64,000 bases of DNA from a virus. Of the stretch, positions 1 through 64,000 are shown one piece after another. Each line of letters begins with the position of its first letter. The first letter of the stretch is position 1. Where the stretch lies: positions 1-64,000 of the IMG/VR virus record IMGVR_UViG_3300009149_000027, one strand, 5' to 3'. The position numbers and the translations under genes were made by a program. Under the pieces are notes generated by a model. It saw nothing but the letters and a program-made list of their open reading frames with translations, was not told where the DNA came from and did not search any database.

Positions 1-539
1 GCCTTTTTGATAGGGATGGTGACTTTTGTATAGGGCGCAATGTTGACTTGTTGCACCATGCCTTGAATACCGCCATACTTGTCAATTATCCATTCGGAGA
101 AGGTGTCCTGGCTGCGGATACCCCACTTGCGCCAGCCAATCTTGCCATCATTGTATTTAGAGTTGTAGATGGGGTCGTCGCTGTCTCCGCCACGCATCTT
201 GAAACAAACTTCCATAAAACAGAAGCCGTAGGGCAACATGGTAAGGATTTCGCTCAGGGTATCTGACCAGGTGAAGCTCATGTCATTCAGGCACTCTTCC
301 ACATAGGTTGCCTGCTTTACGGCAATGGCGTTTTTCAGTTCGGCGGGCTTCACCTGCCAGGACACCTGACGCATGAGCATTTCAATGGCAAAGAGGACGG
401 CCCCCACAATCGGGTCGTCCATCATCTCTCGCACCACCTTGTACCAGCGGTCGCCTTGAAGTTCCCGCAGATACTCTTCTGTGACAACCCCGCCCTGGCG
501 TTGCAGGCCAGTGACGCCTAATTCTCTCATGTCAGGCAT
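1..539 (-). CDS. Portal protein, N-terminal part (cut by window edge)
   Basis: The gene starts at 539 and reads leftward off position 1, giving about 179 residues. The start is fixed by an AGGAGATGG ribosome binding site just upstream. The visible part contains DPIVGAVLFAIEMLMRQVSW and a MLPYGFCFMEV segment, typical of the N-terminus of portal proteins that begin by recognising a trimmed-back helix pair. Portal forms the dodecameric ring at the capsid vertex where terminase docks and DNA enters. It follows terL by 11 bases, the usual terL-portal order. Its C-terminal half lies outside the window. Confidence 0.8.
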   Translation of the reverse strand, partial: MPDMRELGVTGLQRQGGVVTEEYLRELQGDRWYKVVREMMDDPIVGAVLFAIEMLMRQVSWQVKPAELKNAIAVKQATYVEECLNDMSFTWSDTLSEILTMLPYGFCFMEVCFKMRGGDSDDPIYNSKYNDGKIGWRKWGIRSQDTFSEWIIDKYGGIQGMVQQVNIAPYTKVTIPIKK

Positions 540-550
540 AAACCATCTCC

Positions 551-2362
551 TTAAAGTTGTCCATTCCCACGCCACTTGCTCTTACCCAATATAGATTGCG
601 GCACAACCAGCACCGGGGGCATGTAGGTGTTGACGGCTGACCAGGCCATAGCCAGGGACATTACGGTATCGTCGTGTGCGTTAGAAGGAGCCGAGTACTT
701 CCACGCCCCGCTACCCGTCTGCTTCATCTCGTAGCTTTGCAACTCGCCAATCAGTATATCATCGTTCAGGATTTTCAACGTTTGTTGTTCCAGGCCCAGT
801 GACAGGCCCTTTATGATGGCGTCCTTGCTGGCCAGGGTGGTGTCGAAGGGGGTGATGGGATAGCCCTGGTCTCTCAGGGTGGTGATAATCGGGTCGCCAA
901 TCGAATTGCGCTCGGCTATCGTGACGATAGGGTGAAAGCGTTCCCAGGTTTGCTTGAAGCGCATCACCTGGAAACTGTAGTCTATCTGATTGAACCGGTC
1001 CATGTAGACAAGTTCATAGGTTGTGGTATCTATTATTGTAAAGCAAGTGAAGTCATTAACCCTGGCCCAATCGATTCCGCAGACATACACATGTCCCTCG
1101 ATGGCCCGTTCCTGGGGGATGGCGGTAGCGGCTGCCATGACGCCCCTGAACACGCTACCGGCGTCGTCGATGACCAGGGCCAGGTATTCCTGGTTGAAGA
1201 TACGCTCCGGGGTGTTATCCCTTACCTCGTCAATCGCCTTGGGGTTGATGAACGGATTATCGTAGGTGGTGAAGTGCCAGGTCTTCCATCCGTCCCGGCT
1301 TTTTGCCTTTTCGTACAGGTAGGAACCCCAATTCCTGCCCTTGGGCACGCCGGTGAACATCACCCAGCCACCGTAGTCAAGCAGGGTGCCTTCCAGGTAT
1401 TCAGTCCAAATCAACTCAGGCATGAGGGTGAACTCATCCACCACGGCCCCCATGATGCTCTCGCCAGCCAGGGATTCTGGCCTTTCCGCCGTACGCATCC
1501 AAATCTCGCTACCATTTGGCAGGCGAATCTCGAAGTTACTGCGATTGATCATCTTCCTGGGCTGTTCCCCGCTGGCCTTGATAGCCTGGGTGCATAAATC
1601 GTTCAAAAGCCGCCACGCCCGCTTCATGGAGGCGGACTTCCAGGACAAGCCCACCCACCAATACATGCCAGGCCGCATGGACTGCGCCCGCAGCAGGCGC
1701 TGTACGGAGGCTTCAGTGTTGTGGACAATAAAGCCCTCGGCAATGAAGTTATGATTATCTGCAACAGTGATGTCCCAGGTTTGGGTGTCATAGCACGAAA
1801 TGAGACTTCTGATGGGCACCAAGACGGGCGTGCGCCAATCGTTGTCCATGACCGTGTAAACTTGGGAATTTATGGTCAAGTCGCCAGCTTCTATCCAGCC
1901 GTCTTCGCTTAGAAATGGGTGATTCAACGTGCAAAGCAAGTCGTGATGGCCGGTTTTGACTTCAACAATCGCTTTGCGGCCATTGTTCATTACAGCTACA
2001 ACGGATTTATCCTCCATTTGGCGGGTTTCCAGATTGAAACTCAGCACCAAGTCGCCAACCACTATGTCCTCAACCATTTTCAGCGTGCCGTCCGCCATGT
2101 AGACACGTTGCCACCCCGGTAAGCACTTTCCCCACCGTCTGCCCCCCAGCACAACCCCGCTACCCGGCCATTCTATCATTTCTCGCTGCCCAGGGCTGTG
2201 GGGAGGGGGGAGTTGGATGATGCGCTTGTCCGTTGGCAGTTCGGGCGGGTCGATAATAGCCCAAGGATCGTCAATATCGTATTCCATCTCCTTGTCCATG
2301 CGCCGCTGGGCGGCACTCATGGTGGCCGTATCGATTTCTATCTTGCTCTTTCCACTTGCCAC
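551..2362 (-). CDS. terL: Terminase large subunit precursor, with intein
   Basis: This is the 603-residue precursor of the packaging ATPase/nuclease. The Walker A motif GGRRWGK ends at residue 79 and its next residue, Thr216, is separated from it by a 136-residue intein (residues 80-215). Walker B is GAVVDEF (305-311). The nuclease half shows GIDWARVND (D430), AERNSIGD (E484) and AHDDTVMSLA (D564/D565), matching the acidic cluster of large terminases. Without the intein the protein is 467 residues, normal for the family. The start is GTG with AGGAG six bases upstream. It needs splicing to restore the ATP-binding loop. An intrinsic terminator lies just upstream, so expression probably depends on read-through or an unseen promoter. 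Confidence 0.93.
   Translation of the reverse strand: MASGKSKIEIDTATMSAAQRRMDKEMEYDIDDPWAIIDPPELPTDKRIIQLPPPHSPGQREMIEWPGSGVVLGGRRWGKCLPGWQRVYMADGTLKMVEDIVVGDLVLSFNLETRQMEDKSVVAVMNNGRKAIVEVKTGHHDLLCTLNHPFLSEDGWIEAGDLTINSQVYTVMDNDWRTPVLVPIRSLISCYDTQTWDITVADNHNFIAEGFIVHNTEASVQRLLRAQSMRPGMYWWVGLSWKSASMKRAWRLLNDLCTQAIKASGEQPRKMINRSNFEIRLPNGSEIWMRTAERPESLAGESIMGAVVDEFTLMPELIWTEYLEGTLLDYGGWVMFTGVPKGRNWGSYLYEKAKSRDGWKTWHFTTYDNPFINPKAIDEVRDNTPERIFNQEYLALVIDDAGSVFRGVMAAATAIPQERAIEGHVYVCGIDWARVNDFTCFTIIDTTTYELVYMDRFNQIDYSFQVMRFKQTWERFHPIVTIAERNSIGDPIITTLRDQGYPITPFDTTLASKDAIIKGLSLGLEQQTLKILNDDILIGELQSYEMKQTGSGAWKYSAPSNAHDDTVMSLAMAWSAVNTYMPPVLVVPQSILGKSKWRGNGQL
1718..2125 (-). other. Mini-intein inside the terL Walker A motif
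   Basis: The intein has 136 residues. It begins with Cys1 (CLPGWQRVYMADG, block A), has a block B TLNH (Thr66, His69), a block F/G ending NHNFIAEGFIVHN, and is followed by Thr as the +1 extein residue. These are the nucleophile, assisting His and terminal Asn of a standard class 1 intein. No LAGLIDADG or HNH domain fits in this length, so it is a splicing-only mini-intein. It sits exactly between Lys and Thr of the P-loop, so unspliced protein cannot bind ATP properly. Confidence 0.95.
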
Positions 2363-2380
2363 AAAGCGCTCCTGAACACG

Positions 2381-2409
2381 AAAAAGCCCGCTGGTTGGGG
2401 CCAGCGGGC
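2381..2409 (-). terminator. Intrinsic terminator upstream of terL
   Basis: A perfect 9-bp stem (2386-2394 with 2401-2409, GCCCGCTGG/CCAGCGGGC) with a 6-base loop is followed, reading leftward, by five T residues (complement of 2381-2385). It lies between the 2455-2712 gene and the terL start at 2362. Confidence 0.8.
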
Positions 2410-2454
2410 CTCGCCCTCACCTACGGGCTAGTGTATCACGGATTGTTATGGAAA

Positions 2455-2712
2455 TCAATCCCCATCCCCAAACACAGACGGCAACTCATACCCCGCCATC
2501 GTAAGAATGCGCACCACGTCCACCAGCACATGGGGCTGGAAGAGCAGGCAAGCCTGGGTGCGCTGGATGGGCGACAAGGCCGCCACCTGCCCCCACTCTT
2601 CCTCGGTGTGAAAGCGCACGGTCATGGGCTTGCTGAACCCGTCAGCCTCCTTGCGTCCCTGTCCTCGATCCCCAAAGGGGCGGGGGGCGGTTTCCTGCTT
2701 TTCTTCACTCAC
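2455..2712 (-). CDS. Hypothetical protein, 85 aa
   Basis: The start is GTG, overlapping the end of the 2705-2881 gene. The N-terminus is basic and polar (RPFGDRGQGRKEADGFSKP), followed by MTVRFHTEEEWGQVAAL, which resembles the strand of ribbon-helix-helix proteins, and a helical C-terminus. It is the second gene of the leftward operon and ends before a terminator. It could be a small DNA-binding regulator or a packaging accessory. Function is not established. Confidence 0.7.
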   Translation of the reverse strand: MSEEKQETAPRPFGDRGQGRKEADGFSKPMTVRFHTEEEWGQVAALSPIQRTQACLLFQPHVLVDVVRILTMAGYELPSVFGDGD

Positions 2713-2881
2713 AATCGCTCTCCTTTCCTTGCACAGAGTGGGGCGGAAGGTCCATGTGCATGGAAACTTCTATTTCCTCGCCCAACGCCTGCACCCCTTC
2801 GTACATATCGCCAAGAATATCAGCAATGGCTTGCATGTACTCCTCCTCCGTCACGTCTTCACGAAGTATTGACTCACTCAT
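2705..2881 (-). CDS. Small acidic protein, 58 aa
   Basis: ATG start at 2881 (MSESILREDVTEEEYMQAIA). The stop at 2705-2707 overlaps the GTG start of the next gene, indicating translational coupling. It is the first gene behind the leftward promoter at 2930-2958. The protein is acidic and predicted helical, with no recognised domain. Confidence 0.6.
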   Translation of the reverse strand: MSESILREDVTEEEYMQAIADILGDMYEGVQALGEEIEVSMHMDLPPHSVQGKESDCE

Positions 2882-2929
2882 AGTCTCTTTTCCTTTCTAC
2901 CATTACACGAATATCTGATAACTATCAAC

Positions 2930-2958
2930 ATTCTACACCCAAAACTCACCATTGTCAA
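2930..2958 (-). promoter_or_regulatory. Sigma70-like promoter, leftward
   Basis: Reading leftward: TTGACA (complement of 2953-2958), 17-base spacer, TAGAAT (complement of 2930-2935). It faces the small-gene/terL/portal operon. GTTGATAGTTATC follows directly after the -10, a variant of the operator seen at two other leftward promoters. Confidence 0.75.
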
Positions 2959-2972
2959 GTGTGGATATGGGC

Positions 2973-3001
2973 TTGACATGGGGCAAAAGGTATGATATCC
3001 T
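2973..3001 (+). promoter_or_regulatory. Possible rightward promoter
   Basis: TTGACA at 2973-2978 with a 17-base spacer to TATCCT (2996-3001). The -35 is perfect and the -10 is weak (4 of 6). It would give a leader of about 240 bases before the gene at 3247. The leader holds a CCGGCC/GGCCGG hairpin near 3200-3225 and no convincing gene. Confidence 0.4.
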
Positions 3002-3246
3002 TGATAGGTAACAGGATTGCTTGACAATAACAGCATTCATACACCGAGTGTCGTCCTTGAACCCTCTGCACCGGGAAAACATCTTCTCTCGATACTCCAG
3101 ATGCCGCACCCTTCAACAATGCAGCATCAGGACCACGACGCCGCCTCTCATGGCCGTGCAGACGCAAGGCGGCTGGCACTCGGTGACTTCCGTTTCCGGC
3201 CTCGCTTCGACAGGGGGCCGGAGGCACTACCGCAAAGGAGATAAGC

Positions 3247-3543
3247 ATGAACATCTCAACTGCCCTCGGCACATCCTTCCCCGCCGCCCGGGGACTTCAA
3301 ATCATCTACGTCCCCACCCACGCCAACGGCAACCTCAACCATCCAGATTGCGAACAGGGCTTCGTCATGTACACGAAAGTAGACACCGCTTTCGCCTACT
3401 GCGCCTTCTGGCGCAAGGGGACTAATGAACTGCGCACCCTCAGCAATGCCGAAGGCGTCTACTACCGTGACCTGATTGCCGCACCCACCCGCTCCCCAGA
3501 AGTCGTGGACGCAGCTATCGCCCTGCTGCTACAGGAGGACTAA
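3247..3543 (+). CDS. Hypothetical protein, 98 aa
   Basis: Start supported by AAAGGAGATAAGC upstream. First gene of a rightward run of small genes. It contains a HPDCEQGFVMY segment and one further Cys but no recognised domain. Length, position and good ribosome binding site support a real early or accessory phage gene. Confidence 0.7.
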   Translation: MNISTALGTSFPAARGLQIIYVPTHANGNLNHPDCEQGFVMYTKVDTAFAYCAFWRKGTNELRTLSNAEGVYYRDLIAAPTRSPEVVDAAIALLLQED

Positions 3544-3548
3544 CCCTC

Positions 3549-3788
3549 ATGATTCATGGTAAATACCAAGTCTGGATTGACGCCTACACAGAAACCATGC
3601 CCTATCTTCCCATCTGCTTCCACATCGGGGACGATCCCATCGTCGCCTCCCTTTGCGAAAAGACAGCCAGGGAGATTTACCCTAATTTCACCGTGCGCTT
3701 TGTCGTTGATGGCCCACCTGTCCCATACGATAAGAGGCCCTATGCTCCCGTATCCGCCGAAAAGCTGAAAGAATCAGGACTCGCATGA
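3549..3788 (+). CDS. Hypothetical protein, 79 aa
   Basis: Start follows an AGGAGGACT ribosome binding site that overlaps the end of the previous gene. It reads like a small mixed alpha/beta protein (YLPICFHIGDDPIVASL, then YPNFTVRFVVDG). Its stop overlaps the next ATG (ATGA-type coupling at 3785-3788). No family recognised. Confidence 0.65.
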   Translation: MIHGKYQVWIDAYTETMPYLPICFHIGDDPIVASLCEKTAREIYPNFTVRFVVDGPPVPYDKRPYAPVSAEKLKESGLA

Positions 3789-4075
3789 ACCTGCTCACCC
3801 ACTACGCCAACTGGCGCAAAGCCCGTATGCTCCAATCGAAACTCGATGATCTTGACCGCACACGCACCATCAACGCCATGAAATCCCTCGGCTACGAAGG
3901 CATGGTGCTGGAAGCCGCTATCGTCGCCCACAACATCCCACCCCAGAGTCTTTGCCTCATGCTCGCCCACGAGTTCTCCCTCCAAGAAGCCTTGAGCATC
4001 TGGGACCACTGCATCGACAATGGCATCGACTTCGACAATGCTTGGGAAGCCGCATCTAAGGGACAACTATCGTGA
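3785..4075 (+). CDS. Hypothetical helical protein, 96 aa
   Basis: Start overlaps the previous stop. Mostly helical, with a basic N-terminus (NWRKARMLQSKLDDLDRTR) and a repeated helix pattern (AHEFSLQEALSIWDHCIDNG). The stop overlaps the GTG of the next gene. No domain recognised. Confidence 0.65.
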   Translation: MNLLTHYANWRKARMLQSKLDDLDRTRTINAMKSLGYEGMVLEAAIVAHNIPPQSLCLMLAHEFSLQEALSIWDHCIDNGIDFDNAWEAASKGQLS

Positions 4076-4467
4076 CAAACTCGGTAGTGGAGTACAACAT
4101 CCAAACCGCAGAAACCTTCGCCTTGGGTGACACCTCCAAGCCACCTACAGGTGATGTGCTTATCCGCTTCGTGGGGACAAAGTTCTCCCATTCCGTGGAT
4201 GGCATGGAGGGTAAGCATGGTTCCGTCGCCCTTATCAAGAAGCAGATGCCAAGCGCATGTCTTAGCGGGGAATACCCTGTTCCAGAAGTCATCATTTCAG
4301 CCAACGGCAATGAGTGGACCTGGGAAGTCGTCTTGGGGATTGCAAAGGAAATGGGTGAATTCATCGCCTTTGACCTGAAAAGAATCTCAAACAATTCACT
4401 ATACAGGTTCGCAAAGTCCATGGTCCAATGGCAAATGGAAGCAAAATCAGCAATCAAAGGAGCATGA
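4072..4467 (+). CDS. Hypothetical protein, 131 aa
   Basis: GTG start overlapping the previous stop by four bases. The central part is beta-rich (VLIRFVGTKFSHS, PEVIISANG) and the C-terminus helical. The last bases lie just upstream of an AAAGGAG site for the next gene, so translation is probably coupled. No family recognised. Confidence 0.65.
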   Translation: MTNSVVEYNIQTAETFALGDTSKPPTGDVLIRFVGTKFSHSVDGMEGKHGSVALIKKQMPSACLSGEYPVPEVIISANGNEWTWEVVLGIAKEMGEFIAFDLKRISNNSLYRFAKSMVQWQMEAKSAIKGA

Positions 4468-4469
4468 CT

Positions 4470-4742
4470 ATGCAAGGGGACTACGAAATCGGAGGCAGAT
4501 GGGGAAACCATGTCAGTCTATGGGATAAAGATAAATTCTCTAATACTGACTTGGATACTCAGTTAGTGCGAGTGTATGGACACAAATCTATTCGTCCACA
4601 CAAAGGGCAAACTTTAATCGGAGAATTTCGGAAAAGTTTCATAAAGTTTGAATTTGTAAAAGTTGACCTGTGCGCAGAACCGCAGGATATGTTCTTTGCG
4701 GACGTGAAGGCAATAGACCAAATAATAAAGGAGACACCATGA
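4470..4742 (+). CDS. Hypothetical protein, 90 aa
   Basis: The start at 4470 (MQGDYEIGGRWG) is chosen because AGGAG ends seven bases upstream; an ATG six bases earlier is too close. The sequence is beta-rich (LIGEFRKSFIKFEFVKVDL). The stop overlaps the next ATG at 4739. Function unknown. Confidence 0.65.
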   Translation: MQGDYEIGGRWGNHVSLWDKDKFSNTDLDTQLVRVYGHKSIRPHKGQTLIGEFRKSFIKFEFVKVDLCAEPQDMFFADVKAIDQIIKETP

Positions 4743-5323
4743 CCCAGTACACCATGACCGCCGTAAAACCCATCAACCCAGGAGATACCGTCACCGTTGA
4801 CACGTCCCTGGGCCAAGTCTCCCGCTACCACCCGCCTACACTTGATTTCCTCGTCGGCAAGAATGTTGCCGTCTCTCTCACTATCTCCCACCATTGCGCA
4901 AGCTTGGTCAGAGGCATTCTCAAACACTCCCCTGGCATCTCAAACTATTGCGTCTTCGTCACCGATACCACCGAATACGGAGGCAGCGCCTTTTGCTTCC
5001 AACCGCAGGCCGTTATGAGCATTGCTATCGCCAACTCACCCGTGCCACTTATCACACTCTACCCTACAGCGCAGGCAAAGCTCCACGAAGATGACTTTGA
5101 CGCACAAGAGGAAAACGACAAACTCGTCTACGCTGACGAGGGCAACAAGGACCTGTGGCATCCCCATACTGTCGTTACCCTCGGCACCGACGTCATCCTG
5201 GAACTGGACAACGGCACCCTCAAGATTGGCAGATACAACGCTTCCATGCACGGCTGGGAGTATGGCACGGGCGTGAATAGAACTGCGACCACCGGCGTAG
5301 TACGGTGGAGCTTTGGTGGATAA
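4739..5323 (+). CDS. Hypothetical protein, 194 aa
   Basis: Start at 4739 is supported by AAAGGAGACACC and a four-base overlap with the previous stop. The protein reads as beta-strand-rich (DTVTVDTSLGQVSRYHPP, TVVTLGTDVILELDNGTLK) with no signal peptide. It is the largest gene of this small-gene run. No family recognised. Confidence 0.65.
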   Translation: MTQYTMTAVKPINPGDTVTVDTSLGQVSRYHPPTLDFLVGKNVAVSLTISHHCASLVRGILKHSPGISNYCVFVTDTTEYGGSAFCFQPQAVMSIAIANSPVPLITLYPTAQAKLHEDDFDAQEENDKLVYADEGNKDLWHPHTVVTLGTDVILELDNGTLKIGRYNASMHGWEYGTGVNRTATTGVVRWSFGG

Positions 5324-5395
5324 TGGACAATCATGCCGCCGAATGCGCACCGCCGCTTGTAAGCGAAGAACGTTATGTGGAAAAAGGAACCTGCT

Positions 5396-5917
5396 ATGAA
5401 AATCATCAAAACCCCCTTCGGCTACTATTGCACTTCCCCCAACGGACACTACGGTCGCACCAATGGCAAATCCATCTACGAAGCTCAAATCCTCTGCGAT
5501 CCCCACGCAGAAAACATGCGCTCCTTGCTCTCCGCTTACCTCGACGACGTGCAAGCCATTGACATCAACCAAAGCTCCACATCTCCCTGCGCCGTGTGCG
5601 CTCAGGAAAAAACAAAACCCCACGCCCAGACAATCATCAAAACTCTGGTCAATACTGCGCAAGGGCACAGAACCTCAAAGCCCAATACAGGAGATACACC
5701 AATGTCCTATATCATCATCGCTGACGTAGACACAACCAATGGCGCTAACTCAGGTCACGTGGATGACGTTCAGGCTCGCATCCTCAAGCAACACAACGGG
5801 CACGTCTCTTTCGACATCAACTCCTCCTTCGATACCCAAAAACAAGATACCCTCAACCTCTGCCAATCCCTCATTAACTCCGGGTTCATTCAGTTCTCCA
5901 TCCGCCACTCTTACTAG
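5396..5917 (+). CDS. Hypothetical protein, possibly two fused small genes
   Basis: ATG at 5396 follows AAAGGAACC. The frame stays open for 173 residues, but a second start at 5702 (MSYIIIADVDTTNG) has its own strong AGGAGATACACC site. The two halves read as independent small proteins: a first with CDPHAENMRSLL and a CAVC pair, and a second with an alternating beta pattern. Either the stop between two genes was lost, or the second half is also made alone by internal initiation. Confidence 0.6.
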   Translation: MKIIKTPFGYYCTSPNGHYGRTNGKSIYEAQILCDPHAENMRSLLSAYLDDVQAIDINQSSTSPCAVCAQEKTKPHAQTIIKTLVNTAQGHRTSKPNTGDTPMSYIIIADVDTTNGANSGHVDDVQARILKQHNGHVSFDINSSFDTQKQDTLNLCQSLINSGFIQFSIRHSY

Positions 5918-5932
5918 AAAGGAACCGTCACC

Positions 5933-6217
5933 ATGAACCTATACCTGTGGACCAGAATAAATAGCGTGTCGTACAACCACCATAGCGAGGGCGGACTTGT
6001 CGTCATCGCCAAGAATATCGAGAATGCCGCCGAACTGATTGCTCAGTACAACGAAAAGGCAAGAAAAGAAAAAGGTTACGACCGAGATGCTATCGCTTTC
6101 GCTCCCCTTGACGAGAGAGATAAGCAGGAAAAAATGTTTGGCGAATACATCCCCTATCAGCTAGATGGTTTCATCGCACCAGACATCTTTGTATTTCCAG
6201 ACGCCGGTTGCTGCTGA
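5933..6217 (+). CDS. Hypothetical protein, 94 aa
   Basis: Start at 5933 follows AGAAAGGAACC. A charged helix (EKARKEKGYDRDAIAF) sits in the middle and the protein ends in a CC pair. Last gene of the run before the transposon. No domain recognised. Confidence 0.65.
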   Translation: MNLYLWTRINSVSYNHHSEGGLVVIAKNIENAAELIAQYNEKARKEKGYDRDAIAFAPLDERDKQEKMFGEYIPYQLDGFIAPDIFVFPDAGCC

Positions 6218-6319
6218 ATGGCACACTTGCCGCCACGCACGAATGCCGCCTGCCGACAACCGCCTACCGTCACCGTGTGTCGTGTGTCGTGAGACGGATT
6301 AACACCTGCTGTAAACATT

Positions 6320-7580
6320 ATGATTCCCTTGGCAGAAAATCAACGGCTTTAGCTGCTGGATGAATGTTTTTGTATGTTATGCGATGACATACGCAACTTG
6401 CATATTGCATAACAATGCGTTATACTGCATCTATGAAAACGTACAAATATCGCATTTACCCAACAACGGCCCAAGAGACAATTCTGGCTAAGATGCTAGA
6501 AGAGTGTCGCTGGCTGTACAACAAAGTTCTGGAAACCCGTAAAAAAAGCTATGAGTTGCAAGGTGTGTCCCTGGGCAACTACGATACAATGACCATGATT
6601 CCAGATTGGAAGCTAAATAGACCTTCTCTCAAAGCTGTTCATTCTCAAGTTCTGCAAAATGTAAATATGCGTGTTGACCTGGCTTTTCAAGCCTTTTTTC
6701 GACGTGTCAAAGCTGGTGAAACTCCCGGTTACCCCCGATTCAAGGGCTATGGCCGCTACGATAGCATGACGTTTCCGCAATACGGGAACGGTGCAAAACT
6801 GGTAGGTAATGTTCTAACTCTATCTAAGCTGGGCAATGTCAAGGTAAAACTTCACCGAGAGTTCTGCGGAACATCCAAGACGGTCACGATACGCCGTTCG
6901 TCTACCGGCAAGTGGTTCGCTTGTCTTTCTTGCGAATGCGAAGCAACGCCATTGCCAGACGGACAAAAGGTTGTCGGAGTTGACGTGGGACTCTCCACAT
7001 TTGCCACGCTGTCTAACGGCGAAAAGATAGACAACCCTCGATTCTTCAAAACAGAACAAGATGCACTCGGCAAAGCCCAACGCCGCATGGAGAAGGAAGC
7101 GAAGGGTACGCCACAACGGGCCAATCGTCGTAAAGTTGTGGCGCGTATCCACGAACGAATAGCCAATCGGCGCACTGACTTTGCCCACAAAACTTCCCGC
7201 AAACTTGTCAACACCTACGGCACAATTGTCTTTGAGAAACTCGCCGTAGTCGATATGATGTCCAATCACACAAAAGTCTTTGGCAACAAGCTTAATAAGA
7301 GTATCGCTGACGCCGCTTGGAGTCAGCTTGCACAGTTCACAGCCTACAAAGCGGAAGATGCTGGCAGGTTGTTCTTGCAAGTTGACCCTCGCAATACCAG
7401 TAAAAAATGCTCTCGCTGTGGCTTGCTTGTTGAAAAAGACTTGAGTGTTCGTATTCATAATTGTCCACATTGCGGCTTGGTTCTCGATAGAGACGTAAAC
7501 GCTGCTATCAACATTCTTTCGTTGGGATTACAACGAATGGGTTCACATCCCTAGAAGCCCACAGCTTTAGTCGTGGGAGT
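6320..7580 (+). mobile_element. IS200/IS605-type element, tnpB only (approximate ends)
   Basis: The left side has an imperfect hairpin at 6341-6358 (CAACGGC, loop TTTA, GCTGCTG), and the right side one at 7558-7577 (CCCACAGC, loop TTTA, GTCGTGGG). These are the subterminal hairpins typical of this family. There is no tnpA, so the element would need a transposase in trans. Exact cleavage sites cannot be set by eye. It sits between two unrelated small-gene runs, in an intergenic place. Confidence 0.75.
6433..7554 (+). CDS. tnpB: TnpB RNA-guided nuclease
   Basis: The start is set at 6433 (MKTYKYRIYPT), the usual family N-terminus, giving 373 residues. RuvC residues are intact: D184 in VVGVDVGLSTFA, E268 in GTIVFEKL and D354 in DRDVNAAINIL. 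A four-Cys zinc finger is complete (C326/C329 and C344/C347). TnpB is an RNA-guided DNA endonuclease that helps keep the transposon by cutting empty sites, using an RNA from the element's right end. A possible -10 (TATACT, 6421-6426) is very close to the ATG, so initiation is unclear. No frameshift or missing residue, so it looks active. Confidence 0.95.
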   Translation: MKTYKYRIYPTTAQETILAKMLEECRWLYNKVLETRKKSYELQGVSLGNYDTMTMIPDWKLNRPSLKAVHSQVLQNVNMRVDLAFQAFFRRVKAGETPGYPRFKGYGRYDSMTFPQYGNGAKLVGNVLTLSKLGNVKVKLHREFCGTSKTVTIRRSSTGKWFACLSCECEATPLPDGQKVVGVDVGLSTFATLSNGEKIDNPRFFKTEQDALGKAQRRMEKEAKGTPQRANRRKVVARIHERIANRRTDFAHKTSRKLVNTYGTIVFEKLAVVDMMSNHTKVFGNKLNKSIADAAWSQLAQFTAYKAEDAGRLFLQVDPRNTSKKCSRCGLLVEKDLSVRIHNCPHCGLVLDRDVNAAINILSLGLQRMGSHP

Positions 7581-7600
7581 AATCACGTAGAGACGCTTTG
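7440..7600 (+). ncRNA. Candidate omega RNA (reRNA) with guide
   Basis: In this family the guide RNA scaffold overlaps the 3' end of tnpB and ends at the right-end hairpin, here 7558-7577, with the guide copied from the flank. The guide would lie at about 7581-7600. Boundaries are inferred from family knowledge; only the hairpin is seen directly. Confidence 0.5.
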
Positions 7601-7950
7601 TAGAAAATAAAAATAGGATTAGGGTAGTGACACGCCTAACCCGCCGACCGCCCCCTCACGCAATTTCGGGCCACCCCCTCCACGTCATCCGCTCCCCCGT
7701 GCCGCTACAGTCGCCCTGCTACACGTTCTCGCCCCCATGCCCCCATGCCACCCTGCGGACGGCTTGCAACATTGCGCCACGTGGCGGGCGTCGTGTGCGT
7801 TCTGGGGCTGGGAACGTGGGCACGGCTGGGGGTTGCGGAAGACGGCGGGGAGATAGGAGACCTGGGGACGGCTTCGGGGAGACGAGCGGGCAAAGAGAGA
7901 CCCGGCTGGGGGAGCCGGGTCTTTGTTTTGCTATGGGGTTTGGCGTGAGG
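7555..7950. other. Noncoding segment with strand-skew switch and G4 motif
   Basis: After the tnpB right end, about 300 bases carry no convincing gene. The first half (7630-7760) is C-rich and the second (7790-7920) G-rich on the + strand. Four G-runs at 7804-7832 with loops of 2, 5 and 7 bases fit the canonical G-quadruplex pattern. Open frames here are repetitive in Pro/Arg/Gly and look spurious. Confidence 0.5.
7896..7924. terminator. Bidirectional intrinsic terminator
   Basis: Stem GACCCGGCT (7899-7907) with AGCCGGGTC (7913-7921), loop GGGGG, then TTTGTTTTG rightward. A run of A/G precedes it, so it may work in both directions. It separates the rightward tnpB region from the leftward gene ending at 7951. 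Confidence 0.75.
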
Positions 7951-8232
7951 TTAAACAACACGCCGGGCGGTTTTGCTTTCCCTCCCAATCGCATACAAGC
8001 TGCCATTGGGTAGCTTTACGTATCCCACTGCGTCTGTATGCCCTCCCGTTCCCAGGTTGTCATATATGCGCATACTTCCCATGCGAAATTGTCGGTTGAT
8101 TTGCTTCCTGGTTGGGTTGTCAATTCCTGGGGTTACATATTGCATGTTCACAATCTTTCCATTGTATCCCGCCAAGACGTGGAGGCTTGACGCTTCCTGT
8201 AACTCTCTCATTATTTCGTCTGTGGTTCCCAT
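7951..8232 (-). CDS. Hypothetical protein, 93 aa
   Basis: Leftward gene ending just after the terminator. Mixed alpha/beta, with a basic central part (NPTRKQINRQFRMGSMRIYDN) and a C-terminal KLPNGSLYAIGRESKTARRVV segment. No family recognised. Last gene of the 9023-7951 group. Confidence 0.65.
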   Translation of the reverse strand: MGTTDEIMRELQEASSLHVLAGYNGKIVNMQYVTPGIDNPTRKQINRQFRMGSMRIYDNLGTGGHTDAVGYVKLPNGSLYAIGRESKTARRVV

Positions 8233-8236
8233 AGCA

Positions 8237-8482
8237 TCACCCCTCCGCCCAGATCAGGCACACCGTCGGCGAGCCGTGGCCAAAGCTGGCCAGGTCCACG
8301 CCTACGCACTGCTCGCCCGTGGCCGGCACCGTGTAGGCGTACCCGTAAGCGTCCCACGTGGCCACGGCAATCATAAGCAGGATAGCGGCAATCCCTACGC
8401 ACCAGGCCGCCCGTATGCGCCCAGGGTGGCGAGGGTGCAAGCGGTTGGTTCGGGGTGCGGTTGTGTCTGTGAAGTTGGTCAT
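8237..8482 (-). CDS. Small membrane protein, 81 aa
   Basis: Start at 8482 follows AGAGGAG. One clear membrane segment (AAWCVGIAAILLMIAVA, about residues 26-42) follows a basic N-terminal part, and the remainder (with two Cys) would lie outside. Start overlaps the stop of the gene at 8479. Function unknown. Confidence 0.65.
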   Translation of the reverse strand: MTNFTDTTAPRTNRLHPRHPGRIRAAWCVGIAAILLMIAVATWDAYGYAYTVPATGEQCVGVDLASFGHGSPTVCLIWAEG

Positions 8483-8709
8483 AGTTCGGTCTCCTCTTGT
8501 GTAGGTTGACAGTTGCCGATACCGAAAAGATGGCACGAGCGGCTGTAGTCGGCGACAATGCCAAAAGCGGCGGCGGCGGCATGATTGCACTGGATGGCGG
8601 CGGCGGTATTTTCGGCAAGTGCGGGGATTGCCTTGGATGATTCGATGGCTTGCCAGGTGTCGTGAGCGAGTAGGCCGGCTATACGTTGCTGTGCGGTCTC
8701 AAGTTTCAT
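8479..8709 (-). CDS. Hypothetical protein, 76 aa
   Basis: Helical, Ala-rich N-terminal two thirds (AIPALAENTAAAIQCNHAAAAAFG) and a short Cys-containing tail. Overlaps its neighbours at both ends by ATGA-type junctions, so it belongs to a coupled operon. Function unknown. Confidence 0.6.
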   Translation of the reverse strand: MKLETAQQRIAGLLAHDTWQAIESSKAIPALAENTAAAIQCNHAAAAAFGIVADYSRSCHLFGIGNCQPTQEETEL

Positions 8710-9023
8710 GATTGGTTGCCCCAGACCGGTCGGTCGGCCTCATTGACCCATTCATCACAGATGCAAAAATCTCGTGTCCCGCGTGCAAGCCGGCCGGTTG
8801 AGACCTTGCGCTGGCGATACAGACCGGACCAGATAATTTTTGTCGCATAGTCCCGTACAGGCAGATTGCGGTCAGTCTCTTCAAATCGATACGACAAATC
8901 GCCCGTCCACTCGGAGAGATAACCGCCTACTGACGTGCCGCTGGCGACTCGTGCCGCTTGCTCTGCCGTCGCACGTGTGCGGGCTATCGCTGCCATGCGT
9001 TCCTCGTGTGTTGCTGTGTTCAT
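8706..9023 (-). CDS. Hypothetical protein, 105 aa
   Basis: The start at 9023 (MNTATHEERM) is preferred because GGAGA lies nine bases upstream; the ATG nine bases earlier touches that site. The N-terminal helix is Ala/Arg-rich, and the C-terminal part has DFCICDEWVNEADRPVWG. First gene of its operon, behind the promoter at 9086-9114. Confidence 0.65.
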   Translation of the reverse strand: MNTATHEERMAAIARTRATAEQAARVASGTSVGGYLSEWTGDLSYRFEETDRNLPVRDYATKIIWSGLYRQRKVSTGRLARGTRDFCICDEWVNEADRPVWGNQS

Positions 9024-9064
9024 GGTGCCCATTCTCCATTGGTGTGCTGCATTGGATAGAATCA

Positions 9065-9114
9065 GTTATCAATCAACTCTCCACTATCATAGCAGGTTTT
9101 GCGGCCATAATCAA
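9065..9114 (-). promoter_or_regulatory. Leftward promoter with operator
   Basis: Reading leftward: TTGATT (complement of 9109-9114), 17-base spacer, TATGAT (complement of 9086-9091). Nine bases beyond the -10 lies GTTGATTGATAAC (9065-9077), found at the same place beside the promoter at 10849-10877. A shared repressor or activator site is likely. Confidence 0.65.
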
Positions 9115-9529
9115 CCCCCAATTGTGGAGTTTTCTATACGCAAAGGCTACGTTTACCCTCCGATTGCCCTCCGCTAGCGTCTTATGTGAACTACGTACAT
9201 TTGTATGCCACTGGGCCGAAAATCGCATAATGATAGCCAAAAAGCCGGGTTTAGGCAAAAGTGCGGCGGCGGCCAGGCCGAAAATCCGCCGTCAACCGTG
9301 CGAATAGACATAATAAACCGAACTATACATAATACCGTGTACCCCTGCGCATATCCGACGCAAAGCCGACGCATTGCATATGTCCGATTCATTTTTACCC
9401 GATTCTTTTTTACAAATCCGATTCATTTCTCCGATTACCCGAAGCTGGAACGCAAAAATCGCCGATGCTCCCGGCGGTTTGCTTGCTCTCATGCGATTGT
9501 GGCCACTGCTGGCGGTGATTCTGCCCGAT
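9115..9529. other. Intergenic region with a cluster of CCGATTC/CCGACGC repeats
   Basis: No convincing gene. Between 9352 and 9436 there are six related boxes: TATCCGACGC (9352), GCCGACGCATT (9365), TGTCCGATTCATTT (9381), CCCGATTCTTTT (9398), AATCCGATTCATTT (9414) and CTCCGATTA (9429). They are close to the dispersed element found at 11.5-15.8 kb. Confidence 0.55.
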
Positions 9530-10096
9530 TCAGTCGGCAGCTGCGTCCTCTGCCTCGTCTCCTGCGCCTACCTCTGCCTCAATCATGCGGTAATCACCCT
9601 CTACCTCGGTGGTATCCGCCTCAATTGCGGCCATTTCGTTGTTGATTGCGCCGAAATCCGGCGGCTTTGGTGCATCTGCGCCCCAGCTAAACACAACGTT
9701 GACATTGTTACCGGCTGGCGTGCCTAACTGGTACAGCCCCTGGATGGTAGAGCGCTGCACGATGCAATGGGCGACGCCGGATAGCGCTTTGATGTCGTCT
9801 GTCCGGTTGTAGTGCTGCCAATATACCCGCTCCAGGTTGTCGAATTTGGCGATAGCGGTGGATTGGTACACGTCTACGTTTTGCAGCTTGTCTTGCTGCC
9901 ACTGCTTACGGATTACGGCAACGTCGGTATAGATGTCATCACGCAAAAGGGGCAGGGGCCGGGCGGTATCCTCTTCATTAATGCGGTCTACAATCTCTCC
10001 TGATGGCAACCCCTGAAGCAACAAAGCGGCAATGGTAGCAAGGTCTTTTTCTCTTTGCCTCTCCGATCTTTTTGAAGTTATGCGGTTGCTTAACAT
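9530..10096 (-). CDS. Helix-turn-helix protein, putative small terminase subunit
   Basis: 188 residues. The N-terminal part is a charged helix then an HTH-like segment (LATIAALLLQGLPSGEIVDRIN), followed by DIYTDVAVIRKQWQQ and a long helix (STAIAKFDNLERVYWQHYNR), with an acidic tail (EVGAGDEAEDAAAD). This order, HTH then a lysine/arginine-rich helix containing LxRLExxYW, resembles phage small terminase-like proteins. The assignment is inference. An iteron array lies directly upstream and could be its binding site. It is about 7 kb from terL, separated by a small-gene run and tnpB. Alternative: a replication or transcription regulator that binds the iterons. Confidence 0.5.
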   Translation of the reverse strand: MLSNRITSKRSERQREKDLATIAALLLQGLPSGEIVDRINEEDTARPLPLLRDDIYTDVAVIRKQWQQDKLQNVDVYQSTAIAKFDNLERVYWQHYNRTDDIKALSGVAHCIVQRSTIQGLYQLGTPAGNNVNVVFSWGADAPKPPDFGAINNEMAAIEADTTEVEGDYRMIEAEVGAGDEAEDAAAD

Positions 10097-10101
10097 AATA
10101 A

Positions 10102-10217
10102 ACTTATCCCAAATTATCCCTAAGTTATCCCAAATTTGGCGGTAGTTATCCCAAATCTCGGGCGAGTTATCCCAAATTTGTAGGTATAATCCCTATTTTT
10201 GGGTAGTTATCCCAAAT
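10102..10217. repeat. Six 21-bp-spaced iterons (AGTTATCCCAAAT)
   Basis: Copies begin at 10102 (ACTTATCCCAAAT), 10123, 10144, 10165 and 10205 (AGTTATCCCAAAT), with a degenerate copy at 10185. Steps are 21, 21, 21, 20 and 20 bases, two helical turns, so all lie on one face of the DNA. An inverted partial copy lies at 10224-10232. The array abuts the start of the HTH gene at 10096. Confidence 0.85.
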
Positions 10218-10246
10218 GGGGGGATTGGGATATGGTGATATTTTAG

Positions 10247-10286
10247 CACAGAAAGAACCCCGGATCAAGGGGGATGATCCGGGGTT
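10247..10286 (-). terminator. Intrinsic terminator, leftward
   Basis: Perfect 12-bp stem (10256-10267 with 10275-10286, AACCCCGGATCA/TGATCCGGGGTT) and a 7-base loop. Reading leftward it runs into a T-rich stretch (TTCTTTCTG). It ends transcripts from the 10792-10301 genes before the iterons. Confidence 0.8.
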
Positions 10287-10300
10287 GGGTGGTGAGCAAG

Positions 10301-10531
10301 TTATGCGTAAAATGATACAACCTCGCCGGACCTGCTATCGTGATGACTGATGATGTCCACGCCGTCACGGTCCAGGGTTGCGGTGTGCGAGGCAATCAGT
10401 GCGGCGGCATACCCTGCGCCACGGCCACGGAAGCGATCAGGCTTGTAATAGCGATCTAGAAACTGCTCTACCGTCGCCACGTCTGTCACCTGATATTTTC
10501 GCCATGCTACTTGGGGATTCCAAAGGTCCAT
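10301..10531 (-). CDS. Hypothetical protein, 76 aa
   Basis: Start supported by AGAGGAG. Contains VEQFLDRYYKPDRFRGRGAGYAAALIASH and ends in a beta-rich tail. No family recognised. Second gene behind the leftward promoter at 10849-10877. Confidence 0.65.
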   Translation of the reverse strand: MDLWNPQVAWRKYQVTDVATVEQFLDRYYKPDRFRGRGAGYAAALIASHTATLDRDGVDIISHHDSRSGEVVSFYA

Positions 10532-10597
10532 GTGTGAATCTCCTCTGTGTTTTGTGTTGGGTGGTTTGCCAGGGCGGGGGGTGGCCCTGGGGGTGGG

Positions 10598-10792
10598 TTA
10601 CTCTACTCGGTGCGCTGCCTCTTGTGCCCGCACGCCCGAAGAAACCAGCTTGACAAACTTCTCGGCCTTGCCCTTCGTGCTGAATTTGAAATAACTGTCC
10701 GGGTTAACTGCGTGCGGTCCGCTGAGGTCGGCAATCCAGCCACTCGCCCCGGCCTCTACTTCGCTGGCTTTGAATACGTTCTTAATCGTCAT
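10598..10792 (-). CDS. Hypothetical protein, 64 aa
   Basis: Start supported by ACAGGAG. Looks like a small alpha/beta protein ([19 protein letters not shown], then [17 protein letters not shown]). No family recognised. First gene behind the promoter at 10849-10877. Confidence 0.65.
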
Positions 10793-10826
10793 CGTTCATT
10801 CTCCTGTGTGTAATGTGGCGAAAATC

Positions 10827-10877
10827 GTTATCAATCAACTTCCATTCTATTATGCGCCCATTTTCCCGGTTTGTCAA
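10827..10877 (-). promoter_or_regulatory. Leftward promoter with operator
   Basis: Reading leftward: TTGACA (complement of 10872-10877), 17-base spacer, CATAAT (complement of 10849-10854), then GTTGATTGATAAC at 10827-10839. The operator matches the one at 9065-9077 in sequence and in distance from the -10. Confidence 0.75.
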
Positions 10878-10937
10878 CCCCTAATATAGCATTATCGGCA
10901 AAGATGCGTAATTATACGTATTTATTGAGAAATGGGA

Positions 10938-10976
10938 ATATTGGGTATTGACACCGTGAGGAAATGGGTGTAATAT
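10938..10976 (+). promoter_or_regulatory. Rightward promoter with repeated upstream element
   Basis: TTGACA at 10948-10953, 17-base spacer, TAATAT at 10971-10976. The stretch ATATTGGGTATTGACA plus CGTG after one variable base (10938-10958) is repeated at 29021-29041 at another rightward promoter. It drives the 11043-15375 operon. Confidence 0.7.
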
Positions 10977-11042
10977 GGATGCAGAGCCGGATGATAGATA
11001 ACAAGTCGCCACGCAACACTAGCCATGAGGAGAGAATAACCG

Positions 11043-11249
11043 ATGACATACCGTCAATTTGTAGCCCATTATAAGAGAAACGTACTTCCCCACATTCAAG
11101 CCACCTACGAAAAGGGCGGGCGAAAAGACATCCCCGCACGGCGTCAGGCGTTCAACGAAGAAATGGACAGCCTTTGTCGCAGTGGCCAGATCACTGACAA
11201 GCAGGCGAGAACCTGGGACGGATTGCCCCGAAGCCTTGCCAAAAAGTAA
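11043..11249 (+). CDS. Hypothetical basic protein, 68 aa
   Basis: Start follows GAGGAGAGAATAACCG. Basic and helical (HYKRNVLPHIQATYEKGGRK, then a C-terminal RSGQITDKQARTW helix). First gene of the rightward operon. No family recognised. Confidence 0.65.
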   Translation: MTYRQFVAHYKRNVLPHIQATYEKGGRKDIPARRQAFNEEMDSLCRSGQITDKQARTWDGLPRSLAKK

Positions 11250-11305
11250 GCCGCCACATAACACAACCGGGGAGGGTTGCCCCTCCCCCATGAAAGGATC
11301 TGGCC

Positions 11306-11503
11306 ATGAAGGGCACCAAAGAATTTGAGGAACTACAGAGGGAATTCGAGAAGCAAGCCCCCAAGGTGACACGCCACCCCGTCGAGCGGGTCGATAAGGG
11401 TGAGAAGGTCCCCGCCGATGTGTTCTACCGGCACGGAAGCACAAATGAACTATTTCACACGTTCATGCTGGGCTATTCATTTGCTAAATATATCTATCAA
11501 TAG
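11306..11503 (+). CDS. Hypothetical protein, 65 aa
   Basis: Start follows AAAGGATCTGGCC. Charged N-terminal helix (KEFEELQREFEKQ) then RHPVERVDKGEKVPADVF, ending in an aromatic tail. No family recognised. Confidence 0.6.
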   Translation: MKGTKEFEELQREFEKQAPKVTRHPVERVDKGEKVPADVFYRHGSTNELFHTFMLGYSFAKYIYQ

Positions 11504-11566
11504 GAGGGGGGATTCCCAATCTATCCGACGTATCCGACACACTTTTACACGAGGAGAAAACGACCG

Positions 11567-11869
11567 ATGCAAGGCAAGGACATAGCAACTATCATCATCC
11601 AGCAATTGGGCGGCTACGGGAAGCTGAAGGCCATGATCAACGCCCGCAATATGGCGTATGACGACAATTCCCTTTCGTTCCGCTTCTCAGGGTATCGCAA
11701 GGCTGTTTTTTGTCGAATCACCCTCACCAGCCTGGATCTCTACCACATGCGCCTTTTCAAGGTGGACAAATACGGGACAATCAAAACCGCATTCGAGTTG
11801 GGCGGAATGTATAACGACATGCTGATCCCCGTCTTTGAATCGGCCACCGGCCTACGCCTGAGTTTATAG
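11567..11869 (+). CDS. Hypothetical protein, 100 aa
   Basis: Start follows GAGGAGAAAACGACCG. Begins DIATIIIQQLGGYGKLKAMI, then a beta-rich part (SLSFRFSGYRKAVFCRITL). The start resembles small phage proteins of unknown role that begin with an AxxIxxQLGG helix. The TATCCGAY element occurs twice in its leader (11522, 11531). Confidence 0.65.
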   Translation: MQGKDIATIIIQQLGGYGKLKAMINARNMAYDDNSLSFRFSGYRKAVFCRITLTSLDLYHMRLFKVDKYGTIKTAFELGGMYNDMLIPVFESATGLRLSL

Positions 11870-11889
11870 CCAAGAGGAGAAAATAACCG

Positions 11890-12165
11890 ATGCTAACCCG
11901 TGATGAACACTTCACCAAAATTAACGACTATGCCCACATGACCGTAGGCGAAGAGTGGGAGATCGACAAAGAGACCTATTGGTATTTTCTGGAATGCTTG
12001 CCCCCCCTGGCGATGGCTCACGGTTGCTTTTGGATGAGCGAATTTACCAAAGGCAGCGTAACGGGCCGATACCGCAAGCAGGGGGATCGCTACTTCGCAT
12101 CTGAGCAGGACATCCGCACAGATCCCCTGTTCCCCACCAAAGCCGAAAGAATGTGCTGGGCCTAA
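11890..12165 (+). CDS. Hypothetical protein, DUF1419-like
   Basis: 91 residues starting after GAGGAGAAAATAACCG. EIDKETYWYFLECLPPLAMA followed by GCFWMSEFTKG and a YRKQGDRYF strand resembles the DUF1419 pattern (YWLExLPP then a Gly-rich strand). The match is from memory of the pattern and is tentative. Family function unknown. Confidence 0.6.
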   Translation: MLTRDEHFTKINDYAHMTVGEEWEIDKETYWYFLECLPPLAMAHGCFWMSEFTKGSVTGRYRKQGDRYFASEQDIRTDPLFPTKAERMCWA

Positions 12166-12222
12166 GTTCCGCCCCTACCCCCCAATCTATCCGATGCACT
12201 TACACAAAGGAGAAAACACACG

Positions 12223-12483
12223 ATGCAGATCCACATCCAACCCGACCCAACCCCCGAAGAGGAAACCGACCGCCTGTTCTACTGTACCGTGATCGACGGC
12301 GACCGTCATGGTTTCCTCCTCGGACCCTATGAAACCCTGGCCGGGGCCGAGGCTAACGTGAAACGGGCGCGGATCCTTGCGCATTCTATTGATCCAAATA
12401 CCGTCTGGTATGGTATTGGAGCGGCTGGCATTTTGCGTAGCAACCCCCAGCCCACCCGCGTCCTCTTCGCCGACCAGACCTAG
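12223..12483 (+). CDS. Hypothetical protein, 86 aa
   Basis: Start follows AAAGGAGAAAACACACG, with the TATCCGAT element at 12188 in its leader. Beta-rich (RLFYCTVIDGDRHGFLLG) with a short helix. No family recognised. Confidence 0.6.
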   Translation: MQIHIQPDPTPEEETDRLFYCTVIDGDRHGFLLGPYETLAGAEANVKRARILAHSIDPNTVWYGIGAAGILRSNPQPTRVLFADQT

Positions 12484-12548
12484 ACAACGCTGGACCCCTG
12501 AACCTATCCGATTCATTTCGCACCACTTAGCAGAGGAGAAAACGACCG

Positions 12549-12845
12549 ATGACCAACCCTATCACTTACGGCACCTGGGAAGTTTCCAAGGACGCTACGC
12601 CCGACTATGCCCCACAGTTTACCATCTACGCCGAAGACACCGGGGAGCGTGTGGCGACTGTCTTCCAGACCCCTGCAAATGCCCGACTGATCGCCGCAGC
12701 CCCTGATATGCTGCGGGCGCTGAAATTGGCCGATGAGTACATCTACGAAACCATCTATGAGGCAACGCCCAGAACAAGCGTCAAGGATTCAGGTCGAATA
12801 CTGCGCGCCGTTGTTGACGCCATTTCCCTAGCCACGGAGGGCTAA
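12549..12845 (+). CDS. Hypothetical phage protein with NARLIAAAPDML motif
   Basis: 98 residues. Contains TPANARLIAAAPDMLRALK, a motif seen in many small early phage proteins of unknown role, following a beta-rich half. Leader carries the TATCCGAT element (12505) and GAGGAGAAAACGACCG. Ends two bases before the next gene. Confidence 0.7.
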   Translation: MTNPITYGTWEVSKDATPDYAPQFTIYAEDTGERVATVFQTPANARLIAAAPDMLRALKLADEYIYETIYEATPRTSVKDSGRILRAVVDAISLATEG

Positions 12846-12848
12846 CCC

Positions 12849-13070
12849 ATGACCGACGAGGACAAAACCACTATCCGCACGATGCAACGCAACCTGATGC
12901 AGATCAAGAGAACGGGGAAAGCGCCCATCAATCTGGTGCAGTATCAGAAGATGGGGCTAATCGCCATCCGACGCAAAAACGTAAAACTGGCTTCGGGCCG
13001 AACGGAAAAGATATTTGACCGGCTGCTACTGACCGACAAAGGCAAGCGCACCCTCTCCGCAATTGTCTAA
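12849..13070 (+). CDS. Hypothetical basic protein, 73 aa
   Basis: Basic and helical (MQRNLMQIKRTGKAPINLVQYQKMG) with a winged-helix-like C-terminal part (FDRLLLTDKGKRTLSAIV, where LTDKGK recalls the wing of MarR-like domains). Possibly DNA-binding; this is inference. Start is almost contiguous with the previous gene. Confidence 0.6.
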   Translation: MTDEDKTTIRTMQRNLMQIKRTGKAPINLVQYQKMGLIAIRRKNVKLASGRTEKIFDRLLLTDKGKRTLSAIV

Positions 13071-13136
13071 TCGATGACACTATCCCCCTGAACCTATCCG
13101 ACGATCTTTGACCCATTACCAAAGGATGACACCACC

Positions 13137-13394
13137 ATGACAATCTTCCGCATCGGCCGCCCCGACTTCTGGCACATATCCCACAACCTGGACAAAGTTC
13201 AGACCGACCCCGAAACCCTCAAGACCCTAAAGCATGGGATCAACTGTTTCAAGATGTTAATTTCCATCGGGTCGAGTCTCAACGCCTCGGAATTTGCCTA
13301 CCTGATTGGCGGGGATTATGACATGAGCAACCCAAAGACCGCCGCAGTCGTCAACGCATTTTTCAGCCTATCCACAAAGGAAACCATCCGATGA
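13137..13394 (+). CDS. Hypothetical protein, 85 aa
   Basis: Start follows AAAGGATGACACCACC; TATCCGAC at 13095 in the leader. Helical in the middle (LKTLKHGINCFKMLISIGSSL). The stop overlaps the next start (ATGA). No family recognised. Confidence 0.6.
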   Translation: MTIFRIGRPDFWHISHNLDKVQTDPETLKTLKHGINCFKMLISIGSSLNASEFAYLIGGDYDMSNPKTAAVVNAFFSLSTKETIR

Positions 13395-13654
13395 ACACCA
13401 AGATCCGCAAAATCACCAAGTTTGACCCGTGCCCCTCCCACAAAAGTTTCTTTCACGGAATGGCCCGCTACCGCAAAGCCGATTATTTTAGCCAGGGGGG
13501 ACCGTCAGTAGGCCCCTGCTGCAGTGGCGCGGGGTGCCGAATCTCCCCAGGCCGGGACATTTTCATTGAGGAGGTCTGCCGCCGCACATACAACACCTAT
13601 ACGCTGGGGACCCCATTCTCATGGCAGATCAACAAAGACGGGGTGACGATATGA
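13391..13654 (+). CDS. Hypothetical Cys-rich protein, 87 aa
   Basis: Overlaps the previous stop. Five Cys residues (CPSHKSF, CCSGAGC, VCRRTY) suggest metal binding, but spacing does not match a named finger. The stop overlaps the ATG at 13651. Confidence 0.6.
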   Translation: MNTKIRKITKFDPCPSHKSFFHGMARYRKADYFSQGGPSVGPCCSGAGCRISPGRDIFIEEVCRRTYNTYTLGTPFSWQINKDGVTI

Positions 13655-14007
13655 CCGCCGCCGTCACCCTCATCAATCAATCGTTTCACGAAGTCAACGC
13701 CGGGACAATCCTCCATCCCCTCCTCGTGTGGGAGTGCGACGTGGACCGCATCGGCGGCAAGACGGGCGCACAGGCCATCCTGGATGAACTGCTAACCCTG
13801 GACCCCCTCTTTGTATCCGACGCAATCTGGGAGACAATGGCGGCCCTGAGAGACTACCTGGCCGACCCCGACGCTGACCCCTGGGGAGTGGAATATGTGA
13901 TTGAGGCTTACGACCAGGCCCTGCTGGACGCCATGACCCTCAACTGTGCCCGACGCAACGCCGAGGCCCTTACCTATCCGATGTTTCAGGGGGCAATGGC
14001 TATCTGA
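13651..14007 (+). CDS. Hypothetical acidic protein, 118 aa
   Basis: Start at 13651 overlaps the previous stop. Helical with LDPLFVSDAIWETMAALRDYL. A similar peptide (VDPLLVSDALRPLVQM) occurs in the gene at 14716, in both cases encoded over a TATCCGACGCA element (13814 and 15305). Function unknown. Confidence 0.65.
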   Translation: MTAAVTLINQSFHEVNAGTILHPLLVWECDVDRIGGKTGAQAILDELLTLDPLFVSDAIWETMAALRDYLADPDADPWGVEYVIEAYDQALLDAMTLNCARRNAEALTYPMFQGAMAI

Positions 14008-14091
14008 TAAGTGCGGCTTATGTAAACGTCTCCGTGACCGCCACGGAGTGGACAATCTATCCGATTTACTTTCACAAAGGAAACCTGAACC

Positions 14092-14382
14092 ATGAGCAAG
14101 CCCTACATGCACGTTTACGTGAACACCGACGAAAATGCCCTGTTTGGCAGCGAAGGCCCTGGCGAACACGACGCAGATTTGAGCCGAAAATCATACGTCA
14201 ACATGGTCGAAGGCGCAGTAGTCGAGGCGTTCCCCGACCACGATGTCGATGTCGTCGAAGCGCCGCATACACGATACATTGACGGTGACTTCGAGACGAG
14301 TGGCGACTTCGACGACGCCGCCACGGCCGAGCGGATCGTCAACGATGTCTACGGCTCGTTTGAATGGCTAGTCAACGAGTAA
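14092..14382 (+). CDS. Hypothetical very acidic protein, 96 aa
   Basis: Start follows AAAGGAAACCTGAACC. Rich in Asp/Glu throughout, a composition seen in DNA-mimic and anti-restriction proteins, though composition alone does not show that role. Leader has TATCCGAT at 14058. Confidence 0.65.
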   Translation: MSKPYMHVYVNTDENALFGSEGPGEHDADLSRKSYVNMVEGAVVEAFPDHDVDVVEAPHTRYIDGDFETSGDFDDAATAERIVNDVYGSFEWLVNE

Positions 14383-14507
14383 CGCCGCAGGACGTGGAAA
14401 GCGACTCGCCCGCCCCCATACACCTATCCGACGCATTCCACGTCCTGGCGGCCCAGCCACGGTCCCAGGGGGGCAATCAACATCCGATTCAAAAAGGAAC
14501 ATCAACC

Positions 14508-14729
14508 ATGATTTACAAACGAGCGACCAAAGCATTACAAGATGCGGGAATTGAAGGTATCGTTATCAAAAAGTATCTTTGGGGACCGGCCCCGCATTAC
14601 GTTCAGGCAATCCGCCAATCCTCACGCTGCTTTAATACCTGGCAGCAAGCCAGGGACGCCGTGCTGGACGGATTCCGACCTACTGTCGAGGAATGGGCAA
14701 TACAGGGAGAGACTCATGTCACCCAATGA
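14508..14729 (+). CDS. Hypothetical protein, 73 aa
   Basis: The start at 14508 (MIYKRATKALQDAG) has AAAAAGGAAC upstream; longer upstream frame lacks a binding site. YKRATKALQDAGIEGIVIKK followed by a YVQAI strand looks like a small alpha/beta fold. The stop overlaps the next gene by 14 bases. Confidence 0.6.
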   Translation: MIYKRATKALQDAGIEGIVIKKYLWGPAPHYVQAIRQSSRCFNTWQQARDAVLDGFRPTVEEWAIQGETHVTQ

Positions 14730-15375
14730 CAAGGTAAACCAATACGTCAGCGCCGTTGTGCTGCAAAAGCGCCTGGGCAAGATTCCAGCCATCATAAAGA
14801 CAAAGCAGAAAAAGTTGAAAAGCCCGACGTTGACCAACACGTGGAAAACCCGCCATGAGAACGACATCGTAGCCTGGGAAGCCCAGCAAGCCGCCATCAA
14901 AGAGGAACTGGCCATCCGGGGGGATGAGAGGATGTCCGAACTACTGTGCCGAGTGACAGCACCCACCACGAACGATAAATGGATAGGTGAGGATGACCTG
15001 TACCAGCACGGGCGGGAGAATGGCCTGCCCGACGACCTGATGGAAGTGCGCCCCGTGCGCTGGGAGCCAGACGTGATCGGCCTCTACACCACCAGAGCCG
15101 GTGTCCAGAAGTACCACCGCAAGGAAGTGGAGTGGGCTAACAAGACGTTCAGATTGCCCAAGGCGAAGATGGACAACCTGGAACGGTGGGCGGAACTGCT
15201 GGACACCTACGCCGCCGCTGGCCCCAACCGGCGCGACGGACCCACGCCCAAAGCATCTCTGCAAAGCCTTTTCAGCCTGCTATCAGAGGTGGACCCCCTG
15301 CTTGTATCCGACGCATTGCGCCCACTGGTCCAGATGGCGAAAGCCAACAGGAGCGGGGACGAGGACGACGACTAG
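14716..15375 (+). CDS. Hypothetical protein, 219 aa
   Basis: The start at 14716 (MSPNDKVNQYVSAVVLQKRL) has CAGGGAGAG upstream and overlaps the previous gene. N-terminal helical basic region (KTKQKKLKSPTLTNTWKTRH), a central part with YTTRAGVQKYHRKEVEW, and an acidic tail. Last gene of the operon, followed by a terminator at 15384. No family recognised. Confidence 0.65.
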   Translation: MSPNDKVNQYVSAVVLQKRLGKIPAIIKTKQKKLKSPTLTNTWKTRHENDIVAWEAQQAAIKEELAIRGDERMSELLCRVTAPTTNDKWIGEDDLYQHGRENGLPDDLMEVRPVRWEPDVIGLYTTRAGVQKYHRKEVEWANKTFRLPKAKMDNLERWAELLDTYAAAGPNRRDGPTPKASLQSLFSLLSEVDPLLVSDALRPLVQMAKANRSGDEDDD

Positions 15376-15383
15376 GCACAACA

Positions 15384-15409
15384 AAGCCCAGGCATCCCGG
15401 CCTGGGCTT
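15384..15409. terminator. Terminator between convergent operons
   Basis: Stem AAGCCCAGGC (15384-15393) with GCCTGGGCTT (15400-15409), loop ATCCCG. It is followed by a weak T-rich stretch rightward and stands between genes ending at 15375 (+) and 15445 (-). Confidence 0.75.
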
Positions 15410-15444
15410 CTCCGTTCTGTATATCCGACTCATTTTCTAGACAA

Positions 15445-16206
15445 TCAAAAAGCCAGGTGCGTTCCCAGCCGCTTGGCGTATTCCACCAGCACTGCCTCCG
15501 GCACGTTGTCCTGGTCCAGCGCCCCGTCCCAAGCCGCCGCCGGGTGGCCGTCCCGGTACGTTGTCATGGAGACCCTCGTATGTATCCGATGATCCACCAC
15601 CGACACGAAGAAGTGATAGTCGCTGTAGTTCTGGTCCGCCCGCAATAATCTGTCTATCTCCTCAACCCCCGCCATTGCACTGGGGGCCTCCGCCAACCGA
15701 CCTACAATCTCCCTCAGTACGGCCGTATCCGACGCATCCGCCGCCAACCCATAGGCATTGATGGCATTGTCTCGCACAGCGGGGGACAGGGAATGCAACT
15801 TCCCTTCTTTTTCCGTGTCATAGTCCAGCGTACCCTGACGGGGCCATGTGCCCAGTTTGCCGATTGAGTTGGCGACACGGGCAGGCAGGGCCAGCACCGT
15901 TTCGGGCGACAATCCAGCCCCCGCAACCAGGCGCACGTAATCCCTGGTGCGCTGTTGCAACGTTTCCATGCTGACGGTCACGACACCCCGATTGCGACAC
16001 TCGAAAACGAAGGACCGCAGCCACCCCTCCCAGCTATCAGATTCGTCCCGCCAAAGCTGTAGTTCGTAGATGTCGAATAGGTGGGCATAGCCCTGGAATG
16101 CCCACCGATCTGCCTCGTGAAAACAAGTTATCGCCTGCTCCGATAGCTGGAACAGACGATTCACAACGAGATGGGCAGGCGCTTCAATGACCAAATCAGT
16201 TTGCAT
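15445..16206 (-). CDS. Hypothetical helical protein, 253 aa
   Basis: Predominantly helical with many Trp/Arg residues (LWRDESDSWEGWLRSFVFEC, TLQQRTRDYVRLVAGAG). The middle resembles a ParB-like helical region (LALPARVANSIGKLGTW), but no nuclease or ATPase motif is visible. Last gene of the long leftward operon. Function unknown. Confidence 0.6.
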   Translation of the reverse strand: MQTDLVIEAPAHLVVNRLFQLSEQAITCFHEADRWAFQGYAHLFDIYELQLWRDESDSWEGWLRSFVFECRNRGVVTVSMETLQQRTRDYVRLVAGAGLSPETVLALPARVANSIGKLGTWPRQGTLDYDTEKEGKLHSLSPAVRDNAINAYGLAADASDTAVLREIVGRLAEAPSAMAGVEEIDRLLRADQNYSDYHFFVSVVDHRIHTRVSMTTYRDGHPAAAWDGALDQDNVPEAVLVEYAKRLGTHLAF

Positions 16207-16336
16207 GATTCACCCCCATGTCCGCCACCTTCCGCCACACCGCCGCACCCATCCACCCCAAACACAACAAAGCCGCCATCACATAGACGGCGGCCAGGGT
16301 GATACTGGTTTCGAGACGGGCTAGGGATTGCGTCAT
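16196..16336 (-). CDS. Small membrane protein, 46 aa
   Basis: ATG at 16336 (MTQSLARLETSITLAAVYVM) with GGAG upstream; one membrane segment (residues about 11-34) and a short basic tail. It overlaps both neighbours. The arrangement inside a tightly packed operon supports a real gene. Confidence 0.5.
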   Translation of the reverse strand: MTQSLARLETSITLAAVYVMAALLCLGWMGAAVWRKVADMGVNHAN

Positions 16337-16680
16337 GTGTGGCTCCAACTGGACCCGAAAGCGCCGGGGTGCGTGGCTGTGCTGATGTTACCGGGGGACG
16401 TGGTGGCCGCGGTAAGCGTGTCACCGATTGTGATCTTGTCGTTTTTCCCGGACATAGGATCGCCCGCCCAAAGTTTCGTGTGTTCGCATCTACCGTCAGG
16501 ATAAGGAAACGGCGTAGCAGGCTGGCCGTAGTATGGCACGGTCACGGACTTTTCAGTCTCACGCTTGCTAAAAAGATCGTGCAATTCAGCATACAGTTTC
16601 CAAGCGTCGTCAACGGATAGCGAGAAAAACGCTTTTTTGCCGTCAAGTGCCGTAACCTTTGCTGTGATTTCTATGGGCAT
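16333..16680 (-). CDS. Hypothetical protein, 115 aa
   Basis: The start at 16680 (MPIEITAKVTALDGKKAFFS) has CCAGGAGCG upstream. The N-terminal half looks like an alpha/beta domain (FFSLSVDDAWKLYAELHDLF); the C-terminal half is polar. No family recognised. Confidence 0.6.
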   Translation of the reverse strand: MPIEITAKVTALDGKKAFFSLSVDDAWKLYAELHDLFSKRETEKSVTVPYYGQPATPFPYPDGRCEHTKLWAGDPMSGKNDKITIGDTLTAATTSPGNISTATHPGAFGSSWSHT

Positions 16681-17006
16681 GGGTTGCGCTCCTGGGTGGC
16701 TGATACCGCAGAACGGTATCGTTGCCGTGCCTACACGTGGCAGGTCGGCATGGGGGGACGTGAATGTGGGGCTATTCCCACGTGGCACGTGAGAACGCCC
16801 CTGGAGAAATCTTACTGCCAAAACGTGCGGTGTGTCTTGGCGGCTACTCTCTACCTGCCGTCTGATGTTGCCTAGAAAGTCTGTGGTCGGCAATTGACAC
16901 GAACAGGCTAGTAGCCTTGGAACGATGCACGTTCAAACATCAGCATATCACAGAAGACGACGCAATGCAACAGGATGCGAAGAATTCGTGGAGGGTGTCT
17001 TTATGC
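16681..17006. other. Intergenic stretch, no gene seen
   Basis: About 325 bases between the 16680 and 17007 genes. Two CACGTG palindromes lie close together near 16780-16792. I find no supported reading frame, promoter or RNA gene. Confidence 0.4.
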
Positions 17007-17234
17007 CTAGCTATGCTCCGCTCTATGGCAGTCCCGGCACAACGACCGTAAATTCCATGGCCTGTAAGATCCACCGTCCGCAACCCGCCGCTTATGATCT
17101 ACTTCCAGCCACATGCCGCCATACTTCGCCTTCGCCCCGCACTCACGGCACCTATAACCGTCGCGCTCAAGGACCGCCGTCCTCAGTACCCGCCAGCGGA
17201 AGCTCTCACCGTCGTAGCGGTGGCCGGACTTCAT
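17007..17234 (-). CDS. Small HNH endonuclease
   Basis: 75 residues. RDGYRCRECGA, LEVDHK, WNLRSLCRDCHRAEHS gives the HNH core (His in VDHK, Asn in WNL, final His in DCH) with two CxxC zinc pairs. Such minimal HNH proteins act as nicking or homing nucleases, and some phage versions assist packaging. It is far from the terminase genes here, so a homing or operon-resident role is as likely. Confidence 0.85.
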   Translation of the reverse strand: MKSGHRYDGESFRWRVLRTAVLERDGYRCRECGAKAKYGGMWLEVDHKRRVADGGSYRPWNLRSLCRDCHRAEHS

Positions 17235-17302
17235 GCCGATGGAGAGGATGAGGGCAACGAATTGCTAGTAGATGATGCGGATCGTGTAGATGCCTCTGTG
17301 TT

Positions 17303-17530
17303 TTACTTCCTGTCCAATATGTCGGTTTTTTCCCACAGGTTGCACTTGCCGTTGCAGGACACCCTGATTGAGCCGTCAAAAATTAGTATTTTGCCGATTA
17401 CATCCACAAGCGGATCTTGCATTCTGGTGCAATAAAACGCCATCATCGATCTTAGCATATCATGCTCCATCACAGAATAGTCGCAGTTCATGCAGCTATC
17501 CTGTTCGATGTATATTAGCCTCGTTTTCAT
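17303..17530 (-). CDS. Hypothetical Cys-containing protein, 75 aa
   Basis: The start at 17530 (MKTRLIYIEQDSCMNCDY) overlaps the previous stop. CxxC (DSCMNCDY) and CNGKC pairs suggest zinc binding. No named family. Confidence 0.6.
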   Translation of the reverse strand: MKTRLIYIEQDSCMNCDYSVMEHDMLRSMMAFYCTRMQDPLVDVIGKILIFDGSIRVSCNGKCNLWEKTDILDRK

Positions 17531-18009
17531 CCTCTTACCCACTCCCCCTCCCTCAACCCCAGCGCCACCACGGTGTCAACAAGCTCGCCCCCGTCGCAAT
17601 CCATTGTCGGGCAGGCCTTCCCGGCCACCGCCTCGCCGCACAACATGCACGTTCGCTCCCCAGGGGCCACCCGGATCACCACGCCCTCGATGCCGTCCCA
17701 GCCGCACGGCAGGTCCGGCACGTCTCGCACCGTGGGCGGCTTAGGTGGGCGGTTGGCCGGTGCATTGAACTGGTCCCCGGCAGACTTGCTGCTTAAAACA
17801 TTTTTCGACGACAGGCTATCCCGCCATACCTTGCGCCCCTGCTCTCTGGTGCGCGGTTCGATACCGTGCGCTTTTAGAATCCGGTGAATCTTTTCCCGGC
17901 CAGTCCGATACTCAGCTTTGAGGGCAGAGAACGAAGTCCCAGCGGCGTACTTCTCCGCTATCTCTTTTTCTTGTATTTTCGTCAATTCCGTGCCAATGCC
18001 CTGCGCCAT
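17527..18009 (-). CDS. HTH protein with C-terminal zinc-like motif, 160 aa
   Basis: The N-terminal part (EIAEKYAAGTSFSALKAEYR, then TGREKIHRILKAHGIEPRT) is a resolvase-type helix-turn-helix. After a proline linker the C-terminal part has CMLCGEAVAGKACP and one more Cys, likely binding zinc. Probably a DNA-binding protein; target unknown. A GTG three codons earlier is an alternative start. Confidence 0.65.
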   Translation of the reverse strand: MAQGIGTELTKIQEKEIAEKYAAGTSFSALKAEYRTGREKIHRILKAHGIEPRTREQGRKVWRDSLSSKNVLSSKSAGDQFNAPANRPPKPPTVRDVPDLPCGWDGIEGVVIRVAPGERTCMLCGEAVAGKACPTMDCDGGELVDTVVALGLREGEWVRG

Positions 18010-18102
18010 CGTCAACACTCACTTTCATATTGATTGCTTACCCTCGGCAGCCTGCGACCATCCCATTGCCCGCTCGCCGTCTGGTTATGTCGTTTCGGAC
18101 TA

Positions 18103-18387
18103 TCAATCTAATGTGGCGAAATGGTCAGCCAAGTCCCCCCAGTCCACAAGGGCCGAACCCCCATCCGGCGGATATATCCAGCCGCCCGCCGACTGCCAAT
18201 AGCCCAGGTCTCTGGCCTTCCTGGCGGTTTTCTTTTCCCACCACATTGGTTCGTGGCCGGGACACCAGCCAACGAATGGAGCGCCGGTGTAGCGCTTCAC
18301 GGGCCACGGAGGGGCATCCTCGCTGCGACCAGACGGAACGAACGAACCCTCGTCAACTAAATCTATGCTATCTGAAAACTGTTTCAT
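18103..18387 (-). CDS. Hypothetical protein, 94 aa
   Basis: The start at 18387 (MKQFSDSIDLVDEG) follows AAAGGAGATAGACGG. Rich in Trp/Pro/Gly (WCPGHEPMWWEKKTARKARD, GGWIYPPDGG). No family recognised. Overlaps the previous gene's end by four bases. Confidence 0.65.
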   Translation of the reverse strand: MKQFSDSIDLVDEGSFVPSGRSEDAPPWPVKRYTGAPFVGWCPGHEPMWWEKKTARKARDLGYWQSAGGWIYPPDGGSALVDWGDLADHFATLD

Positions 18388-18635
18388 CCGTCTATCTCCT
18401 TTGTCGATTCCTGCGAATAAAATCGCCCACATACCTCGCACGTCGCCTTGAAGCGCAACCAGCGCACCGAACCCGCCCGCTTCACCGTGGCCCGCAACGT
18501 GATGGGCGTCAAGTCCATAGCTATCTGGCCCTCAACCGGATGCCCGCAGACGATGGGGTAGCCCGTGGCGATGAAGCGGCGGGCGCTGGTGAAGTTGCGT
18601 AGAGCGTCGGGGACTGCGTTGTCTACGGTTGGCAT
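18384..18635 (-). CDS. Hypothetical protein, 83 aa
   Basis: Has a single CxxC (CEVCGRFYSQ) near the C-terminus and a further Cys-Gly-His (IVCGHPVEG), suggesting metal binding. Overlaps neighbours on both sides. Function unknown. Confidence 0.6.
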   Translation of the reverse strand: MPTVDNAVPDALRNFTSARRFIATGYPIVCGHPVEGQIAMDLTPITLRATVKRAGSVRWLRFKATCEVCGRFYSQESTKEIDG

Positions 18636-19075
18636 GGGTGGGCCTCTCTGATAAACTCAATAATCGGCTGAATGTTATCATAGTCAAGCATGTCGCTGGT
18701 CAGCCGGAACACTCGCCAGCCAGCCAGGATTGCGGCGTTATATTTTATTGCGTCATTCCGATACCCCTCATGCCGATTGTGCCGCCCATTGCCCCGTGTC
18801 CCTCCCTCCACTTCAACCGCGACCATCGTTTTGGTGCAGGCAAAGTCAAAGGCCCATTTGCGGGTTGGATGGAATCTGTACTCACGAATCAGCGTAGGCC
18901 CCTCAAAAGCCCACCACGCCTGCGAGAACGTCGCTTCTAGTGTGGACTGTCCCCCAGTGACCTTAGACGCCATAGCAGGCCGCTGTGGGGCTGTGGAGGC
19001 GTCCTGGTTCTCTAGGGCGAGATGCGGATTGTTCCGCAACTGCTGAATTAGGAATTCTTCGGTGAAATTCGTCAT
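18623..19075 (-). CDS. PD-(D/E)XK-type endonuclease (DUF559/VRR-like)
   Basis: 150 residues, start at 19075 overlapping the previous stop. EYRFHPTRKWAFDFAC followed by VAVEVEGGTRGNGRHNR gives the D...ExE core of a restriction-like nuclease, then a YNAAILAGWRVFRLTSDM segment typical of small phage nucleases of this type. Likely a structure-specific or resolvase-like nuclease used in replication or recombination. Confidence 0.8.
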   Translation of the reverse strand: MTNFTEEFLIQQLRNNPHLALENQDASTAPQRPAMASKVTGGQSTLEATFSQAWWAFEGPTLIREYRFHPTRKWAFDFACTKTMVAVEVEGGTRGNGRHNRHEGYRNDAIKYNAAILAGWRVFRLTSDMLDYDNIQPIIEFIREAHPCQP

Positions 19076-19299
19076 CCCGTCACCCAAAAATCTCTCACGC
19101 TTACCACCGGCGCTGGATCCCTGATAGTTTTATTGACTTCTTCCCGCCAAACTTGGTACGGGTAATGCTCGCGCAACCCAAATGGATAGGCAGCGAAAAG
19201 CAGCTTCTTCAATTCATCACCACTGGCGTTAGGGTTATCTGTTTGCACACCCCGAATCACAAATTGCGCTTGCTCTCGCCATGTTCGTTGTTTTCTCAT
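19072..19299 (-). CDS. Hypothetical protein, 75 aa
   Basis: Contains LKKLLFAAYPFGLREHYPYQ then VWREEVN, a YPFGxRxxxPYxxWxxE pattern found in small phage proteins next to nucleases. Role unknown. It directly precedes the nuclease gene with overlap, so the two are coupled. Confidence 0.65.
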   Translation of the reverse strand: MRKQRTWREQAQFVIRGVQTDNPNASGDELKKLLFAAYPFGLREHYPYQVWREEVNKTIRDPAPVVSVRDFWVTG

Positions 19300-19502
19300 C
19301 CCGTCACCCTAGCACCCTCCCTAATCATAGCCTCCCATTCAGAAGTACCGTCTACAAAAAGTTCACATTCCTGACTGGGCCACCGCCAGCGGTAACACGC
19401 CGTGCAAACCCGCTGCACCTGCCCAGCCGCTTGGCGACTGTCTGCCTGGGCAAAGTTGACGGTTTGTGTTTGGCATTTGGCTATTTGCGTTTTGCGTGTC
19501 AT
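19296..19502 (-). CDS. Hypothetical protein, 68 aa
   Basis: Has VCTACYRWRWPSQECELFV, a CxxC plus Cys likely to bind zinc. Starts within the end of the small membrane gene at 19499. Function unknown. Confidence 0.6.
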   Translation of the reverse strand: MTRKTQIAKCQTQTVNFAQADSRQAAGQVQRVCTACYRWRWPSQECELFVDGTSEWEAMIREGARVTG

Positions 19503-19633
19503 CGTTCCCCCTTCCGCCGGGCATAATCCGCCCGGCGCTTTTTGTTATGTCGTGCTGACCAGATGCGCCCGAACACGAAGGCGAAGGCCAGCCACACGGC
19601 GTAAGCGGCCAGCCAGAATAGCGGGGAGGTCAA
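19499..19633 (-). CDS. Small membrane protein, 44 aa
   Basis: TTG start at 19633 overlaps the stop of the MazG-like gene (TTGA). One membrane segment (FWLAAYAVWLAFAFVFG) followed by a strongly basic tail (RHNKKRRADYARRKGER), so the tail should be cytoplasmic. Both ends overlap neighbours. Confidence 0.5.
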   Translation of the reverse strand: MTSPLFWLAAYAVWLAFAFVFGRIWSARHNKKRRADYARRKGER

Positions 19634-20061
19634 AACGTATCCGTCCCCCAGCCTTCGGGATGCCGATCCACCACATCCTGAGCCGTGGCGTTCTGGCTGC
19701 CGTAGATGATGCCACCGATTAGCCCATCTGCCTCCACCAGGCGTACCCTGCTGCGCCCGGCCTCGAATCCGTTGTGAAGATGGCCCCGTTGCTCGTCTGC
19801 CAAAATCTTCGTGCGTGTGGCTTCCTCCAAAGCTATCCCGCAAATATGGGAGATCTGGTACAGCACCACCAGCACGTCGGCGGCTTCCTCGGCGGTCCCG
19901 ACGTCCTTCCGCAATGCCCGACCCAACTCCCCGACCTCCTCAACCAGTCGCAAAAATTGCGCCATCAGTAGCGGATTTTTGGCGTTGGTCGGGATGGCGT
20001 CGGGTCCGTAGAATCCCCTACCCTGTACACTGGCAACGGCTTGCGCTTGTAGGTCATTCAT
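19630..20061 (-). CDS. MazG-like nucleotide pyrophosphohydrolase
   Basis: 143 residues. RLVEEVGELGRALRKDVGTA then EEAADVLVVLYQIS shows the EExxE...ExxD metal-binding pattern of the all-alpha MazG fold. These enzymes hydrolyse nucleoside triphosphates or (in some phages) lower ppGpp to keep host metabolism active. Sits in the middle of the leftward early operon. Confidence 0.8.
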   Translation of the reverse strand: MNDLQAQAVASVQGRGFYGPDAIPTNAKNPLLMAQFLRLVEEVGELGRALRKDVGTAEEAADVLVVLYQISHICGIALEEATRTKILADEQRGHLHNGFEAGRSRVRLVEADGLIGGIIYGSQNATAQDVVDRHPEGWGTDTF

Positions 20062-20296
20062 TCTCGATCTCCCCCGGCGTATCGCTCATCTCGCTTGACA
20101 CTACTGGCCTCTCAATAGTTGCGTATTGCTCCTCAAATTCAACTTGCGACCGAAAATTGAGTGCCTTGACAGCCTTATCGCAGGCGCTTACCATCTCGCC
20201 ACGAAAACCCGTACTGAATGGTTCATCCTCGTGATTTGCCCACGCGTTGACGAAGCACCCAAGCGCATCCAAGGCCACGTTCTCAAAGTTACTCAT
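20054..20296 (-). CDS. Hypothetical protein, 80 aa
   Basis: Helical, with NVALDALGCFVNAWANHED and an acidic C-terminus. Overlaps both neighbours. No family recognised. Confidence 0.6.
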   Translation of the reverse strand: MSNFENVALDALGCFVNAWANHEDEPFSTGFRGEMVSACDKAVKALNFRSQVEFEEQYATIERPVVSSEMSDTPGEIENE

Positions 20297-20624
20297 ACCT
20301 TTTATTCCCTCCCGTTAGACGCAAAGAATAACCCTCACACTCATGCACTGGAAACCCCATCAACTTCCCGCCATGCGTCAGTTTTCCCCAAGTATGCGCC
20401 ATGCCGTGTTGAAACATATATTCAGCCACATCGTCCGGGATGCCGTAAATTGCAATGTACTCATGTTCCCAAATTTGCGGAACCTCCCAATACACGGTCG
20501 CCGTGTTTACGTTTTCCGTTTTTAGCTCACGCAGCATGTCGTTTAGCCGCTCAAACGTTACTGCGTCAAATCCTGACGGGCCGTGTATGACAATCTTTTC
20601 AGCCGGGAATCTTCGCATTGTCAT
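20289..20624 (-). CDS. Hypothetical protein, 111 aa
   Basis: The start at 20624 (MTMRRFPAEKIVIHGPSG) follows GGGAAGGACACC. Contains FDAVTFERLNDMLRELKTEN and a YWEVPQIWEHEYIAIYGIP stretch. No family recognised. Start overlaps the stop of the gene at 20621. Confidence 0.6.
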   Translation of the reverse strand: MTMRRFPAEKIVIHGPSGFDAVTFERLNDMLRELKTENVNTATVYWEVPQIWEHEYIAIYGIPDDVAEYMFQHGMAHTWGKLTHGGKLMGFPVHECEGYSLRLTGGNKRYE

Positions 20625-20779
20625 GGTGTCCTTCCCTTTTGTGATTTGTGCCAGGCTTCGTCCCGGCGTGTCTCGGCGGCCTTGTACCCGGCCAGTGTTT
20701 TCGTCACCCACAGCAGCCCGCCGACGATAGCCAGGATGCCCAGGGTGATGATTGCGGCTTGTGCGTTGTGGAGCGTCAT
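20621..20779 (-). CDS. Small membrane protein, 52 aa
   Basis: MTLHNAQAAIITLGILAIVG continues to a membrane helix of about 22 residues and a basic tail. Overlaps both neighbouring genes by four bases. Similar in layout to the small membrane genes at 19499, 21058 and 21680. Confidence 0.5.
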   Translation of the reverse strand: MTLHNAQAAIITLGILAIVGGLLWVTKTLAGYKAAETRRDEAWHKSQKGRTP

Positions 20780-21057
20780 GGTGAAACCTCACTGATAAAA
20801 CGCTCCATTGCCCGAATCATCAATCGGTTTCTGCACATTCCTAGATTGTCAGCGGACTTTTCTATTTGTTCGTACAAATCAGCGCCGAACGATATGGTGA
20901 CCTTTCTTCTGGCCGGAAAGTCCTTGCATTGCACATGAATCGACCCCTTTGAATTTCTCCCCATGAGATCGGAAATCTCCTGATATGTGTATCCAAGATC
21001 GTACAGTTGGCGCATAGACAGATCCTTGTTGCGCCCATCGTTTGCATCCACCATCAT
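20776..21057 (-). CDS. HTH plus ribbon-helix-helix-like DNA-binding protein
   Basis: 93 residues. First half (MRQLYDLGYTYQEISDLMG) is a helix-turn-helix; second half (RRKVTISFGADLYEQIEKSA, then MCRNRLMIRAMERFI) has the strand-helix-helix pattern of CopG/Arc proteins. Two different DNA-binding modules in one short chain is uncommon. Probably a regulator. Confidence 0.65.
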   Translation of the reverse strand: MMVDANDGRNKDLSMRQLYDLGYTYQEISDLMGRNSKGSIHVQCKDFPARRKVTISFGADLYEQIEKSADNLGMCRNRLMIRAMERFISEVSP

Positions 21058-21162
21058 TTACCCCCAAAAGATCCAGCCAACAAACAGACCAAAAACAAAC
21101 AGACCGATAGTCGAAACCCATATAAAAATCTTTAATGCTTTCCTCAGCGGTTCAACGTCCAT
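21058..21162 (-). CDS. Small membrane protein, 34 aa
   Basis: ATG at 21162 with CAGGAGGGC upstream, an excellent ribosome binding site. MDVEPLRKALKIFIWVSTIG continues as one membrane helix to the end. The stop touches the next start. Confidence 0.55.
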   Translation of the reverse strand: MDVEPLRKALKIFIWVSTIGLFVFGLFVGWIFWG

Positions 21163-21264
21163 ATGCCCTCCTGTAGAATAAATGTTCCCCAATCGTCGCC
21201 ACCAGCACCAGCCCCGGCCAGTCCGGGCTAACGCTTGCGGCGTGGAAGTGCGTGGCGCCGTAAC

Positions 21265-21570
21265 TCACATGAACCAAGAAACAACCCACCCGAAAATAAG
21301 GGAAATGGCTGGAACCAGCACCACTTCTGTAATTATCAAAGAAACAGCGTCAACGGTATCACCATCGTTTTTAGATGGCCTGGCCTGACGAGTCAAAAAA
21401 GAGACTACCATGCAAAAACCAATTGCAGGAACCAAGAATAACGGCTGAACCCCAAAGGTGGGGACGATAAACCACGACCATAGTTTTACCAGAACAAAAC
21501 CATTAATCACAGATCCAACAGAAATTACCCCTACACCAGACACGATTAAAATCATTAACTTTTTCATCAT
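21265..21570 (-). CDS. Membrane protein, 101 aa, three helices
   Basis: The start at 21570 (MMKKLMILIVSGVGVISVGS) overlaps the previous stop. Helices at about residues 4-24, 41-57 and 78-99. LVKLWSWFIVPTFGVQPL followed by AIGFCMVVSFLT resembles a membrane protein seen repeatedly in phage early regions, role unknown. Confidence 0.65.
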   Translation of the reverse strand: MMKKLMILIVSGVGVISVGSVINGFVLVKLWSWFIVPTFGVQPLFLVPAIGFCMVVSFLTRQARPSKNDGDTVDAVSLIITEVVLVPAISLIFGWVVSWFM

Positions 21571-21683
21571 TCCCCCCAAGGTGAACTTTCATAAAAAGGT
21601 GTCGGCCATACACTTTCTAATTCGTTGCGAAATTCCCAAAGTTCTTTGTGCGCTTGTTGCAGAATATTGGTGGTGTCCGTCAT
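21567..21683 (-). CDS. Small protein, 38 aa
   Basis: ATG at 21683 after GGGAGGACGGACC. MTDTTNILQQAHKELWEFRN is helical; the stop overlaps the next start. Too short for a domain call. Confidence 0.45.
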   Translation of the reverse strand: MTDTTNILQQAHKELWEFRNELESVWPTPFYESSPWGE

Positions 21684-21805
21684 TGGTCCGTCCTCCCTTT
21701 CCGCAAAACGATAATGCAGGTCAGTACCACAAACAGCCCCATCAGGGCAAGAATAAACAGCCCCATGCCAATCCAAGCCCAAACAAATCCATAGGCGGGG
21801 TTCAC
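21680..21805 (-). CDS. Small membrane protein, 41 aa
   Basis: GTG start at 21805 overlaps the previous stop (GTGA). FVWAWIGMGLFILALMGLF and the following residues make one long membrane helix, then a basic tail (LRKGRTDQ). Stop overlaps the next ATG. Confidence 0.5.
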   Translation of the reverse strand: MNPAYGFVWAWIGMGLFILALMGLFVVLTCIIVLRKGRTDQ

Positions 21806-22029
21806 GATTCCCCCCTCTTCGCAATCTGGTATGCACGAAGAATAACGAAATCCTTATCCGCTTCCGTCGCCTCGAGGTCGTAGAGGACGGAGGCAGCGGC
21901 CTGGGCTATCTGGTCCAGCATTACGTCCTGGGCGGCGATCAGTTCGGCCTGCCGCACAATGACGGCCCGCTGGAAATCTCGCCACGCTTTGTCAGCGGCG
22001 GGGGCGATAGGGGCGGCTTGCGTTGTCAT
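21802..22029 (-). CDS. Hypothetical helical protein, 75 aa
   Basis: All-helical (AWRDFQRAVIVRQAELIAAQ, then VLYDLEATEADKDFVILRAY). Overlaps both neighbours. No family recognised. Confidence 0.6.
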   Translation of the reverse strand: MTTQAAPIAPAADKAWRDFQRAVIVRQAELIAAQDVMLDQIAQAAASVLYDLEATEADKDFVILRAYQIAKRGES

Positions 22030-22379
22030 GATGGTATTCTCCCTGTTTTCTCATATTCGGCAATAATTTGCGCTGCTGCCTCGTCGTCGAATGCGCCGTG
22101 TGTCTCTACGTCTGAGAAATAGAATCTGTCCGCTCCACAAGTCGGGCAAATCTCATCCCCGCCGTGTCCGTCCGATTCCGGGTCAATTTCGGGGCTGTCG
22201 GTGTAGGCGTGGCAGCCCGCACAGAACCATAGTTCGCCTCGTTCGGCGGTGGGTGGGTCCAGTTGACCGAAGAAGCTGGCCACCAGGTTGTCGTAGTACG
22301 CCACGCCCTGGCAATCAGCCATCAACTCGGCCAGTTGCTTGGTTTCCTCTTCGGTGAATGTGAATGCTATTTTTGCCAT
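22026..22379 (-). CDS. Zinc-ribbon hypothetical protein, 117 aa
   Basis: WFCAGCHAY and ICPTCGADRF form two CxxC pairs 30 residues apart, a zinc ribbon. Surrounding parts are acidic and helical. May bind nucleic acid or protein; role unknown. Confidence 0.65.
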   Translation of the reverse strand: MAKIAFTFTEEETKQLAELMADCQGVAYYDNLVASFFGQLDPPTAERGELWFCAGCHAYTDSPEIDPESDGHGGDEICPTCGADRFYFSDVETHGAFDDEAAAQIIAEYEKTGRIPS

Positions 22380-22410
22380 ATTGTTTCCTCGCTATGGGAT
22401 TCGTGTGGTA

Positions 22411-22611
22411 CTACCATTTGCGTAGCGCAAGTTTTCGGGCGTGCACACGGTGGCGCTGGCAGTGGTTTATGCACTTGCCGAGGGGCTTGCCGTTGCTGCC
22501 TTCGTCCTGCGACCAGTATTTCCCCGGCTCTCCACAAATGGCGCAAAATGCCAAAATCGTCTCCCGGTCAAAACTCAAGTTTTTTGGTGTCATGCGGTGA
22601 GTCTTTATCAT
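22411..22611 (-). CDS. Small zinc-finger-like protein, 66 aa
   Basis: FCAICGEPG then GKCINHCQRHR gives CxxC...CxxxC plus His, followed by a basic tail (HARKLALRKW). Likely a small nucleic-acid-binding or HNH-like remnant; the His/Asn set needed for HNH activity is incomplete. Confidence 0.6.
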   Translation of the reverse strand: MIKTHRMTPKNLSFDRETILAFCAICGEPGKYWSQDEGSNGKPLGKCINHCQRHRVHARKLALRKW

Positions 22612-22748
22612 GATGTCAATCCTCGTCGTGTGATTGGTGGCTGGTGCATCGGTCCGGTTGCCTCTGCCATGCGTCCAGTGTAGCAGAAAAACACGGCCCG
22701 AAGGTTAAGCCTAACCGACGACTTCCATACGTTTACCCTACGCTGCGC

Positions 22749-23138
22749 CTACAGCCCGATACGATACAGCCCCAATTTCCTGAGCGTATCCGCCCGCTTC
22801 GCCACCTCTTCCTGAAGCACCGGCGACACACCTTCGCCCTCCACGACCAGCACCCCGTCCCGCTCCACAATGCGAACGCTGAACATTTCGAGGCTGCGAG
22901 CGAACCGGCGGACGGCCGCCTTGGCTTCGATGTCCAGCTCGGTCTGCAAATCAGCGTCGATAGCAGCGCCGGGGAACGCTTCCTGCACCGTGGCGAGTTC
23001 GGACAACGGCGTCACCCAGCGGCGCAAGTCGGGCAGGTAGGTGCGGCTGGGCAGCGCTTTGGCGGTGGCGTAGTTGGCGGGGATAAAGGGGAAGTCGATC
23101 CAGATTTGGTTTTGGAACAGATGGAGGGTGGTGGTCAT
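22749..23138 (-). CDS. Hypothetical protein, 129 aa
   Basis: Contains IWIDFPFIPANYATAKALPS followed by YLPDLRRWVTPLSE, which faintly resembles HARP-type modules (xxPGxxxDxxxxxWxxPL) attached to helicases; only the pattern is seen. C-terminal part is helical and charged. It follows the helicase gene in the operon. Confidence 0.6.
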   Translation of the reverse strand: MTTTLHLFQNQIWIDFPFIPANYATAKALPSRTYLPDLRRWVTPLSELATVQEAFPGAAIDADLQTELDIEAKAAVRRFARSLEMFSVRIVERDGVLVVEGEGVSPVLQEEVAKRADTLRKLGLYRIGL

Positions 23139-23153
23139 GAGGTGGGTGTCCTT

Positions 23154-24176
23154 TTATCCTGATAAATCATGGATCTGAAAACTCTCAGGTTTCATAAACT
23201 GCGAAAATGCGCTTGTTGGCCCAAGTGTGTTTTTGTCCACTCGAACGTCAACCAATGGTGAATATGTCTTTTTGATTTCATCCCACTCTCGGTTAAGCAA
23301 AACCACCAAGTTGGCCTTCTCTGTCTTCTCACCGGCGCCACGCACACCGGTTCTGTCTACCTTATCCATTCCACCCGTCTTGTTGCTCTTATTCATTTGA
23401 GCCAGCATCAACACTGGCGTCTCCGTATTCTCTGCGAAGTTCTTCAAGCGCTCCACGTTGTCCGCTTCCCGCTGATAAAGGTTGCTCCCATACAGTTTCT
23501 TTTGCGTATCGTTGGGTGCTGCCTTCTCCAGATAATCAATAATCACCACGTCGCATTTGCCGTCTACCTTCAATTGTTTCAACCGGTTTACCGTGCGTTC
23601 CATCGACCAACCCGCACTGTGCTGGTAGGTGATTTGCCCATCCCAAGACCTTAATCTTGCATGAGCTTCAGCTACTCGCTTCTTTTTTGGAGAATCAATC
23701 ATAGCCTTCAATTCTCGAATAGTCATTCCAGTATGCCGGACATAGCGCCGATCCATCATCACCGTATGGCTAAGTTCATAGTGGAAATAAACTACGCTGT
23801 TACGTTTGCGTGCCCAATCCTCGGCAATGGTTTCGGCATACAATGTCTTGCCCATACCATCTCCGGCAGAGAGAACGGCCAGGAATCCGGCAGGCAGCGG
23901 GTCAATCTTGGCGTTCCAAGATGCCCAGGGCCATGTCAGATCCTTGCGAAGATATTCCGGCGTGTTGGCGTACTCCTCTCGTTTGGCGAGAACCGAATCG
24001 TAGAAGTCGAATGTATCCTCCCAGAATAGTAACCCGTCCTTCCCGTCAGGAACCCCGCCTATCCTGTTGAGTTTATTCTGTAGCCATTCATGCAATTCGT
24101 CGGTGCTTTCGCCAGCATAGCACCGGCGCATGAATTCCTGGCCCATTATCAGATATTCATCGTTTAATTCGTTCAT
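23154..24176 (-). CDS. Replicative DnaB-like helicase (RecA fold)
   Basis: 340 residues. Walker A AGDGMGKT (104-111), Walker B DVVIIDYLEK (209-218), and VLMLAQMNK (255-263) as the sensor strand, with an RGAGEKTEKANLVVLL segment near the end. This is the RecA-like core of hexameric DnaB helicases without the usual N-terminal primase-binding domain, replaced by about 80 residues of unknown fold. It should unwind DNA at the fork. Start overlaps the initiator gene by four bases, so the two are translated together. Confidence 0.85.
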   Translation of the reverse strand: MNELNDEYLIMGQEFMRRCYAGESTDELHEWLQNKLNRIGGVPDGKDGLLFWEDTFDFYDSVLAKREEYANTPEYLRKDLTWPWASWNAKIDPLPAGFLAVLSAGDGMGKTLYAETIAEDWARKRNSVVYFHYELSHTVMMDRRYVRHTGMTIRELKAMIDSPKKKRVAEAHARLRSWDGQITYQHSAGWSMERTVNRLKQLKVDGKCDVVIIDYLEKAAPNDTQKKLYGSNLYQREADNVERLKNFAENTETPVLMLAQMNKSNKTGGMDKVDRTGVRGAGEKTEKANLVVLLNREWDEIKKTYSPLVDVRVDKNTLGPTSAFSQFMKPESFQIHDLSG

Positions 24177-24967
24177 AGCACCACCTTCTCCACTTCGCCT
24201 GTATATTGATTCAAAACAGTGATCACGTCGCCCGGCTTGTGGCCAGATGCACCGTTCTCGGAATATCTAGTTTTTCCAGCCGATCTGTTTTCCAATATCT
24301 TCAAAACATAGCGGATGGAACGTCCATTGTTGCGTACTGCTTCAGTGATTGCCAGATTCACTTCTTCAGCGCCATAGGTATCCACCAAATCATTGATGTC
24401 GTCTGCGATAATGGTGGTCAATGTTCCAGGCATGTTTTGTTGCCATAGTCTGTGTACGGAGGCTCGTGCATTTTTGTCATCACCCTCGTCGTCAGATGAT
24501 GATGATTTGAATGATGGTTCAATTGATGGTTCTATAGTCCCCCCTACTAAGTGCCCCCCTATGGGGGGTACTAAGTCCCCCTGTATGGGGGGTACTAAGT
24601 GGGAGGGGTGCAATAAGTTGGGGGTAGCCTTTTCATGTATTTTTGCAGTATTGAGAGTGATGATATTGCTGGTCTGCTTTCCGTTTGGAGAGAATCTTTC
24701 CTCAGTGGACAGCCAGCCGTTGGCCCTAAGTGTTCCCATCAAACTGCGCACGTAATCAGTCGTCAAGTTGGAACGCTCTGCAATGGTCTTGTTTGACGGC
24801 CAGCACACTCCTTCATCATTTGCCATGTCAGCCAGGGCAAGCAAAACCATTTTCAGCGTTCGTAGTTTGTTCTGCTGGTCAACTTCTTTGTTCCCCTTGG
24901 TGACAATAGTTTTCCCTCTCGCCAATTCTGGATGCTCCCATATTTTTGACATCAGCTTAATGCTCAT
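24173..24967 (-). CDS. Replication initiator-like wHTH protein (DnaD/RepA type)
   Basis: 264 residues. N-terminal winged helix (LRTLKMVLLALADMANDEG then CWPSNKTIAERSNLTTDYVR and GTLRANGWL) is the domain used by phage and plasmid replication initiators. The C-terminal domain (LWQQNMPGTLTTIIADDIND, YGAEEVNLAITEAVRNNGRS, IRYVLKILENR) matches the DnaD helical fold, which loads helicase. The linker is Ser/Asp-rich. It lies between primase and helicase, as a loader would. Confidence 0.8.
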   Translation of the reverse strand: MSIKLMSKIWEHPELARGKTIVTKGNKEVDQQNKLRTLKMVLLALADMANDEGVCWPSNKTIAERSNLTTDYVRSLMGTLRANGWLSTEERFSPNGKQTSNIITLNTAKIHEKATPNLLHPSHLVPPIQGDLVPPIGGHLVGGTIEPSIEPSFKSSSSDDEGDDKNARASVHRLWQQNMPGTLTTIIADDINDLVDTYGAEEVNLAITEAVRNNGRSIRYVLKILENRSAGKTRYSENGASGHKPGDVITVLNQYTGEVEKVVL

Positions 24968-25830
24968 AACGCACTCCCCTGCCAGCCGAAGTCCTTGGCC
25001 AGCTTGAACACAGTTCCCAGGGACACGGTCCCGGCCCCATTTCCGTTGCGGTTAAAACTTCTCCACTTTCTCGTTACTTCGTTTGGTGTTCCTTGCGCCC
25101 AGGATTCAGCCAAGGCCAGGCCATTGTCGCCATACTCAGAATGAATGCCCATGAGAACGGCCACCCACTGATCGTATTCTATGCCCATCGCCGGGATGTA
25201 TTTTAATGCTGTCGCCACACGCTCCTGGTCGGTAGGTGCGGTAAAATTTCTGTTCTCGTGCTTACGTTTCGTCCCGGCCCCGGTTGCCTTGTATCGGCCA
25301 ATCAAATCCTTCACCACGGTTAGCGGCAACTTCTGGTCGATATATTCCACCTCGCAGGACACTGAGCCATAAAAGAAACGAACAGCGTCTTTGCATTGAC
25401 GGTCAGCATTGCCGAACAGCCAAAGCAGAGCAGAGACGGCCAGGGTATAATTTTGCGCTTGATGAATGGGTGCGTCGAGAAGAAACAAAACACGGGCGCG
25501 GGGAGCTTCAGGCGTGTGGCTGGGGGTGGTGTAGATGACATTGGCATATCGCTGAATAAATTTGTCTGAGGATAGATGGGCCAATGTACTGCGTTTGTCT
25601 TCGGTGTCGAAGTCCATACCCACGTGCATCCCCAGTTGATAATTTTTAGAATGCCGCCAATGATCTTTATGCCATGTGGTGAATGGATGCCCCTGGTAAA
25701 TCAAGTTGATTATATCAATGGCTTCCAGGTCCATGTTGTTAAAACTAGCATTGAATTCACTCCAAAGTGGGGAACCGGGGGGGATTTTTTCACTTAACGC
25801 CATGCGTGAGAATGCGATTTTGGTGGTCAT
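24964..25830 (-). CDS. Primase (AEP-like) with PriCT-2 domain
   Basis: 288 residues. The start at 25830 (MTTKIAFSRMAL) overlaps the previous stop. GMDFDTED (71-78, DxD metal site), TPSHTPEAPRARVLFLLD (102-119) and RFFYG (151-155) match archaeo-eukaryotic primase-polymerases. YIPAMGIEYDQWVAVLMGIH, then WAQGTPNEVTRKWRSF (about 211-260) is a PriCT-2 domain. It should make primers at the fork; with initiator and helicase it forms a compact replication module, while the polymerase is presumably the host's. Confidence 0.85.
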   Translation of the reverse strand: MTTKIAFSRMALSEKIPPGSPLWSEFNASFNNMDLEAIDIINLIYQGHPFTTWHKDHWRHSKNYQLGMHVGMDFDTEDKRSTLAHLSSDKFIQRYANVIYTTPSHTPEAPRARVLFLLDAPIHQAQNYTLAVSALLWLFGNADRQCKDAVRFFYGSVSCEVEYIDQKLPLTVVKDLIGRYKATGAGTKRKHENRNFTAPTDQERVATALKYIPAMGIEYDQWVAVLMGIHSEYGDNGLALAESWAQGTPNEVTRKWRSFNRNGNGAGTVSLGTVFKLAKDFGWQGSAL

Positions 25831-25997
25831 CGTGCCACCGCCCGGCATTGTCGAATCACGTCGCTTGCCTCTTTGCGTGTGTTCTTAATGGCAAGGATGC
25901 GATAGCCGTTGAATGGCTTGCGCTTATACTCGGCCAAGGTTTCGAGGTGATAAGCGCCCTGGTCTGGACTGTAGAGTGCTACCCATTTTTCATTCAT
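25827..25997 (-). CDS. Small basic protein, 56 aa
   Basis: ATG at 25997 (MNEKWVALYSPDQGAYHLET). Overlaps the previous stop and the primase start. Basic C-terminus (AIKNTRKEASDVIRQ). No family recognised; its place suggests a link to replication. Confidence 0.55.
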   Translation of the reverse strand: MNEKWVALYSPDQGAYHLETLAEYKRKPFNGYRILAIKNTRKEASDVIRQCRAVAR

Positions 25998-26125
25998 CGT
26001 ATATTCCTTTCCAGTTTAGATAGTTGCGCCCGGAGCCGTCTCAGCTTGGCGGGGTCGGTGGCAGCGTCAATCAACTTGTGCAAAGCATCTATGCGTAGGG
26101 AGAGCCAGCGTGGTGGAGTCTTCAT
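25994..26125 (-). CDS. Small basic helical protein, 43 aa
   Basis: ATG at 26125 (MKTPPRWLSLRIDALHKLID). Arg/Leu-rich helix to the end. ATGA overlaps at both sides. Confidence 0.5.
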   Translation of the reverse strand: MKTPPRWLSLRIDALHKLIDAATDPAKLRRLRAQLSKLERNIR

Positions 26126-26442
26126 CGTATCACCTTCTCAACCATTTCATCCAGCCGCTCATTAAGCAACCTGCGTCTACGTGCGACGGCATCGGAGACT
26201 TCAGCGGGCGTTGCCTTGCGCCAGTTCTGGATACCAGAAATACCGGCTCTCCCTGGTTCGATTCGTAGCAGGTCAGGTTCGTTGTTGCCTAGATTCCTGG
26301 CGAACATTATCCGAATGTGAACCCGTCCGGTCGTGGCAGATTCCAGAATATCCGCAACGTGCCCAGCCTCCCCGGAGCCAGTGACGATCCAATCGCCCAC
26401 GGTCCAGTCTCGGTCAAGGTCAGCGAAATCAGCGTGAGCCAT
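26122..26442 (-). CDS. Hypothetical protein, 106 aa
   Basis: The start at 26442 (MAHADFADLDRDWTVGDWIV) has GGGAGGCACC upstream. First half beta-rich (WIVTGSGEAGHVADILESAT), second half helical and basic. No family recognised. Confidence 0.6.
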   Translation of the reverse strand: MAHADFADLDRDWTVGDWIVTGSGEAGHVADILESATTGRVHIRIMFARNLGNNEPDLLRIEPGRAGISGIQNWRKATPAEVSDAVARRRRLLNERLDEMVEKVIR

Positions 26443-26656
26443 CTGGTGCCTCCCCGTAGGTGATGACATGCTCCACGTAGTCCATGACCTCTGCACTGGA
26501 TTCAAGCTTGGGTCGGACACCGAATCGGCCAAGTGCTTATACGAACAGGTAGTGCGAACCGTACGCAGAAGCGCCGTACTCTCTGCGGGTTTCAATGAAC
26601 TCTTCGTAAATCTTGCGCAGTTCATCGACTTCTCTTTCGTCAAATTTTACTTTCAT
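26429..26656 (-). pseudogene. Small ORF interrupted by one stop codon
   Basis: ATG at 26656 (MKVKFDEREVDELRKIYEEF) with GAAGGAAATCACC upstream gives a 39-residue ORF ending at a TAA (26537-26539). The same frame continues open for 35 more codons past this single stop to 26429. Either the short ORF is complete, or a 75-codon gene has one nonsense change. Confidence 0.4.
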
Positions 26657-26674
26657 GGTGATTTCCTTCTGAGG

Positions 26675-26713
26675 AAAAACAAAACGCCTTTTGAGAAAAA
26701 GGGGTGGGCGTTT
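26675..26713 (-). terminator. Intrinsic terminator after HNH gene
   Basis: AAACGCC/GGCGTTT stem (26707-26713 and 26682-26688 on the complementary strand) followed, leftward, by TGTTTTT. It overlaps the stop of the HNH gene. Confidence 0.65.
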
Positions 26714-27176
26714 AGATGTGCGTCCAGGATTCTTCGTTTACAGCACGATAAACAGTGCTTTTGGATATGCCGTACTTTTCAATCAGATTTATCACAGTCA
26801 TGCCATTTTTTCGGTCTTCCCGCATATTTAATACTTCCTCGTCTGTAAGTTTTGATTTACCGTGGTCTTCCCCCCTGGGGGAATTGTTGCGCCCTTTGTG
26901 TGTTTTGTCGTCCGCGTTGACTTGGTTGTCGCCAAGGAATAGGTGTTTTGGATTCACGCACGCTGGTACGTCGCACTCATGAAGGACAAGTAGCCCATTT
27001 GGGATTGGACCATTGTGTAATTCCCAGGAGAAACGGTGGGCGTATGTCGTTTTTTTGTCTACTTGCAACTTTCCATATCCGTCTGAACTGGTAGAGGCTG
27101 TCCACAGCCAGCATCCTCTAGGACAATTCTTGTTGACTTTCTCCCAAAAATCTTGTTCTGTTTTCTTCCTTGTCAT
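26712..27176 (-). CDS. HNH homing endonuclease with C-terminal HTH
   Basis: 154 residues, start at 27176 (MTRKKTEQDFWEKVN). The HNH_3-type core is TTYAHRFSWELHNGPIPNG, then VLHECDVPACVNPKHLFLG, then DNQVNADDK, with GRNNSPRGEDHGKSKLTDEE as linker. The C-terminal repeat (NLIEKYGISKSTVYRAV) is a helix-turn-helix for target recognition. Same layout as the genes at 29099 and 38015. It has its own promoter (27401-27429) and a folded leader. Confidence 0.9.
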   Translation of the reverse strand: MTRKKTEQDFWEKVNKNCPRGCWLWTASTSSDGYGKLQVDKKTTYAHRFSWELHNGPIPNGLLVLHECDVPACVNPKHLFLGDNQVNADDKTHKGRNNSPRGEDHGKSKLTDEEVLNMREDRKNGMTVINLIEKYGISKSTVYRAVNEESWTHI

Positions 27177-27202
27177 GGTGTACCCCTTCGGATGGAATAG
27201 AA

Positions 27203-27312
27203 AACGCCTATTCTGAATTATGCTCAGGACAGCAAAGATCTGCTGACCAGGGAAGCATACAGACAATGGGTTTGTCCGTTTGCTGTCCTGAGCATACGCC
27301 AGAATAGGCGTT
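27203..27312 (-). promoter_or_regulatory. Long inverted repeat in the leader of the HNH gene
   Basis: Outer arms 27203-27215 and 27300-27312 (AACGCCTATTCTG/CAGAATAGGCGTT) and inner arms 27219-27236 and 27279-27296 (18 bp) pair perfectly. Internal spacer is 42 bases. Reading leftward, the last arm ends in TTTTCT, like a terminator. A second pair (GACCAGGGA near 27245 with TCCCTGGTC near 27324) could form an alternative fold. Confidence 0.7.
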
Positions 27313-27400
27313 AGCTTTATCCATCCCTGGTCAAGGGATTGTGTGCGATGACGGTTCCCAGGCCAGTCATCGGTCGGCGCCTTGTGTTGCGCCTGAGAAA

Positions 27401-27429
27401 ATTGTATCACGAGCCGGGGGATTTGTCAA
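27401..27429 (-). promoter_or_regulatory. Sigma70-like promoter for the HNH gene
   Basis: Reading leftward: TTGACA (complement of 27424-27429), 17-base spacer, TACAAT (complement of 27401-27406). It gives a leader of about 215 bases before 27176. Confidence 0.75.
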
Positions 27430-27452
27430 CCAACTCGCCCGGCCCCCACATA

Positions 27453-28262
27453 TCAAAACGGGATCTCCACATCGGCGTCAGCTAGGTTAAACTCGCCCGG
27501 ATCTGTCAGGTCGATGGGCAGCGGTGGCATGATGTCATAGCCGATCACCTCAATGTCCATTTCGGTGTGTGGCGGGAAGTCCCATTGTCCCGTCTCAGGA
27601 AAGGACATTTGCCCCTCTTGCGCCGAAAGGTTCGACACTTTGAAATTGACGACGATGGCGTTGGCGGGCGGGTCGATCTCTACTTGTTCCATGTAGCACC
27701 AAAGTTCGCCGTTATCGTAGATTTCTCGAACCCACTCAAACTCTACCCCGTGGATGCTCCCGATCCCGGTTTCTTCCCTGCCACTGAGTTCGCCATTGAG
27801 TTCGCCATTGTCCAGGATGGCCCATGCATCGAACCATGCTTCCGCTTCCGGCTGGGCCACACTTTGCCGAGCCGCACAAGCTAGAACGTCCAGGGCGTCC
27901 AAGGCGAGGTCTTCCGGCACGATACCTAGCTCGTCGCCGCCCGCTATGAACGCCTCAATTGCGCCGACCGCACTTTCGATGTGGGCGGCCTTGATGTGGT
28001 CGAATGAGACATTGTGCCCCGCCGATGTGGTCGCCGCTTCCGGCTGGTGCGCTTGGAGGCGGGTGTTCCAGCGTAGCATCACCTGATTCATTAGCAGATA
28101 AGAAACGTCCTCGCCCCGACATGTCAGCGTCATCTTTGCCGGGCAGCCATTGCACAGGATAGAAACCTCATTCCGCCCGGTTTCCATGATGGTGGCTTCG
28201 GAGCCGCAAAACGGACACGGCTTGATTTCGGTTTGGTCAAATGTCTCTTTGTCGCTAGTCAT
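27453..28262 (-). CDS. Lar-like N-terminal zinc domain protein, 269 aa
   Basis: KPCPFCGSEATIMETGR, ILCNGCPAKM, and RWNTR near residue 68 give the zinc-ribbon pattern of Lar family restriction-alleviation proteins, normally 60-100 residues. Here it is followed by about 190 residues of unknown fold (acidic, with IVVNFKVSNLSAQEGQ). Possibly counteracts host restriction; this is inferred from the N-terminal motif only. Confidence 0.6.
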   Translation of the reverse strand: MTSDKETFDQTEIKPCPFCGSEATIMETGRNEVSILCNGCPAKMTLTCRGEDVSYLLMNQVMLRWNTRLQAHQPEAATTSAGHNVSFDHIKAAHIESAVGAIEAFIAGGDELGIVPEDLALDALDVLACAARQSVAQPEAEAWFDAWAILDNGELNGELSGREETGIGSIHGVEFEWVREIYDNGELWCYMEQVEIDPPANAIVVNFKVSNLSAQEGQMSFPETGQWDFPPHTEMDIEVIGYDIMPPLPIDLTDPGEFNLADADVEIPF

Positions 28263-28495
28263 TTTGTCACCTTTTCCATTTCTTCAATGCGGGCGAGGAG
28301 GTCGGCAGCCTCAGTGAGCGCCCGCCCGATGTCGTCAAGCGTAGCCGTGTGATACGTGACGCAGAATTGCAAAAGGCGTATAACCTCCGCCGCCTCTGCC
28401 CACGTCGGCGGCAGCGGTGCGGGTGGTGCATTCAAGATTGCATCAACAGCCGCTTTGCGGGCGGCTGCCCGTTCGTCAAGTGATAGTTTTTTCAT
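28259..28495 (-). CDS. Hypothetical helical protein, 78 aa
   Basis: Helical with Ala-rich start (ARKAAVDAILNAPPAPLPPT) and RALTEAADLLARIEEMEK. Overlaps both neighbours by ATGA junctions. No family recognised. Confidence 0.6.
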   Translation of the reverse strand: MKKLSLDERAAARKAAVDAILNAPPAPLPPTWAEAAEVIRLLQFCVTYHTATLDDIGRALTEAADLLARIEEMEKVTK

Positions 28496-28680
28496 GATCT
28501 ACTTCTCCATTCCAATTCCATATAGCGGACCAATTCCGAAATAATCTCCACGGTTGCCAGGGCCATCCAGTCCCACGGATCGCTCTCCATGCAATCCTCT
28601 GCCATGCCTTTGATTTCGGCAATGGTGTACGCCTTGCCGTCAATCAGCAGTGTGTCAGCCTCGAAGTTTGGCGGTATCAT
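28492..28680 (-). CDS. Hypothetical protein, 62 aa
   Basis: The start at 28680 (MIPPNFEADTLLIDGKAYTI) overlaps the XRE gene's stop. Contains LLIDGKAYTIAEIKGMAEDC and an acidic helix. No family recognised. Confidence 0.6.
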   Translation of the reverse strand: MIPPNFEADTLLIDGKAYTIAEIKGMAEDCMESDPWDWMALATVEIISELVRYMELEWRSRS

Positions 28681-28925
28681 CGCTCCACCTCCGCACCGTT
28701 GGCCGGGGTCGTGGTTGATGGTAGACATTCTAGCACGTCATCAGGCATGACCCCCAGGGCTTCACAGAACTTGCCCAGCGAGCCGCTGGTGAACGTGTCG
28801 CCGCCCAGCCACTTGCTGACCGAGTTGGATGCAACGCCCATGCGCCGGGCTAACTCTGCCTGGGATTGGATGCCCTGGTCGAGCATCAAGTAATTGATTT
28901 TCTTGCGGTCAAATCGGATCTGCAT
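28677..28925 (-). CDS. XRE-family repressor-like protein (Cro/CI type)
   Basis: 82 residues. QAELARRMGVASNSVSKWLG and GSLGKFCEALGVMPDDVLE make a classic XRE helix-turn-helix. Small size with no cleavage domain suggests a Cro-like regulator. It sits at the divergent promoter pair 28973-29059, which shares the element TATACTRAATTTA, a good candidate for its own binding site. Confidence 0.85.
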   Translation of the reverse strand: MQIRFDRKKINYLMLDQGIQSQAELARRMGVASNSVSKWLGGDTFTSGSLGKFCEALGVMPDDVLECLPSTTTPANGAEVER

Positions 28926-28965
28926 AATTGGTCCCTTTCGTGTGAATGTCTGCGGTTGTTACTGC

Positions 28966-29001
28966 TAAATTCAGTATATACCAGTTTCCTACGAATGTCA
29001 A
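28966..29001 (-). promoter_or_regulatory. Divergent leftward promoter and operator
   Basis: Reading leftward: TTGACA (complement of 28996-29001), 17-base spacer, TATACT (complement of 28973-28978), then GAATTTA (operator spans 28966-28978). Confidence 0.8.
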
Positions 29002-29020
29002 GCAGTTTGTGATTATTCGC

Positions 29021-29066
29021 ATATTGGGTATTGACAACGTGTATAAAATAGTGTATACTAAATTTA
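29021..29066 (+). promoter_or_regulatory. Divergent rightward promoter and operator
   Basis: TTGACA at 29031-29036, 17-base spacer, TATACT at 29054-29059, then AAATTTA to 29066. Upstream ATATTGGGTATTGACA repeats the element at 10938. Drives the HNH gene at 29099 and the ERF operon. Confidence 0.8.
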
Positions 29067-29098
29067 TCAAACAAAAGATGCGGCGCAAGGAGGGCAAG

Positions 29099-29536
29099 AT
29101 GATTGACAAGAAAACAGAGAAAAGATTTTGGGCCAAAGTAGACAAAATGGGCAATGGCGAATGCTGGGAATGGACGGCACAGCGCGATCGCTATGGGTAT
29201 GGCAGATTTTGGATTGGTAGCCGCAGGGTGCAATCCCCCCGTTTTTCTTGGGAAATTCGCAATGGGGCTATTCCCGACGGCATGTTTGTCTGTCACTCTT
29301 GTGACAATCGGGGATGTGTAAATCCCGATCACTTGTGGATCGGAACGAATCAAGAGAACATGACAGACAAGATGCTGAAGGACAGACATGGAACCGCAAA
29401 GCTTACAAACAAGGAAGTTTTGGAAATTCGAGATGCATACCCAGGGCAAACACAGAAGCAACTTGGCGAGAAGTACAAAGTAGATCACTCAATCATTGGA
29501 AAAATTGTACGACGCCAACGATGGACGCACATCTAA
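29099..29536 (+). CDS. HNH homing endonuclease with C-terminal HTH
   Basis: 145 residues, start at 29099 after AAGGAGGGCAAG. Core SPRFSWEIRNGAIPDGMFVC then HSCDNRGCVNPDHLWIG and NQENMTDKM matches HNH_3; C-terminus (QKQLGEKYKVDHSIIGKIVR) is a helix-turn-helix. It is the first gene behind the rightward promoter and has no long leader, unlike the two related genes. Confidence 0.9.
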   Translation: MIDKKTEKRFWAKVDKMGNGECWEWTAQRDRYGYGRFWIGSRRVQSPRFSWEIRNGAIPDGMFVCHSCDNRGCVNPDHLWIGTNQENMTDKMLKDRHGTAKLTNKEVLEIRDAYPGQTQKQLGEKYKVDHSIIGKIVRRQRWTHI

Positions 29537-29542
29537 TCCACC

Positions 29543-29820
29543 CACGCCGGAGCATCCCCCGCCCCGGCCAACCACAGGAGAGACAGGCAATGCAAGAATA
29601 CGAATTCTCACAGGGGACAAAGCGGGGGCATGACTACCCGCACAGCCTCAATGTATGGATTGACCGGAGGGCTGCGTTGGCCTTGATTACTAGCATGGCC
29701 ACTCAGCTATCCGCTGACGGCACGCAACGAATTGACATCACAATGGTGGGTGAAATGATGACTCAGCCCATGCAGGACGATCCCGCCTAACCCACCACGC
29801 CGGAGCATCCCCCGCCCCGG
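29543..29820 (+). repeat. 25-bp direct repeat in two leaders
   Basis: The 25 bases at 29543-29567 recur identically at 29796-29820 (starting CACGCCGGAGCATCCCC). Each copy is followed within about 20 bases by an ACAGGAG ribosome binding site. A looser relative is at 31584-31600. Confidence 0.75.
29590..29790 (+). CDS. Hypothetical protein, 66 aa
   Basis: ATG at 29590 with ACAGGAGAG upstream. DYPHSLNVWIDRRAALALIT is a beta-alpha segment; the C-terminus is polar. No family recognised. Confidence 0.6.
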   Translation: MQEYEFSQGTKRGHDYPHSLNVWIDRRAALALITSMATQLSADGTQRIDITMVGEMMTQPMQDDPA

Positions 29821-29843
29821 ATAAGCCACAGGAGAAACAGACC

Positions 29844-30122
29844 ATGACCACCGCAACGCAGACCCAGCCCACGCAGACTGAAGACGACGAACTATCCGCC
29901 AAAGTCCGCCAGATTCAGGTAGACGCCTTCCGTAGTTTCGAGCAATTCAGTGCGGGACTTGATTTATACCGCCTCGAATACCACATCGACGCCTGCGCCA
30001 ATGAGCAGCAGCGCCTGGGCTGGCGAGAAGCTGAGAAGGCCCAGGCCGAGGCCGAGATGCCGCAGCACGACGAGTTCACTTGGCAGGGTGTATCCTACGC
30101 CAGCAACCTGGAGCGCCGATAG
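29844..30122 (+). CDS. Hypothetical helical protein, 92 aa
   Basis: Start follows ACAGGAGAAACAG. Helical, Gln/Glu-rich (REAEKAQAEAEMPQHDEFTW). No family recognised. Leads to the GTG-started gene at 30131. Confidence 0.6.
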   Translation: MTTATQTQPTQTEDDELSAKVRQIQVDAFRSFEQFSAGLDLYRLEYHIDACANEQQRLGWREAEKAQAEAEMPQHDEFTWQGVSYASNLERR

Positions 30123-30130
30123 GGGGAGCC

Positions 30131-30397
30131 GTGACAGACGTAACGCAGATGTGGAAAGATGTACACCAGGAGAGCCGAACCAAGCGGGCGAAGAATCGCC
30201 AAAGCGGAGCCGAGCAGTTGACGACGGCCGGGGTTGTGTTTGTTTCCCGCAACATGGGGGCACACTTGATTGTCGGTAGCGGGGATGACCGAGTGGATTA
30301 CTGGCCCGGCACGGGGAAATGGAAAGCCGTGGACGGCAAGCAGGGCCGGGGAATCAAGGGACTTTTGGTGTTTTTGAAGCAGGATGAAAGGGCATAA
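30131..30397 (+). CDS. Hypothetical protein, 88 aa
   Basis: GTG start at 30131 after AGGGGGAGCC. Basic start (QESRTKRAKNRQSGAEQL), then VVFVSRNMGAHLIVGSGDDR and WPGTGKWKAVDGKQGRGIKG, a beta-rich part. Frequently such proteins accompany recombination genes; role unknown. Confidence 0.6.
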   Translation: MTDVTQMWKDVHQESRTKRAKNRQSGAEQLTTAGVVFVSRNMGAHLIVGSGDDRVDYWPGTGKWKAVDGKQGRGIKGLLVFLKQDERA

Positions 30398-30399
30398 CC

Positions 30400-30645
30400 A
30401 TGAGTAATTGCCGACACACTCGCATCGTGAACGAATTTCAAAACGTCATGCTGGGCGATTCTGGAGTTGTAGACGAGATCCAGTATGCAACATGCCTTGA
30501 TTGCGGCGCATCGTGGGACACGGATGGCGAGATTGACGAAGCTGACGCCGCTATAGAATTGTACCTCGATTCGGCGGATGAAGAGATTGACATTGGCCCG
30601 CACTTCGACGCATTTGGCGACAGTGGAAAAGATTGGGAGATTTAA
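30400..30645 (+). CDS. Hypothetical acidic protein with CxxC, 81 aa
   Basis: CRHTR and TCLDCGASWDTDG may bind zinc; the second half is strongly acidic. Lies two bases after the previous stop. Function unknown. Confidence 0.6.
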   Translation: MSNCRHTRIVNEFQNVMLGDSGVVDEIQYATCLDCGASWDTDGEIDEADAAIELYLDSADEEIDIGPHFDAFGDSGKDWEI

Positions 30646-30706
30646 CCGCACACCGCACCCGCTGGTGACTGCCAGCCGGGAACTTTCACAAAGGAGATTG
30701 AACACG

Positions 30707-31582
30707 ATGGGTACATTAGCCAGCAAGATCGCAAAAGCCAGCATGGGGCTGGGCGGGAAGCTGAAGGCCGACGCCCGCAACAAAGAGCAGAATTACAATT
30801 ACATCAGCGCCGACAAGGTTCTGAGCGTAGCCGGTCAAGTCCTGGCCGAGGTTGGGGTAGCTTGCTTCCCGGCCATCGTCCGCACCAGCATGGACGTAAT
30901 CGACCGGGGCAATGGTAAAGCCCGCTACGATGCCGGTGTGGAATTTGCCTTCACCCTGGCCGACGAAGACGGTACAATGGAAATGCCTTGGGTCGGCTTT
31001 GGCAGTGATTACAGCGTGCCGGACAAAGCCATCTACAAGGCCATCACTAGCGGCCACAAGTATTTTTTGATGAAGCTGCTGAACATTGGCGAGGGGAACG
31101 AGGACGGGGAACATGATGTGGCCCAGGCCGAAAAGCCCGCACAGCGCCCCGCCTACACGTCTCAGCGCAACCCAGCCGACTCCCTGCCCGACCGCATGGA
31201 GGATTACGGTCCGCCGCTGGACTATGACAACCCATTCACGGGCAACGGACTCAGCAAAGCCGCCGCCGGATTCTTGGAGAAATGCCGGACTTACCAGTCC
31301 GAAGATCCGAAACCCTGCTCCGAGGCGATGTACCGCTATTTGGTCGGAACTGTGAACTATGCCACTGAGAAGGACGCCCACACCGCCATCCTCAGCGAAA
31401 TGGTAGGCAGTCCGGTTGACAGCGAGAACCGCCCCGGCTACACGCTGACCAAGAAACTGCTTGACACCTTGCCCGCCACCAAGCAGAACAAGGAAACCAA
31501 AGAGAACGAGCCGAACCCCGAACACGTTCCGGCCATCCTGGAAGCCATTAAAGAAATTTGGAAGGCCACGAAAGCCGCCTGA
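30707..31582 (+). CDS. erf: ERF-family single-strand annealing recombinase
   Basis: 291 residues, start at 30707 after AAAGGAGATTGAACACG. QNYNYISADKVLSVAGQVLA, EFAFTLADEDGTMEMPW and GSDYSVPDKAIYKAITSGHK followed by YFLMKLLNI match the ERF fold (P22 Erf relatives), which anneals complementary single strands. The C-terminal half is a less conserved helical domain. It probably circularises or recombines phage DNA together with the nuclease genes. Confidence 0.85.
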   Translation: MGTLASKIAKASMGLGGKLKADARNKEQNYNYISADKVLSVAGQVLAEVGVACFPAIVRTSMDVIDRGNGKARYDAGVEFAFTLADEDGTMEMPWVGFGSDYSVPDKAIYKAITSGHKYFLMKLLNIGEGNEDGEHDVAQAEKPAQRPAYTSQRNPADSLPDRMEDYGPPLDYDNPFTGNGLSKAAAGFLEKCRTYQSEDPKPCSEAMYRYLVGTVNYATEKDAHTAILSEMVGSPVDSENRPGYTLTKKLLDTLPATKQNKETKENEPNPEHVPAILEAIKEIWKATKAA

Positions 31583-31632
31583 ACCCATCCGCCGCATCCC
31601 CCGGCGGCATAGCAGAGAGGAGAATTGAGACG

Positions 31633-31818
31633 ATGGATGCAAAAGAGATCACCAAAATGATGAATCGGATCATGGTTAAGATTGACAAGCTCCCCGAATT
31701 TCCGGGCCTGTTGGATGAGGCATTGGGCGACGTGTGGAACGCCGCCGAACATGCAAAGAATTTGTTTTCGGACGATGACCTGTACACCACTGAAGTCGAA
31801 TCGGCACAGGAGGATTGA
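31633..31818 (+). CDS. Hypothetical acidic helical protein, 61 aa
   Basis: ATG at 31633 after GAGGAGAATTGAGACG. Helical with KITKMMNRIM-like start and acidic end. No family recognised. Confidence 0.55.
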   Translation: MDAKEITKMMNRIMVKIDKLPEFPGLLDEALGDVWNAAEHAKNLFSDDDLYTTEVESAQED

Positions 31819-31821
31819 CCC

Positions 31822-32103
31822 ATGAACCGCATCAACTATAACGCCGCCCTAAACTGGACCCTGGCCTTTATCGCCGCCATCGTCGTCCTGATTCTGCTAA
31901 CCCAGCCCGCAGGGGCAGCCAGCGGCGGTGCAACGCCAGGGTTAGCCCGCTACAACGCCTATGTCGTCCAACTCCACAACGTGGGTTGCACCCCGCTGTG
32001 GGTATCCTGGGGTCGCTCTTACTGGAAGTGCCCGCCTAATCAGTGGTGGGTGGTCCGGTACTACGAATCCAGCGACACGGCGACTATTCGCCGGTTGCGA
32101 TAA
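31822..32103 (+). CDS. Secreted or membrane-anchored protein, 93 aa
   Basis: Signal-like helix (WTLAFIAAIVVLILLTQPAG) ending in AGAASGG, which could be a signal peptidase site. Mature part is short, with two Cys (VGCTPLWVSW, YWKCPPNQWW) and many Trp/Tyr residues. Might act at the cell surface, for example in superinfection exclusion; that is speculation. Confidence 0.65.
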   Translation: MNRINYNAALNWTLAFIAAIVVLILLTQPAGAASGGATPGLARYNAYVVQLHNVGCTPLWVSWGRSYWKCPPNQWWVVRYYESSDTATIRRLR

Positions 32104-32941
32104 CTAGACATAACCAGGCGACGCCCGACGAGCGACCACGCAGAGGGCCGGAGTGGTAGGGTCGCTGAGACACCCGGTAAGCGTCAAGTGTTTCTTCTCC
32201 TTGGTGGCTGATTCAGAGGTATCCCCGCCTCTGGATTGGGGGGGGGGATCCTGGCCCCCAGGTTGTCAAGGAAAAATACAATGGACGAATGCAGAATCAC
32301 CTACAGCTTCACCGGCACGCTCCTAACAATCTGGCAACTGTGCCAGGGACATGCCGAGCCGATACGATTTTATCGCTGGGGGCAGTACGGGCCTCGGTGG
32401 ATTGGATGAAATACCCGCTGCCGTGACTCGTGACGACAGGCTCGAAAGAGCGACTGACACCCCCTCGACGGCACGGCGGCGCAGTAAATGCCAGACACCG
32501 GTCCGGGTAGCTCCCGGAAGCATCTAGGCATCGAGCAGGTGGAAGGCCTGTGCAGGCATCACACCTGCTGCCGTGCTCGTGACACCCGACTGAGAAGCGG
32601 CACACACCGAACCAGCGTACAGCCATAGGGTCAAGGGGCTTGACGACACGGTGGCGGATTACAACCTAACGGCAAACGGGAGCCGCAGGGCCGCAGCAGC
32701 GAAATGGTCCACGAAGATACCCGACCGCAGCACACCCGTAGGCGCAACGCCACAGAGGGGAGGGCCAATTACACCACAAGGTTGGAAACCAGCCGCCGGT
32801 GAATGGAAGCACCGGCGGCGCAATAGAATGAGAAGAAGCAATGCAGCCGGGGCGGGGACGTTTGGATGGCATATCAACATCGAATATGCAGCCTGAGAAA
32901 TGGCCCCGCCCCGAACTGCAAATAGCGAGAGGGAGAGAACG
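32104..32941 (+). other. Long noncoding segment, strongly structured
   Basis: 838 bases with only tiny frames. 32130-32265 can form four hairpins in a row (AGCGACC/GGTCGCT; GAGACAC/GTGTTTC; CAGAGG/CCTCTG; GGGGG/CCCCC). 32410-32640 holds more, including GCTC-GAAA-GAGC with a GNRA loop, CCGGG/CCCGG and GCAGGT/ACCTGC, and a repeated CTGCCGTG...CTCGTGAC motif (32418 and 32568). A 42-codon frame at 32281-32409 (MDECRITYSFTGTLLTIWQL) and an 81-codon frame at 32651-32896 are possible but weak. Confidence 0.5.
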
Positions 32942-33331
32942 ATGACACGTAATTTGTTCAGTATTGCATCTGCTATCATTCTCCTGGGCATTCTCACCGC
33001 CCACGCCGGCCCCAGCACTACCATTTCAGGCACAGTCTATCTCGACCCATCACACCCCGGTCAGGTCGTCAGCATCGGTCTGCCCCCGGTCTCAGGGTGG
33101 CCGGTGGCGCTGTGCCAGGGGGACGACTGCCAGGATACGCAGACGGGCAGCGCAGGGGACTTTAGCTTCCCGGACCTGGCAAACGGGGAGTATGTCGTGA
33201 GCGTACCTCTGGGGAACGGGGAGACGCACAGCGTGGCCCTGGCGATTGGGGAGGCGGGGATACCGTCACCGGTGTTGGTGAGTGTGGCGGGGTGGCGGTG
33301 GCGGGTGATGTTGCCGATGGTGGGGAGGTGA
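32942..33331 (+). CDS. Secreted protein with Cna-B/carboxypeptidase-like domain
   Basis: 129 residues, start at 32942 after GGGAGAGAACG. Signal peptide (LFSIASAIILLGILTAHAG). Mature part SGTVYLDPSHPGQVVSIGLP, PVALCQG, GSAGDFSFPDLANGEYVVSV is a prealbumin-like/SdrD-B fold. It ends in WRWRVMLPMVGR, like the YLPLV-type C-terminus common in secreted Chloroflexota proteins. This points to a host origin or to use of a host export/anchoring route. Confidence 0.7.
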   Translation: MTRNLFSIASAIILLGILTAHAGPSTTISGTVYLDPSHPGQVVSIGLPPVSGWPVALCQGDDCQDTQTGSAGDFSFPDLANGEYVVSVPLGNGETHSVALAIGEAGIPSPVLVSVAGWRWRVMLPMVGR

Positions 33332-33333
33332 GC

Positions 33334-33585
33334 ATGAAACTTGTAACGATTATTTGCGATGGGGTCACAGACGTGCATCTTCCGCATCCGGACGGGACCT
33401 ATGCAACCCTCTGCGGAATGGACGGAGACGACTATGATGATACTGGCGTTTTTGGCGGGGCGGTGGATCAACGAACCGTCAAGACGCCCAGGGGCGCAAA
33501 GGTCAGTTGCCGGAAATGCTGGGACATTTGGAGCCATGCATCTCAGTTCACCGTAGGCGTTTTTTCTGATAATGCCAAAACCTGA
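33334..33585 (+). CDS. Hypothetical protein, 83 aa
   Basis: ATG at 33334 after GGGGAGGTGAGC. Contains TYATLCGMDGDDYDDTGVFG and VSCRKCWDIW (CxxC), resembling small phage zinc proteins. Role unknown. Confidence 0.6.
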   Translation: MKLVTIICDGVTDVHLPHPDGTYATLCGMDGDDYDDTGVFGGAVDQRTVKTPRGAKVSCRKCWDIWSHASQFTVGVFSDNAKT

Positions 33586-33631
33586 TTTTTGGATTGATTG
33601 AGCACTTGCAAGGCCGCCAAATAATTGCACC

Positions 33632-33660
33632 TTGACATCCGCAAACAACCATGAGACAAT
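33632..33660 (+). promoter_or_regulatory. Promoter for the candidate small RNA
   Basis: TTGACA at 33632-33637, 17-base spacer, GACAAT at 33655-33660 (4 of 6). Confidence 0.55.
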
Positions 33661-33666
33661 GAGCGC

Positions 33667-33809
33667 AATATAAAAGCCTTGTGCAATGCTCAACACATTG
33701 CACAAGGCCACGCACGAAGCCGGGACTAGCGGCGTCGGCGTTGCGCAAAGCATATCATACGCTTTATGCAACCCCAAGAGTCCTGGCCAATCGGCTGGGA
33801 CTCTTTTTT
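33667..33809 (+). ncRNA. Candidate small RNA, about 143 nt
   Basis: Between the promoter and a terminator lie three stems and no gene: GCCTTGTGCAATG/CATTGCACAAGGC (33676-33688 with 33696-33708, perfect), GTTGC..AAAGC/GCTTT..GCAAC (33740-33772), and the terminator stem (33776-33809). The promoter-hairpins-terminator order is that of an independently made RNA. No known family matches by eye. Confidence 0.5.
33776..33809 (+). terminator. Intrinsic terminator
   Basis: AAGAGTCC with GGACTCTT, inner pairing GGCC/GGCT, then TTTTTT. It ends the small transcript before the gene at 33831. Confidence 0.8.
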
Positions 33810-33830
33810 GTTTAGCGCGCGGGAGACGCA

Positions 33831-34097
33831 ATGGAAGAAAAACTTGCAAGATTGGAAAAGCAGGCCCTTGCGCTTGATGCAAGGATAGAAAAGGCACGCA
33901 AGGCCGCCGAGAGCGAATATGCAACATTCTATGAAGTGCATACTCAGGCCAGGTGGCGGCCAGACCGCAACCGGTGGACGGTGCGCCGCAACGGTGCAGG
34001 ATTTGCCCACATTGCATATTGCAAGACGAGAGCCGAAGCCGTGGGTCTTGCACGGCGGGTCAACGCAATTATTGAATCTATTATTGCAGGAGAATAG
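33831..34097 (+). CDS. Hypothetical coiled-coil protein, 88 aa
   Basis: MEEKLARLEKQALALDARIE continues as a coiled coil to about residue 35; the rest is an alpha/beta domain (RWTVRRNGAGFAHIAYCKTR). No family recognised. Its coding sequence is unusually rich in TTGCA/TGCAA. Confidence 0.6.
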   Translation: MEEKLARLEKQALALDARIEKARKAAESEYATFYEVHTQARWRPDRNRWTVRRNGAGFAHIAYCKTRAEAVGLARRVNAIIESIIAGE

Positions 34098-34109
34098 GGA
34101 GTCAACATC

Positions 34110-34730
34110 ATGCAACGCCTACGCAGCATCACCGCAGTTGACGCATTGCTTGCAAGCGCGCTCCTGGCGCAAGCTCCGCACGCCGCAACCGTGTTTACCC
34201 GCCTTGCATCTGAGGCGGGTTTGTGGCCGACCTTGCATGGTTACCTTTACGCCGCCGCCCTCGAAGGCGCAACCTTCTATTTCGTACGCACGCACAATCG
34301 TAGATGGGCTGCATTTTTCGCCGTGGTCAGCATCTTGCATAATTTCGCCTACTATCTCACGGACAGCCTCAGCATGGGCAACATCTTGCGGGCGTCTTTG
34401 ATTTCGCTGGCTCTGCCCTTGGCCATCGCCGCATTCAGCGACGAGCGCCGCAAGCCCGCCACAGCGCTCACAAAAGCCGCCCCCGTTGCAATAGTGGCGA
34501 AGACCGCAAAAGCCCAGCCTGCGCCCGCACAGCGGCCCACGGTGGCAACGGGCAAGAAACTCACAGCGCAGGAGCGCCGGGCAGAAGTCGAACGGCTGAT
34601 TGCGTCCAAGGCTGTGACGAGCGAGGCTGAATTGGCCAAAATGTTTCAGGTTCACCCTAGCACTATTAACCGGGATGTGGCTGGGTTGCAAGAGGCCGGG
34701 GTGAGCGTCAACGGATTCGGAGGAAAGTAA
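34110..34730 (+). CDS. Membrane protein with C-terminal winged HTH
   Basis: 206 residues. The first 115 residues carry three or four membrane helices (TAVDALLASALLAQ, LHGYLYAAALEGATFYFV, WAAFFAVVSILHNFAYYL, LISLALPLAIAAF). After an Ala/Pro linker, the last 55 residues (LTAQERRAEVERLIASKAVT, then SEAELAKMFQVHPSTINRDV) are a DeoR-like helix-turn-helix. A membrane-tethered DNA-binding protein, similar in layout to actinobacterial DUF2637-type spreading proteins, though I cannot show homology. Confidence 0.7.
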   Translation: MQRLRSITAVDALLASALLAQAPHAATVFTRLASEAGLWPTLHGYLYAAALEGATFYFVRTHNRRWAAFFAVVSILHNFAYYLTDSLSMGNILRASLISLALPLAIAAFSDERRKPATALTKAAPVAIVAKTAKAQPAPAQRPTVATGKKLTAQERRAEVERLIASKAVTSEAELAKMFQVHPSTINRDVAGLQEAGVSVNGFGGK

Positions 34731-34733
34731 ACC

Positions 34734-34865
34734 ATGTTTGTAAAAGTTTCTTTAGCTGTTTTGACTTTTGTGTCAGGCATCAACGCCGCCGCGTTCTTGT
34801 GTGTGTTTGCCTGTACGTGTTTGTGGAAAAGACGGAGGTATAGCTATGCTCGACAAAATGATTGA
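34734..34865 (+). CDS. Small membrane protein, 43 aa
   Basis: ATG at 34734, four bases after the previous stop, with GGAGGAAAG upstream. MFVKVSLAVLTFVSGINAAA continues as one membrane helix with three Cys, then a basic tail. It overlaps the next gene by 20 bases. Confidence 0.55.
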   Translation: MFVKVSLAVLTFVSGINAAAFLCVFACTCLWKRRRYSYARQND

Positions 34866-35112
34866 AGTTGGGGCCAGTTGGGATTGGGTGACACCTGTGA
34901 TTAGCGTGTTCGGTTGCCTGTTCCGGGGCCACGCGGGAATTGTAACAGAGATTCCGCCTGGATGGAGCGGGCATGACGTCTGCAAGTTCATCGAGCAGGA
35001 GGGCATCAGCACGCATAGCCGGATGATAATTCGTGGCCAGCTATGCTTTGACGTGCCGAAGCAATACAAGCAGGCTACCTATAAAATGCTGTGGAGAATC
35101 GGCGGAGGTTAA
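34846..35112 (+). CDS. Hypothetical protein, 88 aa
   Basis: ATG at 34846 after GACGGAGGTATAGCT. Alpha/beta protein with DWVTPVISVFGCLFRGHAGI, GHDVCKFIEQEGI and a short basic tail. No family recognised. Confidence 0.6.
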   Translation: MLDKMIEVGASWDWVTPVISVFGCLFRGHAGIVTEIPPGWSGHDVCKFIEQEGISTHSRMIIRGQLCFDVPKQYKQATYKMLWRIGGG

Positions 35113-35120
35113 TTGCATCA

Positions 35121-35984
35121 ATGCGACATAACGAACGGACCGCAACCGCATTTCCACGAAACTTTGTACCTAATACGCCATTCCCGGAAGTGGAGCCGCC
35201 GCGCCACACGGTTGTGCAAGCCGACAACAAGGTCAGCCCGCCGATGGTATTGGCGCTTGCGTTCCTGGTTCTGTTCCTCATGGCCGGGATTGCGATATGG
35301 GCGTTGTGGGATTTGACGGGCTGGTCAGTTGCACTGGTGACATTCCTTGTTATTCCTGCAATCGGCTATGCGGGTTTCTGGCTGTTCGTGTTTGCAAACG
35401 GAGATGGGCTTGCATGGCGGGAGATTACAAAGACGGCGCAGAATCAAGAGACCGCCATCCTGGAACATGCCGACTTGATGCGCAATAGCGAGGATCACCG
35501 TCACGTCGAGGCCATGCGCTCCCTGGACATCCAAGAGCAACAGGCCCAGATAGACGGACGGCTTCAGGGCTTGCAGCACCAGATCGAAGGGTGGAGCCGC
35601 CACATGCTCATGGCCCCCGGCTCCACGTCCACCGCTTCCCCAGCCCAATACGTGGCCGCCGACCCAGACAAGGTACGGGCGCACACCGCCGCCCTGGACT
35701 ATGCCCTGAGCCTCTACCATAGCCCGGTGAAAGGCGGGCTACCACGGACTGACCGTGTGCATGTGGACGGCAATCAGCCGGGCAAGATAAAAGGCGGGAC
35801 ACCATTCTCTGCGCGGGGGAGGTGGCCGGACAGTGTAACGCCAGACCAGGGCAAGCGGGCCAAGGGTTTACTCTTTGCGCCCGACCGCGGCCAGCCGCCC
35901 GTTATCGTGTCCGTGGTTGGAGGTTATTCGTTAAATCTTACTGACTACCCCAATCACTCGGCAATTGTGCAAAAGTTTGCTTAA
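35121..35984 (+). CDS. Two-helix membrane protein with soluble C-terminus
   Basis: 287 residues, ATG at 35121 after GGCGGAGGTT. Two membrane helices (PMVLALAFLVLFLMAGIAIW and VALVTFLVIPAIGYAGFWLF, about residues 47-100), then a coiled coil (QEQQAQIDGRLQGLQHQIEG) and a basic domain ending DYPNHSAIVQKFA. Role unknown; with its neighbours it forms a cluster of membrane proteins. Confidence 0.65.
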   Translation: MRHNERTATAFPRNFVPNTPFPEVEPPRHTVVQADNKVSPPMVLALAFLVLFLMAGIAIWALWDLTGWSVALVTFLVIPAIGYAGFWLFVFANGDGLAWREITKTAQNQETAILEHADLMRNSEDHRHVEAMRSLDIQEQQAQIDGRLQGLQHQIEGWSRHMLMAPGSTSTASPAQYVAADPDKVRAHTAALDYALSLYHSPVKGGLPRTDRVHVDGNQPGKIKGGTPFSARGRWPDSVTPDQGKRAKGLLFAPDRGQPPVIVSVVGGYSLNLTDYPNHSAIVQKFA

Positions 35985-36074
35985 TCGTGGGGACGTACCC
36001 CGGTGAGTGAGGCGTACACACACCCCCTACAGACACCCTCCCCCACTACTATTCATTCGACATAAAGGAGCAAC

Positions 36075-36179
36075 ATGCAAAAAAATCTACTGTACACATT
36101 GGGAACGCTGCTCGGCTTTTTGCTGCTCGTCATGGTCATTGGTGGCATGGTGGCCGCCGCTTATCCGGGGGTGATGTGA
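36075..36179 (+). CDS. Small membrane protein, 34 aa
   Basis: ATG at 36075 after AAAGGAGCAAC. MQKNLLYTLGTLLGFLLLVM, then VIGGMVAAAY: one long helix. The stop overlaps the next start at 36179. Confidence 0.6.
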   Translation: MQKNLLYTLGTLLGFLLLVMVIGGMVAAAYPGVM

Positions 36180-36406
36180 TGGCGAAACGAAAACAAAAGA
36201 GGAAAACGGATTGGTTCGACTGGTATCAATGGTTTTGGATTTCCGTGACGGTGATTGGTCTGTCGTGGTTTGCGGTTGCCAATGACATAGCCATCATGTC
36301 CACACGGATTGACGAATACGGGCGCGCACAAACGTGCGCCGGGATTTTTTGCTGGGGAGATTCTGACCAATGGAGTGAATGGTTCGCGGCCATAGGTGGC
36401 AACTAA
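36179..36406 (+). CDS. Small membrane protein, 75 aa
   Basis: Very basic start (MAKRKQKRKTDWF), one membrane helix (WFWISVTVIGLSWFAVANDI), then two Cys near TCAGIFCWG, which could pair outside the cell. Overlaps both neighbours. Confidence 0.6.
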   Translation: MAKRKQKRKTDWFDWYQWFWISVTVIGLSWFAVANDIAIMSTRIDEYGRAQTCAGIFCWGDSDQWSEWFAAIGGN

Positions 36407-36510
36407 TGCAAAAATACAAACGCTATGCAGGCGAGTGGATCGGGCTTGTGCTGAAAATGTCCATAGCTATTTTTATGTTGATTGCGATACTTGAAAAATT
36501 GGGCCTATAG
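36406..36510 (+). CDS. Small membrane protein, 34 aa
   Basis: ATG at 36406 overlaps the previous stop (TAATG). WIGLVLKMSIAIFMLIAILE is a membrane helix. Followed directly by a terminator. Confidence 0.55.
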   Translation: MQKYKRYAGEWIGLVLKMSIAIFMLIAILEKLGL

Positions 36511-36513
36511 AAT

Positions 36514-36550
36514 AAGCAAAGCCCCAGGTGCATACCCTGGGGTTTTGCTT
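36514..36550 (+). terminator. Intrinsic terminator
   Basis: AAGCAAA-GCCCCAGG with CCCTGGGG-TTTTGCTT; loop TGCATA. Ends the membrane-gene cluster. Confidence 0.8.
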
Positions 36551-36597
36551 TAACAAAATCTTGTATGAAACTCGTGGCATATTCACAGTATATTGGC

Positions 36598-36626
36598 TTG
36601 ACAAGTGTATCATAGCGTGGTATACT
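36598..36626 (+). promoter_or_regulatory. Strong promoter with inverted repeat
   Basis: TTGACA at 36598-36603, 17-base spacer, TATACT at 36621-36626. CAAGTGTA and TATACTTG form an inverted repeat across the -35/-10 region, a probable operator. Confidence 0.8.
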
Positions 36627-36679
36627 TGAATACAGGAAGGGCACACGAGACCCGACCGGATAGCTAAAAGGAAAAGACG

Positions 36680-36940
36680 ATGACAGCCCAAGAGACCATC
36701 CTCAACTACGTATCCGGCCACAATGACACCGACATCGATAACAAGCAACTGGTCGTGCAAATGATGACCGATGGAATGGTCATCAGCCAACTGCCCAAGG
36801 TTGTAGCCCACGCCAAGCGAATCGGCAAAGAAATCATCGTCACCGAAACCACATACAGCCAAACCCACGAAGTTGTCAACGGAAAACTGATTGACACCGA
36901 CCACGAAAGCACCGTTGAAGTTATCCGGGTCAGCATCTAA
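36680..36940 (+). CDS. Hypothetical protein, 86 aa
   Basis: Start follows AAAAGGAAAAGACG. Helical start (AQETILNYVSGHNDTDIDNK) then a beta-hairpin region (EIIVTETTYSQTHEVVNGKL). First gene behind the strong promoter. No family recognised. Confidence 0.65.
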   Translation: MTAQETILNYVSGHNDTDIDNKQLVVQMMTDGMVISQLPKVVAHAKRIGKEIIVTETTYSQTHEVVNGKLIDTDHESTVEVIRVSI

Positions 36941-37000
36941 CCCACCCCATCCAACGCCGGGGGCTACGGTCCCCGGCGCTAGCACATGAGGAGAAACAAC

Positions 37001-37198
37001 ATGCAAAACATGAAAATGCACTACGAAGACAAAGACGGAGAGCGGGTCGAGGTCGAAAGCGGATACCTGCGGATCAGGTCAGGGGCCAACGAGATCACGA
37101 TCCAGGTGGACCAGGGTGGCGGCTTCCGTATCAGCCCGCCCCTGGCTGGTGAACTGAATATCATCTGCGGTAGCAGCTTGACCGTGACGGTGATTTGA
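37001..37198 (+). CDS. Hypothetical beta-rich protein, 65 aa
   Basis: ATG at 37001 after GAGGAGAAACAAC. YLRIRSGANEITIQVDQGGG and LTVTVI ending suggest a small beta-sheet protein. The upstream spacer holds a CGCCGGGG/CCCCGGCG hairpin. Confidence 0.6.
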   Translation: MQNMKMHYEDKDGERVEVESGYLRIRSGANEITIQVDQGGGFRISPPLAGELNIICGSSLTVTVI

Positions 37199-37485
37199 TG
37201 ACCAACACCCGCCAGCGCAGCAACGACAACACACGCATTCGGTCGGAGCAGATAGCTGCTATGGCTTTGCGTGAGGTGGAGGAAGTGGGAATCGAAACGA
37301 TTAACAAAGACGAGAGATTGAAAAAGTATCGTTTGATTCTCATCACAAAGAAACTCATGATAAAAACAGGATGCACGTACAAATCTGCCCGCACGCACGT
37401 CTCAAAAGTTTTGGATTTCAAGCGCACTGGCGTCAAGCCGCCGGATAACTGGGGTGGGAATAGGAGAGGGGGGCAAGATGCCTAA
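37198..37485 (+). CDS. Hypothetical basic protein, 95 aa
   Basis: ATG at 37198 overlaps the previous stop. Helical, basic (IRSEQIAAMALREVEEVGIE, TGCTYKSARTHVSKVLDFKR), with a C-terminus like small HTH proteins. Possibly DNA-binding; overlaps the next gene by 8 bases. Confidence 0.6.
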   Translation: MTNTRQRSNDNTRIRSEQIAAMALREVEEVGIETINKDERLKKYRLILITKKLMIKTGCTYKSARTHVSKVLDFKRTGVKPPDNWGGNRRGGQDA

Positions 37486-37699
37486 AACGTGGGCCACACC
37501 AAGAGATGAATTAGTGTGCGGAAAGTTGGACGTTTTGCAACACATGGCGAAAAATGCTGGAAGCATTGAGATGCTCGATTTAATTAAAGACGTTCGCCAT
37601 GATTGCGAGCGCATGGAGCAGGGCCTCATCAGGCGCAGGGATGAGGTCCGAAGGCTGAAGGCTGAGGCCCAGGCAATGGAGGATATTTTTGGATTGTAA
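37478..37699 (+). CDS. Hypothetical helical protein, 73 aa
   Basis: ATG at 37478. Helix-rich (DVRHDCERMEQGLIRRRDEV then RRLKAEAQAMEDIFGL), probably coiled coil. No family recognised. Confidence 0.6.
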   Translation: MPKTWATPRDELVCGKLDVLQHMAKNAGSIEMLDLIKDVRHDCERMEQGLIRRRDEVRRLKAEAQAMEDIFGL

Positions 37700-37704
37700 G
37701 CCAA

Positions 37705-37733
37705 CAGCCCCGGCGCACCACTGGCCGGGGCTG
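37705..37733 (+). terminator. Hairpin, possible terminator
   Basis: CAGCCCCGGC with GCCGGGGCTG, 9-base loop, but no T-run follows. Lies just after the gene ending at 37699. Confidence 0.45.
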
Positions 37734-37739
37734 CTCACT

Positions 37740-37808
37740 TGGCGATTACATGGCGGTCATGGCGTAAAGTTGGCGATTTGTTGGCGGTTACTTTTGCAAA
37801 ATGTGGCG
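37740..37808 (+). repeat. TGGCG box array upstream of a promoter
   Basis: TGGCG at 37740, 37751, 37760, 37771, 37782 and 37804, mostly followed by R and T. The first five are 9-11 bases apart, one helical turn, and end just before the -35 at 37794. Confidence 0.65.
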
Positions 37809-37822
37809 AAATCGAGTATAAT
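37794..37822 (+). promoter_or_regulatory. Promoter for the third HNH gene
   Basis: TTGCAA at 37794-37799, 17-base spacer, TATAAT at 37817-37822 (perfect -10, weak -35). Confidence 0.7.
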
Positions 37823-38014
37823 TGTAGGTAGCGAAGACATGCCACCAAGCGTACTCGCCTAAGTCAACGGTTTTTTTGTACCCCTCATACGTCCCCTCCG
37901 ACACAATCGGATGGGGGTTAGGGTCAACCAAAAACGGGTCAACCGTTGGCGGGCGAACAGCTTGGTGGCTACCTTAACCTTCATCCGATTGTGTTTTGTT
38001 TAAGGAGACGTGAA
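37823..38014 (+). promoter_or_regulatory. Folded leader with mutually exclusive stems
   Basis: Stem 1 GCCACCAAGC (37841-37850) with GCTTGGTGGC (37960-37969). Stem 2 CAACGG (37865-37870) with CCGTTG (37943-37948). Stem 3 CCCCTCCGA (37893-37901) with TCGGATGGGG. A further 13-bp pairing, 37901-37913 with 37982-37994 (ACACAATCGGATG/CATCCGATTGTGT), uses bases of stem 3 and is followed by TTTGTTT, like a terminator. GGGTCAACC occurs twice. This layout is riboswitch- or attenuator-like. Confidence 0.55.
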
Positions 38015-38515
38015 ATGAGAAAACCACCAAAACCCATCCCGCCCATGACGGAAAAGCACATTGACCGTTTCTGGAAAAAGGTTGACGTGCAGGGAAAAGA
38101 TGATTGCTGGTTATGGATTGCTGGAAAAGACGGATACGGCTATGGGGCGCAAAACATTGATGGAAGAATAGTGAAGGCTCATCGTATTTCTTGGAAAATA
38201 CACAACGGGAATATACCTAGCGGCCTGGATGTTTTGCATGATTGCGACACGCCAGCGTGCGTAAACCCAAAACACCTGTGGGTTGGCACACATACAGAAA
38301 ACATGAATGACAAAAATCGCAAGGGGCGAAATGGCTTTCCATCACTCAAGGGAGAGGAGCATGGAAACGCAAAACTGACCGATGTGCTAGTGTTAGAAAT
38401 ACGTGCCGAGGCAAAGCGGGGGAGGAGCAAAAAATGGATGGCAAAAAAGTATAACGTTGATCCATCTACCATCAGTGATGTTGTGCGCCGAAAATCATGG
38501 AAGCACGTCAAATAG
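38015..38515 (+). CDS. HNH homing endonuclease with C-terminal HTH
   Basis: 166 residues, start at 38015 after AAGGAGACGTGAA. AHRISWKIHNGNIPSGLDVL, HDCDTPACVNPKHLWVG and HTENMNDKN match HNH_3; C-terminus (KKWMAKKYNVDPSTISDVVR) is a helix-turn-helix. Its stop touches the stop of the opposite gene at 38516. Related to the genes at 26712 and 29099. Confidence 0.9.
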   Translation: MRKPPKPIPPMTEKHIDRFWKKVDVQGKDDCWLWIAGKDGYGYGAQNIDGRIVKAHRISWKIHNGNIPSGLDVLHDCDTPACVNPKHLWVGTHTENMNDKNRKGRNGFPSLKGEEHGNAKLTDVLVLEIRAEAKRGRSKKWMAKKYNVDPSTISDVVRRKSWKHVK

Positions 38516-39733
38516 TCACTTCATCAGTTCAGTTTGCAATACGTAATAACCGAGCCGGGGAACCTGATTGGGGCCGATCAAGTCTGCGTGTGCCCAAGTA
38601 TTCCTTGTCAATGAATAGGCGACGCAACTCTCCAACCCCGATCTACGACACGACTCTGCCCACAGGCGAACGTACTCAGCTTGCGCCTGTTCATAGGCTA
38701 GTGAATTGCACAGGAATGGATCTGTCCCCCGCCAGCATAAAAACCCCCCCTCAGTCAACCAAATAGGCAGGTCCGTTATATTCCGAAGCGCCGCCACCTT
38801 GCGATTCAGCATCTCGGTTTCGGTAGGCGGTACAAGTTTCCAGTATTCATAAGCGTGGATGCCCACGCCGTTGATGTCATCCTCCATCCACGGCAAGGCG
38901 GCACGAATAAAGTCCAGGCTTGCCCCCGTGCAACTTCCCCACTGTCCGGCCACGTCACAACCCATAGCCAGCCCGCTTGAAATGATTATGGCATCCGGCT
39001 GAATCTTGCGGATCCCTTTGGCCGTCATAGATGCGAACTTACCATAGACGGTTCCGCCCTGGTCCGCCACAGAAGCGTCACCCCAGCAGCCGAAACCTCG
39101 AATATCCGGCGAGATCCCCGCGTCGGCCTCGTTGATAATCTCCCACACCGTTATCCGATCCCCGTACCGCTCAACTGTAGCTTTTACGTAGTCCAGCCAT
39201 GCGTAATAGTACGTAGGCGCAACCGGCGAACACCCCGGCAAAACCTGCGCCCACTGTGGCGGAAAGTTCAAAATCCCAATAATCCTATTCCCGCCCTCAG
39301 CCAGCAGGTTCACGTGTGCATCCTTGCTTGCAGACCAAATATATCCACCCCCCCTGATAGGCTCGACATCCTTCCACGCGATCCCCGTCCGCACCGTCCC
39401 CGGACTCAGCGCCAGGATAGCCGTCCGTGCTGCCAACGCCTGCCCGTCACTGGCCGCTTCCCAGCCCAACTTGGACGGGGGACGATTGCCAAACATGATG
39501 GGGAAAAAGTATTTGTGCACCAGGGCAATGGGCACATTGTCCGTATCGGGTGCAAGCCCCTGAGACGGTCTTTGCGGGCCTGGGCCTGGGTAGGCGGGTA
39601 TAGTGTCGGATTGGGTGTAAAACATCATCTCCGTGGGCGTGGGGGCAGGCAGGGGCGAAGTGAGCGGGGTTGTGTTGCAGGCGGATAGGGCAAGCATGAG
39701 AACAAGCAGGATAGCGATCCAGCGGTAACGCAT
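38516..39733 (-). CDS. Glycoside hydrolase (clan A) lipoprotein
   Basis: 405 residues. Signal peptide with lipobox LSAC (lipidated Cys19), then a Pro-rich linker. The catalytic domain has a TIM-barrel pattern with VWEIINEAD (acid/base E202 after Asn201) and LPIWLTEGGF (nucleophile E328), as in GH5/GH39-type enzymes. It is the last gene of the late operon, next to membrane proteins, where phages place lysis genes. An exported lipoprotein glycosidase there is unusual; it may degrade host sheath or wall polysaccharide. The KYFFPIMF segment before the barrel resembles Chloroflexota secreted proteins. Confidence 0.85.
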   Translation of the reverse strand: MRYRWIAILLVLMLALSACNTTPLTSPLPAPTPTEMMFYTQSDTIPAYPGPGPQRPSQGLAPDTDNVPIALVHKYFFPIMFGNRPPSKLGWEAASDGQALAARTAILALSPGTVRTGIAWKDVEPIRGGGYIWSASKDAHVNLLAEGGNRIIGILNFPPQWAQVLPGCSPVAPTYYYAWLDYVKATVERYGDRITVWEIINEADAGISPDIRGFGCWGDASVADQGGTVYGKFASMTAKGIRKIQPDAIIISSGLAMGCDVAGQWGSCTGASLDFIRAALPWMEDDINGVGIHAYEYWKLVPPTETEMLNRKVAALRNITDLPIWLTEGGFLCWRGTDPFLCNSLAYEQAQAEYVRLWAESCRRSGLESCVAYSLTRNTWAHADLIGPNQVPRLGYYVLQTELMK

Positions 39734-39743
39734 GGGGATTCCT

Positions 39744-40037
39744 TTATCTATTCTTGCTCCACCGGCTTATGTTACCCACGATCATGGGCAGGCCGGACAC
39801 AAAAAACGCCATGATCGTGGTGTCCCATCGTATCCAGTCCTCTTGACCACAGGTCAGCCGGGAAACGCCAAAGCCGTCGATCATGTACACAATTAGCAAG
39901 GTGTACAGCACGCCGACTACGACGAACAGGCTAACAAATGGATGGTCGGAATTGTAGCGGTCGAAGGCCTGGATCGCACGGTTGAACACAATCGAGATGA
40001 CGAGTAGGAGGATCAGGCCGACAGATTGCGAGATCAT
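39744..40037 (-). CDS. Membrane protein, holin candidate
   Basis: 97 residues, three membrane helices (SVGLILLLVISIVFNRAIQ, FVSLFVVVGVLYTLLIVYMI, TIMAFFVSGLPMIVGNI) and a basic C-terminus. Size and place beside other lysis-type genes suggest a holin; this is inference. Confidence 0.6.
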   Translation of the reverse strand: MISQSVGLILLLVISIVFNRAIQAFDRYNSDHPFVSLFVVVGVLYTLLIVYMIDGFGVSRLTCGQEDWIRWDTTIMAFFVSGLPMIVGNISRWSKNR

Positions 40038-40327
40038 GACAACAGCCCCATTTGTTTTTTTAGCCGCTCCAAATCTTTCCGAAGTTCAACCGCTTCCTGC
40101 CGGGCAATGTCCCGCTCCATGCGTAGGGTGATGGTCCACGTTCTCATTTCGGCTACTTGCCCCAGGAGAAAGTCGATTTGCTTGTCTTGCTCGTCCACCC
40201 GTTGGCGCAATTCCTTCAGATCGGAAACGTCTGCAATCCCCTGCTGATTGTTGAGCGCGTAGACAATGCCAGCGCCGACAAGCACGGATAGGGTGACCAG
40301 GATATATTCGAGGCTGATTTCTGACAT
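40034..40327 (-). CDS. Membrane-anchored coiled-coil protein
   Basis: 97 residues: one N-terminal membrane helix (LEYILVTLSVLVGAGIVYAL), then a coiled coil (LKELRQRVDEQDKQIDFLLG to the end). Layout like Rz-type spanins or hemolysin XhlA-like proteins. Overlaps the gene at 39744. Confidence 0.6.
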   Translation of the reverse strand: MSEISLEYILVTLSVLVGAGIVYALNNQQGIADVSDLKELRQRVDEQDKQIDFLLGQVAEMRTWTITLRMERDIARQEAVELRKDLERLKKQMGLLS

Positions 40328-40705
40328 TTATTCATCCCAACTGTTAATCCAGATTGATTCTACCCCCAGCGCCCACATCACCACCAATCCCCACCAAAAA
40401 GCGGTGAACCCACCGGACAGATAAAACGTCCAAGCAATCAAGCCCTGAATCACAAAGCCTGCCCCCGCTATGCTCCGAGCGTACCACGTGCGCCGATGGT
40501 TGACCGTCCGCAAAAGAAGCAGCCCGCAGATGCCTAAGACGGTGGCATAGGCCCACAGCGGCATGAGTGTGGATTGTATGCGGTAACTTGTAGTATATGT
40601 TGCGCCCGTCACAAGTACTTGGATGTATCCAATGGCCTGGGCAATCAGGATCAGCGCCGCCATGACACGGTGCATGAATCCAGCGGGCCGGTACATGCAG
40701 CGCAT
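40328..40705 (-). CDS. Membrane protein, four helices
   Basis: 125 residues, ATG at 40705 (MRCMYRPAGF). Helices at VMAALILIAQAIGYIQVLV, LWAYATVLGICGLLLL, SIAGAGFVIQGLIAWTFYL and FWWGLVVMWALGVESI. Start overlaps the previous stop. Could be a second holin or a virion-linked membrane protein. Confidence 0.6.
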   Translation of the reverse strand: MRCMYRPAGFMHRVMAALILIAQAIGYIQVLVTGATYTTSYRIQSTLMPLWAYATVLGICGLLLLRTVNHRRTWYARSIAGAGFVIQGLIAWTFYLSGGFTAFWWGLVVMWALGVESIWINSWDE

Positions 40706-40992
40706 CACAGCAGATATTTCCAGAACGGTTTCTTGTCAGCCGCCCCAGCCGCACGAGTGTTCGGATTCGTCTGCTGCTGCTTTGCCGCCTCCGCCACGTA
40801 GGACGCCCAAGCCGACACCAGCGCCGTGATAATCATTGCCACGAGTACGCCGATGGCCTGTAGGCTTTGCAGCGCCTTTGGCATCCATTCCACGAATCCC
40901 AGGTGCAGCCAGGCCGAATCAACCCAGCCAATTAGCCAGTACAGGACGGCGAAAGCGCCTGTCATAGTCAATCCGGGTGTCTTAACTTTCAT
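40705..40992 (-). CDS. Membrane protein, holin-like
   Basis: 95 residues, start at 40992 after CCGGAGGTATCACC. Two helices (MTGAFAVLYWLIGWVDSAWL and LQAIGVLVAMIITALVSAWA) and a polar, basic tail. Fits a two-helix holin; role inferred. Confidence 0.6.
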   Translation of the reverse strand: MKVKTPGLTMTGAFAVLYWLIGWVDSAWLHLGFVEWMPKALQSLQAIGVLVAMIITALVSAWASYVAEAAKQQQTNPNTRAAGAADKKPFWKYLL

Positions 40993-41186
40993 GGTGATAC
41001 CTCCGGTGATAGTTGTTCCAGATGCAACTTGGCATTGGGGGATGTAATCCCCGGCCAAATTGGCTTATCAGTTTTGATGACAAGAACGTCCCGCTTCTCT
41101 TCCACCAGCGCACAGTTCAGGCACTTGTCGCCGTGCCAGTAATCGTCGTCGTCAATCCAGCGGTAACACTTCGGGCATTGTAGCAT
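40989..41186 (-). CDS. Small zinc-ribbon protein, 65 aa
   Basis: The start at 41186 (MLQCPKCYRWIDDDDYWHGD) follows AAAGGAGACGGCCC. CPKC...CLNC pairs make a zinc ribbon; the tail is polar. Function unknown. Confidence 0.65.
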   Translation of the reverse strand: MLQCPKCYRWIDDDDYWHGDKCLNCALVEEKRDVLVIKTDKPIWPGITSPNAKLHLEQLSPEVSP

Positions 41187-41355
41187 GGGCCGTCTCCTTT
41201 GCTTTGGCAGCTTCCGCCGCCTGCTTCTCCGCTTCAATCTGCGCCCCGCAAGCGTCGATGAACGCCTGGGCAATCAGGCGGTCGGCGGTACTCATGGCGG
41301 GTAGCATGGGGCGGGATAGTAGTTCGATCACGGCTTGCAAGTGTTCTGCGTTCAT
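41152..41355 (-). CDS. Hypothetical helical protein, 67 aa
   Basis: Start overlaps the previous stop. Helical, with an Ala/Glu/Lys-rich segment (EAEKQAAEAAKAKETAH). Overlaps the next gene's start by 35 bases. Function unknown. Confidence 0.6.
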   Translation of the reverse strand: MNAEHLQAVIELLSRPMLPAMSTADRLIAQAFIDACGAQIEAEKQAAEAAKAKETAHATMPEVLPLD

Positions 41356-41636
41356 TTAGGTACTCCGTCCACAATTTTAACCAGCTTCGCCCAATTGCTT
41401 GTGGCGTTCGTGCCCAACGCCGTGTTGACAGCCGCCAACGCTGTAGCTGCTGCCAAGAACTCGGCTGCCGTGACATGGGCAAACGAAGAGATGGCGGCAA
41501 AGTCTTCATTCGTCAAGGATGCCATATTCTCGTTTGCCCACATTTGCGTGATGACTGTCAACCGACTTTGAATGACAATCAACTCCCTGGCTACCGACTG
41601 AATCTCGGTTGCGACGTTCTGTTGCACGTTCTGCAT
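41352..41636 (-). CDS. Hypothetical protein, 94 aa
   Basis: Helical, Ala-rich (EIQSVARELIVIQSRLTVIT, AAEFLAAATALAAVNTAL). Follows the fibre gene; may be a structural or fibre-assembly accessory protein. No motif. Confidence 0.6.
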   Translation of the reverse strand: MQNVQQNVATEIQSVARELIVIQSRLTVITQMWANENMASLTNEDFAAISSFAHVTAAEFLAAATALAAVNTALGTNATSNWAKLVKIVDGVPK

Positions 41637-41653
41637 GACGATCTCCTATGTTG

Positions 41654-42982
41654 TTATGCTACGGCGTGAAAGCCAAAAGTCTCTAGCGTTACCAGAATTG
41701 AATTGATTGCCGTGCGCGCCTCTGCGTCTGTGGTTGCGCCGCCCGTGGGGTCAGCTACGTGTGCGATTCTAGCGGCTGCGGTCGCACCCAGGAAACCAAT
41801 CCGTGCCGCCGCTCCGTCTGCATCTATGCGAATGCCCTCCCTCGCTGCTGTGTCGTACACCTTGAACGCCAGCCGTGATGTGCGGGTGGCATGGGTCGGC
41901 ACGACCCAGGACGTTTCAATCGCCGCCTGTGTCGTGCCGACCGTGGTGCTGCTCTCTGCGTTTAGCAGGATGCCCACGCCCAGTCCCGCCGCCCCTACGC
42001 CAGCGCCGGTGACGTTAGCGCCCAGGGTGAGGATGTTGCGGATGGCGTTTGTGGCGGCAGTGGTGCTTACGCCGTGGATTGGAGTCTGTGCTGTCGTCGT
42101 CCCGAAACCAACAAATCCGTCTTGTTGAAACGTCACCCTTGGCAACCCAGCGACTTGATCATAAATGGACAGATCGCTACTCACCCCCACCGTTGCGCCC
42201 AACAATCCCCACCGCCACGACAAAACCGCTCCCGTGTAGAAAAGCATTTGAGCGTCGGTATTGGTTGCCGCCCGCCCAAAGTAGATCCCGGCATGTGAGT
42301 CAATCGAATTAACTCCAAGTCCAATGGTTCCAGTTCCCGTTACCTCTAGCTTGCGGGTGGTGGAAGCCGCCCCAATAGCGACATTACCATTATTCAGAAC
42401 GGTCATCGCCTCAGTTGCACCGTTATTCCCCACCAGGAATATATGCCTCGCCCCCGTCGCCCCCACGCCGCTTGTCGTCTGGTAGGTGAGCGTCTGCGTG
42501 GTGGACGTGCCGCCGAGAATCTTGGGCGTGGTTATCTGCGTCGTGAACGTGGGGGAAGTCCCGAACACAGGAACCCCCGTCCCCGTCTTCGTGGTCAGCG
42601 CCGCCAGCAGGTTGGCCCCGGACGGTGTAGCCAGAAACGCCGCCACATTCGCACCCAGGCCGGAGACGCCGGTGGCGATGGGTAGGCCGGTGGCGTTGGT
42701 CAGCGTGGCGGAGGCGGGCGTGCCCAGGGCGGGCGTCGTCAGCGTGGGAGCCGTCAGCGTTTTGTTGGTCAGCGTCTGGATGCCGGTCAACGTAACAAGG
42801 CCGCTTGTGTCGGGTATCGTCACCGTGCCACCGCCCGCAGGCAACGCCAGAATATGCGTGGACCCGCTATCGCCGTCCACCAGGCGCACTTGGTCGTTAG
42901 CCAGGGGCAGACTCAGCGCACCGTAGCCAGCGCCTGGGGCGTCGGGTGTATCAGATTGGAGCACCTTGATTGTGCCACTCAT
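41654..42982 (-). CDS. Tail fibre-like protein, 442 aa
   Basis: LTNKTLTAPTLTTPALGTPA, NATGLPIATGVSGLGANVAA, FLATPSGANL is the repeat-rich module found in many phage fibre proteins. The rest is beta-rich with Gly/Thr/Ala repeats and ends in a conserved-looking helical tail. Likely receptor binding. Confidence 0.8.
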   Translation of the reverse strand: MSGTIKVLQSDTPDAPGAGYGALSLPLANDQVRLVDGDSGSTHILALPAGGGTVTIPDTSGLVTLTGIQTLTNKTLTAPTLTTPALGTPASATLTNATGLPIATGVSGLGANVAAFLATPSGANLLAALTTKTGTGVPVFGTSPTFTTQITTPKILGGTSTTQTLTYQTTSGVGATGARHIFLVGNNGATEAMTVLNNGNVAIGAASTTRKLEVTGTGTIGLGVNSIDSHAGIYFGRAATNTDAQMLFYTGAVLSWRWGLLGATVGVSSDLSIYDQVAGLPRVTFQQDGFVGFGTTTAQTPIHGVSTTAATNAIRNILTLGANVTGAGVGAAGLGVGILLNAESSTTVGTTQAAIETSWVVPTHATRTSRLAFKVYDTAAREGIRIDADGAAARIGFLGATAAARIAHVADPTGGATTDAEARTAINSILVTLETFGFHAVA

Positions 42983-43545
42983 AGAATCACTACCTTCCCA
43001 TCAATCGTGATTGTGCCGTCTACTGTATAGGGTCCGTCAATTAGTATCTGCCAGCCCGCCGGAACAGTCAGGGCGTCCCCGGTGTCTACACTCGACTTCT
43101 CCATCATGGAACGGGTGTCCAGGCGCAATAGTGCCGCACGCACTGTGGCTGTGACGCCATCCAGGACGAAGGCCATTGATGCGGCAGTAAAGAGTGCGCC
43201 GCCGCTGTTTGCCGTTCCATCATGCACATGGTCGGCCAGGGCGGTCGTTGTCGATGTAGACGACCCACCGCTCCCCGCTATTGTACCATATCCAGAGACC
43301 GGCGCGTACACTGCCGCCGCTTTTCTGCCCACATTCGTGACAGGGATACTATCCCCTGTGTTGACGGCGATGCCCGTCTCGTTGCGAAAAGTGTACTGCT
43401 GTCCTTGAACTTGGATGCGATTGCGCCCAAGGTAGACGCCTGTAATCTTCTCCGGTTTGCGGGCAAAGGCGTTGACCAACTGCCCGCCTAGTGAAGCCGT
43501 TGACTGTCTACTCTTCGTGTCCCAGAACAGTGCGGTTGATGTCAT
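42979..43545 (-). CDS. Tail tip/fibre accessory protein, 188 aa
   Basis: Beta-rich structural protein with ITGVYLGRNRIQVQGQQYTF, a Gly/Ser linker, and TADHVHDG-like ALADHVHDGT, then a C-terminal strand repeat (IDGPYTVDGTITIDGKVVIL) typical of fibre tips. Overlaps both neighbours. Confidence 0.65.
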   Translation of the reverse strand: MTSTALFWDTKSRQSTASLGGQLVNAFARKPEKITGVYLGRNRIQVQGQQYTFRNETGIAVNTGDSIPVTNVGRKAAAVYAPVSGYGTIAGSGGSSTSTTTALADHVHDGTANSGGALFTAASMAFVLDGVTATVRAALLRLDTRSMMEKSSVDTGDALTVPAGWQILIDGPYTVDGTITIDGKVVIL

Positions 43546-45230
43546 CTGGCATCGTTCCTTGTGACCTGCACACCGACCACCACGGATGCCCAGGAGAAGT
43601 CACTGAACTCAACGTTCAATTTGCCCAGCATGTAGTCACGAATCTCCGTGCGTCCGCTGTAGTCCCAGGTCAGGGTATAGATTTCGCCAGTGGCCAGGCT
43701 TGTGCCCACGAACGCAAGTTCCATCGTCACATCGTAGGGCCGCCGCAACTGCCAGAACCGCTTGAGTGCCCCTGCCGTGGCCGCTGTGGTGTCCGCATAG
43801 ATGTATGGTCCAATCCTACTGGTTTCCCCTGTAGCGAGGCGTGGGGAGGGTTGTGCGACAATCTCCGTAGCCTTCTCCGCCAGGCTTCGCCACTCCACTT
43901 CCAACTCCCCAACGTTCAGCCCCGTAGACCGGTTAAGGGACACGCCACGAACCTGATTCCGTCCCCATGCGCCGTCAGCCGCTGGTGTCCCTGCCCAGAA
44001 CGGGTCAAGGCTCACATACAGCTTGCTATCCCACCCCCCACGAATCCGGGTGCGAGTGTAGGAGGCGAGGTCGGACAGAATGGGCCACATAGACCCGCCT
44101 GCCGTGGTGTATTCGGACGGGCTGATGGTATCTGCCGCATCTACGATGGCCCCGGATGGCAATTCGGCCTGGGAGATAATGGCGTCAATCACCTCTGCCA
44201 CTGTGCCCGACTCGATATTGGTTGTGCTGTTCAGCACGTCACCAGATACCAGGATGTCCACTTCGTTGACCCGCATTCTACTAACTGGGTCTGACATGAC
44301 GGTGAACTCTACCAACAACCAGCGAATTCGTGGGTTGGTAGCGGATAGGTCTAGGGCATAGGTGGTCAAGGCATTGCCCGTTACGGTTGCCAGCACATCG
44401 TAGTCCAGCAGGTAGTTGGTATCGTCGGGTGTGCGGGCCAAGGTTAGCACGGACCCGTAGACGATAAAATCTTTTGGTACTGGATAGGTGGTGGGGCGTT
44501 TGATATTGATGGTCTTGACCGGGAACGCATCCGTGGCAACCAGGGCAGGATTGACGAAGTACACTTTGTCCCCAAGGCTATGGGCTGCGGCAACTGTACC
44601 ATTCGCTCCACGGGCTAGAATCGTCACAGTCCCAAGCGCAAAGCTGCGGGCACTGTAGGTCATCTGCTCATCGCCAATCTGGATTGTGCCCGTTGCGGGT
44701 AGCCCCTCTGCGCTCACGCCAGCCGGGTTCTCCATTTCCAGCGCAGCGCCCGTCCCGGGGACCGTGTTCGTTATGTCTCCTACCAGCGTCAGGCCAATCT
44801 CCGGCAAGTCAAACATGAGCCAGGACTTTGCCGTGTTGAGAATCACATATCCCGGTGTGGCAACTCTCCCCACCTTCCAGAAGTTAGCCGTCACCGTGGG
44901 GGTAACAGGATTGTGGTCCATGCGGGCAGTTTCAGCCGTGCCGAAGGCAGCCAAGGCGCTACCCGTCCACGTAGGTGCCCACACGGTCATGGGTTCGCCA
45001 GTTCCCCAAACTACCTGACTTTGCCCCTGCCCTGTCGTCCCCATGTAGAGGCGCAGAATGCCCCCAGCCGAGGATAGGTAGTCAAAGATAGCCTCACCCG
45101 TACTCCCCGTAGTATAGGGGAAAACGGGAGCGCTTGTCTCAGTGACAGTCAACGTTCCACCCGTTAGGCTTGCTCCACTTCCGCTCATGCCAGGGCCGAA
45201 CTCTTGCCCCAGGGCGTTGATGAAAGTCAC
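43542..45230 (-). CDS. Tail tip protein, downstream part, 562 aa
   Basis: GTG start at 45230 overlaps the stop of the gene at 45227. The first residues (MTFINALGQEFGPGMSGSGA then SLTGGTLTVTETSAP) are the second half of a domain whose first half ends the upstream protein. The rest is beta-rich tail protein (RIRGGWDSKLYVSLDP, MELAFVGTSLATGEIYTLTW). Probably part of the tail tip or hub. Confidence 0.7.
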   Translation of the reverse strand: MTFINALGQEFGPGMSGSGASLTGGTLTVTETSAPVFPYTTGSTGEAIFDYLSSAGGILRLYMGTTGQGQSQVVWGTGEPMTVWAPTWTGSALAAFGTAETARMDHNPVTPTVTANFWKVGRVATPGYVILNTAKSWLMFDLPEIGLTLVGDITNTVPGTGAALEMENPAGVSAEGLPATGTIQIGDEQMTYSARSFALGTVTILARGANGTVAAAHSLGDKVYFVNPALVATDAFPVKTINIKRPTTYPVPKDFIVYGSVLTLARTPDDTNYLLDYDVLATVTGNALTTYALDLSATNPRIRWLLVEFTVMSDPVSRMRVNEVDILVSGDVLNSTTNIESGTVAEVIDAIISQAELPSGAIVDAADTISPSEYTTAGGSMWPILSDLASYTRTRIRGGWDSKLYVSLDPFWAGTPAADGAWGRNQVRGVSLNRSTGLNVGELEVEWRSLAEKATEIVAQPSPRLATGETSRIGPYIYADTTAATAGALKRFWQLRRPYDVTMELAFVGTSLATGEIYTLTWDYSGRTEIRDYMLGKLNVEFSDFSWASVVVGVQVTRNDAR

Positions 45231-46894
45231 ACAAGATTCTGCGCTGTTCCTGTCACCCTTGTATCATCCACGCCTACGCTGGACAGAGCAACCAGGGCCG
45301 CTTGCACCGTGGTCGCTGTTGCATTGTAGGCGATTGCGCTGGTTGTCTGCCCATCCACGGTCAGGGTAAAGGTGCCGCCCGTGGCGTCGTTGGAAACGCT
45401 ATACTTCTGGTTGCCCATATTGTAGAGTTCCCAATCGGCAAGGTCCAGTACCGCCGCCGCCTGGTTCTCCGGGTTCTCTTCGTTGAACAGGTCAGGGTTC
45501 TCTGCCAGGATGATGATGTCGCCGGAACTATAGTCTAGCGACCCACCAGGATAGGGATTCTCGAAGCGTACCATGTAATCCCATCCGGCAATCAGCCAAT
45601 CGCTGGCGTCAAAATCCTGGAAGAAACTTACCTCCACCCAGCGATAGCCATCCCCCTGCCCCGTATATTTGGTGATATGAAGTTGCGTAATCCCGTGACT
45701 GGACGTGATGCCATCTATGGCACTGGCCGCTGGTGCCGGGAGCGGGTTGTGTTCGCCGTAGTAGCGCCCGCTCACCCAGCCCGTGTCCAGTGAACCGTCT
45801 ACGATTGTGGCCGCTGTCACATTCTCAGATGTTGCGGTGATTTCCCCGTTGCCATTGCCAATCGCTTTGTAGACCGGTTCAAGGGTAGACGAAGCCGTGA
45901 TGTTGGCCTCTTCCGCAATGTCTCGTGGGCCTACGTGTACACCGGTGATATTTGTGTTCGCCAGCATCCCCGCAAGGGAAGATACCGTGGCGGTCCATTC
46001 CCTGGTCTTCCCCTCATCGTCCTTGGCATTTACGGCCGTCAGCCAGCCGATGGCGAAATTGGTCCAATCCCCCCACGCGTTGGCTACGATGCTCCGTGCC
46101 TGCACAATTACAAGGTGTCCAGACCTCAGAACGCCAATGGGTGCGTTCACCCCGGCAAAGTCTACCTCCCATGAGGACGTGGACAGGTTGCCGTCCATGC
46201 TATCCCGCAGGGTGAACTTGCCAGTCTCCATTGTGACAGGAAACCAATAGTGGGCGGCGGCCCCAGCGGTATGCACGCCTGTGTACTCTGTGTCCACCGT
46301 GTCCCGTGTACAGCCTGTTAACGTGCTGCCCGTGCGCCCGGTGTAGGTAGCATAACCCCACGCCTCGCCAGTGGCGTTCGGCCCCAGCCACACGCCGCCT
46401 GAAGTGGGCCAGGTGGTGGCCGCCGTCAGCACAATGGACGTAGCGCCAAAGGCCACGGTCGTCGCCACGGTGGTTGCAGCGGCGGGCGTGTAGGCGGTGA
46501 GGGTTAGCGCCGTCCAGTCCCAGAAGTCGGTATCAGTCGTCTTGCGCCAGGGCGGGCCGACAAAGAAGCGGGCCTGACTGTATCCAGCCTTGCCAGACAG
46601 TTGCAGATTGGAAGTCAACGCAGATGGCGGAGACAAGTTTCCTCCCTTGCGCCCGCCACTCGCAGAGCGTGTGGAAGTGTGAGATTGGCCACGACTGGCA
46701 GAGGAAGTGACGTTGCCCCGTCCTCCTGCCAAGACGGGTACTTGGATGATGGAAGCGTAAGCAAAACCAGCCGATATCTTGCTAGTTGCAGTTGCTTTTA
46801 TCGAGGCAAGAGTAACCCCAGCCGACACCTTGCTATCAGCTGTAGCAACAATAGAACTATATACACTTCCTGCACTGATTTTGCTGTCGGCCAC
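45227..46894 (-). CDS. Tail tip protein, upstream part, 555 aa
   Basis: Begins with three repeats of SKISAGxxYxSI (residues 4-49), then a Gly/Ser-rich linker and a long beta-rich domain. The C-terminus (ATGGTFTLTVDGQTTSAIAY, then NATATTVQAALVALSSVGV) is the first half of the domain that also occurs in the tail tube protein at 53402. It ends abruptly at GTAQNLV, where the frame shifts into the next gene. Confidence 0.7.
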   Translation of the reverse strand: MADSKISAGSVYSSIVATADSKVSAGVTLASIKATATSKISAGFAYASIIQVPVLAGGRGNVTSSASRGQSHTSTRSASGGRKGGNLSPPSALTSNLQLSGKAGYSQARFFVGPPWRKTTDTDFWDWTALTLTAYTPAAATTVATTVAFGATSIVLTAATTWPTSGGVWLGPNATGEAWGYATYTGRTGSTLTGCTRDTVDTEYTGVHTAGAAAHYWFPVTMETGKFTLRDSMDGNLSTSSWEVDFAGVNAPIGVLRSGHLVIVQARSIVANAWGDWTNFAIGWLTAVNAKDDEGKTREWTATVSSLAGMLANTNITGVHVGPRDIAEEANITASSTLEPVYKAIGNGNGEITATSENVTAATIVDGSLDTGWVSGRYYGEHNPLPAPAASAIDGITSSHGITQLHITKYTGQGDGYRWVEVSFFQDFDASDWLIAGWDYMVRFENPYPGGSLDYSSGDIIILAENPDLFNEENPENQAAAVLDLADWELYNMGNQKYSVSNDATGGTFTLTVDGQTTSAIAYNATATTVQAALVALSSVGVDDTRVTGTAQNLV

Positions 46895-48007
46895 TTATGT
46901 CACTCGCTTCCATCCGAGTTCAAGAGCGTCAAGTTCTGCCGTGGACCAAGCGGCGCTGGTATCAGGGCTTAGAGTTAGAACATCCGTGCGCCAAGCGTAT
47001 GAGGTTGATGGGACAAAGGATGTCTGGTCATAATCCGTACTATTGACCCGCACGAAATGGGCCATGTTATCAGCGCCCGCAGCGGAGTTTGCGACATTGG
47101 AGACAAGCATCACTGCCCCCACGGTTCCTGTAACGGCCGTGTTGGTCAAGTTGACGCTGGTGCGCTGTCCTGTAGTGGATGACGAAAGCATCGTTATGTC
47201 GCCGTCGGGCAGACTCCCATAACTGGCCACGTCGTCTACTTCGGTGTAATCCACCGCACCACCCGTGCTGGTCATGGCCGTGTACGTGCCATCTGCGTTG
47301 GGCGTAAACATATGCACGCCTGCGCCGTTGGGCCACGAATTGGATACCGTGCCGGTGGTGTCGTTGACAATTACGTCGTCAAAATAGAAGTCTGCTTCTC
47401 CTCCTGGACCGCCGCCGTCGCCGTTGTGGGCAACACCCATTTGGAATGCTTGTATATTGTCGCCGCTAACATTTGTATCTATTCCCGTCAGGTTAATATC
47501 GACGGCTCCATTTACTCTAGTTGTTATCACGCCAGCCGAATCATGTATCACCACTCGCAATTCGACGCAGTACATCTGGTCTGCCCCAATAGCAACGCTG
47601 CCAGTGCCAAGAAGCGTTCCTGTGTGCGCGCTCCCTCGGTAGACTCTGATTAGATTGGTTGGGCCGTCAAGAGTAAGCGTTATCTGCTTAGAGGTATCAC
47701 TGGAAAGAAGAACTAGGAAGGCAACACCAATTCCACCATGTCCTTCAACTAGCGGAGTACCTGAATCCCAAAGCAGGGGAACCTGAAAAAACAGTTCAGT
47801 ATATGTTGATGGCAGTGTTTCAGATAGGTAACGCTCATAGGCTTCAGTAGTGCTTCGGATTCGCACGGCACCGCCGCCAGTCCTGGCGTTAGCGGCCACA
47901 TAGGTGAGTTCGCCCTGCGTGGCACCGCCCTCGGTAAACGAGGTCCACAATCCAGGATCGTTTTCCGCAAATTGAATTTCAAAGCTGTCCTGCCAAATAG
48001 TTGCCAT
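46895..48007 (-). CDS. Tail protein with lectin-like fold, 370 aa
   Basis: IWQDSFEIQFAENDPGLWTS, GGGAVRIRST, FYFDDVIVND match a concanavalin/LamG-like jelly roll; the C-terminal half is a second beta domain (DALELGWKRVT end). Probably sugar binding on the tail. Confidence 0.7.
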   Translation of the reverse strand: MATIWQDSFEIQFAENDPGLWTSFTEGGATQGELTYVAANARTGGGAVRIRSTTEAYERYLSETLPSTYTELFFQVPLLWDSGTPLVEGHGGIGVAFLVLLSSDTSKQITLTLDGPTNLIRVYRGSAHTGTLLGTGSVAIGADQMYCVELRVVIHDSAGVITTRVNGAVDINLTGIDTNVSGDNIQAFQMGVAHNGDGGGPGGEADFYFDDVIVNDTTGTVSNSWPNGAGVHMFTPNADGTYTAMTSTGGAVDYTEVDDVASYGSLPDGDITMLSSSTTGQRTSVNLTNTAVTGTVGAVMLVSNVANSAAGADNMAHFVRVNSTDYDQTSFVPSTSYAWRTDVLTLSPDTSAAWSTAELDALELGWKRVT

Positions 48008-48016
48008 GTGTGTCTC

Positions 48017-48385
48017 CTAACTTAGTACCAGGGGCAGCAAATGCCCAATTTCAATTTGCACGTCCCAGTAAAACGAACCACGGTAGCTTGCGTAACTGGG
48101 TAGATAGAGGATACCGGACGTGGCGTTGTAGGTATCCTTCTTGTGATCCCACAACTCCGCCGCCGTCAGTGTCAGGGACGACGCCCCAGCCAGCATGGTG
48201 GTTAAGAGCCAGTCCATTTCAGTCTGGGTGCAGTGGGACCACTTCCAGATTACGCTTTGCGGGCCAGCCAACACGGTAGCGCCCGTGCCGGAAACCGTGC
48301 CGATGGATTGGGTTTGGAAACGGTATACGCCTCGTCCGCTGAGTGAGGCAAGGACGGGTATGGTGTTGAGTGACGGGACGGCCAA
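48017..48385 (-). CDS. Tail-associated protein, 122 aa
   Basis: TTG start at 48385 with AGAGG six bases upstream. Contains VYRFQTQSIGTVSGTGATVL and YWDVQIEIGHLLPL; position after the tape measure and size fit a distal tail-like accessory. No family recognised. Confidence 0.6.
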   Translation of the reverse strand: MAVPSLNTIPVLASLSGRGVYRFQTQSIGTVSGTGATVLAGPQSVIWKWSHCTQTEMDWLLTTMLAGASSLTLTAAELWDHKKDTYNATSGILYLPSYASYRGSFYWDVQIEIGHLLPLVLS

Positions 48386-48457
48386 AATATACCTCTTTTC
48401 CTACTAGCATTTTAACCAAAACTGTGATAAACTTACGTCATCTAGGGTGCATAATCG

Positions 48458-48486
48458 TTGACTTTTGGTGTCAAATAATATAGTAT
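48458..48486 (+). promoter_or_regulatory. Rightward promoter for an antisense HNH gene
   Basis: TTGACT at 48458-48463, 17-base spacer, TAGTAT at 48481-48486. Flanked by an 11-bp inverted repeat (ATCTAGGGTGC at 48440-48450 and GCACCCTAGAT at 48510-48520). Confidence 0.6.
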
Positions 48487-48490
48487 TACC

Positions 48491-48557
48491 AAGCCTTCTG
48501 TTGGCGATAGCACCCTAGATAAGTGCCAATCGTCATTTCTAACAGGAGGCTTTTTTT
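48491..48557 (+). promoter_or_regulatory. Hairpin that covers the ribosome binding site
   Basis: AAGCCTTCTGTT (48491-48502) pairs with AACAGGAGGCTT (48541-48552), 12 bp with one G-U. The second arm holds the AGGAGG site (48544-48549) and runs into seven T residues up to the ATG. It can hide the site or act as a terminator. The predicted transcript start (about 48493) lies in the first arm. Confidence 0.65.
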
Positions 48558-49169
48558 ATGCTTGAAAAAACGTGTACCAAATGCGGAAAAACCAAGACCG
48601 TTGATAATTTTTACAAAGTTACAAGAAAGGAAGGGAAATACGAAAGCAGGTGCAAGGAATGCACTATTAAAAGACAAAGAGATGCGTTGATGAAGAAAAA
48701 GAAAATAGTCGTTAGTGAAAAGGTATGTGTATTTAAGGAATGTGTTCATGGTGGAGTCCCACAGGACATTGATAACTTTCACAAAAACATTCTCAGCGTT
48801 GATAGTCACAATATATATTGCAAAGACTGCCAAAAAATAGTAGCGGAAAGATACCTGTCCAAGAATGTGGATGAAATAAGACGCAAGGAACGAGAAAGAT
48901 ATTGGGCGGGAAGGAAAAAACCTCTGAATAGGATCAGGAAAAGAAATGAAGAACCCGCTCTCATGTTGCATCCAGAAAAAGGTGCAGCCAGGTTAGCCGT
49001 ACTAAATGCCAAGAGGCGTGGAGAAATTCCGTTTGCATCATCCCTCATCTGCGCCGATTGCGGTAAACCTGCAAAGCACTATCATCACGAAAGTTATCTC
49101 CCTGAACACTGGTTAGACGTTGTGCCACTGTGTACGCTTTGTCATGGTAAGCGGCATCGGAAGTATTAG
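48558..49169 (+). CDS. HNH homing endonuclease with zinc fingers
   Basis: 203 residues, opposite to the late genes. N-terminal CTKCGKTKTVDNFYK...CKECT and a second finger (CKDC), then a basic linker, then CADCGKPAKHYHHESYLPEH and WLDVVPLCTLCHGKRH, the HNH core with CxxC pairs. Free-standing, inserted between the 48017 gene and the tape measure. Has its own promoter and hairpin. Confidence 0.9.
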   Translation: MLEKTCTKCGKTKTVDNFYKVTRKEGKYESRCKECTIKRQRDALMKKKKIVVSEKVCVFKECVHGGVPQDIDNFHKNILSVDSHNIYCKDCQKIVAERYLSKNVDEIRRKERERYWAGRKKPLNRIRKRNEEPALMLHPEKGAARLAVLNAKRRGEIPFASSLICADCGKPAKHYHHESYLPEHWLDVVPLCTLCHGKRHRKY

Positions 49170-49174
49170 CCACA

Positions 49175-52027
49175 TCACATTCCAGCGGCGTTAGATTCAA
49201 GCCACTTAACTATGTCAGCCTTCACCGAATTGGCTATTGCCAAACTCCACGGGGCAGAAAGGATTCCACCCTCCCCGGCGAAACCGGCGAACAGGCTATT
49301 GGCAACATCCTTGCCAACGTCTTGAATCCGCATTTGGTTGGCAGGTAATCCCAACTGATCCGACAATCCTGTTATCACAACATCGGCCATGTCAACCTCG
49401 CCGTCACGCCCCAGTGCCGTTGCCACACCCTGATTCACGGAACTGGCAACACTTGTCCCTGTCCCGCCCGGAGACACGCCACCGCCCATCCCTGGCCCAA
49501 TGCCCTTTGCCGCAAGTTGCGAGTTGAAGAATCCAACGCCAGCTTCCTGCTGTGTAGCCTTGGCAATGCCAGCGGCAATCGCATCCCAGTTGACCAGCGT
49601 GTCGATGTTCTGCTGCCCGAACTGAGTGCCTAGCACAGCGCCGGACCCAAGTTCTCCGGTCGCCATTGACGCAAGCATCTCGTTGGACAGTCCACTCACG
49701 ATTCCTGGTGCAAGCCCCGTAGATGCTGTGACCATCTCTTCGACAAAGCTGCGTGTCACATTCGGCCAATCCACACCGTTGACAAGTTCGTCGTTCATTT
49801 GGCGGGTGAAATCGTCGGCAAAGTTCTGCGGCACACCGGCGGCGGCTTGGTCTAGTTGCTCCTGAGTGACGGGGCTTGGACCACTTCCCGGCAATCCTGG
49901 GATGCTGTCTAGTTTACTTTTGAAGGCTGAGGCGGCATCGGCGGCTGCTTTGTCCCAGGCAGAACCCGATGCTTTGGCGGCAGCGGCATTGTCCCGCGCC
50001 CATTGGGTTGTCACGTTCACCATTGCGGGGGCAACTTCGCCGTTGAGCCAACCCTCTACGCCCCCCCAACTTGTGGGCATGTTTTCCGTAGTCGTCGGCC
50101 TGAACTGTGGGCCGTAGACACCTTGCAACATACTCCCCATGCCGCTGGGAATCAGGGAAAGGAACATGTTGGCAAGGTTGGCGATGTCTAGAATCTGCTG
50201 CTTGGTGATTTTGCCGGTCTCTACTGCTTTTGTCCCAATGTCAACCAAGGCCTTCTGAATGTTTTCGAGTCCGCCCACCCCCATGCCGGAAGCATCGTCA
50301 ATGGCGTCCAGGGTATTGGTAAGCTGCGTACCGGCCATGCCCATCTTCACAAAGTCATCATCTTCTGGGAAGAAGCTCAGTTTTGCGGCGTTGCGCTCGG
50401 ACAGGTTTTTATTGTATGCGTCAATCAGCATCATGTCAGAACGCCACACGGACACGACATCTCGCATGGCGGCGGCACGGGCTATTTGTTCTTCTGTAAC
50501 TGTTCCTCCCTCAACGGCCTTGGCGATGTCGCGCAAGTCGGCCATCATGTCGTCTGCGCCAGGAAGTGACATATGAATAGCCGTGTCGATTGTGCCAATA
50601 TCGGACAACAGCCCTTCCATCATCTTGATCTGGTCTTCAACTGCCGCCACAGGGGATACGTCAATCTGATCCGCAGATAACCAACCGCCACCAGTCATGC
50701 CCGCCGACATCACCTGTCCCAATGAAATCTTGGGTGTATTTGCGAGAATGGTTGCTCTTTCCTGTTCCAGCCGCTGTTGTTCCTTCGCCTTTTCCAATGC
50801 GGAAACCATAGCATCTTTGAGCGTGGTTTCCAGGGCTAGCCTGATTCCTTCAATGTCGTCACCAATGGCAAAATCAACCAAGCCCGTCACAATGTTAGCC
50901 CAGAGCTCTTTTAGGGCGACAGCGGTGGGAGCCATAGATGTTTTCACGCGGTTCATGCTGTTTTCAATGTCTGCCGCCGCCCGTTCAATCCGTGTGGCTT
51001 CATCCTCCACGGGCTTGCCAAAGTTAGCGATGTCCATCTCCGCCACGGCCAGCACACTGTCCAACATGGATTGAACGCTACTGTTCACTTCCTTGACGCT
51101 GATGCCCAGGATGTCGGCCATCTGCTTGCTGGAAATACCCAACTCATCCAAAAGTTCTGTTTCACGCTTGGCAACACCTCGAATCAAGCGGGAGAAGGCT
51201 TCTTCTGTGCTGAGGTTCTTGCCCTCTTGTGTCAACTGCGTAGAGCGCAGGCGGGCAAACTCGGCAAGGGTGGCAATCTGGTCCTCTGTCACATCCAACG
51301 CATCCTGCTGGGCGGACACCAGGAGCAGGTTGGCACGGGAGAGCATGTTGTAGTCTGCAACGGTTCCCTGTGTGGCCGCCCGCATCTTGGTGGTCAGGGT
51401 ATCAGCGGTGATGCCGATCTGAGCCGCCAGTTCCCCATAACTATTGGTCAGGCGGGCGATTTCAGCGCCTTCTGCCCCCATGTTCGCCACAGCGGTAGCG
51501 GCCTGCTTGCCCGAGTAAAGGGCAAGGCCAGCAACGCCACCTCCATAGAGCAGGTTCTTTGCCCCAGCCATGACACGGCTCACGGTGATGGCATTCTTTC
51601 CGGCAGAGCGGGTGGCTGCTGCTGCCGCCTTCTCGGATGCTCTTATTTCAGCCGCTGCCGCTTTGTTCGCCTCTGAAACTTGCCGTCTGCGATAAGTCAG
51701 GGCGGCTTGCATGGCACGTTGGCGGTCACGAATCTCTGCGTCGGCGGCTTTGTTGGCAAGGCGCTGTACGTCGGCAAACGCCTTCTTCGACACCGCTACC
51801 TGTCGCTTTCGGTATGTAACAAACTTCGCCAAGTCCTCTGATCTCGCACGCTGTGTAGCCCGTAGAGCTTGTGCCTCGGCGCTATTTACGGCCATCCGGC
51901 TTCCAGTGCCGGCCGCACCCGCACCGCCCCCAGCCGTTCCCCGCGCCAAGGCATCAATCTGGCGTCTTGCTGCCGCCACATCGGTGGTGTCAATATCAAC
52001 CTTGTAAGTTAGGCGTCTATCGGGCAA
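49175..52027 (-). CDS. Tape measure protein
   Basis: 950 residues, the longest gene. N-terminal long helices (Ala/Arg/Lys-rich, DTTDVAAARRQIDALARGTA), hydrophobic segments near GAKNLLYGGGVAGLALYSGK, and a Gly-rich C-terminal part. It fixes tail length; by the usual rule of about 1.5 angstrom per residue the tail would be around 140 nm. Overlaps the gene at 52017. Confidence 0.9.
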   Translation of the reverse strand: MPDRRLTYKVDIDTTDVAAARRQIDALARGTAGGGAGAAGTGSRMAVNSAEAQALRATQRARSEDLAKFVTYRKRQVAVSKKAFADVQRLANKAADAEIRDRQRAMQAALTYRRRQVSEANKAAAAEIRASEKAAAAATRSAGKNAITVSRVMAGAKNLLYGGGVAGLALYSGKQAATAVANMGAEGAEIARLTNSYGELAAQIGITADTLTTKMRAATQGTVADYNMLSRANLLLVSAQQDALDVTEDQIATLAEFARLRSTQLTQEGKNLSTEEAFSRLIRGVAKRETELLDELGISSKQMADILGISVKEVNSSVQSMLDSVLAVAEMDIANFGKPVEDEATRIERAAADIENSMNRVKTSMAPTAVALKELWANIVTGLVDFAIGDDIEGIRLALETTLKDAMVSALEKAKEQQRLEQERATILANTPKISLGQVMSAGMTGGGWLSADQIDVSPVAAVEDQIKMMEGLLSDIGTIDTAIHMSLPGADDMMADLRDIAKAVEGGTVTEEQIARAAAMRDVVSVWRSDMMLIDAYNKNLSERNAAKLSFFPEDDDFVKMGMAGTQLTNTLDAIDDASGMGVGGLENIQKALVDIGTKAVETGKITKQQILDIANLANMFLSLIPSGMGSMLQGVYGPQFRPTTTENMPTSWGGVEGWLNGEVAPAMVNVTTQWARDNAAAAKASGSAWDKAAADAASAFKSKLDSIPGLPGSGPSPVTQEQLDQAAAGVPQNFADDFTRQMNDELVNGVDWPNVTRSFVEEMVTASTGLAPGIVSGLSNEMLASMATGELGSGAVLGTQFGQQNIDTLVNWDAIAAGIAKATQQEAGVGFFNSQLAAKGIGPGMGGGVSPGGTGTSVASSVNQGVATALGRDGEVDMADVVITGLSDQLGLPANQMRIQDVGKDVANSLFAGFAGEGGILSAPWSLAIANSVKADIVKWLESNAAGM

Positions 52028-52520
52028 CAGGCACCTGCCTTGTCATAAACATGGCGTCCAGGGCATCCCCTAGCCGATTCTCGGAAGCCGATGTCAGATT
52101 CATCACAGACCGCTCCGGGTTGTTTGGGTGAAGCGCACGTGGTCCTTCGTGATGTCGCACAAAATCATGCTCGCTGCCATATTCCATGTGCCAACCAGAT
52201 TCGTTGGACGTGACTTCTTCATTATTGGCGGTCGGATTCAAAAAAGAACGCATGTACTCTCCACCCCGCACGAGGATGGGGTGGGCAGGCGGAAAGCCAA
52301 GTGCCCGTCTCTCTCGCTGAGTACGCTTGGCGAGACCCGGCCAAGAGCCGCTGGGCTGTCCGCTGCCCTCGTTGGCGAAGTTGCTGCCAAACTCGGCACG
52401 CACGGCCCGAGAGACGGTAGATTTTTCAGTTTCCGTTGGGGATTCTAACGATTTGAGGAATTGACGCAGGGCGGCAAATTCACTGCGTGCCTGGTCCGAA
52501 GGGTAGATGCGGATACTCAT
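52017..52520 (-). CDS. Virion morphogenesis/tail completion protein (gpG-like)
   Basis: 167 residues. SGSWPGLAKRTQRERRALGF then PPAHPILVRGGEYMRSFLNP and a YGSEHDFVRHHEG stretch match phage virion morphogenesis proteins (Mu gpG-like), usually a tail-completion or neck factor. Here it sits between the tail chaperones and the tape measure. Confidence 0.75.
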   Translation of the reverse strand: MSIRIYPSDQARSEFAALRQFLKSLESPTETEKSTVSRAVRAEFGSNFANEGSGQPSGSWPGLAKRTQRERRALGFPPAHPILVRGGEYMRSFLNPTANNEEVTSNESGWHMEYGSEHDFVRHHEGPRALHPNNPERSVMNLTSASENRLGDALDAMFMTRQVPVAR

Positions 52521-52846
52521 TTCTTTTCCCCCTTCAGAAAGGTTCTACTTCGTTTTAGCCGCTTCTCCCTGGCGGAGATGGTGGCGAAATCCTTCAGCAA
52601 TGCCCCGCTGCCTGGTTCTTGGGCTAGTCTCCAAAGTTCACCCAGTGACTCCCCGCCCATGCCTGCCATATTGCGCCACAGGACATAAAGGTCAAGATGC
52701 TCGTCTCTTACCAATATCCAACGATTGCGCTCTCTCGCAATGCCCTGGGGCGACATGTCCAGATAGTCTGGTTGTTCGTCGTCGTCAAGCAGACTTTCCA
52801 GCGTTTCATCTAGGCGAGAACGCTGCTCGTCACTCGCCTGACTGCT
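52517..52846 (-). CDS. Tail assembly chaperone, frameshift extension
   Basis: Reading in the -1 frame from the TTTTTTA site adds 109 residues (SSQASDEQRSRLDETLESLL... to MSPQGIARERNRWILVRDEH and beyond). The ORF from 52756 alone lacks a ribosome binding site. The fusion of the 52810-53400 product with this part makes a 294-residue protein like the lambda gpGT. Confidence 0.75.
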   Translation of the reverse strand, partial: SSQASDEQRSRLDETLESLLDDDEQPDYLDMSPQGIARERNRWILVRDEHLDLYVLWRNMAGMGGESLGELWRLAQEPGSGALLKDFATISAREKRLKRSRTFLKGEKK

Positions 52847-53400
52847 AAAAAATCTGGGATGCTACTCAACACCCCCGCATTCAAATGCCGGGTGGCGTCT
52901 CTCCAACTATCCAGCAACTCCACGGGCATCTTCTCCGCCATGCCATCCAGCGTCACCCACTCCTGGGGAACAAAGGCTGCTTCCCATTTGGGAATTGCAC
53001 CGTAAGGCACAAGGGCCCTTTCTGCTTTGTAGCGAACTTCAGCGCCTACCTTCTCCCTATCAACTGCACATAACATCTCAGCCCGGAAGTAGACGATGTT
53101 GCGCAGGTAGATTAGTTCCTGGTCATCAAACTCACTGCCAATGTCCTGCCCCGTGCGCTGCGTAAACCATTCCTGCCCCTCTTGTGCTAGCTTTGCATAA
53201 TATCCACGGTCCAGGAAAGAGACGGCGTGGACGGTAAAGCGCAGCTGCTCTTCGGGCGGGATCTGTTTCAGCAGTTCGTTACGGGCCTCTTCTATGTCAT
53301 CGCCCTCCACCATGCCAGGAAGGTCCGCTGCTGTGAGCAGGGCAACGGCTTCCTGGGCATCGGGTGGCAAACCGTAGGTGTACGTTACTTGAATTTTCAA
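52810..53400 (-). CDS. Tail assembly chaperone, short form
   Basis: 196 residues ending normally at 52810. Ubiquitous in siphoviruses between tail tube and tape measure. Contains PPDAQEAVALLTAADLPGMV and helical segments; IPDFLAVRR at its end encodes the slippery site. Most ribosomes stop here; some slip into the -1 frame. Confidence 0.8.
   Translation of the reverse strand: MKIQVTYTYGLPPDAQEAVALLTAADLPGMVEGDDIEEARNELLKQIPPEEQLRFTVHAVSFLDRGYYAKLAQEGQEWFTQRTGQDIGSEFDDQELIYLRNIVYFRAEMLCAVDREKVGAEVRYKAERALVPYGAIPKWEAAFVPQEWVTLDGMAEKMPVELLDSWRDATRHLNAGVLSSIPDFLAVRRVTSSVLA
52846..52852 (-). other. Slippery heptamer TTTTTTA (-1 frameshift site)
   Basis: Complement of 52846-52852. Zero-frame codons are GAT TTT TTA, so T TTT TTA fits X-XXY-YYZ exactly. 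Slipping enters the open frame ending at 52517. Confidence 0.85.
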
Positions 53401-53401
53401 G

Positions 53402-54679
53402 TTAGCTCCCTGCGTAGCTGGAAGTGCTGTTGATTAGGACAATGGTGATGGGGGCGCTGGCGGCATTGTCTATCATGCGATAGCGGGCGTTATAGATAAT
53501 CTGGCCGCCTGCCGTTACGTCAAACGGGTCCATCATCACCTGGGCAGTAGGGATGGTGGCTTGGAACGAATTGGCGATTGCACCGGTGATAAAGGCCGGG
53601 GAGGTGAAACTCCACACAAGCTGGGCTTCCGGGATGGGGATGACGGGGGCCGTCCCGCCCGAAGCGCCATAGATGAACTCTTTATAGATGTTCTCGCTGA
53701 ACACCAGACCCTCCAGCGTACCGGAGATAACCTTGCCCGTGGGGGAGAGGGTGGCCCGACTAAAGCTGTGCAGGTTTTGTTCCTGGTCGTCTAGCGGGTT
53801 GTCGATGGTCAGGGTGTAGGAGCGGGGCGTCCCCAGGGTGACTGCCGTGATGTCGCTGGACGTGACGGTGAAGGCACCTTGGGCCTGAGAAAGCATAGAG
53901 TCGGTTTCTTGTACCACCGTCTCGCTGCCTGCGCTGGTGGCCTCGCTGAGACCGGACGCCGTACCTGTTACGTCGATTCCTGTACGGCTTGCGGCAAAAA
54001 CAAGCTGGGAGAGGCGAGCATCCGTAATTTTGCGTTCGTAGCGGGCGGAGTCCTCCCCAACGGCGCTCATCAAGCTCACCCAGCTTTCCGCTTCGGCGTC
54101 GGCCAGGGTAAAGGTGTGGGTGTAGTACCATCCCGTATAGGTGGCCGTGGTGCCGCCGCCCGTGAGAGAACCAGCGTTCGCCGTCATGGTAGCGGACGTG
54201 ACGCCGCTGTCTACGGTGATGGTATAGTTGCTGGCAGTTCCCGTTACCGTGGCTGCCGTGACAGTGGACAGCAACTCAATGGCCGTTTCGACTGCTCCGA
54301 TGGCGGCGTCAAAGGCAATGGCGCTGGTGGTCTGGGCAGAGACGGTGATGGTGAACGTACCGCCAGTGGCATCGATGGTAAGGATAACCGTGGTGGCCGT
54401 GGTGTTGCCGAACCCGATACCGGCCAGGGCGTAGCCGACCAGGTTGGGATAGAGGCGAAAGGCCAGGGAAATGTCGGCCATGTAGCCCGACCGGATGGGC
54501 GTGGATTGCAGGGCGGTGGAGCGCTGATGAATGCCCGTGTGTTCACCAGACGGGTCAATCTCATCATATACAGGATTGACGCCGTGGCTGGACATGCGGC
54601 CTCGGATAAAGTTGGTGGTAGCAGCCGTGGCTTTGGCGGATTGTTTGGCCAGGGCAAAGCCAGCAGTTTGATAAAGCAT
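53402..54679 (-). CDS. Major tail (tube) protein with inserted domain
   Basis: 425 residues. N- and C-terminal parts form a tail tube fold (DISLAFRLYPNLVGYALAGI, ISGTLEGLVFSENIYKEFI, ATIPTAQVMMDPFDVTAGGQ). Residues 98-180 are an extra beta domain (TGGTFTITVSAQTTSAIAFD, ATVTGTASNYTITVD) also seen split across 45227/45230. Such add-on domains decorate tails and may bind polysaccharide. Confidence 0.8.
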   Translation of the reverse strand: MLYQTAGFALAKQSAKATAATTNFIRGRMSSHGVNPVYDEIDPSGEHTGIHQRSTALQSTPIRSGYMADISLAFRLYPNLVGYALAGIGFGNTTATTVILTIDATGGTFTITVSAQTTSAIAFDAAIGAVETAIELLSTVTAATVTGTASNYTITVDSGVTSATMTANAGSLTGGGTTATYTGWYYTHTFTLADAEAESWVSLMSAVGEDSARYERKITDARLSQLVFAASRTGIDVTGTASGLSEATSAGSETVVQETDSMLSQAQGAFTVTSSDITAVTLGTPRSYTLTIDNPLDDQEQNLHSFSRATLSPTGKVISGTLEGLVFSENIYKEFIYGASGGTAPVIPIPEAQLVWSFTSPAFITGAIANSFQATIPTAQVMMDPFDVTAGGQIIYNARYRMIDNAASAPITIVLINSTSSYAGS

Positions 54680-54682
54680 AGG

Positions 54683-55078
54683 TTATTCTCCCGTAGACTT
54701 CTGATAGATTGCCTTGGCCCGTGCTGGTCCAATGCCAGGCAGACGGGTAAGTTTTCCAATTCCGTTGGCCTCCACATCCTTGCGAATGCTTTCCCAACTC
54801 TCATAGCCAATGAACCACAGAGTTTGCGCCAACTCGTCGTCAATGCCACTGACTTCCTTAAAGAAGTCCCATAGTTGGGCTTCCTCACCCGCTTCAACCG
54901 CTGGTCTCGGCTCGATGGGCAAGACGGCTTTCTCCCACTGCCCGGAAAAGGCCAGCAGCAGAGCCCCCACCTTGTCCGACACAGTGTAAACCTGCCCATG
55001 CACCAGGGGCGTGTCACCCACCAAGGCCACGGTGACTGATTGAGTTTTGCTGCGCACATCGATAAAGCGTATTTTCAT
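54683..55078 (-). CDS. Neck/tail protein with helix-hairpin-helix
   Basis: 131 residues, start at 55078 (MKIRFIDVRSKTQSVTVALV). C-terminal half has LWFIGYESWESIRKDVEANG and LTRLPGIGPARAKAIY, a helix-hairpin-helix. The N-terminal half is beta-rich. Similar proteins sit between head-tail connectors and the tail tube in siphoviruses; exact role unclear. Confidence 0.65.
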   Translation of the reverse strand: MKIRFIDVRSKTQSVTVALVGDTPLVHGQVYTVSDKVGALLLAFSGQWEKAVLPIEPRPAVEAGEEAQLWDFFKEVSGIDDELAQTLWFIGYESWESIRKDVEANGIGKLTRLPGIGPARAKAIYQKSTGE

Positions 55079-55080
55079 GG

Positions 55081-55602
55081 TCAAACCTCAGTGTATATGT
55101 CAATGGGCAGCAGTGTGCCGCCTATATACTTGCCGCCCTCGTGTCCCCGCACCTCAATCACACCCCTTGCCATAATCACATCAATGATATGTTCGGTGTC
55201 GGTTGAGGAGATACCACCCAGGGCATAGTTGTCTCGTATCAGTTCACGAAAACGGCGGGACAGTTCCTTGGCCCCATCCAGGGCGGCGGCATAGGTCGTT
55301 TGGGGGTCTGTGGCCGCTATTAGGTCGTAGGGGTACTTCACATCCACATGAACGGTTCCGTCCCCGTGGGGGCCTTGGGGGGCGTCACCGTAGCGATTGG
55401 CTGGTTCCCACATGCGACCTACGATAAAGACGGCAGGCAGGGTGATGTCTCCTAATGGACTGGAGCGCAAGTCCGTTTCCCACTGGTCCACCACTTGAAT
55501 GGTGGCAATCTTGAAAGTAGCGTAGGCGGAACCAGTCCCCATGTCCGACAGCACCAGGGCCGCCAGTTTATCGTCAATGTCGTTCCACAGACTGGCGCTC
55601 AT
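55081..55602 (-). CDS. Tail terminator/neck protein
   Basis: 173 residues. Contains LWNDIDDKLAALVLSDMG, DWETDLRSSPLGDITLP-like VDQWETDLRSSPLGDITLPA and a VDVKYPYDLIA segment, in the position and size of tail-terminator proteins. Assigned mainly from position. Confidence 0.6.
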   Translation of the reverse strand: MSASLWNDIDDKLAALVLSDMGTGSAYATFKIATIQVVDQWETDLRSSPLGDITLPAVFIVGRMWEPANRYGDAPQGPHGDGTVHVDVKYPYDLIAATDPQTTYAAALDGAKELSRRFRELIRDNYALGGISSTDTEHIIDVIMARGVIEVRGHEGGKYIGGTLLPIDIYTEV

Positions 55603-56039
55603 TCGTCTTCTGTCCAGTTACTCTTGTCGTAGAAGTGAGTGGAACGAGAGAAAGCGGGAACCACCCTGTCAGAGTCGTCCTTCACCGTGTCTCGGTCGGC
55701 AACGCTGATTCCCCCTGCGTAGGGAATGGCTAGGATGGAGGCGGATGTTACGCCGTCCACCGCAAGCGCCTGTTGTTCCAGCCATTCAGCCAAGGTGACG
55801 GCCATATCAGCCGCCGCATCATTGCTGACACCGGCGTCTTTCCAGTGGCCCAACCTTGCCAGGTCGCGGGCCAGGGTGCGCAATCCCCATGCGGCTGCCA
55901 GGCGCAGGTTACTGCCCTGGGCGTTGTCTATGAATATCTGCCATTCCTCATCCGAAAAAGCGGTATTGGCAATGTTGGTATCGCTTGCGTACAGGCGCAC
56001 CTTGCCAATATCGGTAGAGAGGGTATAGGTGGCAGCCAT
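55599..56039 (-). CDS. Head-tail connector/adaptor protein
   Basis: 146 residues, helical: GKVRLYASDTNIANTAFSDE, EEWQIFIDNAQGSNLRLAAA, AWGLRTLARDLARLG. This helical bundle pattern is typical of gp6/gp15-like connectors that sit on the portal. Overlaps the gene at 55602. Confidence 0.7.
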   Translation of the reverse strand: MAATYTLSTDIGKVRLYASDTNIANTAFSDEEWQIFIDNAQGSNLRLAAAWGLRTLARDLARLGHWKDAGVSNDAAADMAVTLAEWLEQQALAVDGVTSASILAIPYAGGISVADRDTVKDDSDRVVPAFSRSTHFYDKSNWTEDE

Positions 56040-56042
56040 AGA

Positions 56043-56303
56043 CTAAGCCTTCTTCCCACGTTTTGCACGGACAGGCTTGACGACAACTTCCTCAACCACA
56101 GGCACGTCAACTTCCTCAACCGGAGGTAGTTTGTCCGCAAGCACGTCAAGGAAGTCGGCCTCGGCAAGCAAAGCCCGTGTCATGGTAATCTCTGGGTCGC
56201 CGTGGGGCTGGTAGAAGGACGGTCGCTTCATACCAAACCGTTCGGCCAACTTTCCCGCAGCCGCCCCTGCCTTACGCACAGCGTTGAACTGAATCTCGTT
56301 CAT
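56043..56303 (-). CDS. Hypothetical structural-region protein, 86 aa
   Basis: Helical N-terminus (FNAVRKAGAAAGKLAERFGM) and a C-terminus of Glu/Val repeats ending in a basic patch (KPVRAKRGKKA). Position suggests a small virion or assembly protein. Confidence 0.6.
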   Translation of the reverse strand: MNEIQFNAVRKAGAAAGKLAERFGMKRPSFYQPHGDPEITMTRALLAEADFLDVLADKLPPVEEVDVPVVEEVVVKPVRAKRGKKA

Positions 56304-56315
56304 GGTTCACTCCTT

Positions 56316-56507
56316 CTACAGCACGTCGTAGTCGTTCAGATTCACGCCCAAGTCATCCAGCACCGCAGCCGTCACCTCTGCCCGGTCCGTGGCATTGTCC
56401 ACCGCTGCCAGCATCCCGGCGTCCTTCGCCTTGCCGAAATGCTTCTTTAGCTTCTTGCCGATGGCCTTGGCTTTGGTCTTGGTGATTTTGTCTGGTTTAG
56501 GTGGCAT
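56316..56507 (-). CDS. Small basic protein, 63 aa
   Basis: The start at 56507 (MPPKPDKITKTKAKAIGKKL) has GTGGAGGCC upstream. Lys-rich N-terminus, acidic C-terminus. The start lies inside the end of the gene at 56497. Role unknown. Confidence 0.6.
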   Translation of the reverse strand: MPPKPDKITKTKAKAIGKKLKKHFGKAKDAGMLAAVDNATDRAEVTAAVLDDLGVNLNDYDVL

Positions 56508-56748
56508 TGTCGGCCTCCACAATCTCGCTCATATACGCCCAATCCGGGTCAGCGTCCAGGATGTCCCGGTTGGCGGGCGTCGTGTGTAGCATCACCGTGG
56601 CGGGAACGTCTTGCCCCTGTACAGTCGGCGTCATCAGCACATAGCCGCCCCGCAGCACGCCCTCGGCGTCGGTGTAGGTGAGTTCCATGTCCTCCGGGAA
56701 TTGGATCTGGTTGTTCTGGTACGGTGCGACGAAAATGTACTTACCCAT
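56497..56748 (-). CDS. Hypothetical protein, 83 aa
   Basis: The start at 56748 (MGKYIFVAPYQNNQIQFPED) has GAGGTGGCAA upstream. Beta-rich (YVLMTPTVQGQDVPATVMLH). Its start overlaps the end of the gene at 56741. Small virion protein by position. Confidence 0.65.
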   Translation of the reverse strand: MGKYIFVAPYQNNQIQFPEDMELTYTDAEGVLRGGYVLMTPTVQGQDVPATVMLHTTPANRDILDADPDWAYMSEIVEADNAT

Positions 56749-57751
56749 TTGCCACCTCGTTGAGTGGTGCGTCGTATTCGCCCGCCGTGCCTCGTGCGTA
56801 TACGGTGAAGTTGTCGAACGTATTCGCAGAGTAGGTGCTGAATAGCCCATGCAACGTATTCGACACAATCCCCGCATCCGCAATCGTCCCCGTCCCGACC
56901 AAGGCGTTGTTGTAATACAACCTGTACGCCGTCCCGTCCTTGATGACCCGCAACTCTGCGCCCGCGCTGTACGTAGCCGCCGCCGTGATAACGGTTGTGT
57001 AGGTTCCGGCTACGCATTTCTCCAGTTTGCAATTCGTGCCGTCATGGTAGGCGATCACGAAGTTGGCCGGTGTCCCTGCGCTGTCCAGGTTGACGACCAC
57101 GCCCGCCTGCGTGCCTTTGGTCAGGGTGACGGCGACCGTGGCGAGTACATCCGGGGTTGAGTGGGTGGTGGAAGAGAATAGGTCGGCGAGGACGAGGGCT
57201 TTGATGGATATGTCATCGAAGCGTGATTCATCTCCAATGCTAGCCGTGTAGGCGTATAACCGTATTCCAATTGACGAAAGATTAGAACGGAATGTAGCAT
57301 TGAAATTTGTCCAAGTACCTGATGCTGATGTTGAAATTGCCTTAACGGTTGATGGCGCTTCGATAAATTCAGCATGTAAAACCTTTGACGCAATACTTTT
57401 ATGCCAACCGCTTACCCTGTGCCATGCGCCAACAGTGGTGGATACATTTTGTCCAGCGTATCCATATCCCGCTGTATTTATTACGGAGACTGCCTGGCTT
57501 CCAGCCCCACCCGTGCGCTCGTCTGCTACTGCACTGAGTGTGGAACCGCTTGGTGTCCAACTACTCGGCGGGTCTCCCGTCTCCATGCCCCCATTCACCA
57601 CCAACTCACTGCCCGTCCCCGGCGTATTGCTCGCCTTGCCCGCCGCAGCCGTCCACGACGCCCCGGTCCACACCTTCCCGCCGCCGCCTGAGCCGATGCC
57701 CCCGGCGATGCCTTCTGCGTGACCTTTTCCATCAGAATTCGGCAATGTCAT
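56741..57751 (-). CDS. Beta-rich virion protein with carbohydrate-binding-like domains
   Basis: 336 residues, start at 57751 (MTLPNSDGKGHAEGIAGGIG) after GGAGGTGCGAT. ELVVNGGMETGDPPSSWTPS is the NGGFExG start of a CBM-like jelly roll; the C-terminal part (VVVNLDSAGTPANFVIAYHD, YRLYYNNALVGTGTIADAG) is LamG-like. Probably a head or neck decoration that binds sugar. Confidence 0.7.
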   Translation of the reverse strand: MTLPNSDGKGHAEGIAGGIGSGGGGKVWTGASWTAAAGKASNTPGTGSELVVNGGMETGDPPSSWTPSGSTLSAVADERTGGAGSQAVSVINTAGYGYAGQNVSTTVGAWHRVSGWHKSIASKVLHAEFIEAPSTVKAISTSASGTWTNFNATFRSNLSSIGIRLYAYTASIGDESRFDDISIKALVLADLFSSTTHSTPDVLATVAVTLTKGTQAGVVVNLDSAGTPANFVIAYHDGTNCKLEKCVAGTYTTVITAAATYSAGAELRVIKDGTAYRLYYNNALVGTGTIADAGIVSNTLHGLFSTYSANTFDNFTVYARGTAGEYDAPLNEVANG

Positions 57752-57777
57752 ATCGCACCTCCATTCGGCAGTGCAGT

Positions 57778-57806
57778 TTTGCACGTTAGACGACTTATGT
57801 TATAAT
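57778..57806 (+). promoter_or_regulatory. Rightward promoter for an antisense HNH gene
   Basis: TTTGCA at 57778-57783, 17-base spacer, TATAAT at 57801-57806 (perfect -10, weak -35). Lies just before the ATG at 57826 and its ACAGGAGGA site. Confidence 0.6.
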
Positions 57807-57825
57807 TAACAACAGGAGGAATGAC

Positions 57826-58524
57826 ATGACTGAAACTTGGAAAGAAATCGCTGGTTGCGCTGGATACGAAATCTCTAATCATGGCAGGGTAAGATCGTGG
57901 TGGAACACTCACGCCCAGATGCTTGACGAACCCCATATTCTTAAACAGTCTTTGACCAAAAAGGGTCGCCCGGAAATAAGAATTCGTTGCGATTCTAAAC
58001 GGAGAACGCTTCGCATCCATATCATTGTTCTCGAAACGTTTGTCGGGCCACGTCCCCACGGATTGCAAGCCTGCCACCATGACGACAACCCACTGAACAA
58101 CCATGTCTCCAATCTTCGGTGGGATACTCATGCCTCTAATGTTGCGGACGGCATTCGTAACGGCACGGTTGCCAAAGGTGAACGAGCGGGAAAGTCCAAA
58201 CTCACAAAAATCCAAGTTCTTGAAATTAGAGATAGGTACGCCAACGGAGAAAGCTCTACGGCGCTGGGTGATGAATTTGGCGTTGCTGCCAACTCTGTCC
58301 GTGCAATTACTAGTGGGAAGTCCTGGAGACACGTCGGCGGTCCTAGAACTTTTGACGAGCGTGTTAGCGGCAACCATTACATTGGCGGTGGTCGTAGAAT
58401 TTCTGATGATCGTATCCCCGAAATTCTGAGACGTCGTAGCAATGGAGAAGCCTTCAAATCCATTGCCAAAGACTTTGGTGTCTCCGACACAACTATTCGC
58501 AATTACGTTCGTAAAAACACTTAA
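57826..58524 (+). CDS. HNH homing endonuclease (NUMOD4, I-HmuI-like)
   Basis: 232 residues. N-terminal NUMOD4 (ETWKEIAGCAGYEISNHGRV), HNH core (IHIIVLETFVGPRPHGLQAC then HHDDNPLNNHVSNLRW), then GERAGKSKLTKIQVLEIRDR and two HTH repeats (STALGDEFGVAANSVRAITS; KSIAKDFGVSDTTIRNYV). Complete and probably active. Opposite to the late operon, between two structural genes. Confidence 0.95.
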   Translation: MTETWKEIAGCAGYEISNHGRVRSWWNTHAQMLDEPHILKQSLTKKGRPEIRIRCDSKRRTLRIHIIVLETFVGPRPHGLQACHHDDNPLNNHVSNLRWDTHASNVADGIRNGTVAKGERAGKSKLTKIQVLEIRDRYANGESSTALGDEFGVAANSVRAITSGKSWRHVGGPRTFDERVSGNHYIGGGRRISDDRIPEILRRRSNGEAFKSIAKDFGVSDTTIRNYVRKNT

Positions 58525-58528
58525 CATG

Positions 58529-59209
58529 TTAGCTGTCCACCGAAAAAGAATCAGAAGTCTCAGGCACGGGTAGCCAGGAGAGTTGGGCGACTTTGATGTA
58601 GTTGACTAATGGCGCACCGTTATAAATTGGAGCGGCTGGGTATAATGATGTAGTTGTTCCGCTACTACCTACCCACAACAGCGTCCAACGTCCGTCCAAG
58701 TACACAAGCACCGCGGAGCCAGTTGAGCGTAAAATCACGGTATACTTGTAGGTCGTCGCCGCACTGATTGATTGCAGATTGATTGCGGGAAACAAGAAAA
58801 TAACATCCTCGGTGATCTGTAAACCAACGCCATTGCTGGGCGTCCCGCTTTGCGCCGCCGACCACCCCAAGCCAGTATACTTGGAGGGTCCAGGCGGTGA
58901 TACGTGTTCAGCCACAAAAGCCAGCCCCGCCGTCCTCGTCTGCGCCCCATACCACAGCCCCGGATCACCCCACGCCGGACTCGCCTTCCCGCCCGCAAAC
59001 ACAGCCGCCCCGCCGCTGATACTCAGCTTGTTCTCGGTATCCGTGACGGTCCTCGTTCCAGGACCAGGCTCGGCGGAACTTCCGTTGACGCTGCCCGCCG
59101 CTAGGTCCGTGGTGAAGTTGTCACGCAGGAGCCACTGCTGTATGAACCTGTACCCCCGCCCGCCCAGCACTCCGGCAATGGTGGAGGGTGTGCCTCTTAG
59201 AATCGGCAT
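58529..59209 (-). CDS. Lectin-like virion protein, 226 aa
   Basis: LLRDNFTTDLAAGSVNGSSA, GLGWSAAQ, VILRSTGSAVLVYLDGRWTL and WLPVPET form a LamG/concanavalin-like domain with a short N-terminal anchor (RFIQQW). Separated from the gene at 57751 by the HNH gene. Likely decoration or fibre. Confidence 0.65.
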   Translation of the reverse strand: MPILRGTPSTIAGVLGGRGYRFIQQWLLRDNFTTDLAAGSVNGSSAEPGPGTRTVTDTENKLSISGGAAVFAGGKASPAWGDPGLWYGAQTRTAGLAFVAEHVSPPGPSKYTGLGWSAAQSGTPSNGVGLQITEDVIFLFPAINLQSISAATTYKYTVILRSTGSAVLVYLDGRWTLLWVGSSGTTTSLYPAAPIYNGAPLVNYIKVAQLSWLPVPETSDSFSVDS

Positions 59210-59211
59210 GG

Positions 59212-59817
59212 TCAGTCCCTCAGCAATCCGAACCGCATCTGAAAGTCACTCGTCGCCGCAAAGGTCGGGGTGGATGTGACCACAAAGGCCGCATACAGGC
59301 TTGTGCCTGTGGTGGCTTTCAGCGTGCGCCCCAGGCCGGACAGGTTGGCGTAGCACTTCGAGTTGATGGTCACGTAGTCAGCCGCCGAGACGGGGATGCT
59401 TGCCAACACGTTGAAGTCGTTGGTACTCAGCACCACCGCTGCATTGTCGGTCAGGGTTGCCGCCGTGGGGTCCGCATCAAAGAGCAGGATGGTTCCCGCA
59501 GGCTTCTGGTTGGCCCGCCCGGAGATCATGATTGACTGTAGCACAGCCGTTCCCCCGCTTACCCGCAGGGCAGAGGTCAGCGTAATCTTGCCGCCAATGC
59601 TATCCCCCGCAGTGTAGGCGGATGCGGCAGAGACGATGATGGTCGGGGTGATGACGGCAGAGTTGCCACCGATTTCGCCAACATGGGCTTCACCTGCGCC
59701 AACTTGCACAAGGTTCGTTGTTCCGGGTGTAGTCTGGTCGATGGCAACATTGCCAATCACGTCCGTACCAGCGCCTAGCGTCACATCGCCGCCCGTGATA
59801 TATCTATTCAATGGCAT
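59212..59817 (-). CDS. Structural protein, 201 aa
   Basis: Beta-rich, with IDQTTPGTTNLVQVGAGEAH and a C-terminal RMRFGLLRD-like end (MRFGLLRD). Pattern matches virion proteins of phages with head fibres or decoration proteins. No family recognised. Confidence 0.65.
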   Translation of the reverse strand: MPLNRYITGGDVTLGAGTDVIGNVAIDQTTPGTTNLVQVGAGEAHVGEIGGNSAVITPTIIVSAASAYTAGDSIGGKITLTSALRVSGGTAVLQSIMISGRANQKPAGTILLFDADPTAATLTDNAAVVLSTNDFNVLASIPVSAADYVTINSKCYANLSGLGRTLKATTGTSLYAAFVVTSTPTFAATSDFQMRFGLLRD

Positions 59818-59863
59818 GTTCTATTTTCCTCCATAGGATTTGTGAAATATCACGGGCGGCTAA

Positions 59864-60022
59864 CTATGCCAGCGTAGCCCAGTGCAAAGTTACGGTGCCG
59901 CTGATGGTAGCAGACTGATCCGCTCCGTTTGCCCATGCACCAGCCAAGTTGACATGGACGGTTTTCGTGCCGCCTGTCTTGGTCAAAGCCACCACTCTGG
60001 GCGGCAATTGGTTAACGCTCAT
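59864..60022 (-). CDS. Small protein, 52 aa
   Basis: ATG at 60022 (MSVNQLPPRVVALTKTGGTK). Beta-rich. Start overlaps the end of the gene at 60012. Position suggests a small virion protein. Confidence 0.5.
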   Translation of the reverse strand: MSVNQLPPRVVALTKTGGTKTVHVNLAGAWANGADQSATISGTVTLHWATLA

Positions 60023-60203
60023 GGTCGTCTGTCCCTTCGGCGGATTCGCCGCCCTCGCTCATTGTAGCCGTTTCCTCTAGCAGAGTGAGCCAATATTCGC
60101 AGTCCTGGAGAGCGCCGTTGATGGCGTGAACATTGGCGACTAACTCAACCTTGTCCGATCTCAGTTGGGCCAATCGCGCCTCTATCTGCTCGCGATTAAT
60201 CAC
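60012..60203 (-). CDS. Coiled-coil protein, 63 aa
   Basis: EQIEARLAQLRSDKVELVAN and a longer helix are a coiled coil; the tail is acidic. Lies directly after the gene ending at 60203. Possibly a chaperone or trimerisation partner. Confidence 0.55.
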   Translation of the reverse strand: MINREQIEARLAQLRSDKVELVANVHAINGALQDCEYWLTLLEETATMSEGGESAEGTDDHER

Positions 60204-61003
60204 TACGCTGCCGCCATCACAGGAATGTAGTACGTCGTGCCATTCAGCTCCACCTTGAAGTTCAAAGCCTGTTGGTTGCTTACAACCGACTTTCCGGCAG
60301 CCTGAGCCGCGATGAACGTGCTCGAGGTGTCCACGGCTTCGAGCAGAAACGTCGAGCCGGTGCCTTCCCAGCGAATCAAAGACCGAATCTTTGACCCGCC
60401 AGAAGAAATCAGAAGACCGAACACTTCTTCTGCCGACACGTCGTTGTTATTGATCTGGATGTCTGACCACAATGGGGCGACACGCATGCCACTGTCGAAT
60501 GTCGCGCCGCTTGCGCCACCAACCTTGGCCCAAACAGGATGCAGACCAGCGGTCGCATCCCCGCCCCGCGTGGTCACGGTTGCTCCAGATTCAACCAGAA
60601 TATGAAGCTGCGCGGCTGAGGCCGCATTTACCGATGCTCCGCTTTTCAGTTGGGCGGTGTTGCCCAGTCCGAGCAGCTTAGCAGTCCCCGCCGTCTCCGG
60701 CTGGAAGTACGCACTGTACCTGAAGCCGCTGGCTGTCGCACCACTGAAAGCCATCCAACCAGTCACAGCCTCGAAATCAAGGGGTGACCCCCTTATAACC
60801 CTGGCCCCCGCTGCGAGGGTCAAGCTGGAAAAGTCGAGCACGGCAGTTGTATCGTCCGATGCTGCGGCAATAACGGCCTTGGATGCCGTCACCGTACCAG
60901 CCGTTACGCCATCAAGTGCTTCAAGTTCCGCTTCATTGATTTCGGCCCCGCCAATACTCAGCGCACCGACAATCGCCTTGCCCTTCGTAATCAGATTAGG
61001 CAT
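60203..61003 (-). CDS. Structural protein (head fibre-like), 266 aa
   Basis: GAEINEAELEALDGVTAGTV, TASKAVIAAA is a head fibre/fibre-shaft sequence type; the C-terminal part is beta-rich (VVSNQQALNFKVELNGTTYY). Probably displayed on the virion. Confidence 0.7.
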   Translation of the reverse strand: MPNLITKGKAIVGALSIGGAEINEAELEALDGVTAGTVTASKAVIAAASDDTTAVLDFSSLTLAAGARVIRGSPLDFEAVTGWMAFSGATASGFRYSAYFQPETAGTAKLLGLGNTAQLKSGASVNAASAAQLHILVESGATVTTRGGDATAGLHPVWAKVGGASGATFDSGMRVAPLWSDIQINNNDVSAEEVFGLLISSGGSKIRSLIRWEGTGSTFLLEAVDTSSTFIAAQAAGKSVVSNQQALNFKVELNGTTYYIPVMAAA

Positions 61004-61325
61004 GTACCGCCTCCTCGTTCAGTTCTTCGATACGCTTCTGGAAAAGTTGCATGGCGATTTCACGGGTTTCCTGTTGCTTGGCGACTTCCAGCAAAGCAGT
61101 GTCCTGCACATCGGCAATCACAAAGCGCAACTGGCGAATGGGCGTTGCCAACAGCGTTGCTACGCTGGGCTGATACCCGTTGGCCTGGCTTGTGATTGGT
61201 TGGATGAAACGCTGCTCTACCAACTGTAGCGCCCGGCGTGAGTCCTTGAACCCATCGCCGGACAGTACAGCGCCCACAGAAAGCCCCTGAAATGGCCGCA
61301 CAACTTGATAGCTGATGTCATTCAT
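60996..61325 (-). CDS. Hypothetical protein, 109 aa
   Basis: Helical C-terminal half (TRELAMQLFQKRI-like EIAMQLFQKRIEELNEEA), with SYQVVRPFQGLSVGAVLSGD at the start. Precedes the head-fibre gene with overlap. Role unknown. Confidence 0.6.
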   Translation of the reverse strand: MNDISYQVVRPFQGLSVGAVLSGDGFKDSRRALQLVEQRFIQPITSQANGYQPSVATLLATPIRQLRFVIADVQDTALLEVAKQQETREIAMQLFQKRIEELNEEAVHA

Positions 61326-61337
61326 TTCAAGTTACCT

Positions 61338-61366
61338 TTGCGTTATTACTTCGCTTGTGTTAATAT
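61338..61366 (+). promoter_or_regulatory. Weak promoter for an antisense endonuclease gene
   Basis: TTGCGT at 61338-61343, 17-base spacer, TAATAT at 61361-61366. Position fits the gene at 61410. Confidence 0.4.
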
Positions 61367-61409
61367 GTGTCATCATCAATTGTAGTTCTTTCAAGAAAGG
61401 AAAAGCGTT

Positions 61410-62111
61410 ATGGAATTAACCAAGGAATGCTCTCAGTGTGGGAAGACATTCCCAAAGCCATCCTCCTGTAGTCTAGCAAGCTGGACTACCCGCAAATTCT
61501 GCTCCATGCTGTGTAAGGCGGAAAGTCAGAAAGGAAGACCGGCATGGAACAAGGGAGTAAAATCTTCGCTCCCTAGTCAAGCTACCTTCATCCCTTGCCG
61601 CATTTGCGGAAAACCTACCAAAACTTCTGGAACATCTAAACATCAGTTGTATGGACGGATTCCATGCGACAAGCCGGAATGTATTGAAGCCTCTCGCAAG
61701 TTGAAAAATGACAGAATCAGCGCCACGGCTCTTAGAAAGTACGCCAGCGGTGAGAGAGTAGCTTCTACTGATGGATGGAAAAACGTTAGCAGAGTCAGCC
61801 AGGAAGAAGAACTTATTCTCCCCTGGATGACTGCTAATGGTTTCGTTCCGCAGTACAAGTTCCTGACTGGCGTTCATACTAACAAGCTCCCACGTATGTT
61901 CTCTCTTGACTTCGCATTGCCAGAGCGCAAGCTATACATCGAGATTGACGGTACTGTTCACAGACTTCGGAAAGAGCGAGATGCTAGACGTGACGCCATG
62001 ATGACAGAACGTGGCTGGACTGGGTTGCGCATACCATCCAAAAACGTTATCGACAACATGGCTCATGTCAAGAAATCCATTCTTGCTTTTATCAGTGAAC
62101 ATTCTGGCTAG
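61410..62111 (+). CDS. Free-standing homing endonuclease, PD-(D/E)XK (DUF559/Vsr-like)
   Basis: 233 residues, start at 61410 after GAAAGG. N-terminal zinc motifs (CSQCGKTF, FCSMLCKAE), a second (CRICGKPTKTSG), then the nuclease domain: MFSLDFALPERKLYIEIDGT, then VHRLRKERDARRDAMMTERG. Core residues D (LDF), E (YIEID), D, H, RD are intact. Antisense to the late operon, between the gene at 61325 and the major capsid gene. Confidence 0.85.
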   Translation: MELTKECSQCGKTFPKPSSCSLASWTTRKFCSMLCKAESQKGRPAWNKGVKSSLPSQATFIPCRICGKPTKTSGTSKHQLYGRIPCDKPECIEASRKLKNDRISATALRKYASGERVASTDGWKNVSRVSQEEELILPWMTANGFVPQYKFLTGVHTNKLPRMFSLDFALPERKLYIEIDGTVHRLRKERDARRDAMMTERGWTGLRIPSKNVIDNMAHVKKSILAFISEHSG

Positions 62112-62139
62112 ATGATGACACTACTTAACTGAAGCGGTA

Positions 62140-63105
62140 TCATGAAACTGCGTCTATAAACATGTACCCTAAATCTGTGCCAACCAGCTTGTTGTCAAAG
62201 GCGATTTCACCCTCAATCCGGTCGGCCTTCAGTTCTGGGATGTAGAAGCTGTTCATGCCGATGTCCGCCCCGGCGATACCGCCCGCCACACCACGCCACG
62301 AGAAGACGTAGCCAGCGGAGGGGGTAAGCAGACCAGGATTGGGGGCCACATAGCACAGCAGGGCGTGCTTGCCGTGGGTGAGGGCCATAGCCGCTGTTTC
62401 GCCCTCGATGTTGGTGGCCTTGACCGCCTTCGCCACGTACACGTTATCCAGGTCGAACAGGTTGGCAAGCAACTGTTCGGTGGGGTTAGTGGCCGTACCG
62501 CCGTTGGTGTACTTGATCAGGTCGATGATCTCCGGGTGGCGCTTCAGATAGCGATAGGTCTCATAACCAAGCACCAGGGTGTTGGGCATGAATCCAGTGT
62601 TGGTAAGAATGGTAGACTTGCCAGTCTCGATGTCAGAGATGGGGTCAGACGTGGTGTAGGAATCCCACAGGGCGGACGGAGTGGTGCTGGTTCCCCACAC
62701 GCCGGTCACAAAGTAGTCGGCCATCCACTGCACCTCACGGCGCAGCAGCAGACGCTGGGTGACGAACTCAACAGCGTCTCGTTCCAGGTTGATACCGGCA
62801 TCCGCATTGTTACGGGCCTGATAGCCAATGTCCTTGTGCATGGCGAACAGGTCGCAAGAATAGGAGGCGGTACTCAGCCCGTAGCCGCTGCCCGCCGATT
62901 CCTGGCCGTCAGCCCGTTCTTGGGCCTCGTCACGGAACCAATCGTTCTTCGAGTACGTGAAAAATTTGTCAGTTTGCTTCATCACCGGCACGATGGGGAA
63001 CACCTTGCTTGCAATGAAGTGAGTCTGATTCTGAATGTAGGCCGTGCTGATATTGGTCAGCGGAACATCAACTGCGTGTACGGCCTGAGAAGTAGGTTGT
63101 GCCAT
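62140..63105 (-). CDS. Major capsid protein
   Basis: 321 residues. FIASKVFPIVPVMKQTDKFF, YSKNDWFRDEAQERADGQES and GSGYGLSTASYSC, then YETYRYLKRHPEIIDLIKY are hallmarks of a widespread HK97-fold major capsid family. Followed downstream by the neck genes; upstream by the decoration protein. No inserted domain seen. Confidence 0.9.
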   Translation of the reverse strand: MAQPTSQAVHAVDVPLTNISTAYIQNQTHFIASKVFPIVPVMKQTDKFFTYSKNDWFRDEAQERADGQESAGSGYGLSTASYSCDLFAMHKDIGYQARNNADAGINLERDAVEFVTQRLLLRREVQWMADYFVTGVWGTSTTPSALWDSYTTSDPISDIETGKSTILTNTGFMPNTLVLGYETYRYLKRHPEIIDLIKYTNGGTATNPTEQLLANLFDLDNVYVAKAVKATNIEGETAAMALTHGKHALLCYVAPNPGLLTPSAGYVFSWRGVAGGIAGADIGMNSFYIPELKADRIEGEIAFDNKLVGTDLGYMFIDAVS

Positions 63106-63126
63106 TATAATCTCCTCTGCACCTGG

Positions 63127-63528
63127 TTAGGCGCTGGTTTGGGCCATGACAGGCACGGCACAGTTGATGAGGGCGGTGACCATGCCCCCGGCAGCGGCAG
63201 TGCTGGTAATCGCCTGCCCCACGATATACTCCGTTGTGTCCGTGCCCCAGATCTTGCGGTCGGCCTGCCCATCGGAGGACGTGCCAAGATGCCAACCGGC
63301 GGTGATAGCCTCGTTGCTGGAAATCTTGGTGACACCGCTCCAGGCAACCGTGGCGGCTGCACCAGAGGCAGGGGCGTTCTGTAGCACGCCACAGGGCACA
63401 TCAGTGGCAGCAGAACACACGTCCACAGTGCCGACACCGGAGAACTTGACGAAGTAGTACTGCTTGGCCGTCAAAGCGGCACTGGCAGTCAGACCAGGAA
63501 TGGTTTGCATCGGTCCTTCGTATGCCAT
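63127..63528 (-). CDS. Capsid decoration protein (DUF2190-like)
   Basis: 133 residues, beta-rich. LTAKQYYFVKFSGVGTVDVC, PCGVLQNAP and GAAATVAWSGVTKI match the family that stabilises capsids as an external trimer. Located directly upstream of the capsid gene. Confidence 0.8.
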   Translation of the reverse strand: MAYEGPMQTIPGLTASAALTAKQYYFVKFSGVGTVDVCSAATDVPCGVLQNAPASGAAATVAWSGVTKISSNEAITAGWHLGTSSDGQADRKIWGTDTTEYIVGQAITSTAAAGGMVTALINCAVPVMAQTSA

Positions 63529-63531
63529 GAG

Positions 63532-64000
63532 TTATTCTCCCTTGCGGTAGGCGGTATAGAGGTCGGAATTGGCGTCCAGCACCTCGGCAAAGGCCTGGGC
63601 GTGGGACAGGGAAGGCTTCTCCACCTGCCGTGCGTCGGCCAGACGGTTCAGTTTCGCCAAGGCGTTCTCGTTCTTCCCGGTGGCATCACTGCCAATCTCA
63701 CTGAACAGGGAACTTTCGGCCATCATCGCAGCCTGGGCCTTCTGGCTGGCGACATAAGCGGCGTACTCATCGCTGCCTTCTCCCAAAGCCCGCATGATGC
63801 GAACATGGGTCTCAACTTCTCCGAACCAACGGGGTCCATCGTGCCCATCGGCCCATTCTGTGAATCGCTTGGTCTGAGCCGATTCCTCCATCTTGGCAAG
63901 GCGGGAATTGGTAGTGTCCAGGGCCTCTTGATACTTCTGGGCCTTCTGTTCCACTTCCGTCCGCTGCTCTTCGCTGGTCGCCAGGGCTTCTTGCAGTTCA
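63532..64000 (-). CDS. Scaffold-like protein, C-terminal part (cut by window edge)
   Basis: The reading frame stays open to the right edge of the window. Coiled coil (VEQKAQKYQEALDTTNSRLA) then EWADGHDGPRWFGEVETHVR and a helical C-terminus ending AYRKGE. Typical of capsid scaffolding or protease-scaffold C-termini and in the right place before the decoration and capsid genes. The N-terminal part is outside the window. Confidence 0.7.
   Translation of the reverse strand, partial: ELQEALATSEEQRTEVEQKAQKYQEALDTTNSRLAKMEESAQTKRFTEWADGHDGPRWFGEVETHVRIMRALGEGSDEYAAYVASQKAQAAMMAESSLFSEIGSDATGKNENALAKLNRLADARQVEKPSLSHAQAFAEVLDANSDLYTAYRKGE

Follow-up and report, generated by a model that had tools for sequence, protein, structure and literature searches.

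A mini-intein in the ATP-binding loop of a phage large terminase, probably descended from a LAGLIDADG homing intein

A class-1 mini-intein of 136 residues lies between the Lys and the Thr of the Walker A motif in the large terminase (TerL) of the phage represented by IMG/VR record IMGVR_UViG_3300009149_000027. With a probability of about 0.8, this element at the TerL1-a site derives from a LAGLIDADG homing intein, has lost its endonuclease and has since been kept by inheritance.

The window, the whole stretch of 64,000 nucleotides that was analysed, corresponds to bases 1-64000 of the 67,059-base virus record. Each end of the record (window 1-575 at one, record 66510-67059 at the other) has its own version of the portal gene start; the two overlap by some 550 bases and are 85% identical over 552 bases. 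With this overlap, and with a second contig from the same phage (IMGVR_UViG_3300024262_000572, L001/L128) spanning the junction, the genome is likely to be circular or circularly permuted, with a size of about 66.5 kb. There seems to be strain variation at the record join, where the portal gene sits.

The interrupted terminase gene

The terminase reading frame was assigned by Pfam Terminase_6N (E = 1e-7) and by PHROG 2, terminase large subunit (E = 1.4e-29). Its features are given below in window coordinates.

551-2362, minus strand: large terminase precursor (TerL), 603 aa, GTG start (ORF, Pfam, PHROG)
2126-2362, minus strand: N-extein, 79 aa, ending in GGRRWGK, the first part of Walker A
1718-2125, minus strand: mini-intein, 136 aa, class-1 type (Cys1), without endonuclease (families, fold model)
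1850-2125, minus strand: N-terminal splicing part, residues 1-92, blocks A to N4 (same-site alignment; model strands to residue 92)
1919-1930, minus strand: block B, T66-L-N-H69 (T66 and H69 invariant in the same-site alignment)
1829-1849, minus strand: short linker, residues 93-99 (same-site alignment; model loop between strands 88-92 and 100-104)
1718-1828, minus strand: C-terminal splicing part, residues 100-136, blocks F and G, ending in H135-N136
551-1717, minus strand: C-extein, 388 aa plus stop, starting with the +1 Thr, the rest of Walker A; its motifs are Walker B (VVDEF), GVPKG and the nuclease motifs GIDWAR and HDDTVMS (alignment with phage TerL proteins)

The insert occupies residues 80-215 of the precursor and is in frame and free of stops (CLPGWQRVYM...FIAEGFIVHN). 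It is preceded by SGVVLGGRRWGK, and the sequence downstream of it is TEASVQRLLRAQ. Removal of the intein yields a joined extein of 467 aa in which GGRRWGKT is restored, the split point being GGRRWGK/T (the slash marks the insertion site). Both the division of Walker A between Lys and Thr and the length of the spliced product are as put forward in the preliminary description, and the active-site position that it regarded as favoured equals the published TerL1-a site (PMC5050341).

In the alignment with phage TerL proteins, the Walker B (DE), GVPKG and nuclease Asp motifs of the extein match up with their counterparts. The intein displaces the P-loop in this alignment, and the loop was hence read from the joined extein, which aligns across the P-loop with intein-free TerL. 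Judged from its sequence, the terminase is otherwise intact apart from the insert.

The Thr of Walker A helps to bind Mg-ATP. Because the intein separates the Lys from this Thr, established P-loop chemistry gives sound reason to expect that packaging should require splicing. The 603-aa precursor would be unable to form the ATP-binding loop. Cys1, the Thr and His of block B, His135-Asn136 and Thr+1 would bring about acyl shift, transesterification, Asn cyclisation and ligation, and splicing would thereby give the 467-aa motor protein.

The splicing domain

The 136 residues matched PF14890 (Intein_splicing) with an E-value of 5.6e-13 and TIGR01443 (intein C-terminus) with an E-value of 1.8e-7, both above the cut-offs, that of PF14890 being curated. 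The match to TIGR01445 (intein N-terminus; E = 6e-5) fell slightly below its cut-off. The top solved relative in a PDB sequence search was the Spl DnaX mini-intein (7cfv, E = 1.9e-13). An AlphaFold2 model of the intein, for which a five-sequence alignment served as input, had a mean pLDDT of 90.8, with the five models spanning 54 to 91. Foldseek searches with this model retrieved the solved mini-intein 6frh (E = 2.4e-11) and 2in0 (TM 0.93), and the TM scores to the Mtu RecA, Ssp DnaB and Npu DnaB mini-inteins were 0.92-0.93. Sequence families and modelled fold alike identify the insert as an intein splicing domain, at a level of agreement far beyond chance.

The splicing set is complete, with Cys1, the block-B TxxH, the penultimate His, the terminal Asn and the +1 Thr all present, and C1, T66, H69, D118, H135 and N136 are invariant in an alignment of five same-site inteins. 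No match to a LAGLIDADG, HNH or other endonuclease domain was detected in the 136 aa with Pfam and NCBIfam. The mini-intein proposed in the preliminary description is thus borne out in its coordinates, which are exact, in its splicing residues and in its lack of an endonuclease, with Pfam, NCBIfam, the PDB sequence match and the AlphaFold2 fold in agreement. We infer that the intein splices.

A non-splicing relic or an assembly artefact is scarcely credible. The catalytic residues and the frame are intact, as is the rest of the gene, and the second contig carries an identical intein in a terL that differs from that of the window by one base. Exact-peptide-word searches with the 136 aa or the whole protein gave only this second contig as a close relative. 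No further intein was found in the record with PF14890. A self-splicing RNA intron was considered and set aside, there being no Rfam match in window 1-9000. Recent acquisition could not be argued from base composition: the GC content is 49.5% in the intein vs 55.9% in the extein, a gap that is not decisive, an equally low GC content occurring in 16% of the window's 408-base stretches.

Origin of the intein

Five other IMG/VR contigs, found by the pattern GRRxGK/CxxG and by intein alignment searches, have inteins resembling that of the window exactly at K/T, each reading GRRxGK/C...HN/T and sharing its +1 Thr. These inteins comprise 331 aa in L131 (equal to the L122 contig), 426 in L132, 428 in L133, 428 in L134 and 418 in L156, and are thus larger (331-428 aa) than the endonuclease-free 136-aa intein of the window. 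Pfam LAGLIDADG_3 was found in L131-L134, that is, in all four scanned. Pfam terminase domains were found in L131, L132 and L134; L133 gave no Pfam terminase match, though its loop is the same, and the loop of L156 is also that of the other same-site contigs. L131 is without about 97 residues of a region common to L132-L134. The linker of the window intein, residues 93-99, falls at about the position of the endonuclease region in these relatives, gap placement being approximate.

In a head-to-head comparison of bit scores that took in L131-L134 and other inteins and left out L156, the best matches of the window intein were the splicing parts of L131-L134 (102, 100, 95.5 and 84 bits), the others scoring at most 70. 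The stretches MADGT, GDLVLS and NFIAEGF are common to the window and same-site inteins. Identity to L131-L134 is 40-50% for the intein, a figure that covers short, fast-evolving domains, vs 31-36% in local alignments of the exteins. These comparisons are consistent with an intein that moved among phage terminases and then lost its endonuclease in the phage of the window.

The first of two trees placed the window intein with L131-L134 with support of 62/91. In the second tree, for which the sampling was different and included L156, the window and same-site inteins did not form a clade; constraining them gave p-AU 0.054, near rejection of the grouping, with long branches in play. In view of these trees, shared ancestry of the window intein and the same-site LAGLIDADG inteins is treated as likely and no firmer than that. 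The weak tree support and the p-AU value would also suit an independent insertion of an endonuclease-free intein that does not come from the same-site LAGLIDADG inteins. Moreover, the TerL of Acinetobacter phage vB_AbaM_ME3 (KU935715) has a 137-aa mini-intein three residues upstream of the window site, an indication that small inteins reach the loop more than once. Nevertheless, the best sequence matches sit at exactly the same site and have the three stretches above in common, and independent insertion is regarded as unlikely.

On the preferred reading, descent from a homing intein, the ancestor was most likely a LAGLIDADG-bearing intein homing among phage terminases at K/T. In the window copy the endonuclease would be gone, with a short linker left, and it appears to have been lost as opposed to never present. 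When the intein alignment was searched against bacterial genomes, only more distant inteins were recovered, none of them at a terminase-like GRRxGK loop (host proteins were judged by eye). The terminase alignment offered no usable conserved stretch for bacterial genomes.

A second, clearly different group of inteins, 415-461 aa long, was found at the same GRRxGK/C motif in other contigs. As these distinct inteins occupy the same motif in further contigs, they show the site to be a recurrent intein target. LAGLIDADG was detected in 6/6 ORFs of this group that were scanned, while a terminase family was matched only by L123; the scans of L110, L113, L115, L117 and L129 gave LAGLIDADG in 5/5 and a Pfam terminase in 0/5. 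Large ORFs with GRR[SA]GK/C and inteins of 422-461 aa at the P-loop Lys, distinct from that of the window, were seen in L097-L099, L102, L105, L110, L113, L115, L117, L121 and L129.

Empty sites were sampled with 80 relatives of the window TerL fetched from IMG/VR, at up to 46% identity. None of the 80 has an intein in its terminase ORF, and no insertion was present in any of the 75 loops that could be read; four of the remaining ORFs end before the loop and one (L073) is misaligned there.

Persistence without an endonuclease

Terminases are essential to tailed phages. Loss of an intein takes an exact in-frame deletion in the essential gene, and such clean removal is rare. The preliminary description had held that a form without a homing nuclease needs another way to persist. 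Part of this puzzle stands, but only part, because larger same-site inteins, four of them with LAGLIDADG, exist in other phages, and endonuclease loss together with rare clean deletion suffices. Since clean deletion is rare, endonuclease-free persistence needs no special mechanism. The mini-intein would be inherited on as it splices, and only the exact in-frame deletion would restore the essential gene. We infer that no regulation is involved in its retention.

It is distinctly unlikely that this single terminase site holds all stages at once with the mini form kept by a benefit, be it splicing-gated packaging or trans homing. In the first of these, splicing conditional on redox, temperature or host state would gate DNA packaging, as the preliminary description had suggested it may, and the mini-intein would be retained for this reason. 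The ATP-binding loop is interrupted, so that the unspliced protein should be inactive, and, in addition to Cys1, two further cysteines (Cys65 and Cys111) lie inside the intein. The idea has also been published for other terminase inteins, which were proposed to control packaging in the paper on cyanophage Mic1 (PMC7156551). However, in the assays of Kelley et al. 2016 five terminase inteins, none of them TerL1-a, spliced readily; the ligated product was dominant and precursor was readily visible in just one (PMC5050341). The 75/75 readable relatives without a loop intein likewise speak against a general need for a gate, and conditional splicing is judged quite improbable as the cause of retention.

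Trans homing, in which a free-standing phage nuclease would cut a terL that has no intein and repair of the break would copy the intein into it, is considered highly improbable. The record does contain free-standing nuclease genes, namely an HNH_3 endonuclease ORF (37946-38515, plus strand) and an ORF with a DUF559/MTES_1575 restriction-nuclease-like C-terminus (61410-62111, plus strand). The latter is on the strand opposite to its neighbours and could be a free-standing homing nuclease. A TnpB-like protein of 379 aa (OrfB_IS605, Cas12f1-like TNB, HTH) is also encoded at 6415-7554, plus strand. Nevertheless, no such nuclease gene adjoins terL, and nucleases of this sort are widespread among phages and may act on sites of their own. 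The longest match shared by the joined terL junction and the TnpB region is 10 bases; with this one junction match, TnpB as a trans homing nuclease guided to empty terL was rejected.

Two further ORFs of the window were noted. A 203-aa ORF at 48558-49169 (plus strand) begins with a zinc-finger-like CTKCGKTK, lies on the strand opposite to the surrounding tail genes and has a sub-threshold match to Stc1 as its sole Pfam match. The ORF at 27453-28262 (minus strand) has an N-terminal Lar-like restriction alleviation protein domain.

Relation to known inteins

The name TerL1-a is given to the site at which an intein parts the invariant Lys of the terminase P-loop from its Thr, a position described as 'classic' for P-loop insertions (PMC5050341). 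The likeness of the window intein to the TerL1-a inteins of mycobacteriophages is one of site: their hosts are terminase_1 proteins, whereas the 136-aa intein of the window sits in a terminase_6-type protein. The ME3 mini-intein, likewise in the P-loop, is inserted at GRR/TGKT and is 32% identical to the window intein; it (L004 3001-3411) is not annotated in the KU935715 record. The TerL of Microcystis phage Mic1 is also a terminase with a small intein for which packaging regulation has been proposed (PMC7156551), but its large intein precedes TPKG in the C-motif region, its small one (146 aa) lies in the nuclease domain and none is in the P-loop. The Spl DnaX, Mtu RecA and Npu DnaB mini-inteins (7cfv, 2in0 and 4o1r) share the fold and are similar in size, but reside in other host proteins, with 26-28% identity in the structural matches.

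Within the open-licence literature, inteins of this kind and their insertion at this site have been described before, and the intein of the window is a further example; an earlier report of a same-site mini-intein is possible. Existing knowledge of inteins is unchanged by this example, which contributes one more naturally occurring mini-intein in the P-loop of a terminase. Its small splicing domain may have practical use. Together with its relatives it provides full-length, shortened, mini and empty states of a single residue pair, a set that could help in studying endonuclease loss and persistence in phages.
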